DNA of 64,000 nt from Ruegeria aquimaris (GTDB taxonomy: Bacteria; Pseudomonadota; Alphaproteobacteria; Rhodobacterales; Rhodobacteraceae): contig NZ_JAOWLB010000003.1 of NCBI RefSeq assembly GCF_025751555.1, positions 248,001 through 312,000 on the forward strand, read 5' to 3'. Position numbers and translations under genes: made by a program. Every line of letters begins with the position of its first letter. Position 1 is the stretch's first letter. This document shows, piece by piece, positions 1 to 64,000 of the stretch. The notes below the pieces were generated by a model. That model saw nothing but the letters and a program-made list of their open reading frames with translations, was not told where the DNA came from and ran no database searches.

Positions 1-1464
1 CTCGATCAGCTCCTGTTGCAGCTTCTTTGACCTCACATTCCAGCCGCGCGCGCCCTCGGGGCGTTCGCGGTCCTCGGGACGGATACGCGCCCGCCGGTCG
101 AAATCGGCACTGAAAAAGGCAAAGGCCAGCACGGTGCCATCCGCCGCCGTCATAAACCCACCCAGCCCCGAGACAAAATTCAGCGTGCCGGTCTTGGCGA
201 CCACCCGGATCGGATGATCCCGGATCACCCGCCCCTTGGCATCGCGCATAGGGATATCCTTGAGCAGCCCCGGCAAGGCACCCGCCTTGCCCGCCTGCAC
301 CAGCGCCGCCGCCAGACCGCGCGGCGTCATGCGTGACGCCTCGCCCAACCCGGAATGGTCCACCAGGCTGGTGCCCGCCATGCCATAGCGCTCGGTGGCC
401 CAGGCGCTCATCGCCTGCCCCGACTCCTTCAGCGTGCGCGGCTGTCCGCCGCGCGCGATCGTTGCCGCCAGCCCGACCATCTCGGCGGTCAGGTTGGTCG
501 AGAACTTGAGCATGTCGCGCAGGATCTCGCTCAGCGGTTCGCTATCGTGATGCGCCAGCATCCGCGCGCTTGCGGGCAGGCTGCGGATCACCTCGACCTT
601 GCCCAGAACCACACCGTTCGACCGCGCCAGCGTCTGGAACACATCCCCGGCATAAAGCGCGGGCTTGCGCACCGGCAACCAGCGCGACCCATCCTGGCCC
701 AGCGCCTTGCTTGCGACCGTCCAACTGTCGATGCGCTGATGCTGCTCATAGGTATAGATCGGCAGCGCCCGGTTCACGACCTTCATCTCGGCCATGGCCA
801 CAACCGGTCTGATCTTGTCACTGCGCGCGTCCATGGCGACGGACCAGCCCTTGCCCGCCCGCTTCCACTCGAAATGCACCCGGTTGAAATTCAGCGCGAT
901 GCCGGACACCGCCGGGCTGTATCCCACGTGATCGGGCTGCTCGGGGTCGATGCTGAACACCTCGGGCAAGGCCCCGTCGTACACCTTGAACCCGCCGCGC
1001 ACCTCGCGCAGGCCCGCGGCCTTCATCGCCCGCGCCAGGCTGGCCAGCGCATCGGTATCCAGAACCGGATCCCCGCCCCCCGCCAGGATCAGGTCGCCCT
1101 TCAGCACCCCGTTTTCCACCGGCCCATCTGCCAGCACCCGGGTGCGGAACCGGTGCGAGGGCCCCAGCGCCTCCAGCGCATAGAGCGCGGTCAGCGCCTT
1201 GGCCACGCTCGCGGGCGGCAGGCCGGTCGCGCCCTGCACGGCTTCCAGCTCTTCGCCGGTCTGCGCATTGACCACGGCAAAGCCGATCTCGCCCGACAGG
1301 CCCGCCCGCGCAAGAACCGCCTCGGGCCGGGTCACACCGCTGGCGTCGAACGGGCGCAGGGGCGGGCGCAGCGAGGTGGCGGGCGGCGCGGCAAGCCCGG
1401 CAACCGGGCTCAGCGCCGCGCCGAGGCCCGCCAGGAATACACGTCTGGAAACACAATCAACCAT
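1..1464 (-). CDS. dacB: D-alanyl-D-alanine carboxypeptidase/endopeptidase, PBP4 type (partial, 3' end outside window)
   Basis: Peptidase family S13 enzyme that trims or cleaves peptide cross-links of periplasmic peptidoglycan. The frame stays open from the ATG at 1464 to the window edge (488 codons), so only the extreme C-terminus is missing. Seen: an SxxK motif in PPASVAKALT (Ser86, Lys89), an SGLGEASRMTPRG segment equivalent to the family's SxN region, and KTGTLNFVSG near residue 424. The N-terminus MVDCVSRRVFLAGLGAAL has a twin Arg followed by a hydrophobic stretch and Ala-rich cleavage region, like a Tat signal peptide. The gene is divergent from the permease gene to its right. The family call is firm; export by Tat is inferred. 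Confidence 0.93.
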   Translation of the reverse strand, partial: MVDCVSRRVFLAGLGAALSPVAGLAAPPATSLRPPLRPFDASGVTRPEAVLARAGLSGEIGFAVVNAQTGEELEAVQGATGLPPASVAKALTALYALEALGPSHRFRTRVLADGPVENGVLKGDLILAGGGDPVLDTDALASLARAMKAAGLREVRGGFKVYDGALPEVFSIDPEQPDHVGYSPAVSGIALNFNRVHFEWKRAGKGWSVAMDARSDKIRPVVAMAEMKVVNRALPIYTYEQHQRIDSWTVASKALGQDGSRWLPVRKPALYAGDVFQTLARSNGVVLGKVEVIRSLPASARMLAHHDSEPLSEILRDMLKFSTNLTAEMVGLAATIARGGQPRTLKESGQAMSAWATERYGMAGTSLVDHSGLGEASRMTPRGLAAALVQAGKAGALPGLLKDIPMRDAKGRVIRDHPIRVVAKTGTLNFVSGLGGFMTAADGTVLAFAFFSADFDRRARIRPEDRERPEGARGWNVRSKKLQQELIE

Positions 1465-1549
1465 GCGCCCATAAAAGCGCAGCGCAGACAGACGCACAAG
1501 TGATCCTTTGCGGGCTTTTCGTCCGGTTTCCGGCATGTTACCGGGCAAC

Positions 1550-2377
1550 ATGGGTCGCGCCGTTCTGATCATGTTCCTTGCCATGTCGCTGATTCCCGCC
1601 GGGGACATGGCGGGCAAGCTCCTGACCGGTCAGCATGGCGTCTCGCCCGTCTTTGTCGCCTGGTCCCGCTTTGCGTTGGGACTGCTGGCGATCCTCCCCT
1701 TCGTCCGCGCCCCGGCGCTTGCGCTGCTTCGCGACTGGCGCGTCTGGCTGCGCGCGCTGTTGCTGGCAGGCGGCATCCTTTCGATCCAATCGGCGCTCAA
1801 GACAGAACCGCTCGCCAATGTCTTTGCCGCCTTTTTCGTCGGCCCGATCCTCAGCTATGCGCTATCCGCGCTCTGGCTGCGTGAACCGGTGACATGGACC
1901 CGCTCGGCCCTGATGCTGCTGGGGTTCTGCGGCGTGCTGCTGGTGGTCCGGCCCGGGCTTGGCGGTTCGCTCGGCCTGCTGCTGGCGCTGCTTGCGGGCT
2001 GTTTCTACGGTGCCTTCCTGACCGCCTCGCGCTGGCTCAGCCACCTCGGCACGCCGCTGGCGCTCAGCTTTACGCAACTGGCCATCGCCGGGCTGGTGCT
2101 GACACCCTTCGGTCTCGCCAACCTGCCCGCGCTCGACATAGAGACCGCCGGGCTGACCCTGGCCAGCGCCATGGGCTCGATGCTGGGTAACCTGCTGTTG
2201 CTGGTGGCCTATGCCCGCGCGCCCGCGACCCGGCTGGCCCCACTGGTCTATTTTCAGCTCATCGCCGCCGCCGGTCTTGGCTGGGCGGTGTTCGGCGACC
2301 TGCCCGATCTCTGGACCTGGGCGGGCCTGTCACTGGTGCTGGGCGCCGGTCTCGTCTCGGCGCTCCTGCGCCGCTGA
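1550..2377 (+). CDS. EamA/DMT-family membrane transporter
   Basis: Drug/metabolite transporter superfamily protein of about 275 residues with roughly ten hydrophobic segments in two similar halves, typical of EamA exporters of the inner membrane. Substrate cannot be told from sequence. I chose the ATG at 1550 ([10 protein letters not shown]) because it places the first membrane segment directly at the N-terminus; an ATG at 1535 and a TTG at 1508 are also in frame, and none has a clear ribosome binding site. Its last 48 bases overlap the convergent end of nadD, so the two genes share their 3' ends. Confidence 0.85.
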
Positions 2378-2971
2378 CCAGCCCCCCGCCGCCCGGATCC
2401 GGGTCGAGCTGACATCGACCATCGGCACATTGACGAAACACCAGGCGGGCGCCTGCGACCGGCCCAGCAGATGCCGTGCCTCTCCGTCGATGCGATAGGG
2501 CGCATAGGCCCGCGCCGCTGGTGACATCCGGGCCGAGATCCGGTCCCCCGGCCGGGCCACCACGCCCACCGGCACCGTCTCCATGATCCGCCGCCAATCC
2601 TGCCAGCGGTGAAGCTGCGCCAGGTTGTCGGCCCCCATCAACCAGACGAACCGCACCCGGGGATAAAGCCGCCGCAGCGCCGCGATCGTGTCCGCCGTGG
2701 CCCGCGTGCCCAGATGGGTCTCGATATCGGTCACATCGACGCGCGGATGCCGCATCACCGCCCGTGCCGCCTCTATCCGCCGCACCAGCGGCGCCGGTCC
2801 CCGCGCCTTGAGCGGGTTGCCCGGCGTCACCAGCCACCAGACCCGGTCCAGCCCGAACATCTTCAGCGCCTCGCGCGTCACATGTACATGGCCCGCGTGC
2901 GGCGGATCGAACGACCCGCCAAACAGCCCAATCACCTGGCCGGGCCGCGCATATGGAAACCCTTGTCTCAT
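2330..2971 (-). CDS. nadD: Nicotinate-nucleotide adenylyltransferase
   Basis: Transfers AMP from ATP to nicotinate mononucleotide, giving deamido-NAD in the cytoplasm. The 213-residue protein shows the nucleotidyltransferase motif [11 protein letters not shown] near residue 18 and the C-terminal SSTRIRA motif that replaces the ISSTxIR signature of the family. Length is normal. The tail after SSTRIRA is coded inside the convergent overlap with the DMT transporter gene. The next NAD step, NadE, is also in this window at 22106-23764 but in a separate locus. In many bacteria nadD is followed by rsfS; here it is not. Confidence 0.95.
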
Positions 2972-3004
2972 GGCCGTCTTGCTTGGCGCTTGCGTCCCGC
3001 CTTG

Positions 3005-3475
3005 TCAATCGGCAGGCCGCACCGCATCGCCCAGCCTGATCAGGCCCGGTTCCAGCACCTCGGCGCACCAGCCGCCATGCCCGCGCACCGCCGAATAGCC
3101 ACCGGGGCCAAATGTCTCCTCCATCCGGGAACAGGGCGCACAGACCACCGTCAAGCGCAGAACCGCACCGCCCACCCGCAAAGGCCGATCCTTGAGCGCC
3201 GCCAGGTTGATCCCCTCGACCACGATATTGCGCCGCAGATCGAACGGAGAGACCGCCCCGCGCCCCAGATACGACCCGATGGCACCCAGATGCTCGCCTT
3301 GCACCAGCGTCACCGCCCGCTTGCCGGGCCGCCCGTGATCGCCCGCCAGACCATCAAGCCCGACAGGAACCGCGTCAACCGCGACCAGCGCCGCGCGCCG
3401 CTCGGGCCGCAGCCCGATCCAGCCGACCCGCCCCGGCTGCGCCCAGCCCGCGATCAGCGTTTTCAGCTCCGTCAT
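3005..3475 (-). CDS. MOSC domain protein
   Basis: A protein of about 156 residues with the MOSC fold, the sulfur-carrier domain found at the C-terminus of molybdenum cofactor sulfurases and in mARC/YiiM-like enzymes. Seen: GLAGDHGRPGKRAVTLVQ, RRNIVVEG and VVCAPCSRME, the last carrying the conserved Cys near residue 115. It stands alone, without the beta-barrel domain. The ATG at 3475 has a GGAG seven bases upstream; a GTG one codon earlier is less likely. It follows nadD upstream on the same strand with a 33-base gap. Substrate unknown; a role in handling Mo cofactor or N-hydroxylated compounds is an inference from the family. Confidence 0.85.
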   Translation of the reverse strand: MTELKTLIAGWAQPGRVGWIGLRPERRAALVAVDAVPVGLDGLAGDHGRPGKRAVTLVQGEHLGAIGSYLGRGAVSPFDLRRNIVVEGINLAALKDRPLRVGGAVLRLTVVCAPCSRMEETFGPGGYSAVRGHGGWCAEVLEPGLIRLGDAVRPAD

Positions 3476-3573
3476 CACTCTTCTCCGCTGCGATGGCCCA
3501 GGTCACGTACGGCTTGCATCAAACAAGCGGAACCATCCCGCGCAAATCACAACCACGGCACTACCAAGGAAAA

Positions 3574-3599
3574 GGCCCCGACCGTTTCCGGTCGGGGCC
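3574..3599 (-). terminator. Rho-independent terminator after the acidic protein gene
   Basis: Perfect 11-bp GC-rich stem (GGCCCCGACCG with CGGTCGGGGCC) and a 4-base loop. Read on the minus strand it is followed by TTTTCC, so it fits termination of the 3633-4505 gene, whose stop lies 34 bases before it. The T-run is short. Confidence 0.8.
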
Positions 3600-3632
3600 C
3601 AGATGCAGCGGCCGAAACCGTAGCATAAGGTA

Positions 3633-4505
3633 TCAGGCAAAGATGAAATCGCCGCTGTCATCGACCGAGATATGAAGGTCGATCTCGTTGACCGGATCCA
3701 CCGTTCCCTTGTCACCCGGCAGCGCAAAGCCGATACCGTCAGGCAGCGGATCGGGTGCGGTCCCGTTGGTATTGTAGTCGCCATAGGCGTAATACTCGGT
3801 CGTTTGCAACCCGCCCTTGATCACCACGCCCATCAGGTCCGCATCCGGTTCCAGGAACGGAACATTGGTGTCGTCATTGATCAGTGCGAACAGGAAGTCG
3901 TCGATATAATCGTCCAGGTCATTGCCCTGGGCCGCAACGAATTCGTCGGTGTAGTCCACCTTGATCGTGTAATAGCCATCGCCACTGGTGTCGCCCACGG
4001 TCTGGTTGAACACGAACACGACATGCGAGATGTCCTGCCCCCATTCCGGGAAGTCATCGCTGGGCGGCTCGACCGGGCAATAGGTGCCGGTGTTGGCCAG
4101 TTTCAGGCTGTCTTCGCGGTCTTCGCCCACGCTGGTGGCGCGAATGCCAATCTCGGCATTGGCCAGTTCCGCCAGACTGGAAATGCCCAGTTCGGCCATC
4201 GTAAAGGTCAGCGTCCCCGAGGTCGTGTCCGCGTCATTGCCGCCGACGGTGCCGATCTCTTCGGCGATGTCGAACCCGTCCAGCCTGTCGCCGTCGCTAT
4301 CGCTGCCTTTCATGTTGTTGCCACCGGACAGCTTCGAGATATCCCCGCCGTTATTTCCGATGTCGATGAAGAACCCGTTCAGGTCGGCAATCCCGCTCAC
4401 CAGCTCGTAGGTGAACGTGATATTGCCAAAACCGTCATCGGTCGCGATCACCTCGACGGTCACATCGCCAGAGGTCAAAGTCCATTTCACAGAGTCACAA
4501 GTCAT
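3633..4505 (-). CDS. Acidic protein of unknown function, probably secreted
   Basis: Not recognised. The 290-residue product is very rich in Asp, Gly, Asn and Thr and poor in Lys/Arg, with no classical signal peptide and no membrane segment. Two halves can be seen: residues 1 to about 135 alternate beta-like stretches with Asp/Gly loops (IGNNGGDISKL, GSDSDGDRLDGF), and the rest contains GDTSGDGYYTIKVDYT and EYYAYGDYNTNGTAP. Composition and Asp/Gly loops resemble Ca-binding beta-sandwich domains of type I secreted proteins, but no clear RTX nonapeptide is present. The start ATG at 4505 has no convincing ribosome binding site. It sits alone, with an AT-rich region upstream and a strong terminator downstream. 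The function is open. Confidence 0.75.
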   Translation of the reverse strand: MTCDSVKWTLTSGDVTVEVIATDDGFGNITFTYELVSGIADLNGFFIDIGNNGGDISKLSGGNNMKGSDSDGDRLDGFDIAEEIGTVGGNDADTTSGTLTFTMAELGISSLAELANAEIGIRATSVGEDREDSLKLANTGTYCPVEPPSDDFPEWGQDISHVVFVFNQTVGDTSGDGYYTIKVDYTDEFVAAQGNDLDDYIDDFLFALINDDTNVPFLEPDADLMGVVIKGGLQTTEYYAYGDYNTNGTAPDPLPDGIGFALPGDKGTVDPVNEIDLHISVDDSGDFIFA

Positions 4506-4876
4506 TTAATATTTGCCCCACTCAGTATGTCCTTTGGCATCCCAATCTGGTGAAGCCAAAGCCCTAACAGGTGACACATTACCATTTATGCATGTTTTGA
4601 ATATGATATATATCAAAATGTGAATATTATGGGGAATCTCGGGAAAATGACTCGCCCTTTGGTTTATCCACATTCACTTCAGGCTGCGCTTTGCCACCAA
4701 ACAGCTACGCGGGATTGCGCCCCCAAAGTGACCTCCTGGCAGCATCAGGCGACCGAGTGATTCGATTTCGCCCCGATTTGGCCCCTTCAACCAGCACGCA
4801 GACGCTGGCGCATTGTCCCGCGACCGATGTTTCTGTAACAGGGCCTGCAAACAGAATTACCAACCGGAGTCGACCG
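4506..4876. other. 371-base intergenic region between divergent genes
   Basis: No gene seen. The left part (about 4560-4640) is distinctly AT-rich (for example ATATGATATATATCAAAATG) and probably holds the promoter of the acidic protein gene. The right 200 bases are GC-rich and form a long 5' region before ettA; an in-frame TTG at 4691 would add 62 residues to EttA but they lack similarity to the family. No riboswitch class was recognised. Confidence 0.6.
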
Positions 4877-6532
<1,656 letters not shown>

Positions 6533-6584
6533 CTCACGGCGAGATTGATCGGGCGGCTACGGCGGTCACATTTCGCAAGACTGC

Positions 6585-6608
6585 GTAGGGTGGGCAATAT
6601 TGCCCACC
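6585..6608. repeat. REP palindrome A
   Basis: GTAGGGTGGGCAATATTGCCCACC, an imperfect palindrome with GTAGGGTGGG at its left end. It belongs to the same family as three other copies within 410 bases and lies just beyond ettA, outside the RAYT gene. Confidence 0.8.
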
Positions 6609-6640
6609 ACCTCCATCCGCACCACGCAGGGCGGAAAAAC

Positions 6641-6667
6641 GTAGGGTGGGTTTGAAACCCACCCTAC
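6641..6667. repeat. REP palindrome B, supplying the RAYT stop codon
   Basis: GTAGGGTGGG-TTTGAAA-CCCACCCTAC, a palindrome with 10-base arms. On the minus strand the in-frame TAG of the RAYT reading frame (6664-6666) is part of this repeat, so gene end and REP are fused. Confidence 0.85.
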
Positions 6668-6939
6668 GCAAACTCCCCAAATCGTCCCTCGGGTATGACA
6701 CCCGACCAATCCGCCTCGATCCGCCCTTCCCTAATGTCCCGGTGGATCGACGAGTACGGCCAGTCAACTGGCCGTTCCGCCAACCCATGTTTCACCGGAT
6801 TGAGCCAGCAATAACGCATATGCGCTTCGTAATCGGCGGTATCCCGGATATGATGCTCCCAGAACCGGCGCTGCCATATCCCGGCGTCACCCTTCGCCAC
6901 TTTGCTGCCACTGCGCGCGCATCGCATACCTGCCACGTC

Positions 6940-6963
6940 GGTGGGTTGAAAACCCACCCTACG
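6940..6963. repeat. REP palindrome C, inside the RAYT gene
   Basis: GGTGGGTTGAAAACCCACCCTACG, same family as copies A, B and D. It is opposite in orientation to copy D, with 8 bases between them, so C and D form an inverted pair inside the transposase frame. Confidence 0.85.
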
Positions 6964-6971
6964 CGACCCCT

Positions 6972-6994
6972 GTAGGGTGGGTTTTGAACCCACC
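6972..6994. repeat. REP palindrome D, inside the RAYT gene
   Basis: GTAGGGTGGG-TTTTGAA-CCCACC. It is partner of copy C in a BIME-like pair. In the C-terminal RAYT frame, C, D and flanks encode GSKPTLQGSRRVGFQPTD without a stop. Confidence 0.85.
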
Positions 6995-7359
6995 GCGCCG
7001 ATCTCCTGTGACCGCACCGCCTGGAGAACCGCGCCTTGATCGCGCCCCAGCGTGTCGAGAAGTCGGCATCCCCTTCCGGCAAGGTCCAGATCGCATGCAG
7101 GTGATCCGGCAGAACCACCCAGGCGTCGATTCCGAACGGCCGCGCGCGCCGTGTCTGGCTGACCGCATCGCGCAACAGCTGCACCTGATCCACCAGCAGG
7201 TCACCGCCGCATCTGCTCAGCGCCACCGTGAAGAAGATTGTTGCGCCAGGCCGCTGAGGTCTGATGTAGCACGCCATCGCCAAGCCATAGCGCAACCTGG
7301 TTAACGGATGATCAACGCGGCCCTGTCGCATCGCTCTCCCACGGCCGCGCGACAGCCCG

Positions 7360-7407
7360 GTACAAAACGGTCAATCCGCCCTCTGGAGCCTGTACAAAAC
7401 GGTCAAT
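7360..7407. promoter_or_regulatory. Two identical 16-bp direct repeats, possible operator
   Basis: GTACAAAACGGTCAAT occurs at 7360-7375 and again at 7392-7407, 32 bases apart start to start, close to three helical turns. Such phased repeats suit cooperative binding of a regulator to one DNA face. They lie about 135 bases upstream of the small membrane protein gene at 7541 and beyond the RAYT start. No regulator gene is adjacent, so the function is an inference. Confidence 0.5.
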
Positions 7408-7540
7408 TCGCGCCGAAGACAAACAGGAGCGGTCGACGGAAAATTACGGGATTAACACAATATGAACACATTTCGCGTTAATGTATTGCATCAACGGAGA
7501 CGTCTCATCGTCATGTCTTGAGGATCCGGGGAGAGGAAAC

Positions 7541-7756
7541 ATGGCTTGGCTCGGCATAGTTCTGGGAACCCTTGCAGGTCTCATGACCAGCATTTCCGCC
7601 TGTGTGCTCTGGGACTTGCCCTTGTGGGTCGGCTTGCTGCTCTACCCCGCGATCGGGTCCGCCGTCGCCATCTGCATCATCCTCTTGCTGCTGCTGCGCA
7701 GCGAGCAAACGCCTGGCGCCGACCCGATGGGCGACGTCAGGACGGTTACAGGTTAG
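7541..7756 (+). CDS. Small two-helix membrane protein of unknown function
   Basis: 71-residue protein starting MAWLGIVLGTLAGLMTSISA, with two hydrophobic segments (about residues 2-24 and 27-52) and a polar tail SEQTPGADPMGDVRTVTG. The ATG at 7541 follows GGGGAGAGGAAAC, a good ribosome binding site, which decides against an earlier ATG at 7481. No family recognised. The upstream 263 bases hold the direct repeats and an AT-rich probable promoter. It is convergent with the DUF2892 gene, only 6 bases away. Confidence 0.65.
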   Translation: MAWLGIVLGTLAGLMTSISACVLWDLPLWVGLLLYPAIGSAVAICIILLLLLRSEQTPGADPMGDVRTVTG

Positions 7757-7762
7757 ACGGGA

Positions 7763-7963
7763 TCAGAACGCGGTACCGGCCTTGAAACCCAGCTTTTTCA
7801 ACACCATGGCCGCCGGGCAAAAGCCGGTGATCGAAGATTGAATCAAGTTCACGCCGATAAAAACGGTGAGCCACATCCACAGCGGCGAAACCAGCGCGGT
7901 CAGCACTACGCTGAGCAGAACCATGAAGCCGGCAAACATCATCACGGCACGATCGAGGGTCAT
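7763..7963 (-). CDS. DUF2892 (YgaP-type transmembrane domain) protein
   Basis: 66-residue inner-membrane protein made of a helical hairpin: MTLDRAVMMFAGFMVLLSVVLTALVSPLW, then WLTVFIGVNLIQSSITGFCPAAMVLKKLGF. The GFCPAAxxLxxLG ending is the mark of this family, which occurs alone or behind a rhodanese domain as in YgaP and is often tied to sulfide or persulfide handling. The ATG at 7963 is preceded by AGGAG. The gene lies behind trxC on the same strand but has its own promoter with an ATTC-N8-GAAT operator (8035-8050). A second member of the family is at 60037-60228. Confidence 0.88.
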   Translation of the reverse strand: MTLDRAVMMFAGFMVLLSVVLTALVSPLWMWLTVFIGVNLIQSSITGFCPAAMVLKKLGFKAGTAF

Positions 7964-8011
7964 TCATCCAACTCCTGAATAGCGCCGGGCACCCCGCCCG
8001 ACCTTGACTTC

Positions 8012-8050
8012 AATGTAGCCTCGATTTCATTCACATTCAAGTATGAGAAT
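8012..8050 (-). promoter_or_regulatory. Promoter with ATTC-N8-GAAT operator (SqrR/BigR type)
   Basis: On the minus strand the order is ATTCTCATACTTGAAT (8050-8035), which is exactly ATTC-N8-GAAT, with TTGAAT (8040-8035) serving as a -35 element, 17 bases, then TACATT (8017-8012) as -10. The operator thus covers the -35 box. ATTC-N8-GAAT is the site reported for SqrR of Rhodobacter capsulatus, an ArsR-type repressor released by persulfides. The driven gene is the DUF2892 gene 48 bases downstream of the -10. No repressor gene of this family is in the window. Confidence 0.68.
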
Positions 8051-8056
8051 GTAATA

Positions 8057-8482
8057 TCAGTTCTGAATCCAGCTCACGATCTGCCCGGCCCGCATCGCGC
8101 CCGACTGCCGTTTCTTTTCCTTGCCGCGTTCAAAGGCGACCATGGTAGGAATACCCCGGATGGCATATCGCCCGCCGGTCGACTGGTGCCTTTGCGTGTC
8201 GAGCTTGACCAACCGCGCCTGCCCGACAAGGGTGCCTGCCGCCTTGGCATATTCGGGGCCCATCATCTTGCACGGTCCGCACCACGGCGCCCAGAAATCG
8301 ACGACCAGAGGCAAGTCATCGTTTTTCTTTGCTTTTTCCAGGATGGCAGGATCAACATCCACCGCTTCCCCGGTCACCAGACCCTGGCCGCATTTGCCGC
8401 ACTTGGCCCCGGCGGTCAACCGTTCCTCGGGCACCCGGTTCAATTGCCCGCAGGCCAGGCAGGTCAAAGTCTTGTCACCCAT
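8057..8482 (-). CDS. trxC: Thioredoxin 2 (zinc-ribbon thioredoxin)
   Basis: 141-residue cytoplasmic disulfide reductase. Residues 8-33 hold two Cys pairs (CLAC and CGKC) that form the zinc ribbon specific to TrxC; the thioredoxin fold follows with VDFWAPWCGPCKMMGPE (active-site Cys68 and Cys71) and the cis-Pro segment RGIPTM. The ATG at 8482 has CGGAGGCG upstream, which decides against a longer frame that begins near 8515. It lies between the membrane protein gene at 8563 and the DUF2892 gene, all on the minus strand. Confidence 0.95.
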   Translation of the reverse strand: MGDKTLTCLACGQLNRVPEERLTAGAKCGKCGQGLVTGEAVDVDPAILEKAKKNDDLPLVVDFWAPWCGPCKMMGPEYAKAAGTLVGQARLVKLDTQRHQSTGGRYAIRGIPTMVAFERGKEKKRQSGAMRAGQIVSWIQN

Positions 8483-8529
8483 GTCGCGCCTCCGACGTTC
8501 ATATTCGGAAATTGACATAGGTTGTGAAA

Positions 8530-8551
8530 GGTGGGGCCGCAAGACCCCACC
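8530..8551 (-). terminator. Hairpin between the 8563 gene and trxC
   Basis: GGTGGGG/CCCCACC stem of 7 bp with an 8-base loop. On the minus strand it is followed by TTTC only, so it is a weak or partial terminator for the membrane protein gene upstream. Confidence 0.45.
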
Positions 8552-8562
8552 CTCTGATCGCG

Positions 8563-8931
8563 TCACGCTGCCAGACGCCGCGCAGATGATGGGACGACGG
8601 GTTTTCCCGGACCACCGGGCAGGGGCACGATCTCTGCGCCGGGTTTCTTCGCGCGCTGCAACAGGCGGCGTGAGAGCACCCAGACCACCGGCACCATCAC
8701 CGCCCCTGCGGTCAGCCCCACGAGCAACCCCAGAGTATCCGGCCACAAGAGGCCGGCGGTCAGGTAACCCGCTCCCACCGGAGCAAGGGACGTTGAAACA
8801 AGCGACGCGACAGAGGCGAACAACTGCCTGTGCGCCCATTTGGGCCCGTCCGGATCGTGTGCGAGACCAAACGCCCAGGCATAGACAAGCACCGCCAGCG
8901 ACAAACCGGCAACGCCCACCAGAATCTGCAT
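8563..8931 (-). CDS. Membrane protein of unknown function
   Basis: 122-residue protein beginning MQILVGVAGLSLAVLVYAWA. Three hydrophobic segments are visible: about residues 1-21, 38-62 and 68-90. A basic and Pro-rich tail follows (SRRLLQRAKKPGAEIVPLPGG). The ATG at 8931 has GGAG seven bases before it, whereas the longer version needs a TTG at 8943 with no site. No family recognised. It precedes trxC on the same strand with a weak hairpin between, so a shared transcript is possible. Confidence 0.65.
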   Translation of the reverse strand: MQILVGVAGLSLAVLVYAWAFGLAHDPDGPKWAHRQLFASVASLVSTSLAPVGAGYLTAGLLWPDTLGLLVGLTAGAVMVPVVWVLSRRLLQRAKKPGAEIVPLPGGPGKPVVPSSARRLAA

Positions 8932-9086
8932 GATATTCTCCAAGCTCAGGGCGCCGGATACCCGTCGGGTCCACTCTGGCCCGTCACACTGAGTCGGGCG
9001 CCCGAGTGAGAAGCATATCGCTTTCCTATTCTTGGAAAAGCGGGATTTTTCGCAAATTCATGGGCTGGCAGCTTTCGGCTGCAAGC

Positions 9087-9467
9087 TTATGCGTCGACCT
9101 GTCTCGGCCGCCCCTGCTCGTCGATTGCGACAAAGGTGAACACGGCCTCGGTCACCTTCTCCCGAACACCTTGCCGGTCGCGCAAGACCCAGGCTTCGAT
9201 CTCGATGGCCAGGGATGTGCGTCCGACGCGCGCGATCTGACAGTAGATGCACAAGACATCCCCGACCCGCACCGGACGGATGAATTTCATGGTATCCACC
9301 GCAACCGTCGCCACCCGTCCCGCGGCCCGGGCACCGGCAGTGATCCCGGCGGCGATGTCCATCTGGCTCAGCACCCAGCCGCCGAAAATGTCGCCATTCA
9401 CATTGACGTCGCGCGGCATTGCCAAGGTCCGCAGCGTCAGTTCTCCGTTGGGTTGATTATCCGGCAT
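9087..9467 (-). CDS. Acyl-CoA thioesterase, YciA type
   Basis: 126-residue hotdog-fold enzyme that hydrolyses acyl-CoA esters in the cytoplasm. Seen: GELTLRTLAMPRDVNVNGDIFGGWVLSQMD, where the NVNGDIFGGW stretch with its catalytic Asp marks the YciA/BACH subfamily, followed by VDTMKFIRPVRVGD. Length fits single-domain YciA. The start at 9467 (MPDNQPNGELTLRTL) gives the family N-terminus. It is divergent from the membrane protein gene at 9588, with 120 bases between. Confidence 0.9.
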   Translation of the reverse strand: MPDNQPNGELTLRTLAMPRDVNVNGDIFGGWVLSQMDIAAGITAGARAAGRVATVAVDTMKFIRPVRVGDVLCIYCQIARVGRTSLAIEIEAWVLRDRQGVREKVTEAVFTFVAIDEQGRPRQVDA

Positions 9468-9587
9468 GCTCCGTTCCTCCAGATGCTGCGACGCGGCTTC
9501 AGACAATCTAAACCGTTTTGTCGGAACCTTCGCAACGAAGATCACGAAGCCGAGACAAGGACTTTTATAAAACGAGACAGGCATCAG

Positions 9588-9980
9588 ATGAACACCATGA
9601 CACCCTTTGTTCGCATCTTTTTCCCCGGGATCATGCTGGTTGCCACCGCATTTGCGATCCAGCTGACCGGCCTCGCGCAACGGCTTGGCGCCGATCCCTG
9701 GTGGGCGGACAAGGTGATCTGGGCGGGGATACCATTGGGGATTGGCCTTGCGATGACAGCCTGGGTGTTGCGGATTCCGCGAAACATGCGGCTTGTCGGC
9801 TTCTCCCTGCTTACCTTCTTTGCCTTTGCCGTCGCGAAAGAGGGAAAGCTGAGGTTCGCGGACTCGCTGGCCGAAGACGCTCTGGCCGGACAGGCCTGGT
9901 ACCTGGGATGGCTTGCGACTTGCGCACTGGCGGCGGCTGCGGTGTCATCACTTTTCCGGTACGACCGCCAAACGCATTGA
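9588..9980 (+). CDS. Four-helix membrane protein of unknown function
   Basis: 130 residues from the ATG at 9588 (MNTMTPFVRIFFPGIMLVAT). Four hydrophobic stretches are evident, around residues 8-26, 42-61, 68-85 and 102-122, with the signature GADPWWADKVIWAGIPLGIG between the first two. No named family recognised. The L,D-transpeptidase gene follows 56 bases downstream on the same strand, so the two may be cotranscribed; a link to the envelope is only suggested by that. Confidence 0.65.
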   Translation: MNTMTPFVRIFFPGIMLVATAFAIQLTGLAQRLGADPWWADKVIWAGIPLGIGLAMTAWVLRIPRNMRLVGFSLLTFFAFAVAKEGKLRFADSLAEDALAGQAWYLGWLATCALAAAAVSSLFRYDRQTH

Positions 9981-10036
9981 CCCGCGCGCGTCGCCAGCCG
10001 AAAATGCCTCAGGACCTGGCAATAAGGAGGGTATTG

Positions 10037-10594
10037 ATGTTCACGCGACGCGATTTCCTTGCGACAGCAACGGCCGCAATCGGAATCCACTGGGCCATTC
10101 AGGCCGATGCACAAGCGGCATTCGATCCGACCCCACAGGAAGTGCGCATCAAGAAAGAGTTCGAACCAGGGCTTTTGATGATCCTGCCGCGCTCGTATTA
10201 CCTTTACCTTGTAACCGAGCCGCGAAAGGCGATCCGGTACGGGTGCGGCGTTGGAAAAGCCGGGCTGGAGTTTACCGGCAGCGCCACGATCGACGTCAAG
10301 AAAGAATGGCCGACCTGGCGTCCCACCCAGGAGATGATCGAGCGGGATCCGCGTACATATGCGAAGTTCGTCGGCAACGACTATGTGCAACCCGGAGGGC
10401 CGGGAAACCCCTTGGGCGCCCGGGCGCTCTATCTTTTCCAGAACGGGGTGGACACGTATTTCCGCATCCATGGCACCACCCAGCCGGAAACGATTGGCCA
10501 AGCGGCGTCGAACGGATGTATCCGGATGCTCAACGAACACGTGATAGATCTGTATGCGCGGGTACCGATTGGAACCAGGGTCAACGTTCTCTGA
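10037..10594 (+). CDS. L,D-transpeptidase (YkuD domain), probably Tat-exported
   Basis: 185-residue periplasmic enzyme that makes L,D (3-3) peptidoglycan links or attaches proteins to the wall. The catalytic segment reads HGTTQPETIGQAASNGCIR near residues 153-171, with the nucleophile Cys and the conserved His, Ser, Gly and Arg of the YkuD motif HX(14-17)S[HN]GChR. The N-terminus MFTRRDFLATATAAIGIHWA carries the RRxFL pattern of a Tat signal. The ATG at 10037 follows AAGGAGGG. Length is that of the minimal Rhodobacteraceae type without a LysM domain. Exact reaction not provable from sequence. Confidence 0.9.
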   Translation: MFTRRDFLATATAAIGIHWAIQADAQAAFDPTPQEVRIKKEFEPGLLMILPRSYYLYLVTEPRKAIRYGCGVGKAGLEFTGSATIDVKKEWPTWRPTQEMIERDPRTYAKFVGNDYVQPGGPGNPLGARALYLFQNGVDTYFRIHGTTQPETIGQAASNGCIRMLNEHVIDLYARVPIGTRVNVL

Positions 10595-10815
10595 ACGGAT
10601 GCCGACATAGCTGCCGGGATGCGCCGGATCTCTGGCGGATATTGAATTGGATGTGCGATTTTTCTTGAAAAAAGAGGAATCCAACTGCATTTCTTATTTC
10701 TGCAAAGTTACGCTATCGACCTCACTGCTCCCTGACAGGCTCAGTTTTCGATGTTGCACTGACCGAGCCGACCTGCCGCACGTCGCGGGCAGAATAGACT
10801 ACAGGAGAGAGGACG

Positions 10816-11022
10816 ATGGCCACCGGCACCGTCAAATGGTTCAACACCACCAAGGGCTTTGGGTTCATTGCCCCCGAAGGCGGCGGAAAGGACGTATTCG
10901 TCCATATCTCCGCCGTGGAACGTTCGGGGCTGACCGGGCTCGCAGACAATCAGAAGGTCAGCTATGAGCTGAAACCTGGCCGGGATGGCCGGGAATCGGC
11001 GGTTGACCTGAAGCTGCTCTAA
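10816..11022 (+). CDS. Cold-shock protein, CspA family
   Basis: 68-residue nucleic-acid-binding protein of the OB fold. RNP1 (KGFGFIA) and RNP2 (VFVHIS) are present in MATGTVKWFNTTKGFGFIAPE and DVFVHISAVER. The ribosome binding site AGGAGAGAGG precedes the ATG. The gene stands alone with 221 bases upstream and a terminator just behind. Members act as RNA chaperones; whether this one is induced by cold cannot be read from the sequence. Confidence 0.96.
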   Translation: MATGTVKWFNTTKGFGFIAPEGGGKDVFVHISAVERSGLTGLADNQKVSYELKPGRDGRESAVDLKLL

Positions 11023-11035
11023 GCACAATGCACGT

Positions 11036-11063
11036 CCAAGGGGCCGTTTGACCGGGCCCTTGG
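11036..11063 (+). terminator. Terminator of the cold-shock gene
   Basis: CCAAGGG pairs with CCCTTGG, extended by CC/GG inside after a bulged G, 14 bases behind the stop codon. The sequence behind it is pyrimidine-rich (ATCTTCTTCCCGCTTTT). Confidence 0.7.
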
Positions 11064-11129
11064 CACCATCTTCTTCCCGCTTTTGCCATTTGCGCGGGTC
11101 CCGATGGGTGCGGGCATTGCTGGCCTTGG

Positions 11130-11759
11130 TCAGTTGTCCGCCCGTTCGATGAGTTCCAGCACCGCGGGTCCTACAGCCTCGACGATCCGGCCGACCCCTT
11201 CGGCATTCGGGTGGATGCCGTCACCCTGCATCAGAGCGACGATACTGGCCGGATCCTCGCCCAGGGCCGAAAAGAAGCTGGGCACGTACAGCGTATCGAA
11301 CTGATTTGCGAGGTCGGGGTAGATCGCGTCGAAGTTGGTTTTGTACTCCACCCCGTAATTGCCCGGCGCTTGCATTCCGATCAGTAACACCGCTACGCCA
11401 GCCGATTGCGCAGCGACCAGAATTTCGGTCAGGTTTCGCCGGGTCATGTCCGGTGCGAGACCGCGCAAGAGGTCATTGCCGCCCAAGGTGACGATCAGCC
11501 CGTCGACGTCAGGCGTCAGCGTCCAGCCGATGCGGGCGGCGCCACCTGCCGAGGTATCGCCGGAAACGCCGGCATTTATCAGGATGACATCCGCCCCCTT
11601 GGCGCGTGCCCAGCTCTGCAATTGGGGAACAAAACCGTCATCGGCTGGCAGCCCGTAACCCTGGGTCAGGCTGTCGCCCAATGCCGCGATCACGACCGGT
11701 TCGGCGGCGACTGGGACAGCCCCAACACCCAACATAAGCCAAAAAAGAACCTTGCGCAT
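11130..11759 (-). CDS. tesA: Arylesterase/lysophospholipase, SGNH family, TesA-like
   Basis: About 209 residues from the ATG at 11759 (MRKVLFWLMLGVGAVPVAA), a signal peptide directing it to the periplasm. SGNH blocks: GDSLTQGYG (Ser), NAGVSGDTSAGG (Gly), VTLGGNDLLRG (Asn) and DGIHPNAEG (Asp/His). Family members hydrolyse acyl-CoA, lysophospholipid and aryl esters. It is divergent from an ABC transporter operon, 49 bases apart, the same association as tesA-ybbA-ybbP in Escherichia coli, which suggests a lipid-related job. Longer in-frame starts exist (ATG at 11783) but would bury the signal peptide. Confidence 0.92.
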   Translation of the reverse strand: MRKVLFWLMLGVGAVPVAAEPVVIAALGDSLTQGYGLPADDGFVPQLQSWARAKGADVILINAGVSGDTSAGGAARIGWTLTPDVDGLIVTLGGNDLLRGLAPDMTRRNLTEILVAAQSAGVAVLLIGMQAPGNYGVEYKTNFDAIYPDLANQFDTLYVPSFFSALGEDPASIVALMQGDGIHPNAEGVGRIVEAVGPAVLELIERADN

Positions 11760-11808
11760 GCCAGCCTGTACTCCATATCCCATTGTGATCCTTAACGAAG
11801 GCTTACCC

Positions 11809-12500
<692 letters not shown>

Positions 12501-12504
<4 letters not shown>

Positions 12505-15029
12505 GCCTGCGCCTTGCGGCTCGGTTGGCACGGCGCGACCTGCGCGGCGGCGTGCGTGGTTTCAGGATTTTTCTGGCCTGCCTTGTCCTTGGGGTAGCCA
12601 CCATTGCCATCGTGGGCTCGGTGCGTAGCGCGATCCAGACCGGCCTGGCGCGCGAGGGGGCCGCATTGCTGGGTGGCGATGCAGAGATGCGGTTCACCTA
12701 TCGCTTTGCCACCGATGCGGAACGGGACTGGATGGCGGGCACGGGCGCCGAGATATCCGAACTGGTGGATTTCCGGTCGATGGCCGTTGTCGGATCGGGC
12801 GATGCAGCAGACCGGGTCCTGACCCAGGTCAAGGCGGTCGACGCGGCCTATCCTCTTTTGGGACAAGTGGTTCTGGATCCGCCCATGCCGCTTGCCGATG
12901 CCTTCGCCACAGTCGACGGGTTGCCTGGCGCGACGATGGAACGCGCGCTGTCTGACCGGTTGAGCTTGCGTCCGGGCGACAGGTTCCGGTTGGGCGAGCA
13001 GGAGTTTGTCCTGCGCGCAACAATCCGCAGTATTCCCGATGGCCTGGCAGACGGGTTCGCGCTAGGCCCGCGCACGCTGGTCCTGTCTGGCGATCTTGCC
13101 AATTCGGGCCTGCTGCAACCTGGCACATTGTTCACGACAAAATACCGGCTGGACCTGCCCGAGGGGGCCGATCTGAGGCAAACCGCTGACGAGGCCAAGG
13201 GCCAGTTCACCGAAACCGGCATGCGGTGGACCGACGCCCGGAACGGCGCCCCGGGGATAGCGGATTTTACACGCAGGCTGAGCGCCTTTCTGATCCTCGT
13301 GGGCCTGTCCGGCCTTGCGGTCGGTGGCATCGGGGTGTCGGTTGCCGTGCGGACCTATCTTGCCGACAAGACCGCCACCATCGCGACCTTGCGGACATTG
13401 GGCGCGGACCGGAGGACGATCTTTCAGCTCTATTTCCTGCAAATCGGCGCGCTTTCACTGTTGGGGATCGTTCTGGGGCTGGCGCTTGGCGGGCTGACGC
13501 CGGTGCTTCTGGCGCCGTTGATCACCGCGCAGCTACCGGTACCGGCCGTTTTTGCGATCTACCCCGCCCCGCTGGGAGAGGCCGCCATCTATGGTCTGTT
13601 GACGGCTTTCATCTTCACGCTCTGGCCGCTGGCCCGGACCGAAGACATTCGCGCCGCCACCCTTTTTCGCGAGGCGCTCAGCCAGGCGTCGTGGTTTCCA
13701 CGCTGGCCGTATCTGCTGACAATTCTGGCGGCGCTGGGTCTGCTCATCGGATTGGCCATGTGGTTCAGCGGGTCGGCGCAGCTGACGCTCTGGACCATTG
13801 GCGGATTGTGCGGCGCCTTGGTCCTGCTGTCGCTGGCCGCAGGCGCCACTCGTTTTCTGGCCCGCAGCGCGGCCCCGATGGTGCGCGGCAAACCAGCGAT
13901 GCGCTGGGCTCTGGCGGCCATTTCGACAGGTCGCGGTGGCGCGTTCCCGGTCATGCTGTCGCTGGGTCTGGGGCTGTCGGTTCTGTCTGCGGTCGGGCAG
14001 ATCGACGGCAACCTGCGGGTCGCCATTTCGGGTAACCTGCCGGATGTGGCGCCGTCGTATTTCTTCGTCGATATCCAGAAGGACCAGATCGACGGGTTCA
14101 ACGCGCGGCTGGACGAGGATCCGTCTGTGACCCGCGTGGAAAGCGCACCCATGCTGCGCGGCGTCATCACACGGATCAACGGCCAACCCGCGCAAGAGGT
14201 CGCGGGAAATCACTGGGTGGTGCGCGGCGACCGGGGTATCACCTATGCCGAAGCGCTACCCAAAACCACCCGGCTGACCGCCGGTGAGTGGTGGCCCGCC
14301 GGATACACAGGCCCGCCCTTGATCAGCTTTGCCGCCGAAGAGGCCGAAGAGCTGGGGTTGCGCCTGGGAGACACGCTGACGGTCAACATCCTGGGCCGGG
14401 ATATCGAGGCTACCATCGCATCCTTCCGCGAAGTGGATTTCTCGACCGCCGGCATGGGGTTTGTCATGACCCTGAATCCCGCATCGGTGGCGGGCGCCCC
14501 GCATAGCTATATCGCCACGGTCTATGCCGAGGAGCGGGCCGAAGCCGCGATCCTGAGGGATCTGGCATCGGCCTACCCCAATATCACCGCAATCCGCGTC
14601 CGCGATGCCATCGACCGGGCATCGGATGTGTTGGCGGGGCTGGCAACGGCGACCTCTTATGGGGCCGGCACATCGCTGCTGACCGGATTCCTGGTCCTGA
14701 TCGGCGCGGCGGCCGCTGGCCAGGTGGCGCGGCTCTACGAGGCTGCGGTCCTGCGGACCCTGGGCGCGACGCGCGGGCTCATCCTGTGGAGCTTCCTGCT
14801 GCGCAGCGCCCTGCTCGGGGCAGTCGCGGGCGCGATTGCCCTGTCGGCCGGGCTGCTGGGCGCCTGGGCGGTTGGTACGTTTGTCTTTGAAACCGGCTTT
14901 ACGATCATATGGCCTTCGGCCCTGATGATCGTGGCCGGTGGTGTCATCGTGACAACGGCTGCCGGGCTCATCTTTGCCTGGCGGCCGCTGGCCGCGCGCT
15001 CTGCGGCTGTACTGCGCGCGCGCGAGTGA
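12501..15029 (+). CDS. ybbP: ABC transporter permease with two FtsX-like domains, YbbP type
   Basis: 842-residue inner-membrane protein. One helix near the N-terminus (FRIFLACLVLGVATIAIVGS) leads to a large periplasmic region, then three helices (about 255-380), further helices around 405-465, a second periplasmic region (about 500-700), and three C-terminal helices. This duplicated FtsX-type layout with about ten helices is that of YbbP and lipoprotein-type permeases. It is coupled to the ATPase gene by a 4-base overlap. Its end is directly followed by the convergent Rrf2 gene with no gap. Confidence 0.92.
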
Positions 15030-15476
15030 TTACCGGGCGCACATGACGGGATTGAGGATCTTCAGCAGGTCTGTGTTGTCACAGACCAGCGCATCCAGGG
15101 TGATCTCGTCCAGCGAGGCATAGAACGCCTGTGCCGCATCCCTGAGCGCCAGTTTCAGGCGGCAGGCATCGGTCAGCGGGCAACTGTTGTCGGCATCCGC
15201 AAAACATTCGACCATCGGCAGATTGCCTTCGACATGGCGAAAGACCTCGCCGATGCGGATCGCGTCCGAGGGCTTGCCCAAGCACATGCCGCCATTGCGG
15301 CCACGCTGTGTGTTCAGATAGCCAAGCTGGCTGAGCTGGTTGATGACCTGTGCCAGATGGTTTTCGGAGATGTTGCAGACATCGGCGATTTCAGACTTGG
15401 TGACAAGCCGACCCTGGTGGGCGGCACAATACATCAACAGCCGAACGGCGATGTTGGTCCGCTTGGTGATGCGCAT
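15030..15476 (-). CDS. nsrR: Rrf2-family transcriptional regulator, NsrR-like
   Basis: 148 residues from the ATG at 15476 (MRITKRTNIAVRLLMYCA), preceded by GGGGAGGAACCC. The winged helix is at the N-terminus (EIADVCNISENHLAQVINQL). Three Cys in CFADADNSCPLTDAC (about residues 87-101) match the cluster-binding region of NsrR, the Fe-S sensor of nitric oxide that represses detoxification genes. Cys spacing and surrounding residues fit NsrR better than IscR. No NO-detoxification gene is adjacent here. Assignment of the signal is from family knowledge. Confidence 0.85.
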   Translation of the reverse strand: MRITKRTNIAVRLLMYCAAHQGRLVTKSEIADVCNISENHLAQVINQLSQLGYLNTQRGRNGGMCLGKPSDAIRIGEVFRHVEGNLPMVECFADADNSCPLTDACRLKLALRDAAQAFYASLDEITLDALVCDNTDLLKILNPVMCAR

Positions 15477-15538
15477 ACGGGTTCCTCCCCAATGGGATAT
15501 TCGATGCAGGTTTATTGCACATCCACGGAAAAACCTGT

Positions 15539-15552
15539 TTGACATACATCAA
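15539..15552. promoter_or_regulatory. FNR-type box TTGAC-N4-ATCAA
   Basis: TTGACATACATCAA differs from the FNR/FnrL consensus TTGAT-N4-ATCAA by one base. It lies 62 bases upstream of the nsrR start and 24 bases before the start of the rightward gene at 15577, so it could act on either. Control by oxygen is an inference. Confidence 0.55.
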
Positions 15553-15576
15553 TTGCTTGTTTTTCCGGAATGGACG

Positions 15577-16146
15577 ATGCCAGACCCCTATTTCTTTGGT
15601 TACGGTAGCCTGGTCAATCTGATGACGCATGATTTTCCCGACCCGCGACCGGCGCGGCTGAAGGGATGGCGGCGGGTCTGGCGGCACACCGATCTGCGCC
15701 AGGTGGCGTTTCTGACCGCAACCCCCGATCCCGATTGCGAGATCGAGGGTATGATTGCCCATGTCCCGCATGACGACTGGGCGGCGCTGGATGCGCGCGA
15801 ATGGGCCTATGACCGGGTTCCGGTGACCGGCGCGGTGTCACATGACCTTACCCGCCCGGTCGACATCGCCGTCTATGCGGTTGCCGCCGAAAAACAGAGC
15901 CTGCCCAGCACCCGGCACCCGATCCTACTGAGTTATATCGACGTGGTGGTTCAGGGGTACCTGCGCCATTTCGGCGAGGCGGGGGTAGAGCGTTTCTTTG
16001 CCACGACAGACGGCTGGGAAGCGCCGATCATCAACGACCGCGCGGCGCCCCGCTATCCCCGGCATCAGGTCCTGAAGCCTTCAGAAACCGCGCTTGTCGA
16101 CAGCCATCTGGCGGCGGTTTCGGCAAACGTCGAAAGCATGATCTGA
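15577..16146 (+). CDS. Gamma-glutamylcyclotransferase-like protein
   Basis: 189 residues with the GGCT/AIG2-like fold. The N-terminal YFFGYGSLVNLMTHDFP holds the YGSL substrate-binding loop, and the conserved acidic residue is likely in WAALDAREWAYDRVPV. Family enzymes release 5-oxoproline from gamma-glutamyl peptides, but related proteins act on other gamma-glutamylamines, so the substrate is open. The ATG at 15577 fits the family N-terminus. It is divergent from nsrR with a shared 100-base control region. Confidence 0.75.
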   Translation: MPDPYFFGYGSLVNLMTHDFPDPRPARLKGWRRVWRHTDLRQVAFLTATPDPDCEIEGMIAHVPHDDWAALDAREWAYDRVPVTGAVSHDLTRPVDIAVYAVAAEKQSLPSTRHPILLSYIDVVVQGYLRHFGEAGVERFFATTDGWEAPIINDRAAPRYPRHQVLKPSETALVDSHLAAVSANVESMI

Positions 16147-16174
16147 AAGCGGCAGGCATTGCTGCCCACCGCTT
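16147..16174. terminator. Bidirectional hairpin between convergent genes
   Basis: AAGCGG/CCGCTT outer stem and GGCA/TGCC inner stem around a 4-base loop, with a small internal mismatch. It sits between the end of the cyclotransferase-like gene and the end of gltX and may serve both. Confidence 0.5.
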
Positions 16175-16196
16175 CGTGATATCATCCGCCCCCGGC

Positions 16197-17522
16197 CTAG
16201 CCGCGGGCGCGGATCACTTGCAGCAGGGGCAGCAGCGTTGCCATTTCCGGGCCCCGCTCCATCCCGGTCAGTGCCTTGCGCAGGGGCATGAAGAGGGATT
16301 TTCCCTTGCGGCCCGTGGCCTCTTTCACGGCCTGTGTCCAGGCCGACCAGGTCCCGCCGTCGAACGGGCCTTCGGGCAGCAGAGCCATGGCCTCGGCGAT
16401 GAAGGCGCGGTCCTCGTCCTCGATCAGAGGTTCGGCGCCGTCGCGGCAAAGGATCCACCAGCCTTCGAGGTCGTTCAGCGTCGTGATATTCTCGCGCGCC
16501 ATCGACCAGAACGCCTCGGCCAAATCCGAGGGGACACCGGCGGCGGCCACGGCATCGGCGACCGAGGACAAGGGCAGCCCCTGAAGGTAGCGGGCGGTCA
16601 ACGGGAACAGGTCCTGCACATCGAACTTGGTCGGCGCGGCGCCGAACCGGGTCACGTCGAACCCTTCGATGAGCTCGGCCATGTCGCCCCGCATCTCGAC
16701 CGGATCGGCCGATCCGAGCCGCGCCATGAGGCTGAGCAGAGCCATCGGCTGCACCCCCTGTTCGCGCAGGTCGCGCAGGGCCAGCGTGCCAAGGCGCTTG
16801 GACAGCGCCTCGCCCTGCGGGCCGGTCAGCAGCGAATGATGGGCGAAACGCGGGTGATCAAACCCAAGCGCCGCCATGATCTGGATCTGGGTCGCGGTAT
16901 TGGTCACGTGGTCGGCGCCGCGCACCACGTCGGTGACGCCCATATCGGTGTCGTCGACCACCGAGGCGAGCGTATAGAGCACCTGACCGTCGCCGCGGAT
17001 CAGCACCGGATCGGACACGCTGGCCGCGTCGATCGAGATGTCGCCCAGGATACCGTCGGTCCACTCGATCCGCTGCTGGTCCAGCTTGAACCGCCAGACG
17101 CCATTGCCACGCTCGACGCGCAATGCATCCTTCTGAGCCTCGGTCAGATCCAGCGCGGCCCGGTCGTAAACCGGCGGCTTGCCCATGTTGAGCTGCTTCT
17201 TGCGCTTGAGGTCCAGTTCGGTGGGCGTTTCGAACGCCTCATAGAACCGGCCCATCTGGCGCAGCTTGTCAGCCGCATCGGCATAGCGGTCCAGCCGCTC
17301 GGACTGGCGCTCGACCCGGTCCCAGTGCAGGCCCAGCCATTCCAGGTCCTGCTTGATCGCGTCGACATATTCCTCTTTCGACCGCTCCGGGTCGGTATCG
17401 TCGATCCGCAGGATGAAGGTGCCGCCCGACTTGCGGGCGATCAGGTAATTCATCAGCGCGGTGCGCAGATTGCCGACATGGATATAGCCGGTGGGCGACG
17501 GGGCAAAACGGGTGGTGGTCAT
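16197..17522 (-). CDS. gltX: Glutamate--tRNA ligase
   Basis: 441-residue class I aminoacyl-tRNA synthetase charging tRNA-Glu. HIGH motif in RFAPSPTGYIHVGN (residues 6-19), KMSKS-equivalent in GEALSKRLG (about residue 237). The LSKRLG form and the length match the second of the two GltX proteins common in Rhodobacteraceae, but I cannot tell which copy this is. The ATG at 17522 has AGGAG six bases upstream; the ATG at 17528 would touch that site and is rejected. The DUF1801 gene lies upstream on the same strand. Confidence 0.95.
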   Translation of the reverse strand: MTTTRFAPSPTGYIHVGNLRTALMNYLIARKSGGTFILRIDDTDPERSKEEYVDAIKQDLEWLGLHWDRVERQSERLDRYADAADKLRQMGRFYEAFETPTELDLKRKKQLNMGKPPVYDRAALDLTEAQKDALRVERGNGVWRFKLDQQRIEWTDGILGDISIDAASVSDPVLIRGDGQVLYTLASVVDDTDMGVTDVVRGADHVTNTATQIQIMAALGFDHPRFAHHSLLTGPQGEALSKRLGTLALRDLREQGVQPMALLSLMARLGSADPVEMRGDMAELIEGFDVTRFGAAPTKFDVQDLFPLTARYLQGLPLSSVADAVAAAGVPSDLAEAFWSMARENITTLNDLEGWWILCRDGAEPLIEDEDRAFIAEAMALLPEGPFDGGTWSAWTQAVKEATGRKGKSLFMPLRKALTGMERGPEMATLLPLLQVIRARG

Positions 17523-17585
17523 GGACATCTCCTGTTGCCGCGTCCCTTGTCACAGAGGCGGCATTTTGTCCAGCGGCGCGGGTGT

Positions 17586-18014
17586 TCAGGCCGGAAAGAC
17601 CGGCCAGTGGCGGGCGAGATCTTCGAGCCCCGCCTCGATCAGCTCGGCCAGAGCATCGAGGTCGATATCCGACAGTCTTGTAACATAGAGACAGGATTTG
17701 CCGGTCTTGTGTTTTCCCAGCCGAGCAAGGATGTCGGAGAAATCGGCATAACCCGGCATGATATAGATGCTGAACGCCGCCTTTCGGGGCGAGAACCCGG
17801 TGGCCAGGAAATCGCCTTCGCGCCCCGACGCATAGCGATAGTGATATCGCCCGTAGCCCACCATCGACGGCCCCCACATCACCGGCGGAAAGCCGGTCAC
17901 CTCGCGAAACAGGGCGTCCAGACGCACGCCATCCGAAAGCCTCGCCTCCGGCGTGATCGCGGACAGGAAAAGATCGACGTCCGCGCCTGTGGGAACCGTC
18001 TTGTTCGTCACCAT
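17586..18014 (-). CDS. DUF1801-domain protein
   Basis: 142-residue protein of the DUF1801/YdhG-like group: MVTNKTVPTGADVDLFLSAI, then WGPSMVGYGRYHYRYASGREGDF and KTGKSCLYVTRLSDID. The fold resembles frataxin-like YdhG proteins; biological role unknown. No signal peptide or membrane segment. Located upstream of gltX, 63 bases away, so cotranscription is possible. Divergent from the MBL hydrolase gene. Confidence 0.82.
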   Translation of the reverse strand: MVTNKTVPTGADVDLFLSAITPEARLSDGVRLDALFREVTGFPPVMWGPSMVGYGRYHYRYASGREGDFLATGFSPRKAAFSIYIMPGYADFSDILARLGKHKTGKSCLYVTRLSDIDLDALAELIEAGLEDLARHWPVFPA

Positions 18015-18132
18015 GACACCACTTTAGGGACCATTGCGATTCTTGCACAGGTTTCCGCGCATTTTCCCACATTGCCGAACCGGGTGTTCGACCTAGGCTC
18101 TACGGTGTTCGTTCAACCCTGGGAGTGTTTCG

Positions 18133-19065
18133 ATGACTATCAAGTTCACGCGCCGCGCCGCCTTGGCGGGGGCATCCGCTCTTACATTGGCAGCCACTGC
18201 CAGGCCCGTGCTCGCCGCCGCGCATGGCGGCAAGGCAGCAGCGCCGATTGCCCGTTCGTTCAAACTGGGCGGGTTCGGGGTCACCACCTTGCTGGATGGC
18301 AGCCTGCCCCGGGACAATCCCAAAGGCATCTTTGGCGGTGGCGCAAGTGATGAGGATTTCGCCCGGGTATCGGCAGAGAATTTCATTCCTGCGGACATGG
18401 CTCAGTTCTTCTTCACCCCGACGCTGGTCGATACCGGTGCAGAACTGGTGCTGTTCGATACCGGCCTCGGCCAGGGCGGTATCGCCAAGGCGCTGGATGC
18501 GGCTGGCGTGTCCCCCGATGCCATTGATGTGGTCGTGATCACCCATATGCATCCCGACCATATCGGCGGCATGATGACCGATGGCGCGCCGACCTTTGCG
18601 AATGCCCGCTATGTCACCGGCACCACGGAGTACGATTTCTGGTCAAAGGCAGAGGCCGGCAACCGGGTTGGCGATCTGGTGAAATCCAATGTGACGCCGC
18701 TGGCCGAGAAGATGACCTTTGTCGAACCAGGCGGCTCGGTTGTTTCCGGCGTTACAGCAGTGGACGCCCGTGGCCATACCCCCGGCCACATGGGGTATAT
18801 GCTGGAGAGCGACGGGCAACGGCTGATGCTGACGGCGGACCTGGCCAACCATTATGTCTGGTCGTTCGCACATCCCGAATGGGAGGTCATGTTCGACATG
18901 GACAAGGCCCAGGCCACTGCCTCGCGCCGCGATATCCTGGGCATGCTGGCTGCCGACCGGGTTCCGATGATCGGATACCATATGCCGTTCCCGGCGGTTG
19001 GCTATGTCGAGACCCGTGGCGAAGGCTTCCGCTTTGTTCCGGTCAGCTATCAGTTGATGGGCTAA
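18133..19065 (+). CDS. Metallo-beta-lactamase-fold hydrolase, Tat-exported
   Basis: 310 residues. Zinc-binding motif HMHPDHIGG (about residues 137-145), a further His in ARGHTPGHMGY, Asp in LTADLANH, and His in IGYHMPF give the full metal set of the MBL superfamily. The N-terminus MTIKFTRRAALAGASALTLA has twin Arg and a hydrophobic core with LAAAH cleavage region, so periplasmic export by Tat is likely. Relatives include lactonases, but substrate cannot be assigned. It ends with a 4-base convergent overlap with the FAD oxidoreductase. Confidence 0.88.
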   Translation: MTIKFTRRAALAGASALTLAATARPVLAAAHGGKAAAPIARSFKLGGFGVTTLLDGSLPRDNPKGIFGGGASDEDFARVSAENFIPADMAQFFFTPTLVDTGAELVLFDTGLGQGGIAKALDAAGVSPDAIDVVVITHMHPDHIGGMMTDGAPTFANARYVTGTTEYDFWSKAEAGNRVGDLVKSNVTPLAEKMTFVEPGGSVVSGVTAVDARGHTPGHMGYMLESDGQRLMLTADLANHYVWSFAHPEWEVMFDMDKAQATASRRDILGMLAADRVPMIGYHMPFPAVGYVETRGEGFRFVPVSYQLMG

Positions 19066-20393
19066 TAGCCCGGGTCGGGCGCTATGCGGCTGCCATCGGT
19101 GAACCGTGACAGGCGAAACTCCCAAGGATCGACCACCGGGGTTTCGCCGGTCGCCAGATCGGCGATCAGCCGCCCGGCGCCCGGCCCTATGCCAAATCCA
19201 TGCCCGGAGAAGCCCGTCGCGATGTAGAGGCCCGGCATCTGCTCGACATTCGAGATGACCGGAATGGCATCCGGCGTCACGTCGATCATCCCGGCCCAGC
19301 TCTGCATGATCTCCGCGCCTTCCAGCACCGGAAAGGCGTTCCGGGCCGCCGCCCAGGCATGGCGGATGTGTTTCTGCGACGGCTCGGGGTCGAGGATGCG
19401 GGTCAGTTCGAACTGGGTCACGTCGGACGGCGACCAGTGGCGTGCATAGTGTGCCTCCTCCAGCCAGCGGCCTGAAACGCGAAAACGGAGCGAGCGCCAC
19501 TCCTGCCGGAACGCGGGCAAGAAGCGGCGCGCCAAGCGAAAGCTGTCGGGCACCAAGTCAACCGTATTCTGCGTCCCGTCGGCAATGGTAAAGCCGCCAT
19601 CGGCACGGCGGCGGATGGCGAAGCGGTCCGACCAGTACGCCGTATCGGGCCCACCGTTGACCGGTGAGCTGCGAAGGACCGTATTCAGCACCTTGAGTTG
19701 CGGCAGGCAGATGTCCGCGTTACCCGCAAAGAGACGCGACCACGCACCACCCGCCAGGATGACACCGGAACAAGCCACCCTGCCCCGTTCGGTGTAGACA
19801 CCCGTGATGCGTCCCGCTTCAACATCCAGAGATCGCACCGCACAAGCGGTGAGAATCTGTGCGCCCCGGTCGCGCGCGCCCTCGGCAATCGCCGGGGCTG
19901 CCCATTGCGGCTCGGCCCGGCCGTCCTGCGGCATCAGCAGCGCCGTGCGCGGCGGATTGCGGTGGCCCGGCAGGCAGGTGGCGATCTCGCCGCCCTCAAT
20001 CATCCGCGCCTGCGTGCTCAGTCCGTCCACATGACGCGCCCAGCGTTCCAGATTTCCCGCGTCACGCCGCCCCGAGGCGGCAAACAGGATACCCGAGCGG
20101 ACAAAACCGGTGCTGCGGCCCAGCCGGGCATCCAACCCGCCCCAGATCTCCAGCGCGGCCTGCATCAGCGGAATCTCGCGCGGGTCGCGCATGCCCAACC
20201 GCACCCAGCCCCAGTTGCGCGAGCTTTGCTCAGCCCCGATCTGGCCCTTTTCACAGAGCAGGACCGATACACCCCGCTCGGCCAGCTCCAGCGCCGCCGA
20301 GACGCCGATGATGCCGCCCCCAATCACAACGACCTCGACCTGCTTGGGCAGGGCGAGGTCCGAATAGAAATCGGTTGGGCGGGGTCCGGGCAT
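19062..20393 (-). CDS. FAD-dependent oxidoreductase, DAO (DadA-like) family
   Basis: 443 residues with the N-terminal dinucleotide fold EVVVIGGGIIGVSAALELAERG and a following ERGVSVLLCEKG stretch, the FAD site of glycine/sarcosine/D-amino acid oxidases. The C-terminal GLYIATGFSGHGFGIGPGAGRLIADL motif is the second FAD-contact region of this family. Probably oxidises a secondary or D-amine. The ATG at 20393 is preferred to a TTG at 20402. It stands alone on the minus strand. Confidence 0.88.
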   Translation of the reverse strand: MPGPRPTDFYSDLALPKQVEVVVIGGGIIGVSAALELAERGVSVLLCEKGQIGAEQSSRNWGWVRLGMRDPREIPLMQAALEIWGGLDARLGRSTGFVRSGILFAASGRRDAGNLERWARHVDGLSTQARMIEGGEIATCLPGHRNPPRTALLMPQDGRAEPQWAAPAIAEGARDRGAQILTACAVRSLDVEAGRITGVYTERGRVACSGVILAGGAWSRLFAGNADICLPQLKVLNTVLRSSPVNGGPDTAYWSDRFAIRRRADGGFTIADGTQNTVDLVPDSFRLARRFLPAFRQEWRSLRFRVSGRWLEEAHYARHWSPSDVTQFELTRILDPEPSQKHIRHAWAAARNAFPVLEGAEIMQSWAGMIDVTPDAIPVISNVEQMPGLYIATGFSGHGFGIGPGAGRLIADLATGETPVVDPWEFRLSRFTDGSRIAPDPGY

Positions 20394-20506
20394 AGGGCTC
20401 AATCAATGGCGCAATCTGTGCCAGTGATGTAGCCCGACCGGCCCGGACGGAAGGGGCAAAATCGACGCGCCGGATCACATCCCGGACAGTTGTGGCAAAA
20501 CTGCAC

Positions 20507-21163
20507 TCACAGCTCGGCATCCGGGTTGCGCAGGCGTTCGTACAACCTGTCAAACGGGTCCATTTGCATCTTTTCGGGCATTCCGGTTTCGGCCTCGAAA
20601 TCTGGCAGGTACAACCCCGAAACCCAGCTTTCCGGCAAATATGACAGCCAACGCTCCATCGCCGTGGTTTGCCGTGCGGCCCAGTCTTTCAAATACTCGG
20701 CATGTCTTGGGCTAAAGCGGGAAAGCAGGCCAAATCCCTGAAGACCAATCTCGACCGAACGATCATGGCCAAGCGTGAAGTACGAGATCGCGAGGATTGC
20801 CATGAACAATCCGAAGGTGCCCAGTAACAAGAGCGGCCAACCGACCAGAATGGCCAAAACGAGAATGACCAGCGAAACCCGCCATCCCGGCGGATTGTCC
20901 AGAAAATAGCGCCACGCCGGGCCGGAAGCAGAGCGGACGGGCTGCTCCTGTTCCGAGGCCTGCTGCTCTTCGCGAAGGGTCTCCCGGACGGGGTGCAGCC
21001 GCGGGCCTAAAACGTCGCTGGCCAAGAGGGCTCGAATGGTTGCGTCGATCGTCTGATCATCGACGTCAAGTCCCTCGGACCGGATCATGTTGTCAGCGGA
21101 CAGGTGCAGCGAATGAGGCGCTTTCATTTGACTGTTCCCAAGCGAGTTCGGCTTCTTCCCCAT
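20507..21163 (-). CDS. Membrane protein of unknown function, paralogue 1 of a tandem pair
   Basis: Up to 218 residues; an ATG at 21127 (MKAPHSLHL) with GGGAA upstream is an alternative start. Layout: short polar N-terminus with an Asp/Glu-rich helix (DDQTIDATIRALLASD), a linker rich in Gln and Glu, two adjacent membrane helices (about 95-137), and a cytoplasmic-looking tail FSPRHAEYLKDWAARQTTAMERWLSYLP, then WVSGLYLPDF and MQMDPFDRLYERL. The same plan and the motifs GLYLPDF and MQxDPFxR recur in the neighbour at 21314-21871. Family not recognised. Confidence 0.75.
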   Translation of the reverse strand: MGKKPNSLGNSQMKAPHSLHLSADNMIRSEGLDVDDQTIDATIRALLASDVLGPRLHPVRETLREEQQASEQEQPVRSASGPAWRYFLDNPPGWRVSLVILVLAILVGWPLLLLGTFGLFMAILAISYFTLGHDRSVEIGLQGFGLLSRFSPRHAEYLKDWAARQTTAMERWLSYLPESWVSGLYLPDFEAETGMPEKMQMDPFDRLYERLRNPDAEL

Positions 21164-21313
21164 GTCCGCCTGGTCCAGACGGCCTTCACTGCTCGGGCAA
21201 AACCGCCACTTTTATGGTCTTCGCTTGCCTATATGGACTGTAAAAAGGCAAATCGGGCACCATTCGGGCTGAATTATGGCAGCAAAGGGAATTGTTCCGA
21301 CATTGCTCCTGGG

Positions 21314-21871
21314 TCAGATTTCGGCCTGGTCCATGCGAATTCTTTCGAACGGATCCTGCTGCATCCTGTCGGGCCTGTCTGGTGTGGGTCCAAAATCCGG
21401 CAGATAGAGCCCGGCGGTCCAACGATCCGGCAGACGCGCCAGCAGCCGCTCCAATCCGGCGACACGGCGCATTGCCCAGCGGCGCAACGCCTCTGCCTGA
21501 ACCGGGCTGAACCGGTAAAACCGGGCGAAGGCAGCCACGACGGCCCTGCAAATGCGATCATACCCCAGCGTCAGACAGGCAATCACCGGCAGCAGAATCG
21601 CAAGCCCCAACAAGGTCGGCAGCAGCCAGGGCCAACCGATCATCAGCGCCAGGGCCAGAATCGCGGCCGAGTGGCGGAACTTCGGCTGATAGCGTGGTTT
21701 GCGTTTGGTGCCGCCCTCGCCCTGTTCCCGCATTGGCACGGCGGGCGCAATCTCTGGGAGGGTCTTGCGCGGCTTGACCTTGGGCTTGGCTGCTTCTTCG
21801 CGCATAACTTCTTGAACTACCTGATCTATTTTGGCTTCGTTGAATTCGCGCGGAGGCGATTTGAGCATTTC
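21314..21871 (-). CDS. Membrane protein of unknown function, paralogue 2 of a tandem pair
   Basis: About 185 residues if translation starts at the ATG at 21871 (MLKSPPREFNEAKIDQVVQEV), chosen because AAGGGTGGAA lies before it and because it gives the same N-terminal layout as paralogue 1. The frame stays open upstream to 22024. Two membrane helices (about residues 65-105) are followed by FSPVQAEALRRWAMRRVAGLERLLARLP, WTAGLYLPDF and MQQDPFERIRM. Identity to paralogue 1 is concentrated in FSPxxAExLxxWAxRxxxxxExxLxxLP and the end. Function unknown. Confidence 0.75.
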   Translation of the reverse strand, partial: EMLKSPPREFNEAKIDQVVQEVMREEAAKPKVKPRKTLPEIAPAVPMREQGEGGTKRKPRYQPKFRHSAAILALALMIGWPWLLPTLLGLAILLPVIACLTLGYDRICRAVVAAFARFYRFSPVQAEALRRWAMRRVAGLERLLARLPDRWTAGLYLPDFGPTPDRPDRMQQDPFERIRMDQAEI

Positions 21872-22105
21872 CACCCTTTGCGGGGGGGCATTCAGAGGAT
21901 TCAACATGGCACACATCCCAGATACGAGTATCCATCGCCCTGGTTTGCGCCCGGCTTGCGGGCAAAGGGCGGTAACTTTGGCGATTTTGCCATCATCACG
22001 CACCCGACGCCCAGAAAATGTCACATTTGGGTCAAATTCGCCTCAAATCGAGTTGAGACCGGGGATAATCCCGTCTGCCCCGGCTCCATTGTTCGCATGA
22101 CGGCA

Positions 22106-23764
22106 TCAACTCGGGTCGCGCCAGCGATTCACGATGGGGTAACGCCGGTCCAGCCAGAAGGCACGCGAGGTCAGCCGGGCACCCGGGGCCGACTGAAAAC
22201 GCTTGTACTCGCTGATATAGATCAGATGCTCGACCCGGCGGGCGACGTCGCGATCGAACCCGGCGGCCACGCAATCGGCGATGGAGCCGTCCTGATCGAC
22301 CAGGATATCCAGGATCGCGTCCAGTTCGGGATAATCCGGCAGGCTGTCGCTGTCCTTCTGATCCGCGCGCAACTCGGCGCTGGGGGGCTTGTCGATGACC
22401 GAGGGCCGGATCACCTCGCCCGCAGGTCCCAGCATCCAGGGCCGGTGATTGGCGTTACGCCAGCGGCAGGTTTCGAACACCCGCGTCTTGTAGAGATCTT
22501 TGATCGGGTTATAGCCACCCGCCATGTCGCCATAGATGGTGGCGTAGCCCACCGCCACCTCGGACTTGTTGCCGGTAGTCAGCAGCATTTCGCCAAACTT
22601 GTTGCTGAGCGCCATCAGCAACAGGCCGCGCAGGCGGGATTGGATGTTCTCTTCGGTCAGGCCCGGTTCGGTCCCGGCGAAGAGCGGCGCCAGCGTATTG
22701 GTCACTGCCGCCCGGCTTTCCGAGATCGGCACATAGTCGTAGCGCACGCCCAGCGCCTGCGCCACGGCCTCGGCATCCGCCAGCGACTCGGCGCTGGTGT
22801 ATTCCGACGGCAGCATCACACAACGCACGTTTTCGGCGCCCAGCGCATCGGTGGCGATCGTCGCCACAAGCGCCGAATCCACTCCGCCGGACAGGCCCAG
22901 CAACACCTTGGCAAAGCCGGTCTTGCGCATGTAGTCGCGCAGGCTTTCGACCATCACGCGGTAGTCCTGTTCCCAGGCATCAGGCAGCGGCGCGATCTCG
23001 CCCTTGGCGATGCGCCAGCCCTCGGGCCCGCGTTCTAGGTCGACATGGGCCACGGTCTCGTCAAACACCGGCATGCGGAACGCCAGTGAACCACCGGGGT
23101 TGAGCCCAAAGGTTCCACCATCGAACACCTGATCGTCCTGACCGCCCACCATGTTGAGATAGATGAGCGGCAGCCCGGTTTCGACCACCCGCGCCACCAT
23201 TTGATTGATCCGCACATCGTATTTGTCGCGGAAATAGGGCGAACCATTGGGCACCAGCAGAAACTCGGCCCCGGTCTCGGCCAGGGTCTCGGCCACATCC
23301 TCGTGCCAGGCATCCTCGCAGATCGGGCTGCCGATGCGGGTGTTGCCAACCGAATAGGGCCCGCCCAGCGGACCGGCGTCGAAGATGCGCACCTCGTCGA
23401 ACACGGTTTCATTTGGCAGATGGGTCTTGAGCGAGCGGCTGGCGATCTTGCCACCCTTGAGGATCAGGTAGGCGTTATAGAGCTTGCCCTCCTCGACCCA
23501 GGGGCCGCCAATGGCCAGCGCCGGGCCGTCTGCGCAATCGCGGGCCAGTGTCTCGATCATCGAAATGGCGGTCTTGTGAAAAGACGGTTTCAACACCAGA
23601 TCCTGGGTGTTGTACCCAGTGATGAACATTTCAGGCAGCGCAACCAGGTCCGCCCCAGCATCGCGCCCCTGCGCCCAGGCCTGTCTGGCCTTGGCCGCAT
23701 TGCCGGCCAGATCACCGACCATCGGGTTGAGTTGCGCCAAAGTAATTCGGAAACGCCCGGCCAT
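22106..23764 (-). CDS. nadE: NAD(+) synthase, glutamine-hydrolysing
   Basis: 552-residue two-domain enzyme. Residues 1 to about 270 form a nitrilase-type glutaminase (Glu in LVALPEMFITGYNTQD, Lys in SLKTHLPNETVFDE, Cys in GSPICEDAWHED) that yields ammonia; the C-terminal part is the ATP-pyrophosphatase synthetase with the P-loop LGLSGGVDSALVA. It amidates deamido-NAD to NAD, completing the pathway of nadD at 2330. The ATG at 23764 follows AGGGCAAT. Divergent from the MORN gene, single-gene unit as far as can be seen. Confidence 0.96.
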   Translation of the reverse strand: MAGRFRITLAQLNPMVGDLAGNAAKARQAWAQGRDAGADLVALPEMFITGYNTQDLVLKPSFHKTAISMIETLARDCADGPALAIGGPWVEEGKLYNAYLILKGGKIASRSLKTHLPNETVFDEVRIFDAGPLGGPYSVGNTRIGSPICEDAWHEDVAETLAETGAEFLLVPNGSPYFRDKYDVRINQMVARVVETGLPLIYLNMVGGQDDQVFDGGTFGLNPGGSLAFRMPVFDETVAHVDLERGPEGWRIAKGEIAPLPDAWEQDYRVMVESLRDYMRKTGFAKVLLGLSGGVDSALVATIATDALGAENVRCVMLPSEYTSAESLADAEAVAQALGVRYDYVPISESRAAVTNTLAPLFAGTEPGLTEENIQSRLRGLLLMALSNKFGEMLLTTGNKSEVAVGYATIYGDMAGGYNPIKDLYKTRVFETCRWRNANHRPWMLGPAGEVIRPSVIDKPPSAELRADQKDSDSLPDYPELDAILDILVDQDGSIADCVAAGFDRDVARRVEHLIYISEYKRFQSAPGARLTSRAFWLDRRYPIVNRWRDPS

Positions 23765-23923
23765 ATTGCCCTCTCAGCCTGTCCCTCGGATAGCCGATTT
23801 ACCAGATCGACGCGCGAGGGAAAGCCAAATGCGCCAAAAGACATTGCTCCTGCCCTTAGCCTGCCGTAATTTTGCCGTGCCGCACAGCATCAGACGGCCG
23901 ACAAGGCAGACAGAGGCACAGGA

Positions 23924-25345
23924 ATGACCAGAATCCCCAGACGTATCGCTTTCGTTGTGGCGATAGCTGTTTCACAGGCTGCATTTGCGCAGGACGTGCA
24001 GGTCCTGACGACGCAGGATGATATCGGGGGCGTCTACGAGGGCACGTTTCGGGGCGGGCTCCAGCACGGGACCGGTACATACCGGTTGCCCAACGGCTAT
24101 GAATACGCGGGCGAGTGGGTCGACGGAGAAATCCGCGGCCGGGGTGTCGCGCGGTTTCCGAACGGGTCTGTCTACGAAGGGCAGTTTGCCAAGGGCAAAC
24201 CCGAAGGCATGGGCAAGATCACCTTTTCCGACGGCGGCACCTATGAGGGCGAGTGGAGCGACGGCGTCATCAATGGCCAGGGTGTCGCCACCTATGCCAA
24301 CGGTGTCCGCTACGAAGGCGGCTTTCGCGACGCGAAACACCACGGCAAAGGCGTGATGCAAAGCCCCGGCGGTTATGTTTATGACGGCGACTGGGTGGAT
24401 GGCGAAAAAGAGGGGATGGGCAAGATCACCTATCCCGACGGCGCGATCTACGAAGGTCAGATTCTGGCGGGTCAACGCCACGGGGACGGCAAGCTGACCT
24501 TGCCCGATGGGCTGGTCTATGTCGGACTCTGGGCCGATGGCCAGATCAACGGGACCGGAACCCTGACACAAGCGAATGGCGACGTCTACGAAGGCGAACT
24601 GGTCGCTGGGCGCCGTCAGGGAATGGGCAAGGTCATCTATGCCAACGGCGATGTCTATGAAGGCCAGTTCGCCGATGACCGGCGCGAGGGAAAGGGCACC
24701 TTCACCGGCACCGACGGCTATGTCTACACCGGCGACTGGGTGGCCGGGCAGATCGAAGGCCAAGGACGTGTGACCTATCCCGACGGGTCGGTCTACGAAG
24801 GCAACTTCCGCACCGACCTGGCGGATGGCCAGGGCAAGATTACCTATCCTGACGGATCGAGCTATGAGGGCGATTGGGTCGCCGGCGTGATCGAGGGCAC
24901 GGGCACCGCCACCTATGCCAACGGCATTGTGTACCAGGGCGAGTTCAAGAATGCGCGCAACCATGGTCAGGGCATCATGACCTATGCCGATGGATATCGC
25001 TATGAAGGTGGCTGGCAGGATGGCGTTCGCCATGGCCAGGGCAAGGCGACCTATCCGGATGGTTCGGTCTATACCGGCCAATATGTGAACGGGCAGCGCG
25101 AGGGTGATGGCGAAATCGTTATGGCGGACGGGTTCCGTTACAAGGGCCAGTGGGAAGGCGGCAAGATCAGCGGCCTGGGCGTGGCCACCTATGCCAATGG
25201 CGATGTCTACGAGGGCCATTTCCGCAATGGCAAGCGTCAGGGAGAAGGCACAATGAAGTATGCCAGTGGCCAGGAAGAGACCGGCAACTGGGACAATGGT
25301 GCGCTGAATCGCGGAGAGACGGCGCCTGCCGCGTCGGACGGCTAG
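23924..25345 (+). CDS. Exported MORN-repeat protein with 19 units of 23 residues
   Basis: 473 residues: a Sec signal peptide MTRIPRRIAFVVAIAVSQAAFAQ, a short linker, and from residue 37 to the last residue an uninterrupted series of 19 MORN units, each exactly 23 residues, pattern xYEGxWxxGxxxGxGxxTYxDGx; the last unit is degenerate. Units with Trp alternate with units with Phe/Tyr/Leu, except for a phase slip at units 9-10. Units 1-9 resemble units 10-18 in order, so a 9-unit block (207 residues) seems to have duplicated. MORN sheets bind lipid or proteins elsewhere; in the bacterial envelope the role is unknown. Shares its stop tetranucleotide CTAG with the convergent photolyase gene. Confidence 0.92.
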   Translation: MTRIPRRIAFVVAIAVSQAAFAQDVQVLTTQDDIGGVYEGTFRGGLQHGTGTYRLPNGYEYAGEWVDGEIRGRGVARFPNGSVYEGQFAKGKPEGMGKITFSDGGTYEGEWSDGVINGQGVATYANGVRYEGGFRDAKHHGKGVMQSPGGYVYDGDWVDGEKEGMGKITYPDGAIYEGQILAGQRHGDGKLTLPDGLVYVGLWADGQINGTGTLTQANGDVYEGELVAGRRQGMGKVIYANGDVYEGQFADDRREGKGTFTGTDGYVYTGDWVAGQIEGQGRVTYPDGSVYEGNFRTDLADGQGKITYPDGSSYEGDWVAGVIEGTGTATYANGIVYQGEFKNARNHGQGIMTYADGYRYEGGWQDGVRHGQGKATYPDGSVYTGQYVNGQREGDGEIVMADGFRYKGQWEGGKISGLGVATYANGDVYEGHFRNGKRQGEGTMKYASGQEETGNWDNGALNRGETAPAASDG

Positions 25346-26868
25346 ACCGTTTCACCCGCCTCCAGTCTTGAGAGAAACGTATCGGCGTCGGCAAGAACCG
25401 TTTGCCGCTGCGTGTCCTCCATCCGATCCCATGTCCGATACATGTTGCCCATTCTGGGATTGTCGGAAAACCGGTCGCGATGCCTGTCAAGGAAATGCCA
25501 GTAGAGCAGGTTGAAAGGGCACGCCTGCGCACCTGTTCTGGCCTTTACGTCATAGGAACATTGGCTGCAGTAGTCTGACATCCTGTTGATGTAAGAACCG
25601 CTCGATACATAGGGTTTGGAGGCAACGACGCCACCATCGGAAAACTGGCTCATGCCCAGCGTGTTGGGGGCCTCGACCCATTCGAAAGCATCGGCATAGA
25701 CCGCCAGATACCATTCGTGAACTTTCTGCGGGTCCACGCCCGCAAGCAGGGCAAAGTTGCCCGTGACCATCAGGCGCTGGATGTGATGGGCATAGGCCTC
25801 CTCCCTTGTCTGCGAAACCGCCTCGGCCATGCAATGCATGCGCGTTTTCGCCCCCCAATAGAGCGGCGGCAAATCGCGATGATGGTCCAGCAGGTTGCGC
25901 GAAGTGTACTCTGGACCTTCAAGAAAATAGATGCCGCGCACGAATTCCCGCCAGCCGATAATCTGCCTGATGAAGCCCTCGGCACAGTTTAGCGGAACCC
26001 TCCCCTGCTGCCAGGCCGCCTCGGCGGCACGGCAAACCTCCAAAGGTTCCAGCAAGCCAATGTTCAAATAGTGTGAAATGACCGCATGGTAGAGAAACCG
26101 CTGCCCCGACAGCATCGCGTCCTGATAGTCTCCGAACAGCGGCAGGGCCTGTGATATGAAATGATCCAGCGCCAAGTGCGCCTGAGCGCGGTCGGTTGCA
26201 AACCAGAAAGGATGCAAGCTGCCGAAGTTCAGGCCAAACCTGTCTGCGACGAGAGCCAGAACCTCTTGGGTAATCGCGTCGGGTTCAAATCGCATGGGAG
26301 CGGGGAAAGCCGGGTCTGTCGGCGGTCCTTTTCGGTTTTCCGTGTCGTAGTTCCATTTCCCGCCGGCCGGTCGATCGCCTTCCATCAACAGGCCGGTTTT
26401 GCGCCTCATGTCGCGATAGAACCATTCCATGCGCAACTGTTTACGCCCTCTGGCCCAGCGCCGAAAGTCGGAACCCCGGGATACAAACCGTTCATCCGGC
26501 AGGAACCGCACGGTCAGGGGCAAATCTCGTAGTGATGTGATCAGGCGCCACTCCCCCGGTGTGGTCACAAGAACCTCACCCGAACCGTTCTCGTCAGCCC
26601 GGCGCAAGAGTTCTGCGGGTATCGACCCAGCGTTTTCCGGATCATCCAACCGCGTATAGGCCACGGTCCAGCCCAGGGCGCGCAGCCTGATGGCGAATTT
26701 GCGCATGGCGGTCAGAACCAAAGCGATCTTCTTTGGGTGATGGCGGACATAATCCGTTTCGGCAGCCACCTCGGCCATGACGACAAGATCATTGGCCTTG
26801 TCCCCCGACGCAAGCGCCGACAAGCTTTCGCTCAGTTGATCTCCCAACACCAGGACAAGCCGGGTCAC
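25342..26868 (-). CDS. FeS-type bacterial cryptochrome/(6-4) photolyase (PhrB/CryB group)
   Basis: 508-residue flavoprotein of the FeS-BCP group, light-driven repair of (6-4) photoproducts or a light sensor. N-terminal fold starts MTRLVLVLGDQLSESLSAL. Four Cys at residues 346, 434, 437 and 450 have exactly the spacing of the [4Fe-4S] ligands of Agrobacterium PhrB (350, 438, 441, 454), and AYAHHIQRLMVTGNFALLAG matches its conserved His region. The gene overlaps the upstream SDR gene by 4 bases, so both are translated from one message. Repair versus signalling cannot be settled here. Confidence 0.93.
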   Translation of the reverse strand: MTRLVLVLGDQLSESLSALASGDKANDLVVMAEVAAETDYVRHHPKKIALVLTAMRKFAIRLRALGWTVAYTRLDDPENAGSIPAELLRRADENGSGEVLVTTPGEWRLITSLRDLPLTVRFLPDERFVSRGSDFRRWARGRKQLRMEWFYRDMRRKTGLLMEGDRPAGGKWNYDTENRKGPPTDPAFPAPMRFEPDAITQEVLALVADRFGLNFGSLHPFWFATDRAQAHLALDHFISQALPLFGDYQDAMLSGQRFLYHAVISHYLNIGLLEPLEVCRAAEAAWQQGRVPLNCAEGFIRQIIGWREFVRGIYFLEGPEYTSRNLLDHHRDLPPLYWGAKTRMHCMAEAVSQTREEAYAHHIQRLMVTGNFALLAGVDPQKVHEWYLAVYADAFEWVEAPNTLGMSQFSDGGVVASKPYVSSGSYINRMSDYCSQCSYDVKARTGAQACPFNLLYWHFLDRHRDRFSDNPRMGNMYRTWDRMEDTQRQTVLADADTFLSRLEAGETV

Positions 26869-27530
26869 CAGGGGATTTCCTTTCCTGCCCAGTCAAAGAA
26901 CCCACCGGTTTGTGCGGGCGTCAGGTCGTCGATCACCCGCAGAAGGTTCGAGGCCGCCTGATCTGGTGAAACAGCGGGATGACGGCCCAGATAACGCTCG
27001 GTAAACGCCGTCGCCACAGTGCCGGGATGCAGTGCGACGCATATGGCCTGCTTGTGGCTTCGCGCCAGTTCGATGGCGCCGGATCGGACGATCTGGTTCA
27101 GCGCTGCCTTTGCCGCCCGGTAACTGACCCACCCCCCCAAACGGTTGTCTTCAATGGACCCGACCCGGGCCGAGAGAACAGCGAAGACGGCGCGGCGATC
27201 CCGGGGCAGGAGCCGTGACACCTGACGCAGCACAAGAGCCGGACCAACTGCGTTCAGCGCGAACTGATCGAGCATGGCGCGCGCCGAAATGGCACGGAGC
27301 GATTTTTCGGGCCTATTGCCATCGATTTCCAATGCCCCGGTGGCCACAAAGACAAGTTGGAAAGGACCATCCAGCCTCGACAGTCTCGTTTCGACAGCAT
27401 TTTCGTCGGTGAGGTCGAACCCGTCGGTTGAGCGGGATAGTCGGGTGACCATCACCGTCTGCCGATCGAGATGCGCCGCGATCGCAGCACCGATCCCGCC
27501 CGAGGCCCCTATGACAAGCGCTTTTTCCAT
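26865..27530 (-). CDS. Short-chain dehydrogenase/reductase, coupled to the photolyase gene
   Basis: 221 residues with the SDR cofactor motif VIGASGGIGAAIAAHL at the N-terminus, an NAVGP segment in the position of NNAG, and the catalytic YRAAK (YxxxK) in GWVSYRAAKAALNQIV. The short length and a D/F-rich N-terminal half resemble CsgA-like SDRs. Substrate unknown. It overlaps the photolyase gene by ATGA, a pairing that suggests a joint function in light or stress response. Its start at 27530 is 109 bases from the leuA leader start on the opposite strand. Confidence 0.87.
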   Translation of the reverse strand: MEKALVIGASGGIGAAIAAHLDRQTVMVTRLSRSTDGFDLTDENAVETRLSRLDGPFQLVFVATGALEIDGNRPEKSLRAISARAMLDQFALNAVGPALVLRQVSRLLPRDRRAVFAVLSARVGSIEDNRLGGWVSYRAAKAALNQIVRSGAIELARSHKQAICVALHPGTVATAFTERYLGRHPAVSPDQAASNLLRVIDDLTPAQTGGFFDWAGKEIPW

Positions 27531-27603
27531 GTCACGTCAGCTAGCGGGAAATGAATCGTGATCAACATGAGAGATCAGAGTTTCAACCGTGGCATTTTCG
27601 CTC

Positions 27604-27631
27604 TTTCCATTCACGATGCGGCCTGTATAAC
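27604..27631 (+). promoter_or_regulatory. Candidate promoter of the leuA leader
   Basis: TTTCCA (27604-27609), 16 bases, TATAAC (27626-27631). The predicted start of transcription falls near 27638-27640, which is the A of the leader peptide ATG. That would make the leader message leaderless. The -35 element is weak, so this is a prediction. Confidence 0.55.
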
Positions 27632-27639
27632 CTTTTGTC

Positions 27640-27726
27640 ATGATCAACCGCGCAGATATCCCTTTGACCGGCACCGCCATTCGTGGCGGCGATCTGCGTG
27701 GTCTACTGATCCTAATCCGCCTCTGA
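27640..27726 (+). CDS. leuL: leuA leader peptide (28 residues)
   Basis: The reading frame from the ATG at 27640 codes 28 residues ending GLLILIRL followed by TGA. Four of the last seven residues are Leu and two are Ile, and two of the four Leu codons are CTA, a codon that should be rare in such GC-rich DNA. It lies directly before leuA and its last codons form the left arm of a 10-bp hairpin (27720-27755). This is the arrangement of an amino-acid attenuator, in which ribosomes short of Leu-tRNA stall in the leader and relieve repression. No ribosome binding site precedes the ATG. Too short for routine gene finding; the call rests on context. Confidence 0.78.
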   Translation: MINRADIPLTGTAIRGGDLRGLLILIRL

Positions 27727-27772
27727 GCGTGCCCTTCGGCGCGCCCGCTCAGAGGAGGAGGCTTGCGCGCCA
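27720..27772 (+). promoter_or_regulatory. Attenuator RNA structure before leuA
   Basis: Stem 1 pairs CCTCTGAGCG (27720-27729) with CGCTCAGAGG (27746-27755). Alternative stem 2 pairs GGCGCGC (27738-27744) with GCGCGCC (27766-27772); the two cannot form together in one flat structure. The Leu codons and stop of the leader overlap the left arm of stem 1. No U-run follows, so the block may be translational (AGGAGGAGG at 27753-27761 lies at the end of stem 1) or Rho-dependent rather than a classical terminator. Confidence 0.6.
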
Positions 27773-27804
27773 TTTGGCTTAGGACAGATACGAAAGTTAC
27801 CGAC

Positions 27805-29379
27805 ATGACCCATGCGACCGACCAAGACCGCGTCTTGATCTTTGACACCACGCTCCGCGACGGCGAACAAAGCCCCGGCGCCACCATGACCCATAGCGAA
27901 AAACTCGAGATTGCCGAGATGCTCGACGAGATGGGCGTGGACATCATCGAGGCCGGTTTCCCCATCGCCTCGGAAGGCGATTTCAAGGCGGTGAGCGAAA
28001 TTGCCAGACGTGCGAAAAACAGCCGCATCTGCGGGCTGGCACGCGCCAACTTCGCCGATATCGACCGCTGCTGGGAGGCGGTGAAACACGCCGAGAAGAA
28101 CCGTATTCACACCTTCATCGGCACCTCGCCGCTGCACCGGGCCATTCCCAACCTGACCATGGACGAGATGGCCGAGAAAATCCATGAAACCGTCAGCCAC
28201 GCCCGCAACCTCTGCGAAAACGTGCAATGGTCGCCGATGGATGCGACCCGGACCGAATGGGATTACCTGTGCCGGGTGGTGGAGATCGCCATCAAGGCGG
28301 GCGCCAGCACCATCAACATCCCCGATACCGTCGGCTATACCGCGCCCGAGGAATCGGCGAGCCTGATCCGCCGCCTGATCGAGACCGTGCCCGGCGCCGA
28401 CCAGGTGATCTTTGCCACCCATTGCCACAACGACCTGGGCATGGCGACGGCCAACAGCCTGGCCGCCGTGGCCGGTGGCGCGCGCCAGATCGAATGCACC
28501 ATCAACGGGCTTGGCGAACGCGCCGGCAACACCGCCCTGGAAGAGGTGGTCATGGCGATGAAAACCCGCCACGACATCATGCCTTGGCACACCGGTATCG
28601 ACACCACCAAGATCATGGCAATCTCGCGCCGGGTGGCGACCGTTTCGGGCTTTCCGGTACAGTTCAACAAGGCCATCGTGGGCAAGAACGCATTTGCCCA
28701 TGAAAGCGGCATCCACCAGGACGGGATGCTGAAGAACCGCGAGAACTTCGAGATCATGCGGCCCGAGGATATCGGCCTTTCCGGCACCTCGCTGCCGCTT
28801 GGCAAGCATTCGGGGCGCGCGGCGCTGCGCGACAAGCTGGAACATCTTGGCTACGAGGTGGGCGACAACCAGCTCAAGGATATCTTTGTGCGGTTCAAGG
28901 AACTGGCCGACCGCAAGAAAGAAGTGTTCGACGACGATGTGATCGCGCTGATGCGCTCGGGCGAAAATGCCGAACAGGACCATTTGCAGCTGGTGTCGAT
29001 GAAGGTGATCTGCGGCACCGGCGGCCCGGCCGAGGCCACGGTCGAGATGGAGATCGACGGCAAGGATGTCAGCGCCACGGCGCATGGCGACGGGCCGGTG
29101 GATGCCAGCTTCAAGGCAATCCGCGCGTTGCATCCCAACGAGGCACATCTGCAACTCTATCAGGTGCATGCGGTGACCGAGGGCACGGATGCCCAGGCCA
29201 CGGTCAGCGTCCGGCTGGAAGAGGACGGCATGATTGCCACCGGCGAGTCGGCCAATACCGACACGGTAGTGGCCAGTGCCAAGGCCTATATCAACGCGCT
29301 CAACCGTCTGATTGTGCGCCGTGAAAAAGCCGGACCCGGTGCAGACATGCGCGAGATCAGCTACAAGGACCTGACCTGA
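27805..29379 (+). CDS. leuA: 2-isopropylmalate synthase
   Basis: First committed enzyme of leucine synthesis, condensing acetyl-CoA with 2-oxoisovalerate. The 524-residue protein starts MTHATDQDRVLIFDTTLRDGEQSPGA, with the DTTLRDGEQ metal motif, HCHNDLGMATANSL with the metal His pair, GLGERAGN, and a C-terminal LeuA regulatory domain (about 390-515) that usually binds leucine as feedback inhibitor. The ATG at 27805 has no strong ribosome binding site; a TTG at 27763 behind AGGAGGAGG in the same frame would add 14 residues and is a serious alternative. Regulation by the Leu leader upstream is likely. Confidence 0.96.
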   Translation: MTHATDQDRVLIFDTTLRDGEQSPGATMTHSEKLEIAEMLDEMGVDIIEAGFPIASEGDFKAVSEIARRAKNSRICGLARANFADIDRCWEAVKHAEKNRIHTFIGTSPLHRAIPNLTMDEMAEKIHETVSHARNLCENVQWSPMDATRTEWDYLCRVVEIAIKAGASTINIPDTVGYTAPEESASLIRRLIETVPGADQVIFATHCHNDLGMATANSLAAVAGGARQIECTINGLGERAGNTALEEVVMAMKTRHDIMPWHTGIDTTKIMAISRRVATVSGFPVQFNKAIVGKNAFAHESGIHQDGMLKNRENFEIMRPEDIGLSGTSLPLGKHSGRAALRDKLEHLGYEVGDNQLKDIFVRFKELADRKKEVFDDDVIALMRSGENAEQDHLQLVSMKVICGTGGPAEATVEMEIDGKDVSATAHGDGPVDASFKAIRALHPNEAHLQLYQVHAVTEGTDAQATVSVRLEEDGMIATGESANTDTVVASAKAYINALNRLIVRREKAGPGADMREISYKDLT

Positions 29380-29387
29380 AGCGCCGA

Positions 29388-29402
29388 GCCCGCCATGCGG
29401 GC
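29388..29402 (+). terminator. Hairpin after leuA
   Basis: GCCCGC-CAT-GCGGGC, a 6-bp stem eight bases behind the stop codon. Only CCGTGCCTT follows, so termination strength is doubtful. Confidence 0.45.
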
Positions 29403-29409
29403 CCGTGCC

Positions 29410-31152
29410 TTATGACAGCCCGGCACGCGCCATTCCCTCACGCAGATGGTCGCGATCCTCGTCGCGGCCATAATGGGTCATGGACAGAAATTCCCCGGCG
29501 CTGAACTGCGGTTGAGAGGCCAGAACCAGATCGGCATGGCGGCGGGCCTCGCCCTCGTCGCCGCGCCACCCATGACATGCGGCAAGAAATACATTCTGCA
29601 AGACGTCGAAGGCCCCCAGGTGATGGAATGCGTCGATCGCCTGGTCATAGTTGCGGGCGCAGAAATGGGCCTTGCCCAAGTGGCTCCAGAACCGGGCGGG
29701 GTGATGCGGATTGAGCCGCATGGCCTTTTCGATCCATTCGACCCCCTCCTCAGGCTGGCCCATCCAGGTCAGCAGCTCCCCCATCTGCACGACAACCAGA
29801 TCGTAATTGGGATTGAGCGACAAGGCGCGCTCCTGGTGGTACCGGGCCTTGCCCAAATCGTTGCGCATGATCTGGATTGCGGCCATCAGGCGATGAACAT
29901 CGGCATCATTGTCATCCAGTTCTGCCGCCTTCCTGATGGCGACTTCGGCTTGCGCATACATGTCGGCGGGATCGTCGCTCCATCCATAGCCCCAGGCCTG
30001 GCCCCGAATGCACCCGCTCCACGCGTGCGCATGTGCGTATTCGGGATCAAGGCTTATGGCCCGGTCAATCAGACGGATCGCCTCCTCGTTGTCGGTGGGC
30101 GTGCTGCGGTGGTGCAGCACCTTTGCGGCCAGTACACATTCATAGGCCGCTAGGTTCGATGGTTTCTTGCGCGCGATCTGATCCGTCTTCGACGCCTCGA
30201 TCCGGCCCGGCAGCGTCGCGACCACTGCTGTCGTGATCTCGTCCTGAATGGCAAAGATGTCGTCCATTTCCCGGTCATAGCGCTCGGCCCAGATATGGGT
30301 GTCGCGGTCGCTGTCTATCAGCTGCACGGTGACTCTCAGGCGGTTTCCGGCCTTTCTGACACTGCCTTCGACGATGTATTGTGCGCCCAGTTTTTCAGAC
30401 ACTTCGCGCAGGTTCACCGCCTTCCCTTTGTAGACGAAGCTGGAGTTGCGCGAGATGACGAAAAGCTCGTGTCGTCGGCTGAGTTCGGTCAGCAGGTCTT
30501 CGGTCAACCCATCGACAAAGAACTCCTGTTCCGGATCCCCGCTCATGTTGGCAAAGGACAGAATGGCGATGGTCGGTTTCACCACCTTGGTTTGTTCCGC
30601 GCCAGATCCCCGGGACATTGTTGACGGTATCGACGGCAGCTCAAGCGCGACACGATAGGCGCGCACCGGATGGCTCAGGTTCTTCAGGGACAGCTCACCC
30701 ATATCCTGGAACTGAAGTTCCATCTGCCGGCAAACCTGATCGTAAACCGCCGAGGAGACCAGCACTTCGCCTATGCCTGCCACTTGTTCCAGCCGCGCGG
30801 CGACGTTGACGCCGCTGCCAAAGATGTCTCCGTCCTCGCAGATGATATCGCCCAGATTGACGCCGATGCGAAACCGGATGCGCCGGTCCTCGGGGACATC
30901 CATGTTGCGCCGACACATCCGCGTCTGCACTTCGACCGCACAGGCGACCGCATCGCGGGCGCTGGAGAACTCGACCAGCATCCCGTCGCCCGTCGTCTTG
31001 ATGATCTTGCCCCGATTAAGGGTGATTGACGGATCGATCAGTTCGATACGGTGGGTTCGCAACCGTGCCAGCGTACCTTGCTCGTCGGCTTCCATGAGTC
31101 GGCTGTAGCCCACCATGTCCGCCGCCAGAACAGCTGCCAGTTTTCGGTCCAT
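29410..31152 (-). CDS. Class III adenylate/guanylate cyclase with TolB-like and TPR domains
   Basis: 580 residues from the ATG at 31152 (MDRKLAAVLAADMVGYSRLM), with GGGGAG upstream. Residues 1-175 form a class III cyclase domain: metal Asp in ADMVGYSRLM, KTTGDGMLVEF and GVNLGDIICEDGDIFGSGVNVAARLE. A middle part (about 195-330, AILSFANMSGDPEQEFFVDGLTEDLLTEL) is the TolB/FlgO-like domain usual in this family, and the rest is TPR-like helical repeats. No membrane helix is clear between cyclase and TPR parts. Such proteins are common in rhizobia and Rhodobacteraceae; signal and nucleotide product (cAMP or cGMP) are unknown. Confidence 0.9.
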   Translation of the reverse strand: MDRKLAAVLAADMVGYSRLMEADEQGTLARLRTHRIELIDPSITLNRGKIIKTTGDGMLVEFSSARDAVACAVEVQTRMCRRNMDVPEDRRIRFRIGVNLGDIICEDGDIFGSGVNVAARLEQVAGIGEVLVSSAVYDQVCRQMELQFQDMGELSLKNLSHPVRAYRVALELPSIPSTMSRGSGAEQTKVVKPTIAILSFANMSGDPEQEFFVDGLTEDLLTELSRRHELFVISRNSSFVYKGKAVNLREVSEKLGAQYIVEGSVRKAGNRLRVTVQLIDSDRDTHIWAERYDREMDDIFAIQDEITTAVVATLPGRIEASKTDQIARKKPSNLAAYECVLAAKVLHHRSTPTDNEEAIRLIDRAISLDPEYAHAHAWSGCIRGQAWGYGWSDDPADMYAQAEVAIRKAAELDDNDADVHRLMAAIQIMRNDLGKARYHQERALSLNPNYDLVVVQMGELLTWMGQPEEGVEWIEKAMRLNPHHPARFWSHLGKAHFCARNYDQAIDAFHHLGAFDVLQNVFLAACHGWRGDEGEARRHADLVLASQPQFSAGEFLSMTHYGRDEDRDHLREGMARAGLS

Positions 31153-31408
31153 CAGGTCACTCCCCGAAGATGATAGTAGACCAGAAGATACCGCACTTCC
31201 AAATGTTTCCATTGTCTGGAATGCACGGAGTCAAAGCAGACGAGAGGCGCCCGAAGAAAGGCCTGCGGCGCTCAGCTTTACGTCAGGCGTGCAGACATGG
31301 CTAAACGAGAACGGCGATGCACGTTGCCGCCGCATGGTTTACCAGTATCAGGCGGCCGTATGGTGAGGTTGTTTAGGCGCCCCTTGACCCCTGCAAACCT
31401 GCGCCGTG

Positions 31409-33405
<1,997 letters not shown>

Positions 33406-33437
33406 GGCGCGCAGATTCCGGGACACGATCCAGGGAC

Positions 33438-34391
33438 ATGGGTCGCCCTGAGGCGGCTGTTTACGCACCGGAGAAGAGCTTCGTGGCCAAGGACCGCTCA
33501 CAGCGAGAGGATTATTTCGCCCCCCTGCGCCGGCTGTTTCTCGGGGTTATCTTGTTGTGCCTGATCGGGATTTTCCTGGTCTGGAGAATTGACAGCCCCC
33601 GGGTCGAGATTTTTCGCGCGCGGGTGGTTGATACGGTGGTTCCCTCGATGGACTGGGCCATGACCCCGGTGACCGGCCTGATCAACCTGGTTCGCGATTT
33701 CCAAAGCTACCAAAGGCTGAGCGAGCAGAACCGCGAGTTGCGCAGCGAACTGCGGCAAATGCGGGCCTGGAAAGAAGCCGCTCTGCAATTGGAGCAGGAG
33801 AACGCGCGCCTTCTGGATCTGAACAACGTCCGCCTTGATCCCCGGCTGACTTTTATCACCGGTGTGGTGATGGCCGACAGCGGCTCTCCCTTCCGGCAAT
33901 CGGTCCTGTTGAATGTCGGCGCGCGCGACGGGATCGTCGACGGTTGGGCCGCCATGGACGGGATCGGGCTGGTTGGCAGGATATCCGGCATCGGCCAGAA
34001 TACCGCGCGCGTCATTCTGTTGACGGATGCAGCAAGCGCGGTCCCTGTCACGATCCAGCCATCCGGGCAAAGCGCGCTAGCGGTCGGTGATAACAGCCCC
34101 GCGCCCGTGGTCGATTTCCTGGAGAACCGGGAAATGGTCCGTCCCGGCGACCGGGTCGTCACCTCGGGCGATGGCGGCGTATTCCCCGCCGGTCTTCTTG
34201 TCGGCCAGATCGCCGAGGACCCCTCGGGACGGCTCCGCGTCCGTTTGTCGGCCGATTACGAGCGGCTCGAATTCTTGCGTGTGCTTCGCCACCACGGAAC
34301 GGAAAAAGTAGAGGATCACGGCGGTATCGTGGGTCCGGAGCTGCCGCCGCAGCAAGCTCCTGAAGCTCCAAGAGAGGGGACAGATGGATAG
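33438..34391 (+). CDS. mreC: Rod shape-determining protein MreC
   Basis: 317 residues. One membrane helix near the N-terminus (LFLGVILLCLIGIFLVW), a coiled coil (about 90-130, SEQNRELRSELRQMRAWKEA), then the two beta domains of periplasmic MreC with the usual SGSPFRQSVLLNVGARDGI and GDRVVTSGDGGVFPAGLLVG. It bridges MreB/MreD with PBP2. The C-terminal tail is Pro/Glu rich. It overlaps mreD by 8 bases. The ATG at 33438 is the first of several, and MAT-like later starts cannot be ruled out. Confidence 0.95.
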   Translation: MGRPEAAVYAPEKSFVAKDRSQREDYFAPLRRLFLGVILLCLIGIFLVWRIDSPRVEIFRARVVDTVVPSMDWAMTPVTGLINLVRDFQSYQRLSEQNRELRSELRQMRAWKEAALQLEQENARLLDLNNVRLDPRLTFITGVVMADSGSPFRQSVLLNVGARDGIVDGWAAMDGIGLVGRISGIGQNTARVILLTDAASAVPVTIQPSGQSALAVGDNSPAPVVDFLENREMVRPGDRVVTSGDGGVFPAGLLVGQIAEDPSGRLRVRLSADYERLEFLRVLRHHGTEKVEDHGGIVGPELPPQQAPEAPREGTDG

Positions 34392-34920
34392 CCTGTCGCC
34401 ATCCTGGATCTGGACCATGCGTCTCGTCTATGCCGGACTGAGCCTGGCGATCCTGTTCTTTCAACTGTTGCCGCTTGATACATCGCCGGGGTTCTGGGCG
34501 GGGCCCGATCTCTTGATCGCCTTGACACTGGCATGGTCGCTCAGACGCCCTGATTATGTACCCGCGTTCCTCATCGCGCTGGTCCTGCTTATGGCGGACT
34601 TGTTGTTGCTACGACCTCCCGGCCTGCTGTCAGCCCTGAGCGTGGCAGCAACGGTGTTCCTGCGGAACCGAATGTCCGGACAGGGGGAAACCGGATTTGT
34701 CGGCGAATGGATCTCGGTTTCCATGCTGTTGGTTGGTCTTGCGCTGAGTTACCGCTTGGCCCTTACCTTGACAGCGGTGGAACGCGCCCCTTTCTATCTT
34801 TCGGCCAGTCAGGTTTTGCTGACCATCGGGTGTTATCCCTTGGTCGTGGCCGTCAGTCAGACGCTGTTCGGCGTGCGCCGCCTGGCACCCGCAGACGCAG
34901 AAGCCTTGGGAAACCGTTAA
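34384..34920 (+). CDS. mreD: Rod shape-determining protein MreD
   Basis: 178-residue integral membrane protein with five to six hydrophobic segments, weakly conserved as is normal for MreD. The call rests on position between mreC and mrdA, length and hydropathy (MDSLSPSWIWTMRLVYAGL start, then LLIALTLAWSLRRPDYVPAFLIALVL). Overlaps mreC by 8 bases, and only one base separates it from mrdA. Confidence 0.9.
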   Translation: MDSLSPSWIWTMRLVYAGLSLAILFFQLLPLDTSPGFWAGPDLLIALTLAWSLRRPDYVPAFLIALVLLMADLLLLRPPGLLSALSVAATVFLRNRMSGQGETGFVGEWISVSMLLVGLALSYRLALTLTAVERAPFYLSASQVLLTIGCYPLVVAVSQTLFGVRRLAPADAEALGNR

Positions 34921-34921
34921 G

Positions 34922-36868
34922 ATGAGACGTTCGCCCCGCGATCTGGACAAGGTGCATCGCACCATGACCCGCCGAACACTGTTGCTGGGCGGTTTGCAGG
35001 CGGCGTTTATCGGCGGTTTGGCCGCCCGCATGCGATACATGCAGGTGGATCAGGCCGATCAGTTCCGCCTGCTGGCCGAAGAGAACAGGATCAATATCCG
35101 CCTGATTCCACCGACCCGCGGCGAGTTGTTCGATCGCAACGGGCGGATCATTGCAGAAAACACACCCTCTTACCGGATCGTCATCGTGCGCGAGGATGCG
35201 GGCGATGTGGAGAAGGTAATTGCCAATCTGCAACAACTCATCCCGCTGGATCCCGAGGAGCTGGAGCGTGCGCGCACGGAAATGCGCCGCTCGCCCCCTT
35301 TCCTTCCGGTGACCCTTGCCGATCAGATCAGTTGGGAAGACATCTCGAAAGTCGCGGTCAATGCGCCGGCCTTGCCGGGAATAACGCCCGAGGTCGGATT
35401 GACCCGCGTCTATCCGCAGGGGGGCGATTTCGCCCATGTGGTGGGCTATGTCGGGCCGGTCAGCGATTACGACCTGAGCCAGATCCAGGACCCTGAGCCG
35501 GTCTTGCGCATCCCGCGCTTCCAGATCGGAAAGGTTGGACTGGAAGCCAAGCAAGAGGATCTGCTGCGAGGAAAGGCCGGTGCAAAACGGGTCGAGGTCA
35601 ATGCTACCGGGCGCGTGATGCGGGAACTGGACCGGCGCGAGGGACAGCCCGGTGCGGACCTGCAACTGTCGGTGGATACCCGGTTGCAAGCCTATGTCCA
35701 GGCGCGACTTGGCGGTGAAAGCGCTGCGGCGGTGGTCGTTGATTGCGACACGGGCGACTTGCGTGCAATCGCCTCGGCCCCCAGTTTCGACCCGAATCTC
35801 TTTGTGCGTGGCATCTCGATCGCGGACTATCGTTCGCTGACCGAGGACCCGTACCGGCCTTTGGCCAACAAGGCGGTTCAGGGGACCTACCCCCCGGGTT
35901 CTACCTTCAAGATGATCACGGCGATGGCTGCGCTTGAGGCGGGTCTGCTGGGTCCAGAGGATACGGTTTACTGCCCGGGATACCTTGAGGTCAGCGGTCG
36001 CAAGTTCCACTGCTGGAAGCGAGGCGGACACGGCCATGTCGATCTGGAAAACTCGCTCAAGCAGAGCTGTGACGTTTACTACTACGACGTCGCCCTCAAG
36101 GTGGGAATCGACAAGATCTCGGCGATGGCACAGGAGTTTGGGCTGGGGATCAAGCACGATATCCCGATGTCTGCGGTCGCGCGCGGCCTGACCCCGAACA
36201 GAGATTGGAAAACCCAGGTCCACAAGCAGGACTGGTTGATCGGCGACACGGCAAACGCTTCGATTGGTCAGGGCTATCTACTCGCCTCTCCGCTGCAACT
36301 GGCGGTGATGACCGCCCGCATCGCCACCGGGCGCAAGGTCGAGCCACGCCTCGTGAAATCGATCGACGGTGTCGAACAGCCCTCGGGCGCCGGTGAGCCG
36401 ATGGCTGTGAATCAGAACAATCTGAGGAAGCTTCGGCGCGCGATGTACTCGGTCAGTAACGACCGGCGCGGAACGGCCTATGGCAGTCGCATTCTCACCG
36501 ACGAGCTTCGCATGGCCGGCAAGACGGGAACCAGCCAGGTGCGAAACATCACCGCCGCAGAACGGGCCGCTGGCGTTATCCGGAACGAAGATCTGCCCTG
36601 GGAACGTCGTGACCACGCGCTGTTCGTCTGTTTCGCCCCGTTCGACAAACCGAAATACGCCGTCTCGCTTGTGGTCGAACATGGCGGAGGCGGCTCCGCC
36701 GCCGCGGCACCGATCGCCCGTGATATCATCCTTCAGGCATTGTATGACGGGTTTCCCCCGCTGGAAGCCTATCCCGCCAAGGACCGCAGCCGGGTTTCCG
36801 CCCAGCAGGAACGGCTGCAACGCGAGCTGCGCCCCGCCGCCAAGCCCGAAGACAAGGACCGCGCATGA
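34922..36868 (+). CDS. mrdA: Penicillin-binding protein 2, elongation transpeptidase
   Basis: 648 residues, an N-terminal membrane helix (RRTLLLGGLQAAFIGGLAARMR), a dimerisation (PBP dimer) region, and a transpeptidase domain with SxxK in YPPGSTFKMITAM, SxN in KQSCDVYYYD and KTGT in MAGKTGTSQVRN. It crosslinks septum-independent wall. Overlaps rodA by 4 bases (ATGA), fitting the RodA-PBP2 polymerase-transpeptidase pair. Confidence 0.97.
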   Translation: MRRSPRDLDKVHRTMTRRTLLLGGLQAAFIGGLAARMRYMQVDQADQFRLLAEENRINIRLIPPTRGELFDRNGRIIAENTPSYRIVIVREDAGDVEKVIANLQQLIPLDPEELERARTEMRRSPPFLPVTLADQISWEDISKVAVNAPALPGITPEVGLTRVYPQGGDFAHVVGYVGPVSDYDLSQIQDPEPVLRIPRFQIGKVGLEAKQEDLLRGKAGAKRVEVNATGRVMRELDRREGQPGADLQLSVDTRLQAYVQARLGGESAAAVVVDCDTGDLRAIASAPSFDPNLFVRGISIADYRSLTEDPYRPLANKAVQGTYPPGSTFKMITAMAALEAGLLGPEDTVYCPGYLEVSGRKFHCWKRGGHGHVDLENSLKQSCDVYYYDVALKVGIDKISAMAQEFGLGIKHDIPMSAVARGLTPNRDWKTQVHKQDWLIGDTANASIGQGYLLASPLQLAVMTARIATGRKVEPRLVKSIDGVEQPSGAGEPMAVNQNNLRKLRRAMYSVSNDRRGTAYGSRILTDELRMAGKTGTSQVRNITAAERAAGVIRNEDLPWERRDHALFVCFAPFDKPKYAVSLVVEHGGGGSAAAAPIARDIILQALYDGFPPLEAYPAKDRSRVSAQQERLQRELRPAAKPEDKDRA

Positions 36869-38004
36869 GTTACCTCGAGTATTCGGTCAAATCCACGCCT
36901 TCGGGCCTGCGCAAGATTCTCTACATGAACTGGCCGCTCACCCTGTTGCTGATTTCGGTCGCGTCAGTTGGCTTCCTGATGCTGTACTCGGTCGCCGGTG
37001 GCTCGTTCAGCCCTTGGGCGGAACCCCAGATCAAACGATTTGCCGTGGGTCTCGCGGTCATGACCTTTGTGGCCCTGGTCCCGATCTGGTTCTGGCGCAA
37101 CATGGCGGTGGTCGCCTACAGTATCTCGCTGCTGCTTCTGGTCTTCGTCGAACTCTTCGGCGCGGTCGGCATGGGCGCCCAGCGCTGGATCGACCTTGGC
37201 TTCATGCGCCTGCAACCATCCGAGTTGATGAAGATCACCCTGGTGATGCTGCTGGCGGCCTATTACGACTGGCTACCCGGTAAGAAGACATCGCGCCCGG
37301 TGTGGGTTCTGGTCCCGGTGCTGCTTATTCTTGTGCCGACCGGGCTGGTCCTGAAGCAACCCGACCTTGGCACGGCGATCCTGTTGCTGACAGCCGGGGG
37401 CGGGTTGATGTTCCTCGCCGGTGTCCATTGGTCCTATTTCGCGGCGGTTATCGCCGCAGGCGTGGGTCTGATCACCGCCGTTTTCAAAAGCCGTGGCACC
37501 GACTGGCAGTTGCTGAAAGATTATCAGTTCCGCCGTATCGACACGTTCCTGGATCCGTCCTCCGATCCCCTTGGCGCCGGATACCACATCACACAGTCCA
37601 AGATCGCCCTTGGGTCGGGCGGCTGGTCGGGACGAGGTTTCATGCAGGGAACACAATCACGGCTGAACTTCCTGCCCGAAAAACACACGGATTTCATCTT
37701 TACCACACTGGCCGAGGAATTCGGTTTCATTGGCGGCTTCTCGCTTCTGTCGCTTTATGCCTTGATCATCGTCTTCTGTATTGTCACCGCTTTGGCCACG
37801 CGCGACCGGTTCTCGTCGCTGGTCACGATGGGGATCGCCCTGAACTTCTTCCTGTTTTTCGCGGTCAACATGTCGATGGTGATGGGGCTGGCCCCTGTCG
37901 TGGGGGTACCGTTGCCCATGGTCAGTTACGGCGGTTCGGCCATGCTGGTGCTCATGGTGGCCTTTGGTCTTGTGCATAGCGCCCATATCCACCGACCACG
38001 CTGA
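36865..38004 (+). CDS. rodA: Rod shape-determining protein RodA (SEDS glycosyltransferase)
   Basis: 379 residues with about ten membrane helices. SEDS marks: PDLGTAILL, the large loop with FLDPSSDPLGAGYHITQSKIALGSGGWSGRG, LPEKHTDFIFTTLAEEFGFIGG and VPLPMVSYGGSAML. It polymerises lipid II into glycan strands with PBP2 in the elongasome. Last gene of the operon; ghrA follows 18 bases later and may be read from the same message. Confidence 0.97.
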   Translation: MSYLEYSVKSTPSGLRKILYMNWPLTLLLISVASVGFLMLYSVAGGSFSPWAEPQIKRFAVGLAVMTFVALVPIWFWRNMAVVAYSISLLLLVFVELFGAVGMGAQRWIDLGFMRLQPSELMKITLVMLLAAYYDWLPGKKTSRPVWVLVPVLLILVPTGLVLKQPDLGTAILLLTAGGGLMFLAGVHWSYFAAVIAAGVGLITAVFKSRGTDWQLLKDYQFRRIDTFLDPSSDPLGAGYHITQSKIALGSGGWSGRGFMQGTQSRLNFLPEKHTDFIFTTLAEEFGFIGGFSLLSLYALIIVFCIVTALATRDRFSSLVTMGIALNFFLFFAVNMSMVMGLAPVVGVPLPMVSYGGSAMLVLMVAFGLVHSAHIHRPR

Positions 38005-38022
38005 CATCGGAAAGGGCCCCAG

Positions 38023-38955
38023 ATGGCTGTAAACCTACTCTTTTCCGCGCGCCCTGCCCTATGGCCGATCTACCAGCCGCTACTTTCAACCTATCTCGGC
38101 GAGATGGGCATCGATTTCGACCTGCGCACGGATTTCCCGCCCGAAGAGGTCGACTATGTGGTTTACGCCCCCAATGGTGGGCTCAGCGACTTTACACCCT
38201 ATACCCGCCTCAAGGCCGTGCTGAGCCTCTGGGCCGGGGTAGAAAGCATCGCGGGCAATACAACGTTGACCGTACCGCTTGCCCGTATGGTCGATCATGG
38301 CCTGACCCAGGGCATGACGGAATGGGTGATAGGCCATGTCCTGCGGTACCATCTAGGAATGGACGCCCATATCCACGGTCTGAAAGGCGAATGGCGGCAG
38401 GACGTGCCGCCGCTGGCCAGCGAACGGTCGGTGGCAATTCTGGGGCTGGGGGCGCTTGGACAGGCCTCAGCGCTGGCGCTGTCGGCACTCGATTTCCGGG
38501 TCACGGGGTGGAGCCGCTCGCCAAAGGATGTACCGGGGATCACCTGCATGCATGGCAGCGATGGGTTGAAGCAGGTTTTGAATGCGGCGGAGATACTGGT
38601 GCTCCTGCTGCCCAGCACACCAGCCACGGAAAACACGCTGAGAGCCGAGACGCTGGCGCTACTGCCGCGCGGGGCGCGGATCATTAATCCGGGCCGTGGG
38701 CCGCTGATCGACGATGCGGCTTTACTGGCGGCGCTGGACAGCGGACAAGTCGGACACGCAACGCTGGATGTCTTCCGGACCGAGCCGCTGCCATCCGATG
38801 ACCCCTACTGGACCCATCCCAACGTCACGGTCACCCCGCATATCGCCTCGGAAACCCGCCCCGTGACAGCCGCACGGGTGATCTGCGAGAACATTCGGCG
38901 CGGCGTGCAGGGTGAACCCTTCCTGCATCTGGTCGATCGCGAACAGGGCTATTGA
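38023..38955 (+). CDS. ghrA: Glyoxylate/hydroxypyruvate reductase A
   Basis: 310-residue D-2-hydroxyacid dehydrogenase. Rossmann motif SVAILGLGALGQASALAL (about 144-161), catalytic Arg in INPGRGPLIDD, Glu in FRTEPLPSDDPYW, and His in VTPHIASETRP. The start region LLFSARPALWPIYQPLL and length are those of GhrA. It reduces glyoxylate and hydroxypyruvate with NADPH. The gene lies 18 bases behind rodA, so readthrough from the cell-wall operon is likely, though the functions look unrelated. Confidence 0.92.
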   Translation: MAVNLLFSARPALWPIYQPLLSTYLGEMGIDFDLRTDFPPEEVDYVVYAPNGGLSDFTPYTRLKAVLSLWAGVESIAGNTTLTVPLARMVDHGLTQGMTEWVIGHVLRYHLGMDAHIHGLKGEWRQDVPPLASERSVAILGLGALGQASALALSALDFRVTGWSRSPKDVPGITCMHGSDGLKQVLNAAEILVLLLPSTPATENTLRAETLALLPRGARIINPGRGPLIDDAALLAALDSGQVGHATLDVFRTEPLPSDDPYWTHPNVTVTPHIASETRPVTAARVICENIRRGVQGEPFLHLVDREQGY

Positions 38956-38970
38956 AGGGACCTAACCCGC

Positions 38971-39006
38971 CCCTTCATTTCGCTGAAAATACTCCCGCCG
39001 GAGGCG
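38971..39006 (+). repeat. Short intergenic element of a type that I believe recurs in Rhodobacteraceae
   Basis: The stretch CATTTCGCTGAAAATACTCC continues with CGCCGGAGGC. It follows the ghrA stop by 15 bases. From memory, close variants appear behind many genes in roseobacters. It has no second copy that I noticed in this window, so the call is tentative. Confidence 0.4.
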
Positions 39007-39026
39007 ACATCTTTCGTCGAAGAACC

Positions 39027-41042
39027 TCAGGCCGCGATCAGACCGCGGCCTTTCAGCAGCGCCTCGACCCCCGGCAAGCGACCCCGGAAGGCAAGATAAA
39101 GCTCTTCGGCCTCACGCGATCCACCGGTCGACAGGATATGTCGCTCCAGCGCCTCGGCCCGCTCAGGATCGAACGCACCGCCCGCCTCTTCGAAGGCGGC
39201 AAAGGCGTCGGCATCCATCACCTCGGACCACATGTAGCTGTAATAGCCGGAGCTATAGCCGTCACCGGCAAAGACATGGGCAAAATGCGGGGTCGCGTGA
39301 CGCATGCCGATGGCGTGCGGCATGCCCAGCGCCGCCAGTACCTCGGCCTGTTTCTCCATCGGGTCGACCGGTGCCGGGCCGTCGTGGAATGCAAGGTCCA
39401 CCAGCGCCGAGGACACATATTCCACCGTCTGAAACCCCTGGTCGAAATTGGCAGCGCCCAACACCTTCTCCAGCATCGCCTGCGGCATCGGTTCCCCGGT
39501 CTCGGCATGGGTGGCGAATTCGCGCAGAACTTCGGGGACCTCCAGCCAGTGTTCGTAGAGCTGGCTGGGCAGTTCCACGAAATCGCGCGCCACCGAGGTG
39601 CCCGAAATGCTCTCATAGGTCACGTCGGACAGCATCTGGTGCAAGGCATGGCCGAACTCATGGAACAATGTCCGCGCATCGTCATAGGATAAAAGCGCGG
39701 GGTCCCCTTTGGCAAAGTTGCAGACATTGATCACAACCGGTGCCTGCACCTGCGGGAACCGCGCCTGCGACCGCATCGCCGAACACCAGGCACCCGAACG
39801 TTTGGACCCGCGGGCGAAATAGTCACCGATGAACACCGCCACATGCTGGCCATTGCGAATTACCTCCCAAGCGCGGCAATCGGCATGGTAGAGCGGCACA
39901 TTCAGCGGCCTGAACTCCAAGCCGAACAGGCGGTTGGCGCAGGCAAAGGCCGCCTCAATCATGCGGTCGAGTTGCAGATAGGGTTTCAGCGCGGCCTCGT
40001 CGAGATCATGGTCCGCCTTGCGCCGTTTCTCCGCGTAGAAATGCCAATCCCATGGTTCAAGATCACCATTGACGCCATCGGCATGCATCATTGCCGTCAG
40101 CACCTGCGCATCCGCCTCGGCGCGGGCGCGGGCGGGGTCCCAGACCTGCAACAGCAGATCGCGCACCCGCGCCGGTTCGCGCGCCATCTCGGTTTCCAAC
40201 TTGTACTGCGCAAAGCTGTCGTACCCCAACAGCCGCGCGCGCTCTTCGCGCAGGCGCAGGATCTCGGCAGCGATCGCCCGGTTGTCGGTCTCGCCTCCGT
40301 TGGCGCCGCGCGCGACCCAGGCGCGATAGGCGCGTTCGCGCAGGTCACGGCGGGGAGAGAATTGCAGAAACGGCACGATCAGCGAGCGCGACAGGGTGAC
40401 AACCGGCCCATCTGCCCCTTTCTCGGCACCGGCGGCGCGGGCGGCATCCACAACAAAGCCGGGCAGCCCGTCGAGATCGGCCTCACTCAGGGTCATGAAC
40501 CACTCCCGCTCATCTGCCAGCAGGTTCTGGGTGAACTGGGTCCCAAGGGTGGCCAACCGACCCTTGATCTCTTTCATCCGCGCCTCTTCCGGGCCGCTCA
40601 GCGCCGCGCCGGATCGCACGAAGCCGCGATGGGTCAGCATCAGCACCCGGTTCTGCTCGTCGGTCAGGTCCAGGGTCTCGCGCGCGTCCCACACGGCAGC
40701 GACGCGGGAAAACAGCGCCTTATTGGCCGAGATTTCGGAATAATGCGCGGCCAGTTTCGGTGAAAACTCGCGCTGCAAGGCCTCGCGGGCCGGATTGCTG
40801 TCGGCCCCGGCAACCGTAAAGAACACGCTCAGCACCCTGTCCAGCGCTTTACCCGCCGCTTCCAGCGCCTCGATCACATTGGCAAAGCTTGGTGATGCCG
40901 AGTTCTCGGCAATTGCCGCGATCTCCGCTCGGTGGGCGGCCAGCGCCTCCTCCAGCGCGGGGGCAAAATCTTCATCCTTGATCCGGTCGAACGGGGCGAT
41001 TTCGAACGGTGTCTGCCATTCGGCAAGAAGCGGGTTGGTCAT
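39027..41042 (-). CDS. M3-family zinc metallopeptidase (oligopeptidase A/Dcp type)
   Basis: 671-residue cytoplasmic peptidase. Zinc site HEFGHALHQMLSD (about residues 460-472) with a downstream Glu, and late segments YYSYMWSEVMDADAFAAF characteristic of PrlC/Dcp-like M3A enzymes. No signal peptide. Probably cleaves short peptides released by proteases. The ATG at 41042 follows AAGGAGATCCCG. It is divergent from the PLP enzyme gene. Choice between prlC and dcp is not possible here. Confidence 0.93.
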   Translation of the reverse strand: MTNPLLAEWQTPFEIAPFDRIKDEDFAPALEEALAAHRAEIAAIAENSASPSFANVIEALEAAGKALDRVLSVFFTVAGADSNPAREALQREFSPKLAAHYSEISANKALFSRVAAVWDARETLDLTDEQNRVLMLTHRGFVRSGAALSGPEEARMKEIKGRLATLGTQFTQNLLADEREWFMTLSEADLDGLPGFVVDAARAAGAEKGADGPVVTLSRSLIVPFLQFSPRRDLRERAYRAWVARGANGGETDNRAIAAEILRLREERARLLGYDSFAQYKLETEMAREPARVRDLLLQVWDPARARAEADAQVLTAMMHADGVNGDLEPWDWHFYAEKRRKADHDLDEAALKPYLQLDRMIEAAFACANRLFGLEFRPLNVPLYHADCRAWEVIRNGQHVAVFIGDYFARGSKRSGAWCSAMRSQARFPQVQAPVVINVCNFAKGDPALLSYDDARTLFHEFGHALHQMLSDVTYESISGTSVARDFVELPSQLYEHWLEVPEVLREFATHAETGEPMPQAMLEKVLGAANFDQGFQTVEYVSSALVDLAFHDGPAPVDPMEKQAEVLAALGMPHAIGMRHATPHFAHVFAGDGYSSGYYSYMWSEVMDADAFAAFEEAGGAFDPERAEALERHILSTGGSREAEELYLAFRGRLPGVEALLKGRGLIAA

Positions 41043-41164
41043 CGGGATCTCCTTTGCGGCTCAAGCTAGGAGCGCGCGCGGGGATGGTCCAGAGGGGCAA
41101 TGTCGCAAATCGGCTTGCATGTAGGTTTCATGCCCCTCACCCTCGGACCCAAGGAGGACGACCC

Positions 41165-42376
41165 ATGCACAAGACCAATCGCCCGACAGGCCCGATGACC
41201 ACCGCCATTCATGCGGGCGAGGCGCCGGACCCGGCCACGCTGGCCTCGGCGCCGCCTATTCACATGTCATCGACCTTTGTGTCCGAGGATATTTCGGGCT
41301 TTTCCGCTCATGACCTGACCCCGGACAGCCCTTATGCCTATTCCCGCTGGGCCAACCCGACCGTCGCGATGTTGGAGGCCAAGATCGCGGCAATGCAGGG
41401 GACAGAGGCCTGTTTATGCACCGCATCCGGCATGGCGGCGGCCACGGCGATCTTTTTCACCTTTTTGTCCGCGGGGGACCATGTGATCGTGTCGGATGTC
41501 TCCTATGCCGGCGTGGCGGAACTGGCCCGAGACACCCTGCCCAGGATGGGGATATCCGTTAGCACCGTGGACATGACCGATCTCGAGGCCCTGGCGGCCG
41601 CGATCCGCCCGGACACCCGGCTCATCCACACAGAAACGCCGGTCAACCCCATCGGACGCCTGACCGACTTGGCCGCCGTATCGGCCCTGGCGCGGCAGGC
41701 GGGCGCATTGCTCAGTTGTGATGCCACCTTTGCCTCGCCCATCGGGATGGATACCGTGGCGCTGGGCGTCGATCTGACCATGCATTCGGTGACCAAGTAC
41801 ATCTGCGGTCATGGCGATGCCGTTGCGGGTGCGGTTTGTGGTCGGGCCAATCTGGTCTCGAAAATGCGGGTCGAGGCCGCCATTCATCATGGCGGGGTCC
41901 TTTCGCCTTTCAACGCGTGGCTCATCGCACGCGGCGCGGCGACGCTGCCGCTGAGAATGAAGGCGCATGCCGCAGGCGCTCAGGCCGTAGCCGACTGGCT
42001 GGAGGCAGACCCGAGGGTGACCCGCGTCATCTATCCGGGCCTGCCCTCGCATCCGCAGGCGGATTTGGCGGCGCGGCAGATGTCCAACATGTCGGCGATG
42101 ATCTCGTTCCAGGTCGGCGATGCCGCAACCGGCGAGCGGATCGCGCGGCAAATGATCGAGCGGATGGAGATCATCCATTATGCCGTATCGCTGGGCCATC
42201 ACCGCAGCCTGATCTTCTGGATGGGAACCCAAGGGTTGATGGACAGCTCGTTCCGGCTCGAAGGCCGCCAACGCGAGGCCTACCGCGCCTTTGCCGGGGA
42301 TGGCATTTTCCGCCTGTCGGTCGGCCTTGAAGATCCCGAAGACCTGATTGCCGACCTCGACCGAGCATTGGGTTGA
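41165..42376 (+). CDS. PLP-dependent Cys/Met metabolism enzyme (cystathionine/methionine lyase family)
   Basis: 403 residues. PLP-binding Lys in LTMHSVTKYICGHGDAVAGAV (about residue 208), Tyr/Arg phosphate region SPYAYSRWANPTVAMLEAKIAAMQG, and late LGHHRSLIFWMGTQG. Family members cleave or form C-S bonds of cystathionine, methionine or homocysteine; the precise reaction (beta-lyase, gamma-lyase or gamma-synthase) is not clear from the residues seen. The ATG at 41165 is preceded by AAGGAGGACGACC. No SAM riboswitch recognised upstream. Confidence 0.88.
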   Translation: MHKTNRPTGPMTTAIHAGEAPDPATLASAPPIHMSSTFVSEDISGFSAHDLTPDSPYAYSRWANPTVAMLEAKIAAMQGTEACLCTASGMAAATAIFFTFLSAGDHVIVSDVSYAGVAELARDTLPRMGISVSTVDMTDLEALAAAIRPDTRLIHTETPVNPIGRLTDLAAVSALARQAGALLSCDATFASPIGMDTVALGVDLTMHSVTKYICGHGDAVAGAVCGRANLVSKMRVEAAIHHGGVLSPFNAWLIARGAATLPLRMKAHAAGAQAVADWLEADPRVTRVIYPGLPSHPQADLAARQMSNMSAMISFQVGDAATGERIARQMIERMEIIHYAVSLGHHRSLIFWMGTQGLMDSSFRLEGRQREAYRAFAGDGIFRLSVGLEDPEDLIADLDRALG

Positions 42377-42475
42377 AGTCTTTCGTCAGGCGCGATGGAA
42401 CTTGATCTGGCTTAAAGTGGAGTTCCACGACTTCTGCCAGAGTGGGTGCGCCTTTCCGCAAAGGGAGAATCACCC

Positions 42476-42925
42476 ATGGCCAAGAAGACTTCCGCCTTTC
42501 CCACCCCCGAAGCCTTTGCAGACATTCTCAAATCCCTGCAAGCTCCGGCACCGATGAATGCACTGGTCTCACCTCAGATGGAACAGTTCTGGGATGCCCA
42601 GGAAAAACTGCTGAGCGAATCCGAACGTTTCACCCGCCACTGGTTCGAACGGCGGCATGAGGCGATCCGAACGGCGCTGGATGCCGCCCGGACTGCAACC
42701 TCGGCAGAGCGACCAGACCCGGCCAAGACGATGGAGGCGATGGTCGAATGGCAACGCCATTCCGTCGAGCGGCTGGTCGAGGATGCCCGCGAATGGTTCG
42801 ACACGGTGTCGCGCTGCGCGGATTACGTGACCAAGACCGAAGCCGAAGCCGTCGAAGAAACGATCGGCGAGGCCAAGGAACTGGCCAGAAAGACGACCCG
42901 TTCGGCCAAGTCCGAACCGATCTGA
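42476..42925 (+). CDS. Phasin-like helical protein
   Basis: 149 residues from the ATG at 42476 (MAKKTSAFPTPEAFADIL) after AAGGGAGAATCACCC. Almost wholly alpha-helical with amphipathic repeats and an Ala/Lys-rich end (AEAVEETIGEAKELARKTTRSAKSE), as in phasins that coat polyhydroxyalkanoate granules. The match is by character rather than by firm motif. The universal stress protein gene follows 27 bases later on the same strand, so the two may form one unit. Confidence 0.7.
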   Translation: MAKKTSAFPTPEAFADILKSLQAPAPMNALVSPQMEQFWDAQEKLLSESERFTRHWFERRHEAIRTALDAARTATSAERPDPAKTMEAMVEWQRHSVERLVEDAREWFDTVSRCADYVTKTEAEAVEETIGEAKELARKTTRSAKSEPI

Positions 42926-42952
42926 TACGGGCAATCAAGGGAGGAGGACCAG

Positions 42953-43360
42953 ATGTACCGCAACATTCTTGTTCCGGTGGCTTTCGACGATGGTCACGAC
43001 ACGCAGGCGGCCTTTCTGGCCGCCCGCAAACTGGCCAGTGAAAACGCCAAGTTCACCGTTTTCCACGTGATGGAGGCGATACCAGCCTATGTCACCGCGC
43101 AGATACCCGCCGAAGTTATGGCGCGCAGTCACGACGACGCCCAAAAGGCTCTGACAGAAATGGCAGCCGGTCTGCCGGGCGCCTCGGCGGTCATGGCGGC
43201 AGGCCATGCCGGACGCGCCATTGTCGATCATGCCGCGGCGCATGACATCGACTGTATCGTCATCGCATCCCACAAGCCGGGCCTGGAGAACCTGTTGCTG
43301 GGGTCGACGGCCGACCGGGTGGTGCGGCACGCCAAATGTGCGGTGCATGTGATACGCTAG
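42953..43360 (+). CDS. Universal stress protein, UspA family
   Basis: 135-residue UspA-fold protein: MYRNILVPVAFDDGHDTQ at the start, a central GHAGRAIVDHAAAHDIDCIVIASH, and GLENLLLGSTADRVVRHAKCAVHVIR at the end, the last resembling the ATP-contact G-x(9)-GS-T region. It may bind ATP. Ends in CTAG, whose CTA is the reverse of the stop codon of the convergent MoeB-like gene. Confidence 0.9.
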   Translation: MYRNILVPVAFDDGHDTQAAFLAARKLASENAKFTVFHVMEAIPAYVTAQIPAEVMARSHDDAQKALTEMAAGLPGASAVMAAGHAGRAIVDHAAAHDIDCIVIASHKPGLENLLLGSTADRVVRHAKCAVHVIR

Positions 43361-44400
43361 CTTTGCGTCGACCCGCCGCAGGCTGGACAATCTGATCGCC
43401 GGGTCAGGCGGATCTTGCGGCTTTCTACGTAGAGCGCGTCATAGATCAGCATCTCTCCCTTCAGGGCCATTCCGGCCCCGGTGATCAGCTTGATCGTCTC
43501 GACCGCCATCATCGCGCCCACCACGCCGGGCAGCGGGCCGATGACGCCCGCCTCGGAACACGACGGCGCCAGGCCGGGTGCGGGCGCCTCTGGAAAGATG
43601 CACTGGTAACATGGCCCGTGGTCGGCCGGGTGGAAAACGCTGAGCTGCCCCTCCCATTGCGCCAACGCGCCCGAAACCAGCGGTTTGCCTTGCACAACCG
43701 CGACCCGGTTAGCCAGATAGCGTGTCGCAAAATTGTCTGTGCCGTCGAGGATCAGATCGTATTCAGCAAAAAGCGCCTCTGCGATTTCTTCGGTCAGCCG
43801 CCTGTGATAGGGGCGAACCACAACATTGGGGTTCTGCGCCTCCATCGCCGCCTTGGCGGAAAAAACCTTGGGCACGCCGATATCGGCATCGCGATGGATT
43901 ACCTGTCGTTGCAGGTTGGCATTCTCGACCACGTCGTCATCGATAACGCCGATGGTGCCAACTCCGGCCGCAGCCAGATATTGAAGCGCAGGCGCACCCA
44001 GCCCGCCCGCGCCAATGACCAGCACCTTGGCCTGTTTCAGCTTTTTCTGCCCCGGCCCGCCCAGTTCGCGCAACACGATATGGCGGGCATACCGGTCAAG
44101 CTCCGTTTCGGAGAACAGTGCAGGTTTTGCCGGCACGGTCTCCGGTTGCGCCCGTGACTTGAGCCAACTCAGCAATCGCCCATACGTCAGGGCCAACGCG
44201 GCAAAGCCGCCGATCAGCAGCCACAACGCCGGTGACTGCCCTGTCGCCATGCGAACGGGATGACCATCCGGCAGGGCGAACTGCGCCAGCATTACCAGCA
44301 CGAACAGCGCCACCATCAGGCCGATCCGGGCCTGCCGCGATACGCCCATTGCCAGGCCTACGCCCCAAAGAACTGCCGCAAGCCCCAGAACCAGAAGCAT
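43357..44400 (-). CDS. moeB: ThiF/MoeB-family E1-like adenylyltransferase with membrane anchor
   Basis: 347 residues. Two to three hydrophobic segments precede the enzyme domain (LVLGLAAVLWGVGLAMG, GLMVALFVLVMLAQFAL, LWLLIGGFAALALTYG), then RYARHIVLRELGGPGQKKL, the nucleotide motif VLVIGAGGLGAPALQYLAAAG, ILDGTDNFATRYLANR, and two Cys pairs (CYQC and CPAC) that bind zinc. It adenylates the C-terminus of a sulfur carrier such as MoaD or ThiS. A membrane-bound form is unusual. No rhodanese domain follows. It overlaps dut by 1 base. Confidence 0.88.
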   Translation of the reverse strand: MLLVLGLAAVLWGVGLAMGVSRQARIGLMVALFVLVMLAQFALPDGHPVRMATGQSPALWLLIGGFAALALTYGRLLSWLKSRAQPETVPAKPALFSETELDRYARHIVLRELGGPGQKKLKQAKVLVIGAGGLGAPALQYLAAAGVGTIGVIDDDVVENANLQRQVIHRDADIGVPKVFSAKAAMEAQNPNVVVRPYHRRLTEEIAEALFAEYDLILDGTDNFATRYLANRVAVVQGKPLVSGALAQWEGQLSVFHPADHGPCYQCIFPEAPAPGLAPSCSEAGVIGPLPGVVGAMMAVETIKLITGAGMALKGEMLIYDALYVESRKIRLTRRSDCPACGGSTQS

Positions 44401-44855
44401 CAGACGCGCCCCGTCGACCCGAAACCACCTGAGCCCCGGGCGGTTTCATCCAGGGTTTCCGCCTCCTCGAATACCGCTTGCAGCACGGGGGCGACCACCA
44501 GTTGTGCAATTCGCTCACCGTGCCGAACCGTGAACGGTTCGGTCCCGGCATTCAGCAGGATCACGCCCAGCGGGCCACGGTAATCGCTGTCGATGGTGCC
44601 GGGCGTATTGGGCAGGGTGATCCCGTGTTTCAACGCCAGGCCGGACCGGGGGCGGACCTGAATCTCGTATCCCTGCGGTATCTCGACCCGCAGCCCGGTC
44701 GGGATCAAGGCCCGCGCCCCGGGCGCCAGCACGACAGATCCGCGATCCGGCAGATTGGCCCGCACATCGGCGCCAGCCGCGCCTGCGGTTTCATACGAGG
44801 GCAAGGCAATATCCGCATCCGTGCCCTCGTCTCGGCTTACCCGTATCGAAACCAT
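44400..44855 (-). CDS. dut: Deoxyuridine 5'-triphosphate nucleotidohydrolase (dUTPase)
   Basis: 151-residue trimeric dUTPase hydrolysing dUTP to dUMP. Motifs in order: [41 protein letters not shown] and GGFGSTGR. The ATG at 44855 follows AGGGAATAAG. The gene lies 9 bases behind coaBC and overlaps the MoeB-like gene by one base, so all three are one transcription unit; coaBC-dut is a frequent neighbourhood. Confidence 0.97.
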
Positions 44856-44864
44856 CTTATTCCC

Positions 44865-46070
44865 TCATGATCCCGCACGACCGAACGCCTCGGCAATCCG
44901 GAGCGCTAGCCTTTCGGCCACCTGATCCTTGCCCATGCGCGGCCATTCCTCGGCCCCGCTATCCGAAATCAGGATGACCGCGTTTTCGCTGCCGCCCATG
45001 ATGCCGGTTGCCGGGCTGACGTCATTGGCAACGATCCAGTCACACCCCTTGCGCAGACGTTTGGCCGTCGCATTCTCGACCACGTCATTGGTCTCGGCCG
45101 CAAACCCGACCACGAGTCTTGGGCGGCCCTGCTCCAACCGGCTCACGCGTTTCAGGATATCCGGGTTTTCGGCGAACTCCAGCACCGGTAGCCCGTCTTT
45201 CGATTTCTTCAGCTTGCGGTCCGAGGCGCTGGCAACCCGCCAGTCCGCCACCGCCGCCGCGAACACCCCCGCATCCACGGGCAGCGCCGCATCGACGGCC
45301 GCGTCCATCTCGCGCGCGCTTTCCACCCGCACCACATGCACGCCCTGGGGCGGCGGCACGCTTGCCGGGCCGGTGACAAAGATCACCTCGGCCCCCAATG
45401 CCGCCAAAGCACGAGCAACGGCTGTCCCTTGGGCACCAGAAGACCGATTGGCAATGTAGCGTACCGGGTCGATCGGTTCGTGCGTCGGGCCCGAGGTCAC
45501 CAGAATACGGCGCCCCTTCAAAGGACCGTCGCCCAGGGCTTTCTCAACTGCGGCCACGATCTCCAACGGTTCGGCCATCCGGCCCGGTCCGTACTCACCA
45601 CAGGCCATGTCGCCCTCGTTCGGACCCACGAACCGGATTCCATCCCTGGCCAGCTGATCCCGGTTGCGCCGGGTCGCCGGGTGCTGCCACATGCGCACAT
45701 TCATCGCGGGCGCCACAAGCACCGGCGTATCGGTCGCCATCAGCAGGGTAGAGGCAAGGTCATTGGCCAGTCCGGCCGTCATCTTGCCCATCAGATCGGC
45801 CGTGGCCGGGGCAACCACTACAAGGTCGGCGGAACGCGACAGCTGGATATGCCCCATCTCGGCCTCGTCCGTCAGGTCGAAAAGGTCGCGATACGCCTTC
45901 TCGCCCGCCAGCGCGGAAACCGACAACGGGGTCACGAACTCTTCGGCAGCTGGCGTCAAGACAGGTGTCACCGCCGCCCCGCGTTCGCGCAAGCGCCGGA
46001 TCAGGTCCAGCGTCTTGTAGGCGGCGATGCCGCCCCCGATGATCAGAAGGATACGTTTGGATGCCAGCAT
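44865..46070 (-). CDS. coaBC: Bifunctional phosphopantothenoylcysteine decarboxylase/synthetase
   Basis: 401 residues joining two coenzyme A steps. CoaC part: IGGGIAAYKTLDLIRRL, the catalytic His region MGHIQLSRSADLVVVAPATA, and the PAMNVRMW loop. CoaB part from about residue 190: TSGPTHEPIDPVRYIANRSSG and VGFAAETNDVVENA. The ATG at 46070 (MLASKRILLIIGGG) is preferred over a TTG at 46091. First gene of the coaBC-dut-moeB unit. Confidence 0.96.
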   Translation of the reverse strand: MLASKRILLIIGGGIAAYKTLDLIRRLRERGAAVTPVLTPAAEEFVTPLSVSALAGEKAYRDLFDLTDEAEMGHIQLSRSADLVVVAPATADLMGKMTAGLANDLASTLLMATDTPVLVAPAMNVRMWQHPATRRNRDQLARDGIRFVGPNEGDMACGEYGPGRMAEPLEIVAAVEKALGDGPLKGRRILVTSGPTHEPIDPVRYIANRSSGAQGTAVARALAALGAEVIFVTGPASVPPPQGVHVVRVESAREMDAAVDAALPVDAGVFAAAVADWRVASASDRKLKKSKDGLPVLEFAENPDILKRVSRLEQGRPRLVVGFAAETNDVVENATAKRLRKGCDWIVANDVSPATGIMGGSENAVILISDSGAEEWPRMGKDQVAERLALRIAEAFGRAGS

Positions 46071-46148
46071 GTCCGCGCCATTTTTCCCCAAGGATCGGCC
46101 CGAACTTAGGAGAGGCAGCGCCCAAGCGCCAGCGGATAATCCCCAGCC

Positions 46149-46973
46149 TCAGCTCTTGTCGAATGCCGCACAGGGGTCTTCGCGCGGCGCTGCCGGGCTG
46201 TCGATCACCGCGTCAAAGGTCCCTTCGATGGCGCCCTCTTCGGACTGGCCCAGCGTGAAGACCCGCAGCCCGGGCTGGACCCGGGAAAGGAAGACCGGAA
46301 TGCCGCGATCGCTGCGGGCATGCCCATTGCCGGTGATCACCGCAATCGGGCCGCCGGTTTCCTCGTACGCTCGCAGGATCGCGCGAGCGAGAACCGCATC
46401 CCGCAAACGCTGAACCGCAACCAGTTTCGGAAGCATTTCCGGCGGCATCGCGTTGCAATGCGATACCTGTTGATCTGCCTCGCGGGCTGCCTGTTCCTCG
46501 TCCGGAAGCGGAACACCAAGGCCAAATCGCGCGGCATCTGCACCCAGCGCCGCAGCCGCGCCGGTTTCCATCGCCGCACGCGCCGCCGTGCGCGGCACCA
46601 GCGCGCCATATACGGGGGCGTCAGCGGCCTGAAACACCGGCAAGTACATCGCCAGCGGCGGCCAACCCAGTTCGGCCCATTGCAGGATACGAGCCAATTC
46701 CTCGGGGTCCTGAACGGCCTTGCGAGTCAGCCGGGCCGCACCCTCTTCGGACAGCATTTCCCAGACTACGGCGGATGGCGCGAGCGCCGTTACCGCCTCG
46801 GCCTGGACAAGATGATGCTGCGGGTTGTCGTGGGTCTCGCCCAGAATAACCACATCGGCCTGACGCATGTCGTTGAGAACATCCGCCGGGATCAGATCAC
46901 CAGACATGGCCGCCCTGACAGGCGCGACCAGAAACAGAACAAGGGCAAGGCCCGGAATCGCAATGGCTTTCAT
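46149..46973 (-). CDS. ChaN-family haem-binding/uptake-type protein
   Basis: 274 residues with a signal peptide MKAIAIPGLALVLFLVAPVRAA. The family core is ADVVILGETHDNPQHHLVQ (residues about 39-57) with the GETHD motif, and AVITGNGHARSDRGIP near the end. ChaN (DUF399) of Campylobacter binds haem, but members form part of the EreA/Tiki metallopeptidase-like superfamily, so function here is open. A lipobox Cys is absent. The gene overlaps rpoH upstream by 4 bases on the same strand, suggesting coexpression with the heat-shock sigma factor. Confidence 0.85.
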   Translation of the reverse strand: MKAIAIPGLALVLFLVAPVRAAMSGDLIPADVLNDMRQADVVILGETHDNPQHHLVQAEAVTALAPSAVVWEMLSEEGAARLTRKAVQDPEELARILQWAELGWPPLAMYLPVFQAADAPVYGALVPRTAARAAMETGAAAALGADAARFGLGVPLPDEEQAAREADQQVSHCNAMPPEMLPKLVAVQRLRDAVLARAILRAYEETGGPIAVITGNGHARSDRGIPVFLSRVQPGLRVFTLGQSEEGAIEGTFDAVIDSPAAPREDPCAAFDKS

Positions 46974-47848
46974 GCCAGGAAGTGTTGCACCTCACGCGAC
47001 TGCGCTTCAAGGCTCTTGCGCATCTTGGCAAAGGCCGCCGCTTCAAGCTGACGCACCCGCTCCTTGCTGAGGCCTAGTTCCTCACCCAGGCTTTCGAGTG
47101 TCCGCGGCTCTTCGCGCAACTTGCGCTCGCGCACAATGAACCGTTCGCGGTCGTTCAGCGCCTTCATCGCCGTCAGCAACCATTCACGCAGTTGGGCGTT
47201 GTCATGGGCGTGCTCGACAAGCTCGGCCGCCTGTGCTCCGTCATCTTCCAGCGCCTCGATCCATTCGCGCCCTTCCTCGTCCGAGGCCTGCGTCGCGTTC
47301 AGCGAAAAGTCTGACCCGGACAACCGTCCGTCCATCATCTCGACATCGCGCAAGGGCACACCGATTTCCGATGCGATCATCTGGTGCAACTGATGCTGGT
47401 CGAGCGCGGTTCCGTCCGACGCCGCCTCGCGCTCCAGCCGCGCCTGAACCCGTCGCATGTTGAAAAACAGGGATTTCTGGCTGCTGGTCGATCCGGTCCG
47501 CACCATCGACCAGTTCCGCATCACATAGTCCTGAATGCTGGCCTTGATCCACCAGACCGCGTAGGTCGAAAACCGGACCCCCCGATCCGGATCGAACTTG
47601 TCAGCCGCCTTCATCAGCCCCAGACCCGCCTCCTGGATCAGATCGTTCATCGGCGCGCCATAGCGGCGGAACCGCGCCGCCATCGAGATCGCCAGCCGCA
47701 TATAGGCGTTGATCAGGCGGTGCAGCGCCTGTTCGTCACGCTGGTCTCGCCAGGCATAGGCCAGTTTTAACTCCGTCTCAGCATCCAGCAATTCGGCCTT
47801 CATCGCCTGCCGGGACATGCTTGTATCTCTTGGGCTATCCAGTGCCAT
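46970..47848 (-). CDS. rpoH: RNA polymerase sigma-32 factor (RpoH type)
   Basis: 292 residues. Region 2: LINAYMRLAISMAARFRRYGAP, DLIQEAGLGLMKAADKFDPDRGVRFSTYAVWWIKASIQDYV; RpoH box QKSLFFNMRR close to the QRKLFFNLR consensus; region 4: LRSL-like LESLGEELGLSKERVRQLEAAAFAKMRK. Drives heat-shock or, in Rhodobacteraceae with two copies, singlet-oxygen and stress genes. The ATG at 47848 follows GGGGAGTGATGA. The Asp/Glu-rich insertion in the middle (EGREWIEALEDDGAQA) is typical for RpoHII-like forms, but I cannot decide which copy. Confidence 0.93.
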   Translation of the reverse strand: MALDSPRDTSMSRQAMKAELLDAETELKLAYAWRDQRDEQALHRLINAYMRLAISMAARFRRYGAPMNDLIQEAGLGLMKAADKFDPDRGVRFSTYAVWWIKASIQDYVMRNWSMVRTGSTSSQKSLFFNMRRVQARLEREAASDGTALDQHQLHQMIASEIGVPLRDVEMMDGRLSGSDFSLNATQASDEEGREWIEALEDDGAQAAELVEHAHDNAQLREWLLTAMKALNDRERFIVRERKLREEPRTLESLGEELGLSKERVRQLEAAAFAKMRKSLEAQSREVQHFLA

Positions 47849-47948
47849 TCATCACTCCCCAATGTCCGGCGCCAAACTTGACTTTTATCTCGGTCGTATT
47901 GTCCTTACGCAGAGCTTAGGATTGCGGATCACCTGAAAGGTAAGAATT

Positions 47949-48470
47949 TTGCATCCCAAATACACCTTGATTATTGGCGGCGCGGCATCGGGCAAATCCG
48001 CCTTTGCAGAGGAACTGGTTGTAGCGACTGGGAAATCCCGGAAATATTTCGCGACTTCACAAGTGTTTGATCAGGAAATGCGCAGCAAGGTGGACCGGCA
48101 TCTGGTGCAACGCGGCGCCGGTTGGGACACCATCGAGGAGCCACTTGAGCCGGGACCGGCTCTGTCGGCGCTTTCTGAGACCGATGTCTGCCTGTTCGAT
48201 TGCGCCACGATGTGGCTGAGCAACCAGATGCTGGCCGGCGCCGATCTCGAGGCTGCCCAATACCGGCTGCTCGACGCAATCCGCGCCTGCCCGGCACAGC
48301 TTGTCATGGTCACGAACGAGGTTGGGCATGGCATCGTTCCGGACAATGCGCTGGCCCGGCAGTTTCGCGAGGCACAGGGGCGGCTCAACATCGCGCTTGC
48401 GGCAGAGGCCGATCTTGTGGTGCTGGTAACGGCCGGCCTGCCTCTGGTCCTCAAGGGACAGTTGCCATGA
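47949..48470 (+). CDS. cobU: Adenosylcobinamide kinase / adenosylcobinamide-phosphate guanylyltransferase
   Basis: 173-residue bifunctional enzyme of the lower-ligand assembly of vitamin B12. P-loop GGAASGKSAFAE at residues 11-22, TMWLSNQM and TNEVGHGIVPDNALARQFREAQGRLN are all standard. The start is a TTG at 47949 behind AAAGGTAAG; no ATG gives a full P-loop region. It overlaps the phosphatase gene by 4 bases. Divergent from rpoH with 100 bases between; no cobalamin riboswitch recognised in that short gap. Confidence 0.93.
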   Translation: MHPKYTLIIGGAASGKSAFAEELVVATGKSRKYFATSQVFDQEMRSKVDRHLVQRGAGWDTIEEPLEPGPALSALSETDVCLFDCATMWLSNQMLAGADLEAAQYRLLDAIRACPAQLVMVTNEVGHGIVPDNALARQFREAQGRLNIALAAEADLVVLVTAGLPLVLKGQLP

Positions 48471-49045
48471 CCCGGCTGCATCTGATCCGGCACGGACCCA
48501 CACATGCCAAATCCATGGTCGGCTGGTCCGATCTTCCCGCCGACCTGAGCGATACCGGCCTGCTGGCCCGCCTCTCGGGGCACTTGCCAAAGGACGCGTT
48601 GGTTGTTTCGTCCGACCTGATCCGCGCCGCCGATACCGCCAGCGCCATTCAGGGCCAGCGGTCCCGCCTCCCGCATCGCCCCGGCCTGCGCGAGATCAAC
48701 TTTGGCACCTGGGAACTACGCCGCTATGCCGAGATCGAGGCCGAGGATCCGGTGCTTGTGCGTGCCTATTGGGAAACGCCGGGGGACACATCGCCGCCCG
48801 GCGGCGAGAGCTGGCACCAGGTCTGCGACCGTGTGAACGCCGAGATCGACGCGCTGATCGCCGCGCATCGCGGATCCGATCTGATCGTGGTGGGCCATTT
48901 CGGCATGATCCTGACACAGTTGCAACGCGCTTTGGCAATCACCGCAGAACAGGTGTTTTCGCACCGGATCGACAATCTGTCGGTCACGGAGATCACCCGA
49001 ATGCCGGACGGTTGGCACGTCGGTCGGATCAATCATCTCGTGTGA
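48467..49045 (+). CDS. Histidine phosphatase, CobC/alpha-ribazole phosphatase type
   Basis: 192 residues of the phosphoglycerate mutase-like superfamily: catalytic LIRHGPTHAKS (Arg-His) at the N-terminus, LREINFGTWELRRY, and the second His in DLIVVGHFGMI. Translationally coupled to cobU by the ATGA overlap, which points to a role in B12 assembly, cleaving alpha-ribazole phosphate (CobC). Without that link the substrate would be open. Confidence 0.85.
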   Translation: MTRLHLIRHGPTHAKSMVGWSDLPADLSDTGLLARLSGHLPKDALVVSSDLIRAADTASAIQGQRSRLPHRPGLREINFGTWELRRYAEIEAEDPVLVRAYWETPGDTSPPGGESWHQVCDRVNAEIDALIAAHRGSDLIVVGHFGMILTQLQRALAITAEQVFSHRIDNLSVTEITRMPDGWHVGRINHLV

Positions 49046-49104
49046 TGCGCGGGACCACGAAACAGCGTTTTACGCGACACGAGTGTCCTGCCTAAGTTGC
49101 GTCC

Positions 49105-49980
49105 ATGACATACGAACTGTTTATCGGCGACCGCACATTCTCGAGCTGGTCGCTGCGCGGTTGGCTGATGCTCGAGAAATTCGGCATCCCCTTCCGGACA
49201 CATATGGTGGGGCTCTATTCCGGGACGATGGCCCAGGATCTGGCCCAGATCGCGCCCGCGCGCCAGGTTCCTGCGTTGCGTACCCCCGAGGGGGTCGTGG
49301 TCGGCCAAAGCCTTGCCATGGCTGAAACACTGGCCGAACGTCACCCGGACGCGGGGCTGTGGCCCTCGGACCCGGCGCAGCGCGCAACCGCGCGCTGGCT
49401 CTGCGCGGAAATGGTGTCGAGCTTTACCGCGCTGCGTGGGCAATGCCCCATGCAGTTACTGCATTGTTACGTGGGGTTCGAACCCTCCGAGGCGACCCGC
49501 GCCGATCTGGACCGGATTGAAACCCTCTGGGCGCATGCCCGCGCGGTTTCCGGCGCGGAGACCGGCCCACTGTTCGGCCGCTACTCTCTGGCCGATGTCT
49601 TCTACACGCCGGTGGCCGCGCGGATCGTAGGCTATGGCCTGCCCGTCAGCGCGGCAAGCCGCGCCTATTGCCTCGAACTGCTGAGCGACACCAGCGTCCG
49701 GCAATGGCGCGCGATGGGCGCAACCGTGACCTACGATCCCGTTCCCTATGCGATGGACTTGCCGACATCGCCCTGGCCGGTTGGTGCGAGCGGCTCGGCC
49801 CGTGCATTGGCAACCGGCCCGTCGGTCAACGCCGCATGCCCCTATTCGGGCAAGCCCGTCACCCACTATCTGGAAATGGACGGCCATGTCTGGGGCTTTT
49901 GCAACCCGTTCTGCCGCGACAAGACTGTTGCCGACCCCGGTGCCTGGCCGAAATTCATCGCGATGACCGAAGCCGGTTAA
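49105..49980 (+). CDS. Glutathione S-transferase with C-terminal Cys-rich extension
   Basis: 291 residues. N-terminal thioredoxin fold with FSSWSLRGWLMLEKFGIPF and APARQVPALRTPEGVVVGQSLAMAETL, helical domain to about residue 205, then a tail: CPYSGKPVTHYLEMDGHVWG (Cys245, His254) followed by FCNPFCRDKT (Cys266, Cys270). This tail recalls the TRASH/YHS metal-binding modules. Standard GST length is near 220, so the extension adds about 75 residues. Metal binding is inferred. The ATG at 49105 fits the family start. Confidence 0.87.
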   Translation: MTYELFIGDRTFSSWSLRGWLMLEKFGIPFRTHMVGLYSGTMAQDLAQIAPARQVPALRTPEGVVVGQSLAMAETLAERHPDAGLWPSDPAQRATARWLCAEMVSSFTALRGQCPMQLLHCYVGFEPSEATRADLDRIETLWAHARAVSGAETGPLFGRYSLADVFYTPVAARIVGYGLPVSAASRAYCLELLSDTSVRQWRAMGATVTYDPVPYAMDLPTSPWPVGASGSARALATGPSVNAACPYSGKPVTHYLEMDGHVWGFCNPFCRDKTVADPGAWPKFIAMTEAG

Positions 49981-50037
49981 CCTTTCTTAAACCTGCCGCG
50001 CGGTAGCAACGATGTGTTAACCAAAAGGCAGGAACGA

Positions 50038-51552
50038 ATGGTCACGCGCGCCTATACTGTCGCCTTTCAGGGGGTCGAGGCCCGCCCGGTCGAAGTGCAA
50101 TGTGCCGTGACCCCCGGCTTGCCGGCGTTTTCCATCGTCGGCCTGCCGGACAAGGCTGTGTCCGAGGCGCGTGACCGGGTGCGGAGCGCGCTGAGCGGCA
50201 TGGCCATTGCCCTGCCATCCAAGCGGATCACCATAAACCTGTCACCTGCCGACCTGCCCAAGGAAGGCAGCCATTTCGACCTGCCCATCGCGCTGGCGCT
50301 GCTGGCCGCTTTGGAAATCGTACCGGCGGATGCGGCGGAAAGCACGCTGGCACTGGGAGAGCTTTCGCTCGACGGGACCCTGATCCCGGTGACGGGCGCC
50401 CTGCCCGCCGCGATGACCGCGGCCGAGGAAGACCGGATGCTGCTCTGCCCCAAGGGCTCGAGCGCCGAGGCGGCCTGGGTCGATGCGGCCAAGGTGATCG
50501 GGGCCGAAACCCTTGCCGCCGTCATCCGTCACTATACCGGACAGGCCCCGATCGACGCCGCGCAACCGGGTGAGGTGCAATCCCCGGCATTCCTGCGCGA
50601 CCTGCGCGACGTCAAGGGCCAGGAGCGCGCCAAACGCGCACTTGAGATCGCCGCAGCCGGGCGCCATCACATGATCATGGTGGGCACGCCGGGATCGGGG
50701 AAATCCATGCTGGCGGCCCGCATTCCCGGCATCCTGCCGCCCTTGACTGCCATCGAGGCGCTGGAAACCTCGATGATCCATTCATTGTGCGGATTGCTGG
50801 ACGAAGGAGGGATCAGCCGCACCCGCCCTTTTCGCGAACCGCATCACACCGCCTCGATGGCGGCCATCGTCGGCGGCGGCAAGGGGGCCAAACCCGGCGA
50901 GATCAGCTTGGCGCATAACGGGGTGCTGTTTCTGGACGAATTGCCCGAGTTCTCCCGAACCGTTCTGGAAACCCTGCGACAGCCGATTGAAACCGGCGAG
51001 GTGATGGTTGCCCGGGCCAACGCGCATGTTAAGTACCCTTGCCGCTTCATGCTTGTGGCGGCGGCCAATCCGTGCCGATGCGGATATCTGACCGATCCCG
51101 CGCGCGCCTGCTCGCGCGCACCGGGCTGTGGCGAGGATTATCTTGGCCGCATCTCGGGCCCGCTGATGGACCGGTTCGATCTGCGCATCGAGGTGCCGCC
51201 GGTTGCCTTTACCGATCTCGACCTACCGCCCAGCATCGAAGGCTCGGCCGAGGTCGCGGCCAGGGTCGCGGCCGCCCGCGAAATCCAGGCGATGCGGTTC
51301 ACAGGGCAGACCGGCATGCGCCAGAACGCCGATGCCGAAGGCAAGGTTCTGGACGAAATCGCCACGCCAGATGCCGAGGGTCGAGACCTGCTGCTCAAGG
51401 CTGCGGATCGGTTCGGCCTGTCGGCGCGGGCCTATCACCGCATCCTGCGGGTGGCCCGCACCATCACGGATCTTGCCGGAGAAACAGATGTCCGGCGCCC
51501 GCATGTGGCCGAAGCGCTCAGTTTCCGGGTGGCGGCAAAGGCGCTTGCCTGA
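50038..51552 (+). CDS. comM: YifB/ComM-family Mg-chelatase-like AAA+ ATPase
   Basis: 504 residues. N-terminal Lon-like fold, VTRAYTVAFQGVEARPVEVQ, Walker A VGTPGSGKSMLAARIPGILPP, Walker B VLFLDELPEF, a zinc-type Cys cluster (ANPCRCGYLTDPARACSRAPGC) and a C-terminal HTH-like helical part (AYHRILRVARTITDL). ComM drives branch migration in natural transformation. The ATG at 50038 with AGGAACGA upstream is chosen over a GTG at 50014. Nearly adjacent to the convergent gshB gene. Confidence 0.92.
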   Translation: MVTRAYTVAFQGVEARPVEVQCAVTPGLPAFSIVGLPDKAVSEARDRVRSALSGMAIALPSKRITINLSPADLPKEGSHFDLPIALALLAALEIVPADAAESTLALGELSLDGTLIPVTGALPAAMTAAEEDRMLLCPKGSSAEAAWVDAAKVIGAETLAAVIRHYTGQAPIDAAQPGEVQSPAFLRDLRDVKGQERAKRALEIAAAGRHHMIMVGTPGSGKSMLAARIPGILPPLTAIEALETSMIHSLCGLLDEGGISRTRPFREPHHTASMAAIVGGGKGAKPGEISLAHNGVLFLDELPEFSRTVLETLRQPIETGEVMVARANAHVKYPCRFMLVAAANPCRCGYLTDPARACSRAPGCGEDYLGRISGPLMDRFDLRIEVPPVAFTDLDLPPSIEGSAEVAARVAAAREIQAMRFTGQTGMRQNADAEGKVLDEIATPDAEGRDLLLKAADRFGLSARAYHRILRVARTITDLAGETDVRRPHVAEALSFRVAAKALA

Positions 51553-51567
51553 GCCACCACTTCCGCG

Positions 51568-52500
51568 TCAGAGCTTGGCCTCGATCGCCTCCCAGATGCG
51601 GGCGGCGATGTTGACGCCGTCGAACCGTTCCAGTTCCTGGATGCCAGTGGGCGAGGTCACGTTGATCTCGGTCAGATAGTCGCCGATGACGTCGATCCCG
51701 ACAAATACCTGCCCCTTTTCGCGCAGAAGCGGCCCGATGGTGGCGCTGATTTCCAGATCGCGCTCGGTCAGCCCGATCTTCTCCGGGCGCCCGCCCACAT
51801 GCATGTTCGACCGCGTCTCGCCCTCGGCTGGCACGCGGTTGATCGCGCCGACCGCTTCACCATCGACCAGGATCACCCGCTTGTCGCCCTTGCGGACGGC
51901 GGGCAGGTATTTTTGTACAATCAGGGGCTCGCGCGAGAACCCGGTGAACAGCTCGTGCAGCGACGACAGGTTACGGTCGTTTTCATCCAGCCGGAACACG
52001 CCCGCGCCGCCATTGCCGTAGAGCGGTTTTAGGATGATGTCGCCATGCCGGGCCTTGAACGCACGGATCGTCTCCAGATCGCGGGCAATGGCGGTCGGTG
52101 GGGTCAACTGCGGGAAGTTCAGCACCAGCAGCTTTTCGGGATAGTTGCGCACCCAGAACGGGTCGTTCACCACAAGGGTCTGGCCCTTGAGCCGGTCCAG
52201 CAGATGGGTCGAGGTGATGTAGTGCATGTCAAACGGCGGATCCTGACGCAGCCAGACCACGTCGAAATCGGCCAGATCCACTTCGCGCAGCGGTCCCAGC
52301 ACCGCCGGGTTTCCCGCCACCCGCTGCACGGTCATGTCATGGCCGCGCGCGGTGATCCGCCCTTCCTGATAGGCCAACTGGTCCGGACCGTAGTAGAACA
52401 GTTCGTGCCCCCGTGCCTGCGCCTCTTCGGCCAGACGGAACGAGCTGTCGGCGTTGATGTTCACGGCCCCGATCGGGTCCATCTGAAAGGCGATCTTCAT
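51568..52500 (-). CDS. gshB: Glutathione synthase
   Basis: 310 residues from [20 protein letters not shown] at 52500. ATP-grasp enzyme joining gamma-glutamylcysteine to glycine; motifs [37 protein letters not shown] and [21 protein letters not shown]. The frame is open upstream to 52557, but only this ATG fits the family. Upstream on the same strand are yraN and rsmI, a conserved neighbourhood in alphaproteobacteria. Confidence 0.96.
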
Positions 52501-52560
52501 GTTGTGTCCCTCACTAGCGGCTGTCCGATACATGGCGCAGCCGGCAGCGGGGTTCAATGG

Positions 52561-52935
52561 TCATCCATCATGACCAAAGGCGTTCTCGAGGATTTGAAAC
52601 CTGCCCATACTGTCGACCAGCGCCACGTCAAAGCGTACGGGCGTCAATTGCCCCAGCGGTTCCGCCGTCAGAAATTCAGCCGCTGCCTCTTGCAACCGGA
52701 TCATCTGCCGGGCCCCAAGGCTGGCCGCCGCGCTGTCGAAATCGCGGCTTTGCTTGACCTCGACAAAGATCAATTCGCGATCCGCGCGGACGATCAGGTC
52801 AATCTCGCCACCTTGACCGCGCCACCGGCGGCGATCCACGCGGCAGCCCCGTCGCTCGTATTCCAGCGCAATCCGTGTTTCTGCCGCGTCGCCGGTCAGG
52901 TGATTGCGCAGACCGCGACGGGTGCGAGACGTCAT
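52561..52935 (-). CDS. yraN: YraN-family (UPF0102) nuclease-like protein
   Basis: 124 residues with the PD-(D/E)XK-like core GQGGEIDLIVRADRELIFVEVKQ (residues about 40-62): Glu, Asp and EVK residues as in YraN. No DNA-cleavage role is firmly proven for the family. It lies directly behind rsmI, one base apart, so it shares its message. Confidence 0.9.
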   Translation of the reverse strand: MTSRTRRGLRNHLTGDAAETRIALEYERRGCRVDRRRWRGQGGEIDLIVRADRELIFVEVKQSRDFDSAAASLGARQMIRLQEAAAEFLTAEPLGQLTPVRFDVALVDSMGRFQILENAFGHDG

Positions 52936-52936
52936 A

Positions 52937-53794
52937 TCATCGTTTTCCCAGCTTCAGCGCCATCTGGTAGACCGGCCGCCGCGGAACCCCATGCATACGC
53001 GACACCAGATCGGCCGCATCCTTTACCGAATGACTTTCAAGCGCTTCGATCAACGATTGTTCTATATCGACTTCCTTAACCGGGTCTGAACGCGCCCGGT
53101 CCACCAAAAGGACGATTTCGCCTTTGACCGGGGAATCCCCCAACGAGGCGCCTATGCTCTCCAGGCTGCCCCGCCGTATCTCTTCGAACTTTTTCGTCAA
53201 CTCCCGGCACAAAGCCGCCGGGCGCTCGCCCCCCAATACCGCGCACATGTCGGCAAGACTGTCGCACACGCGTTTGGGCGATTCGTAGAAAACCAGTGTC
53301 CCGGGAACATCGCGCAGGGCCTCAAGCCGTGTTTTTCGCGCCGACGTGGAATTGGGCAGGAAACCGGCAAAAAAGAACGCATCGGTCGGCAACCCGGCCA
53401 GGGTCAGCGCGGCCAAGGCCGCTGACGGCCCCGGGGCGCATGTCACCATATACCCCGCTTCGGACGCGGCCTTGCTCAGCTCATACCCTGGATCCGCGAT
53501 CAGTGGCATCCCGGCCTCGGAGGCATAAGCGACCGATCTTCCCTCGGCCAGCGCCTCCAGCAGTTTCTCCCGCGCGGCCACGCCGGAATGATCATGATAG
53601 GCAATGACCCGCCTGCCATCGAGGGGCACGCCGTGAATGTCGAGCAAATGTCTTAGAGAGCGTGTATCCTCGGCCGCGATCACATCGGCCGATGCCAGCA
53701 CGTCCAGCGCCCTCAGCGTGATGTCGCGCGCGGCACCGATCGGTGTTCCGACAAAATACAATCCTGCGGGCAATCTGAGCTTTTGGTAATTCAA
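52937..53794 (-). CDS. rsmI: 16S rRNA (cytidine(1402)-2'-O)-methyltransferase
   Basis: 285 residues. SAM-dependent tetrapyrrole-methylase fold: YFVGTPIGAARDITLRALDVL, VIAAEDTRSLRHLL and YASEAGMPLIADPGYELSKAA, all family hallmarks. It methylates the ribose of C1402 in the decoding site together with RsmH. Divergent from the lpoA-like gene. The ATG at 53794 is the standard start; the later residues end with a helical C-terminal part. Confidence 0.95.
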   Translation of the reverse strand: MNYQKLRLPAGLYFVGTPIGAARDITLRALDVLASADVIAAEDTRSLRHLLDIHGVPLDGRRVIAYHDHSGVAAREKLLEALAEGRSVAYASEAGMPLIADPGYELSKAASEAGYMVTCAPGPSAALAALTLAGLPTDAFFFAGFLPNSTSARKTRLEALRDVPGTLVFYESPKRVCDSLADMCAVLGGERPAALCRELTKKFEEIRRGSLESIGASLGDSPVKGEIVLLVDRARSDPVKEVDIEQSLIEALESHSVKDAADLVSRMHGVPRRPVYQMALKLGKR

Positions 53795-53878
53795 CGCTGG
53801 ACCCGTGTTTTGTGACGTTTATTATCGCGGCTCGACCAACGCGGTAGTCCGCCGCCGGATTAGGGAGCTATTGATTAG

Positions 53879-55054
53879 ATGTTTGCCATTTTCAACCCCG
53901 CCCGCAAGCTGGCCCGTTCCGCGATGGCAGTTGCGGCTGCCGTGCTGCTGGCCTCATGCGACACCGGCACGATTGGAAGCGGGGGCCCCAGCATCAATAC
54001 CTCCAAGCCGGTTCCGGTGGCGTTGCTTGTGCCGCGTGGATCAGCTCAGTCCGGCGATGCCGTTCTGGCCCAAAGCCTTGAGAACGCAGCCAGAATGGCC
54101 ATCGGCGACCTGCAAAACGTGCAGATCGACCTGCGTGTGTACGATACGGCGGGGAACGCCAACACAGCCGCAGCGGTTGCACAACAAGCGGTGAGCGACG
54201 GCGCCAAGATCATTCTTGGCCCGGTCTATGCACAAGCCGCAAACGCAGCTGGCCTGGCGGTGCTGAACCAGAACATCAACGTCCTGTCGTTTTCCAACAA
54301 CACAAAGATCGCCGGCGGCAACGTCTTTGTGCTTGGGCCGACCTTCGACAATACGGCGAACCGGTTGGCCAGCTTCGCGGCCCGGCAGGGCAAGGGAAAC
54401 ATCGTCGTCGTGTACAGCAACGACGAAGCAGGTCAGGTGGGCAAGGCCGCCATCACCAGCGCCATTTCCCAGACCGGAGCGAAACTGGCCGGGTCCGTAG
54501 CGTTCGAACAGTCGCAGCAGGGTGTGATCGCCGCCGTTCCACAGGTCAAGGCCATGGTCGACGGGACCGGTGCCGATTCGGTCTTTTTCACCGCGACCAC
54601 GGCAGGCGCCCTGCCGCTCTTTTCGCAATTGCTGCCGGAAGCAGGCGTTTCCCCCGTGGAAAAACAGTTCATCGGCCTGACCCGCTGGGACATTCCCTCT
54701 CAGACATTGGAATTGCCCGGCGTTCAGGGCGGCTGGTTCGCGCTTCCCGACCCTTCGAAATCCGCCGCGTTCACCGCTCGTTACCAGGCGGCCTATGGCG
54801 GGGCACCGCACCCGATCGGGGGCCTTGCCTATGACGGGATCGCCGCCATCGGCGCGCTGGTCGGCGCCGGAAAGGCGGATGCCCTTACTGGCGCGGCCCT
54901 GACGCAGAGCGCCGGCTTCCAAGGTGTCGGCGGCATCTTCCGCCTGCGCCCGGATGGGACTAATGAGCGGGGACTGGCCGTTGCCACGATTCAGAACAAA
55001 CAGGTGGTTGTGATTGACCCTGCCCCACAAAGCTTCTCCGGCGCCGGCTTCTGA
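53879..55054 (+). CDS. Penicillin-binding protein activator, LpoA-like lipoprotein
   Basis: 391 residues with a lipoprotein signal MFAIFNPARKLARSAMAVAA followed by VLLASCDTG (lipobox LASC, Cys near residue 27). The rest is a periplasmic-binding-protein-like fold (about 45-385) as in the C-terminal domain of LpoA; the N-terminal TPR part of gammaproteobacterial LpoA is absent. In that group it stimulates PBP1A; here the partner is inferred. Its last 41 bases are shared with the glnD reading frame. Confidence 0.85.
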   Translation: MFAIFNPARKLARSAMAVAAAVLLASCDTGTIGSGGPSINTSKPVPVALLVPRGSAQSGDAVLAQSLENAARMAIGDLQNVQIDLRVYDTAGNANTAAAVAQQAVSDGAKIILGPVYAQAANAAGLAVLNQNINVLSFSNNTKIAGGNVFVLGPTFDNTANRLASFAARQGKGNIVVVYSNDEAGQVGKAAITSAISQTGAKLAGSVAFEQSQQGVIAAVPQVKAMVDGTGADSVFFTATTAGALPLFSQLLPEAGVSPVEKQFIGLTRWDIPSQTLELPGVQGGWFALPDPSKSAAFTARYQAAYGGAPHPIGGLAYDGIAAIGALVGAGKADALTGAALTQSAGFQGVGGIFRLRPDGTNERGLAVATIQNKQVVVIDPAPQSFSGAGF

Positions 55055-57845
55055 GCCGGACCGGGTCGTAAACCCGATCCGCCCGGACCTGACGGGAGAT
55101 CTTGTATGCGATCCGGCCTCGGTTTTTGACGCCGAGTCCGTTCTCGCACAGGTCCAGGCGGCAGCGATGGACGCTGCCGACAACGCCGCCTTGCGGGCAG
55201 CGGTGGTAGCGATCCTTCGGGAAGTACAGAAATCCGGGCGCGCAGCAATTGCAGAAGCGTTTTCCGCCCACCCCTTTGCCGCGCGACCGATGACCCGCGC
55301 CTATACCTATCTGACCGACGGGCTGGTCAAGACGGCGATGTATGTGGCCTCTGGCCTGCTTCACCCTTTGGCCACCCCAACCCAGGGCGAGCGCATCGCG
55401 GTCATGGCTGTCGGCGGTTACGGGCGTGGCGAGATGGCCCCGCATTCCGATGTCGATCTGCTGTTCCTGACCCCCTACAAGATCACCGCCTGGGCCGAAA
55501 GTGTGATCGAGTCGATGCTCTACATCCTCTGGGATCTGCGGCTGAAGGTCGGGCATTCATCGCGCACTGTGGCGGATTGTGTCCGGCTGGGGCGCGAGGA
55601 CTTTACCATTCGTACCGCCATGCTTGAGCACCGTTTTCTGACCGGGCACCGGCCCTTGGCCCAGTCGCTGGACAAGAAGCTGAAATCGGACCTGTTCAAG
55701 GATACCGCGCGCGAGTTCATCGAGGCCAAGCTGGAAGAGCGCGACGCCCGGCACCGCAAGCAGGGGCAACGGTATATGGTCGAGCCCAATGTCAAGGAAG
55801 GCAAGGGCGGGCTGCGCGACCTGCAATCGCTCTACTGGATCTCGAAATACGTCTACGGGGTCAAGAACACCGCTGAACTGGTGCCATTGGGCCTTTTCAC
55901 CCCGGCGGAGTATCAGACCTTTGTGCAGGCCGAAGATTTCCTCTGGGCCGTGCGGGCGCATCTGCACATCGTCACCGGCAGGGCGTCCGAACAGCTGACC
56001 TTTGACCTTCAGGTCGAGGTGGCCGATCGCATGGGGTACGAGGATCGCGCGGGCCGACGCGGTGTCGAAGTCTTCATGCAGAAATACTTCCGCGAAGCCA
56101 CCCGTGTGGGCGAACTGACCCGGATTCTTCTGACCAAACTCGAAGCGCAGCACATGAAAAGCGCGCCCATCCTCGAACGGATTTTCCGGCGCAGGCCCAA
56201 GACCAAGCCCGAATACAAGGTCGTGCACGGACGGCTGGATGTCGTCGACCCCAAGGCATTCCTGTCCGACAAGCTCAACCTCCTGCGTCTTTTCGAAGAA
56301 GGCCTGCGCACCGGGATGCTGATCCATCCTGACGCCATGCGTCTGGTCACCGCCAATCTTGCCCTGATCGACGACGACATGCGCAACAACAAGGAAGCCC
56401 AGCGCCTGTTCCTCGATCTGCTGCTGAAGCACGGCAACCCTGAGCGCGCGCTCAGGCGGATGAACGAACTGGGAGTTCTGTCGGCCTTCATTCCCGAATT
56501 CGAGCCGATCGTGGCGATGATGCAGTTCAACATGTATCACAGCTATACGGTGGACGAGCACATCATTCAGACCATCGTGAACCTGGCCCAGATCGAAAAG
56601 GGCGAGTTGGTCGAGGCGCTGCCGCTGGCCTCGTCCATCCTGAAAGCAGGGGTCAACCGCAAGGTGCTGTATACCGCCCTGCTGCTGCATGACATCGGGA
56701 AGGGGCGCCCCGAAGACCATTCGATCCTGGGTGCCAAGATCGCCCGCAAGGTGGCGCCACGGCTCGGCCTCAACAAGGCGGACTGCGATACCGTCGAATG
56801 GCTGGTGCGATACCATCTTCTGATGTCGGACATGGCGCAGAAACGGGATATCTCGGACCCGCGGACCGTGCGCGACTTTGCCAAGGCAGTACAGACCGTC
56901 AAGCGCCTCGATCTGCTTACCGTGCTGACCGTCTGCGACATCCGGGGGGTGGGACCCAATACCTGGAACAACTGGAAGGCCACGTTGCTGCGCGCCCTGC
57001 ATGCCGAAACCAAGCGCGCGCTGGAAACCGGGATGGAGGACCTCAACCGCGAGGGCCGCGGCAACGAGGCCAAGAAGGCGCTGCGCGAGGCGCTTGCCGA
57101 TTGGCCGCGCGAGGATCTCAAGACGGAAACCGGGCGCCATTACGATCCGTATTGGCAGGGTCTGAACCTGTCCACCCATGTCGAATTCGCCGAAATGCTG
57201 CGCGCGCTGGAGCAAAGCGGCGATCCCGGTGCGGTAGAGATTCGCCTTGAGCCCGATCTTGACCGCGACGCGACCCGCGCCTGTTTCGCCATGGCCGATC
57301 ACCCCGGTATCTTTTCCCGGATGGCCGGCGCGCTGGCTTTGGTGGGGGCAAACGTGGTCGATGCCCGCAGCTATACCACCAAAGACGGGTATGTAACCGA
57401 CGCCTTCTGGATCCAGGACGCCGAAGGGCATCCCTATGAAGACAATCGCCTGCCCCGGCTGCGCCAGATGATCCTCAAGACGCTCAAGGGCGAAGTAGTG
57501 GCACGCGAGGCGCTGAAATCCCGCGACAAGATCAAGAAGCGGGAAAAGGCGTTCAACGTTCCGACCCATGTCACTTTCGACAATGACGGGTCCGAAATCT
57601 ATACCATCATCGAGGTTGACACCCGCGACCGGCCCGGCCTGCTTTATGATCTCGCCCGCGCGATGGCGGCGGCCAACGTCTATATCGCCAATGCGGTGAT
57701 CGCGACCTATGGCGAGCAGGTTGTCGACACCTTCTATGTCAAGGACATGTTCGGGCTGAAATACTATTCAGAGACCAAGCAGCGCGCACTTGAGAAGAAA
57801 CTGCGCGAGGCGATTTCCGAAGGCGCGAAACGGGCCGCATCATGA
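55014..57845 (+). CDS. glnD: [Protein-PII] uridylyltransferase/uridylyl-removing enzyme
   Basis: 943 residues, the nitrogen sensor that modifies PII proteins according to glutamine. Nucleotidyltransferase motif GGYGRGEMAPHSDVDLLFL (about residues 128-146), HD domain LLHDIGKGRPEDHS (about 560-573) for UMP removal, and two C-terminal ACT domains (about 745-940) that sense glutamine. The start is uncertain: the open frame begins at the TTG at 55014, inside lpoA, and homologues do extend upstream of the ATG at 55167. The gene overlaps murJ by 4 bases. Confidence 0.95.
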   Translation: MTLPHKASPAPASEPDRVVNPIRPDLTGDLVCDPASVFDAESVLAQVQAAAMDAADNAALRAAVVAILREVQKSGRAAIAEAFSAHPFAARPMTRAYTYLTDGLVKTAMYVASGLLHPLATPTQGERIAVMAVGGYGRGEMAPHSDVDLLFLTPYKITAWAESVIESMLYILWDLRLKVGHSSRTVADCVRLGREDFTIRTAMLEHRFLTGHRPLAQSLDKKLKSDLFKDTAREFIEAKLEERDARHRKQGQRYMVEPNVKEGKGGLRDLQSLYWISKYVYGVKNTAELVPLGLFTPAEYQTFVQAEDFLWAVRAHLHIVTGRASEQLTFDLQVEVADRMGYEDRAGRRGVEVFMQKYFREATRVGELTRILLTKLEAQHMKSAPILERIFRRRPKTKPEYKVVHGRLDVVDPKAFLSDKLNLLRLFEEGLRTGMLIHPDAMRLVTANLALIDDDMRNNKEAQRLFLDLLLKHGNPERALRRMNELGVLSAFIPEFEPIVAMMQFNMYHSYTVDEHIIQTIVNLAQIEKGELVEALPLASSILKAGVNRKVLYTALLLHDIGKGRPEDHSILGAKIARKVAPRLGLNKADCDTVEWLVRYHLLMSDMAQKRDISDPRTVRDFAKAVQTVKRLDLLTVLTVCDIRGVGPNTWNNWKATLLRALHAETKRALETGMEDLNREGRGNEAKKALREALADWPREDLKTETGRHYDPYWQGLNLSTHVEFAEMLRALEQSGDPGAVEIRLEPDLDRDATRACFAMADHPGIFSRMAGALALVGANVVDARSYTTKDGYVTDAFWIQDAEGHPYEDNRLPRLRQMILKTLKGEVVAREALKSRDKIKKREKAFNVPTHVTFDNDGSEIYTIIEVDTRDRPGLLYDLARAMAAANVYIANAVIATYGEQVVDTFYVKDMFGLKYYSETKQRALEKKLREAISEGAKRAAS

Positions 57846-59383
57846 AGCCCATTCGCCTCATGTCCGGGTTCTTCACGGTCGGATTCTGGACGCTGGCCAG
57901 CCGCTTGCTGGGTTTTGTCCGCGAAATGATGCTGGCCGCCTATATCGGTCCCGGCCCGGTGATGGACGCCTTTGTCGCCGCCTTCCGACTGCCCAACCTG
58001 TTCCGCCGGTTCTTTGCCGAGGGCGCCTTTAACGCTGCCTTTGTGCCGATGTTCTCGAAACGGCTGGAAGCGGATGAAGACGCCGTTCTCTTTGCGCAAA
58101 AGGCATTGAACCTGCTGACGGCGGCTGTCCTGACTCTGGTCGGGTTGGCGATGGTGTTCATGCCCGGCCTGATCTGGCTGACGGCCAGTGGGTTCGCGGG
58201 GGATGCGCGGTTCGATCTGGCCGTTGGCTATGGCAAGATCGTGTTCCCCTACATTCTCTTCATGTCCCTCGCAGCGCTGTTCTCGGGGGTTTTGAACGCG
58301 ACGGGCCGTTTTGCCGCCGCCGCCGCCGCACCCGTGCTGCTGAACATCTTTGCCTGTTCGGCGATGCTTGCCGGTTCGATTTTCGGCGGCGCCGTGATCG
58401 ACTGGCTGATCTGGGTGATCCCGGCTGCGGGTGTGGCGCAACTGGCGCTGGTCTGGATCGCGACCGAGCGGGCGGATATCCGTCTGCGCCCCGGCCTGCC
58501 CCGCCTTGACCCCGAGATGCGCCAGCTGGTTCGTGTCGCCTTTCCCGCCGCTCTGGCGATGGGGGTTACACAGATCAACCTTGTGGTGGGTCAATTGGTG
58601 GCCTCGCGCACCGAAAGCGCGGTCAGCTGGCTGTTCACAGCAGACCGGCTGTACCAATTGCCGCTGGGCGTGGTCGGCATCGCGGTCGGTGTCGTGTTGT
58701 TGCCGGATCTCTCGCGGCGCCTGCGCGCAGGCGACATGGATGGGTCGCGTGATGCCTATTCGCGGGCCGGAGAGTTCTCGCTGATCCTGACCCTGCCTTC
58801 GGCTGTGGCCCTGATGGTGATACCGCTTCCTCTGGTCTCGGTTCTTTTCCAGCGCGGCGCCTTCGGGCCCGAGGACACCGCTGCAACCGCGATTGCGGTT
58901 GCGATCTACGGTTTGGGTCTGCCTGCCTTCATGCTGCAAAAGGTATACCAGCCGCTGTTCTTCGCGCGCGAGGACACCAAAAGCCCCTTCCGCTATGCAG
59001 TGGTGGCCATGGTGGTGAACGCCGGGCTGGCCTTTGGCCTGTATCCTATCGTCGGCTGGATCGCCCCAGCGATTGCCGCCAGTGCGGCAGGCTGGGCCAT
59101 GGTGGCGCTCCTCGCTACCGGTGCGCGCCGGATGGGCGATGTCGCCCGTTTCGACGCACGTTTCCATCGCCGGGCCGGCCGTATACTGGCCGCCTCGCTG
59201 ATCATGGGGGCCGCGCTTTATGCTGTGCTTGTCCCGTTTGGCTGGGTTCTGGCCTTGCCGGGCTGGCGCTATCTCGGTCTGCTGTCGCTGATCCTGCTTG
59301 CCGCGATTGTCTACTTCGGGGTCGGGCATTTGATCGGCGCGTTCCGCCTGTCGGAATTCCGGCGCGCGCTGAGGCGGTCATGA
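57842..59383 (+). CDS. murJ: Lipid II flippase MurJ
   Basis: 513-residue MATE-like membrane protein with about fourteen helices: RLMSGFFTVGFWTLASRLLG at the N-terminus, FVAAFRLPNLFRRFFAEGAF, VSWLFTADRLYQLPLGVVG and ARED conserved around residues 370-380. It flips lipid II to the periplasm. Coupled to glnD upstream and to the Crp/Fnr gene downstream by 4-base overlaps on each side, so three genes are translated in sequence. Confidence 0.96.
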   Translation: MKPIRLMSGFFTVGFWTLASRLLGFVREMMLAAYIGPGPVMDAFVAAFRLPNLFRRFFAEGAFNAAFVPMFSKRLEADEDAVLFAQKALNLLTAAVLTLVGLAMVFMPGLIWLTASGFAGDARFDLAVGYGKIVFPYILFMSLAALFSGVLNATGRFAAAAAAPVLLNIFACSAMLAGSIFGGAVIDWLIWVIPAAGVAQLALVWIATERADIRLRPGLPRLDPEMRQLVRVAFPAALAMGVTQINLVVGQLVASRTESAVSWLFTADRLYQLPLGVVGIAVGVVLLPDLSRRLRAGDMDGSRDAYSRAGEFSLILTLPSAVALMVIPLPLVSVLFQRGAFGPEDTAATAIAVAIYGLGLPAFMLQKVYQPLFFAREDTKSPFRYAVVAMVVNAGLAFGLYPIVGWIAPAIAASAAGWAMVALLATGARRMGDVARFDARFHRRAGRILAASLIMGAALYAVLVPFGWVLALPGWRYLGLLSLILLAAIVYFGVGHLIGAFRLSEFRRALRRS

Positions 59384-59964
59384 CCCGGCTGGACTGTCCT
59401 CCCGGCACCGTCCTGTTTCGGGCGGGACAGGAATGCCCGGGCTTCCTGCGCCTGGACGAAGGGTCGATCCGCGTCACCCTGACCGCCGCCAATGGGCGCG
59501 AGGTGGTTCTCTACCGGGTCGGCCCCGGCGATGTGTGCCTGCAAACCTTCGCCTGCCTGACCGAAGGACGCAGCTACAGCGCCGAAGGCGTGACCGAATC
59601 CCGCGTGCGGGGAACCCTGATCGGACACGCCGAGTTTCGCCGCGCAATGGCCGAAGACGAAGCGTTCCGGTCCGAGATCCTGCACGCGGTCGCCCGCCGC
59701 TTCGCCGATTTCGAGCACCTTGTCGAAGACGTCGCGCTGACAGGCTTCGACACCCGCCTTGCCCGCGTTCTGTTGCGGCTTGCGCAGGGAAATACCGTGG
59801 CCGCCACACACGACGCACTGGCAGCCGAAACCGCTTCGGGCCGGGCCTTTGTCAGCCGCAGGCTTGCCGAGTTTGCCAGACAGGGGCTGGTCGAGCTCGC
59901 CCGTGGGCGCGTATCGCTTCGGGACCGGGCCGGATTGGAACGGATTGCCGCAGAAGAACGGTGA
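59380..59964 (+). CDS. Crp/Fnr-family transcriptional regulator with four Cys
   Basis: 194 residues, shorter than FNR. An effector domain (to about residue 120) and a C-terminal HTH (HDALAAETASGRAFVSRRLAEF). Cys6, Cys19, Cys53 and Cys59 all lie in the effector domain, the last two in GPGDVCLQTFACLTEG, in the position of the cyclic-nucleotide phosphate loop. No FNR-type Cys4 cluster spacing. The pair could act as a thiol, sulfide or persulfide switch; that is inference. Coupled to murJ; a palindrome CGGTGAC-TCT-GTCACCG overlaps its stop, and a DUF2892 gene follows. Confidence 0.82.
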   Translation: MTRLDCPPGTVLFRAGQECPGFLRLDEGSIRVTLTAANGREVVLYRVGPGDVCLQTFACLTEGRSYSAEGVTESRVRGTLIGHAEFRRAMAEDEAFRSEILHAVARRFADFEHLVEDVALTGFDTRLARVLLRLAQGNTVAATHDALAAETASGRAFVSRRLAEFARQGLVELARGRVSLRDRAGLERIAAEER

Positions 59965-59975
59965 CTCTGTCACCG
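59959..59975 (+). promoter_or_regulatory. Palindrome CGGTGAC-TCT-GTCACCG, possible operator
   Basis: Perfect 7-base arms with a 3-base centre, overlapping the stop of the Crp/Fnr gene and 61 bases ahead of the DUF2892 start. Could be the site of that regulator, or a small hairpin that ends transcription. No T-run follows, so an operator is more likely. Confidence 0.5.
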
Positions 59976-60036
59976 ACACGCGGCGCGCGATCATGCAAAA
60001 CGGGGCATCCATATCATCCAGGAAGGACCCCGGAAA

Positions 60037-60228
60037 ATGACCCGTAACGAAGGCACTCTTGATCGTGCAGCCCGAATCATCCTTGGGCTGATCCTGCTCT
60101 CCCTCACTGTCGTCGGCCCGCAAACCATGTGGGGTCTGATCGGCATTGTACCGCTTCTGACCGGGCTGGTCGGCAGTTGCCCGCTCTACAGCATTCTCGG
60201 CATCAGCACCTGCCCGCTGAAGAAGTAA
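60037..60228 (+). CDS. DUF2892 (YgaP-type transmembrane) protein
   Basis: 63 residues: MTRNEGTLDRAARIILGLIL, two membrane helices, and a Cys-containing end GSCPLYSILGISTCPLKK with Cys48 and Cys59, a form usual in this family. YgaP-type domains occur with rhodanese or regulators of sulfur chemistry. Behind a Crp/Fnr gene on the same strand, 72 bases away, with a palindrome between. Convergent to the pseudo-rhomboid gene, 18 bases apart. The ribosome binding site is AAGGA in AGGAAGGACCCC. Confidence 0.85.
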   Translation: MTRNEGTLDRAARIILGLILLSLTVVGPQTMWGLIGIVPLLTGLVGSCPLYSILGISTCPLKK

Positions 60229-60246
60229 CCTCCGATGGCCGGACCG

Positions 60247-60933
60247 TCAGTCGTGACGGATCCGGCCGCGGATACGGGACCAGCCACCGGGCGCCAGAAA
60301 GAAGGACAGCGCAAACCCGGTTGCAAACCCAACAAGGTCGGCCACCCAGTCGAGGCCACCGCCAAACAGAAGCCCGAACAACAGCTGCGCGCCCATCAGG
60401 AACGCGATCAGGCTGAATGCGCGGGCCTGATTCTGCCCCACCCGTGAAAGGTTGCGCCACAAAAGCCAGGTAAAGGCTCCGATCAGCCCATAGACCGGCG
60501 GGAAGCCTCCGATCAGCGCCACCGGCGAGTCGGTAAGGACACCGTAGCCCAGCGCACCCACGGCACCCGAAACGATGAACACCACCAGCATGGCAATGCT
60601 GCCAAAGCTTTCGGCCACCATCTTGCCCATCGCCAGCACAAACACGCAGACAAAGAGCGACTGGGTAAAGGATACATTGACGAACGGATAGGTCACAAAA
60701 CGGATCACATGTTCGACAGGCCAGCGCCCCGCCTCCCACATCCAGGCCAGGATATCGGGCGAAAACGCATAAGACTGCATCGCGGCCAGCCGCCAACCCA
60801 CCGCCTGCGGCCCGCCGACGATGCCACGCGCACCCAGCGAAAAGGCCAGCTCAATCCCCATGATGAACAGCACCAGCGCCACCACGACGGGTGGCAGGGG
60901 GTTCACGGGCGATGTATCGTTATCACTGCTCAT
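60247..60933 (-). CDS. Rhomboid-family membrane protein lacking the catalytic dyad
   Basis: 228 residues with about six helices and the rhomboid layout: an N-terminal part, the long loop between helices 1 and 2, and the end SFFLAPGGWSRIRGRIRHD. In active rhomboids the motif GASG carries the catalytic Ser; here the matching stretch is LIGGFPPVYGLIGAF, with Phe in place of Ser and Pro in place of Gly. The catalytic His of helix 6 is Asp in LDWVADLVGFATGF. So protease activity is not expected; a pseudoprotease role in membrane protein handling is inferred from iRhoms and derlins elsewhere. Confidence 0.85.
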   Translation of the reverse strand: MSSDNDTSPVNPLPPVVVALVLFIMGIELAFSLGARGIVGGPQAVGWRLAAMQSYAFSPDILAWMWEAGRWPVEHVIRFVTYPFVNVSFTQSLFVCVFVLAMGKMVAESFGSIAMLVVFIVSGAVGALGYGVLTDSPVALIGGFPPVYGLIGAFTWLLWRNLSRVGQNQARAFSLIAFLMGAQLLFGLLFGGGLDWVADLVGFATGFALSFFLAPGGWSRIRGRIRHD

Positions 60934-61018
60934 GGGCGGGCCTTTCCCGGCTGTTGACGTCCCTTTGCCTCATGGGTAAGCGACGGGGGCCGAATTTTCC
61001 AGACGGGAGTTTCCCATC

Positions 61019-62047
61019 ATGACCGAAACCAAATTCACGCCGCGCGTGTTTTCCGGCATTCAGCCTTCGGGAAACCTGCATCTTGGTAACTACCTTGGTG
61101 CGCTCAAGCGATTTGTGGATATGCAGGGACCAGAGATGGAGACCGTGTATTGCATGGTCGATCTCCACGCGATTACCGTCTGGCAGGACCCCAAGGAACT
61201 TGCGCATTCCACGCGGGAACTGTGCGCGGGCTTCATCGCAGCCGGGATCGACCCGGAACAGTCGATCCTGATCAACCAATCCCAGGTGCCTGAACATGCG
61301 CAGCTGGCCTGGATTTTCAACTGCGTCGCCCGCATGGGCTGGATGCAGCGCATGACGCAATGGAAGGACAAGGCCGGCAAGAACCAGCAGAACGCCTCGC
61401 TGGGCCTGTTTGCCTATCCCTCGCTGATGGCCGCCGACATCCTGATCTATCACGCCACCCATGTGCCGGTGGGCGAGGACCAGAAACAGCATCTGGAACT
61501 GACCCGCGACATCGCAATCAAGTTCAACCACGACTACGGCATCGACTTCTTTCCCGTCACCGAACCGGTGATCGAGGGCGCCGCAACGCGGGTGATGAGC
61601 CTGCGCGACGGATCCAAGAAAATGTCGAAATCCGACCCGTCCGACATGAGCCGGATCAACATGACCGACGATGCCGACACCATCGCGCAAAAGATCCGCA
61701 AGGCCAAGACAGACCCCGATGCCCTGCCTTCGGAAATCGACGGGCTGGAGGGTCGCCCTGAGGCGCGCAACCTGATCAATATCTATGCCGCCCTCGCGGA
61801 TCAGAGCGTGGATCAGGTGCTGGCCGAGGTCGGCGGCAAACAGTTCGGCGAGTTCAAACCAATGCTGGCGGAACTGGCAGTGGCCCGGCTGGCCCCCATC
61901 TCGGCCGAGATGGCGCGGCTGATGGACGATCAGGCCGAGATCGACCGCATCCTGGCCCGTGGCGCCGAACGCGCCCGCGCCATCACCGCGCCGATCCTGC
62001 GACAGACCTACGACATCGTGGGCATGGTCTCGTCCGCACGCGGATGA
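61019..62047 (+). CDS. trpS: Tryptophan--tRNA ligase
   Basis: 342-residue class I synthetase. HIGH-type motif [20 protein letters not shown] at residues 14-33 and KMSKS in [13 protein letters not shown] (about residue 203). Standard length. It follows GGGAGTTTCCCATC and ends just ahead of a stem-loop terminator. Divergent from the pseudo-rhomboid gene by 85 bases. No leader or T-box seen. Confidence 0.97.
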
Positions 62048-62053
62048 TGTGCA

Positions 62054-62076
62054 CCCGCGCAGGCGATCTGCGCGGG
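62054..62076 (+). terminator. Terminator of trpS
   Basis: Perfect 9-bp stem CCCGCGCAG/CTGCGCGGG with a 5-base loop, 6 bases behind the stop codon, followed by ATTTCGGCCTTTC. The U-tract is short, but the stem is strong. Confidence 0.72.
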
Positions 62077-62134
62077 ATTTCGGCCTTTCGCATGGCGCGT
62101 CTTCGCCCGATATTCAGGGGAAAGGAGACGCGCC

Positions 62135-62620
62135 ATGAGCTATACCGCCCCGGCTGGCACCTGTGTCGGCCATGTTCATCTGAAAGTATCCGACCTCGAC
62201 CGGTCCATCGCGTTCTATCGCGATGTCCTGGGGTTCGAGTTGCAGCAGAAGTTCGGTGACAGCGCCGCCTTTCTGGGGGCTGGCGGGTATCACCACCATA
62301 TCGGGCTGAACACCTGGCACAGCCGGGGTGGTCCACAGCCGCCCGCGCGGGCGACCGGTCTTTACCATTCGGCTTTCCTCTACCCCGATCGCAAAGCCCT
62401 TGGCACAGCCGTGCGCCACGTGCTTGAGGCTGGCGTGCGGCTGGATGGCGCGGCCGACCACGGGGTAAGCGAGGCGGTGTATCTGAGAGACCCGGACGGA
62501 AACGGGGTGGAGCTGTACCGCGACCGTCCTGTGGACGAATGGCCGCGCCTGCCTGATGGCAGCCTCGCCATGGGAAGCGACCCGCTGGACCTGCACGCTC
62601 TTATCGCCGAAGCAGGATAG
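62135..62620 (+). CDS. VOC-family (glyoxalase/extradiol dioxygenase-like) protein
   Basis: 161 residues with two beta-alpha-beta-beta-beta modules: VGHVHLKVSDLDRSIAFYRDVLGFE, then YHHHIGLNTWHSRGG, and later VYLRDPDGNGVELYRDRPVDEW. Metal ligands are likely the first His (HVH), a His of HHH and the Glu of VELYRDRP, as in catechol-2,3-dioxygenase-like members. Substrate unknown. A ribosome binding site AAGGAGACGCGCC precedes the ATG. Convergent with leucine dehydrogenase. Confidence 0.9.
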   Translation: MSYTAPAGTCVGHVHLKVSDLDRSIAFYRDVLGFELQQKFGDSAAFLGAGGYHHHIGLNTWHSRGGPQPPARATGLYHSAFLYPDRKALGTAVRHVLEAGVRLDGAADHGVSEAVYLRDPDGNGVELYRDRPVDEWPRLPDGSLAMGSDPLDLHALIAEAG

Positions 62621-62623
62621 ATC

Positions 62624-62641
62624 GGCCCCCGAGAAGGGGCC
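62624..62641. terminator. Hairpin between convergent genes
   Basis: GGCCCC/GGGGCC stem of 6 bp with a 6-base loop, in the 33-base gap between the VOC and dehydrogenase genes. No T-run on either strand. Confidence 0.45.
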
Positions 62642-62653
62642 AACCTGTTCGTG

Positions 62654-63703
62654 TTACGCCGCTTTTGGCTGCAAGATCTCGTCGACGATCGCGTCTGCGA
62701 CTTCTGCCGGGCTGACGGCCAGAGTACGGGCGCGCGTCAGGATCCGGTCCATCGTCCGGTCAAGCGCGGTCAGCTTTTCGGCCACCCATGCCTCGCGCCC
62801 CGAAATCTGCTGGATCTCGGTCGCCACATTGATGATGCCGCCGCCGTTTGCGACGTAGTCCGGCGCATAAAGGATGCCACGGGCGTGCAGCCGCGTGCCA
62901 TCATCCGGTGTGGCAAGCTGGTTATTCGCGCCACCGGCCACAACGGAAACCTTCAGCTGCGGGATCGTCTCGGCATTCAGGATCGCACCAATGGCGCAGG
63001 GGGCAAAGATATCGGCATCGACGCCGTAGATCGCATCGGGGGCAACGGCGGTTGCGCCATAGAGCTCTGCCACACGGGCCACTTGGGCGCTGTCGATATC
63101 GGTCACGATCAGTTTCGCCCCGGCCTGATGCAGGTAGCCGCACAGATAATGCCCGACATGGCCCAGCCCCTGAACCGCGACGGTACGACCGGTCAGGTCC
63201 ACGGAACCCAGGCGATGCTTCGCCGCCGTGCGGATCGCATAAAAAATTCCGCGCGCGGTGATTGGAGAAGGGTCACCGCTGGCAAATGCCCCATCTGCCA
63301 GCCCGGCGACAAACCTCGTGCGGGTACCGATCCGTGCCATATCGGCGGGGGTCATGCCCATGTCCTCGGCCGTCCAATAGCGCCCGTTCAGCGAGTCCAC
63401 AGCCATACCGAACGCTTCGAGCAGGTCCGGTGTCTTCTGTGTCGCCGGGTCGGCGATGATCACCGCCTTGCCGCCACCCAACGCCAGATCGGCCGCAGCG
63501 TTCTTGTAGGTCATGCCGCGCGACAGGCGCAGCGCGTCGGTCAGCGCGTCAACCTCTTGCGCATATCGGCGCATCCGCACCCCGCCCGCAGCCGGGCCGC
63601 GCAGGGTGGAGTGAATGGCAATATACCCGACCAACCCGCTGGCCCGGTCCTCGATCCGCACCACCTCTTGATGGTCGGGTGCCTCTACGGCGGTAATCTG
63701 CAT
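62654..63703 (-). CDS. Leucine dehydrogenase-type Glu/Leu/Phe/Val dehydrogenase
   Basis: 349 residues. Catalytic Lys region SRGMTYKNAAADLALGGGKAV, NAD-binding VAVQGLGHVGHYLCGYL, and an ending QQISGREAWVAEKLTALD. The length and the LGGGKAV motif fit leucine/valine dehydrogenases, which deaminate branched-chain amino acids to 2-oxo acids. Exact amino acid not provable. The ATG at 63703 follows CGGAGGATTCC. Divergent from an Lrp-family gene, a typical regulator of such catabolic enzymes. Confidence 0.9.
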   Translation of the reverse strand: MQITAVEAPDHQEVVRIEDRASGLVGYIAIHSTLRGPAAGGVRMRRYAQEVDALTDALRLSRGMTYKNAAADLALGGGKAVIIADPATQKTPDLLEAFGMAVDSLNGRYWTAEDMGMTPADMARIGTRTRFVAGLADGAFASGDPSPITARGIFYAIRTAAKHRLGSVDLTGRTVAVQGLGHVGHYLCGYLHQAGAKLIVTDIDSAQVARVAELYGATAVAPDAIYGVDADIFAPCAIGAILNAETIPQLKVSVVAGGANNQLATPDDGTRLHARGILYAPDYVANGGGIINVATEIQQISGREAWVAEKLTALDRTMDRILTRARTLAVSPAEVADAIVDEILQPKAA

Positions 63704-63834
63704 GGAATCCTCCGAATATCCTGGCCGGAAACTGCCACAGACCGGTCGCCGTTTTTCACCAAGATTGCGCGGTGAATGAGATCAGGTTAGAGGAAAACTA
63801 TAAAAATCACCTTCAGAATGGAGATTTTCCCCAA

Positions 63835-64000
63835 ATGGACCAGATCGACCACAGGATCGTCCGCGCCCTGCAAAAGGATGGCCGGATGACCGTCACCGAG
63901 TTGGCGGACAAGGTCGGCCTGTCGCCCACGCCCTGCGCCCGGCGGTTGGACCGCCTGCAACGGGATGGGGTGATCACCGGCTACAGTGCGACAGTGGACC
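63835..64000 (+). CDS. Lrp/AsnC-family transcriptional regulator (partial, 3' end outside window)
   Basis: First 55 codons only: MDQIDHRIVRALQKDGRMTV and then a winged helix with TELADKVGLSPTPCARRLDRLQRDGVI, the N-terminal HTH of Lrp/AsnC proteins. The effector (RAM) domain would lie outside the window. Divergent from the leucine dehydrogenase gene with a 131-base shared region that probably holds its operators; regulation of that gene by this protein is inferred. Confidence 0.9.
   Translation, partial: MDQIDHRIVRALQKDGRMTVTELADKVGLSPTPCARRLDRLQRDGVITGYSATVD

Follow-up and report, generated by a model that had tools for sequence, protein, structure and literature searches.

A short gene for a DUF2892 protein in the window (the whole 64,000-nucleotide stretch of Ruegeria aquimaris DNA that was analysed) carries an inverted repeat over its promoter, raising the question of which regulator controls the gene and what this implies for the protein. 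DUF2892 proteins are widespread, and we know of no function assigned to them. SqrR of Rhodobacter capsulatus is a persulfide-responsive ArsR-family repressor that recognises ATTC-N8-GAAT, the core of this repeat. Our analysis indicates that the site very probably serves as an operator for an ArsR-type repressor from the SqrR/SoxR/BigR subfamily that responds to persulfide (sulfane sulfur) and would be relieved by it, with the DUF2892 gene, a rhodanese gene and sox genes as the candidate regulon. What the sequences show directly is the presence and conservation of the site, the regulators that co-occur with it, the motif common to these genes, and the cysteines.

Table 1. Features of the DUF2892 locus and of the related loci elsewhere in the genome (plain numbers are positions in the window)
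Feature	Coordinates	Strand	Remarks
DUF2892 / YgaP-like transmembrane protein, 66 aa	7763..7963	-	Pfam PF11127; PDB 2mpn; ortholog alignment
-10 TACATT	8012..8017	-	TATATG/TATATT/TATATC in sister species, at equal spacing
-35 TTGAAT	8035..8040	-	within the operator's right arm; TTGAAT-17-TAnnnT layout recurs in other genera
Operator core ATTC-N8-GAAT (ATTCTCATACTTGAAT)	8035..8050	-	exact match; kept upstream of orthologues
Extended 6+6 dyad ACATTC-N8-GAATGT	8033..8052 = G000:C33:256033-256052	-	0 mismatches
trxC, thioredoxin 2, upstream neighbour	8057..8482	-	no exact motif ahead of trxC
Sox-cluster SoxR, SqrR/BigR family	G000:C55:100270-100548		beside soxS
Orphan SqrR/BigR-family paralogue	G000:C59:96061-96336		both cysteines
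Stand-alone rhodanese, 119 aa	L013:1573-1932 = G000:C11:259715-260071		operator 57 bp upstream
sqr remnant, ~100 residues with internal gap	L209:5723-6238 = G000:C11 ~541,700-542,240		51-60% identical

An exact dyad overlaps the core promoter of the DUF2892 gene

Inspection of the minus strand showed ATTCTCATACTTGAAT running from 8050 to 8035, which confirmed the exact ATTC-N8-GAAT match that the original prediction had placed over the -35 box of a YgaP-type gene. The -35 TTGAAT and the -10 TACATT, separated by a 17-base spacer at 8034-8018, were also where they had been predicted. As for the extent of the operator, the proposed 4+4 core stood, but a longer 6+6 dyad had been overlooked; ACATTC-N8-GAATGT with no mismatch was present as a single copy among the matches listed for the genome. 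The DUF2892 promoter is weak and was absent from the list of the sigma-70 scan, and no known RNA family was found around it. In sister species, the 17-base spacing was kept and the -10 elements were better (TATATG, TATATT, and TATATC). The site at 8033-8052 combines an inverted repeat, conservation, and overlap with the core promoter, the genome codes for cognate repressors, and the site is a candidate operator at which a repressor would bind and be released by persulfide.

The upstream neighbour is the thioredoxin 2 gene trxC, as the prediction had it, and ends 7 bp before the operator. Because the near-matches before trxC carry two mismatches and none is exact, trxC was not claimed as a regulon member. 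The trxC-DUF2892 order (window 7763-8482) recurs in the window's genus and in several other genera. No operator lies between the two genes where the gap is under ~80 bp, suggesting an operon in those cases.

Other repeats were also observed in the window. The palindromic repeat GTAGGGTGGGTTT-N-AAACCCACCCTAC occurs in three copies at 6590-7000, two of them inside frames resembling pieces of one REP-type (RAYT-like) transposase; the transposase reading was made by eye only, because Pfam gave no match for these frames. Beside this repeat region, two 23-base direct repeats (GTACAAAACGGTCAAT[CT]CGC) lie 32 bases apart at 7357-7411.

The gene encodes a YgaP-like transmembrane protein

The YgaP-type (DUF2892) identity of the gene was borne out by a match of the 66-aa protein to the Pfam model YgaP-like_TM (54.8 bits, gathering cut-off 25.3) and by a match of the orthologue profile to the solved structure of the Escherichia coli YgaP TM domain (2mpn, E = 1.1e-7). 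Cys49, in the segment TGFCP, was invariant across 18 aligned orthologues. No rhodanese domain was found in the 66-aa protein, which is not a full YgaP sulfurtransferase. The association with BigR-type partners that had been proposed for this protein type also held, and elsewhere DUF2892 genes lie behind sqr or beside BigR-type regulators. Of 80 named loci with DUF2892 in other bacteria, 36 had sqr ending within ~160 bp upstream, and 41 had a BigR-type gene within the fetched flank. In Azospira suillum, a DUF2892 transcript rose ~10-fold during H2S oxidation, and deleting the gene changed onset only slightly (PMC5358917).

The motif is retained ahead of DUF2892 genes across the family

A family orthologue set (n = 17) was picked by protein similarity, ignoring the site. 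The exact motif was found no more than 150 bp from the start in 14 of the 17 DUF2892 orthologues, against a mean of 0.075 in shuffled upstream regions. The half-sites were constant, and the 8-base spacer varied (TCATACTT, TGTAGATT, CGGTTATT, CTAAATAC, and others); several genera again had a TTGAAT formed by the right arm, 17 bases ahead of a TAnnnT box. A further figure of 14/16, from 16 named stand-alone loci, was biased because these loci had been chosen after their sites were seen, and it was not counted as evidence.

An unbiased census was made of 395 genomes of one bacterial family, in which 92 DUF2892 upstream regions were read. Among the 84 DUF2892 genes that are not directly behind sqr, 56 carried the exact motif and 11 a version with one mismatch; the remaining 17 stand-alone orthologues had no site, which counts against the proposal. 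The exact motif was found before none of the eight DUF2892 genes directly behind sqr, as expected if such genes use the sqr promoter. DUF2892 was present in 93 of 302 SqrR-positive and 8 of 93 SqrR-negative genomes (p = 6e-6), and the exact operator occurred in 55/84 SqrR-positive versus 1/8 SqrR-negative genomes (p = 0.005), both p values being uncorrected for phylogeny. R. capsulatus itself, sought as a positive control, was absent among the sampled genomes, where the best SqrR identity was 82%. The family-wide conservation of the operator before DUF2892 genes is novel here; no report of it was found in the literature searched.

The motif is shared with sox genes and a stand-alone rhodanese gene

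The genome contains 36 copies of the bare motif in total, including those at soxX, between soxA and soxD, and at a stand-alone rhodanese gene. The sox cluster beside the SoxR gene comprises soxS, soxT, soxV, soxX, soxA, and soxD; family models confirmed SoxX, SoxA, and the sulfur transporter, and the remaining sox names rest on position and a reading by eye. In the genome of the window, one copy of ATTC-N8-GAAT immediately precedes soxX, another falls between soxA and soxD, and the soxS-soxV gap contains a near-match with one mismatch. In relatives, the soxX site recurs, and usually the soxA-soxD site as well. Against a common operator, the sox sites agree with the DUF2892 site in the core but show AA flanks and a more pronounced inner CA..TG symmetry.

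Of 29 orthologues of the rhodanese gene, 23 kept the exact motif upstream, in many cases within the -35/-10 spacer, and the shuffle test gave 22/27 with the motif versus 0.12 expected. In R. capsulatus, sqr and the rhodanese gene rcc01557 are under repression by SqrR, and both rise >10-fold with sulfide or upon loss of sqrR (PMC9995734); the putative rhodanese operator described here agrees with that experiment, in which a rhodanese is an SqrR target. The C11 rhodanese showed no specific closeness to the rhodanese of YgaP. No intact SQR of the type of the sqr remnant was found in the genome; the remnant adjoins a YeeE/YedE-type transporter, read by eye. Another copy of the motif, TGCATTCAAGACCGTGAATGCG at L222:1859 (G000:C60:2858-2873), lies 44 bp before a 5-aminolevulinate synthase-like frame (by eye) and may be due to chance.

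SoxR is the most likely regulator among two candidate repressors

The original prediction had been staked on the presence of an SqrR/BigR homologue in the genome, and two were found, each with both cysteines: the sox-cluster SoxR and an orphan paralogue. Together with the conserved operator and the motif shared with sox and rhodanese genes, they support the proposed SqrR/BigR-type control of the DUF2892 gene. The closest PDB match of both regulators was R. capsulatus SqrR (E = 1.3e-36 for SoxR and about 6e-31 for the orphan). Both contain the sensing cysteines, in LMILC and in a C-terminal LFC, aligned with those of SqrR. Against the BigR model NF040642 (NCBIfam equivalog), SoxR scored 92.8 bits and the orphan 108.7 bits; both were below the cut-off of 155, and they were therefore not filed as BigR proper. 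No exact motif was found at SoxR's own promoter or near the orphan gene, and the idea that either repressor uses this motif to control its own gene was dropped.

Judged from these sequences, the sox-cluster SoxR is most likely the regulator of the DUF2892 gene. A protein of the SqrR/SoxR clade was encoded in all 32 operator- or orthologue-bearing genomes examined and the orphan type in 16, which, with the co-occurrence of SqrR described above, makes SoxR the parsimonious choice. Trees built from a short alignment grouped SoxR with the SqrR/SoxR clade (97/90) and put the orphan in the clade sister to it. The recognition stretch of SoxR is nearly that of SqrR (RQAAVSQQL-x-RLRLEGLV).

It is conceivable, although distinctly less probable, that the orphan is the main binder of the operator, or that both paralogues bind it, rather than SoxR specifically. 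The orphan is full length for the SqrR/BigR family and contains both cysteines, its BigR-model score exceeds that of SoxR, and each of the five examined members of the window's genus has a protein of its type. However, it was missing from 16 of the 32 genomes, which have the SqrR/SoxR clade only; no motif was found near its gene in the nine family orthologues scanned; and its recognition region, DIRQAAVSQMLARLREEGLV, departs further from that of SqrR than SoxR's does.

Far less plausible is a site for an unrelated regulator that shares the core, such as a metal-sensing ArsR protein or another dyad-binding repressor. The genome does hold 12 HTH_5 matches, but the motif tracks the presence of SqrR, occurs in sox clusters that encode an SqrR-type protein, and matches the published SqrR/YgaV recognition sequence (PMC9774250). 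As a separate observation, an SqrR-type gene lies near an RND-type efflux gene (RND by eye) in L118, L119, L120, and L123, and in some genomes ATTC-N8-GAAT is found near that efflux gene.

By count the bare motif is unremarkable, with one copy seen in the window versus 0.82 expected, and most of the 36 copies in the 5.04-Mb genome, many of them within genes, look like chance; significance from motif counts alone was therefore dropped, and the claim depends on conservation. These frequencies would fit a palindrome that arose by chance in an AT-rich promoter and is bound by no regulator, but this reading has practically no standing, being rejected by the conservation test because the half-sites stay at a similar position in many genera while the spacer diverges, as the orthologue set and the census show and as the rhodanese upstream regions repeat.

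Comparison with known systems

The SoxR-operator pair resembles R. capsulatus SqrR in its motif, its subfamily, both cysteines, a near-identical recognition region, and a rhodanese target, the last proven in R. capsulatus. There, however, sqr is the main known target, whereas here sqr is a remnant, the likely regulator gene belongs to the sox cluster, and DUF2892 would be a target. The SoxR proteins of Paracoccus, Pseudaminobacter, and Hyphomicrobium are likewise sox-encoded ArsR-type repressors, with the motif before soxX and in the soxA-soxD stretch, and the Hyphomicrobium protein is a repressor that responds to sulfane sulfur (PMC10451225); their reported sites lie in sulfur-oxidation regions, whereas here an unlinked DUF2892 gene and a rhodanese gene also carry the site.

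YgaV of E. coli occupies the ygaVP promoter at boxes that resemble ATTC-N8-GAAT (PMC9774250), which places a similar box at the promoter of a gene for a YgaP TM domain. In contrast to the present case, E. coli YgaP is a single rhodanese-TM chain whose gene shares an operon with the regulator gene; in the genome of the window, the TM-only protein and the rhodanese are separate and unlinked. With BigR of Xylella and Agrobacterium (bigR operon), the similarity lies in the repressor subfamily and in rhizobial DUF2892 genes that adjoin BigR-type genes, but the site described here is outside any bigR operon and the regulators fall below the BigR cut-off.

Proposed mechanism and implications

With SoxR as the likely repressor, a reduced dimer on the dyad would cover the -35 box and block RNA polymerase. 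When persulfides derived from sulfide or thiosulfate rise, sulfur would bridge the two conserved cysteines, a step that, like the release, is drawn from published work on SqrR and SoxR. The sulfur-bridged repressor would then leave the DNA, and the DUF2892 gene would be transcribed along with the rhodanese and sox genes. In this scheme we infer binding, the choice of paralogue, derepression, and protein function; the DUF2892 protein is probably a membrane partner in sulfane-sulfur handling, acting with the separately encoded rhodanese much as the two domains of E. coli YgaP work together within a single chain.

More tentatively, and with the balance somewhat against it, SoxR may be a wider persulfide regulator in this family that also controls an unlinked rhodanese and a YgaP-type TM protein with an invariant cysteine, a YgaP equivalent split into two co-regulated genes and kept after the loss of sqr. 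The split YgaP is an analogy, because the rhodanese has no specific relationship to that of YgaP. Also new are the motif common to DUF2892, rhodanese, and sox genes, and SoxR as the likely regulator where sqr is a remnant.

These results suggest that in Roseobacter-type bacteria SoxR controls genes outside the sox cluster. The conserved operator ties dozens of DUF2892 proteins to a known persulfide switch and, with the partner set of rhodanese, sox, and sqr, therefore provides a direct handle on DUF2892 function.
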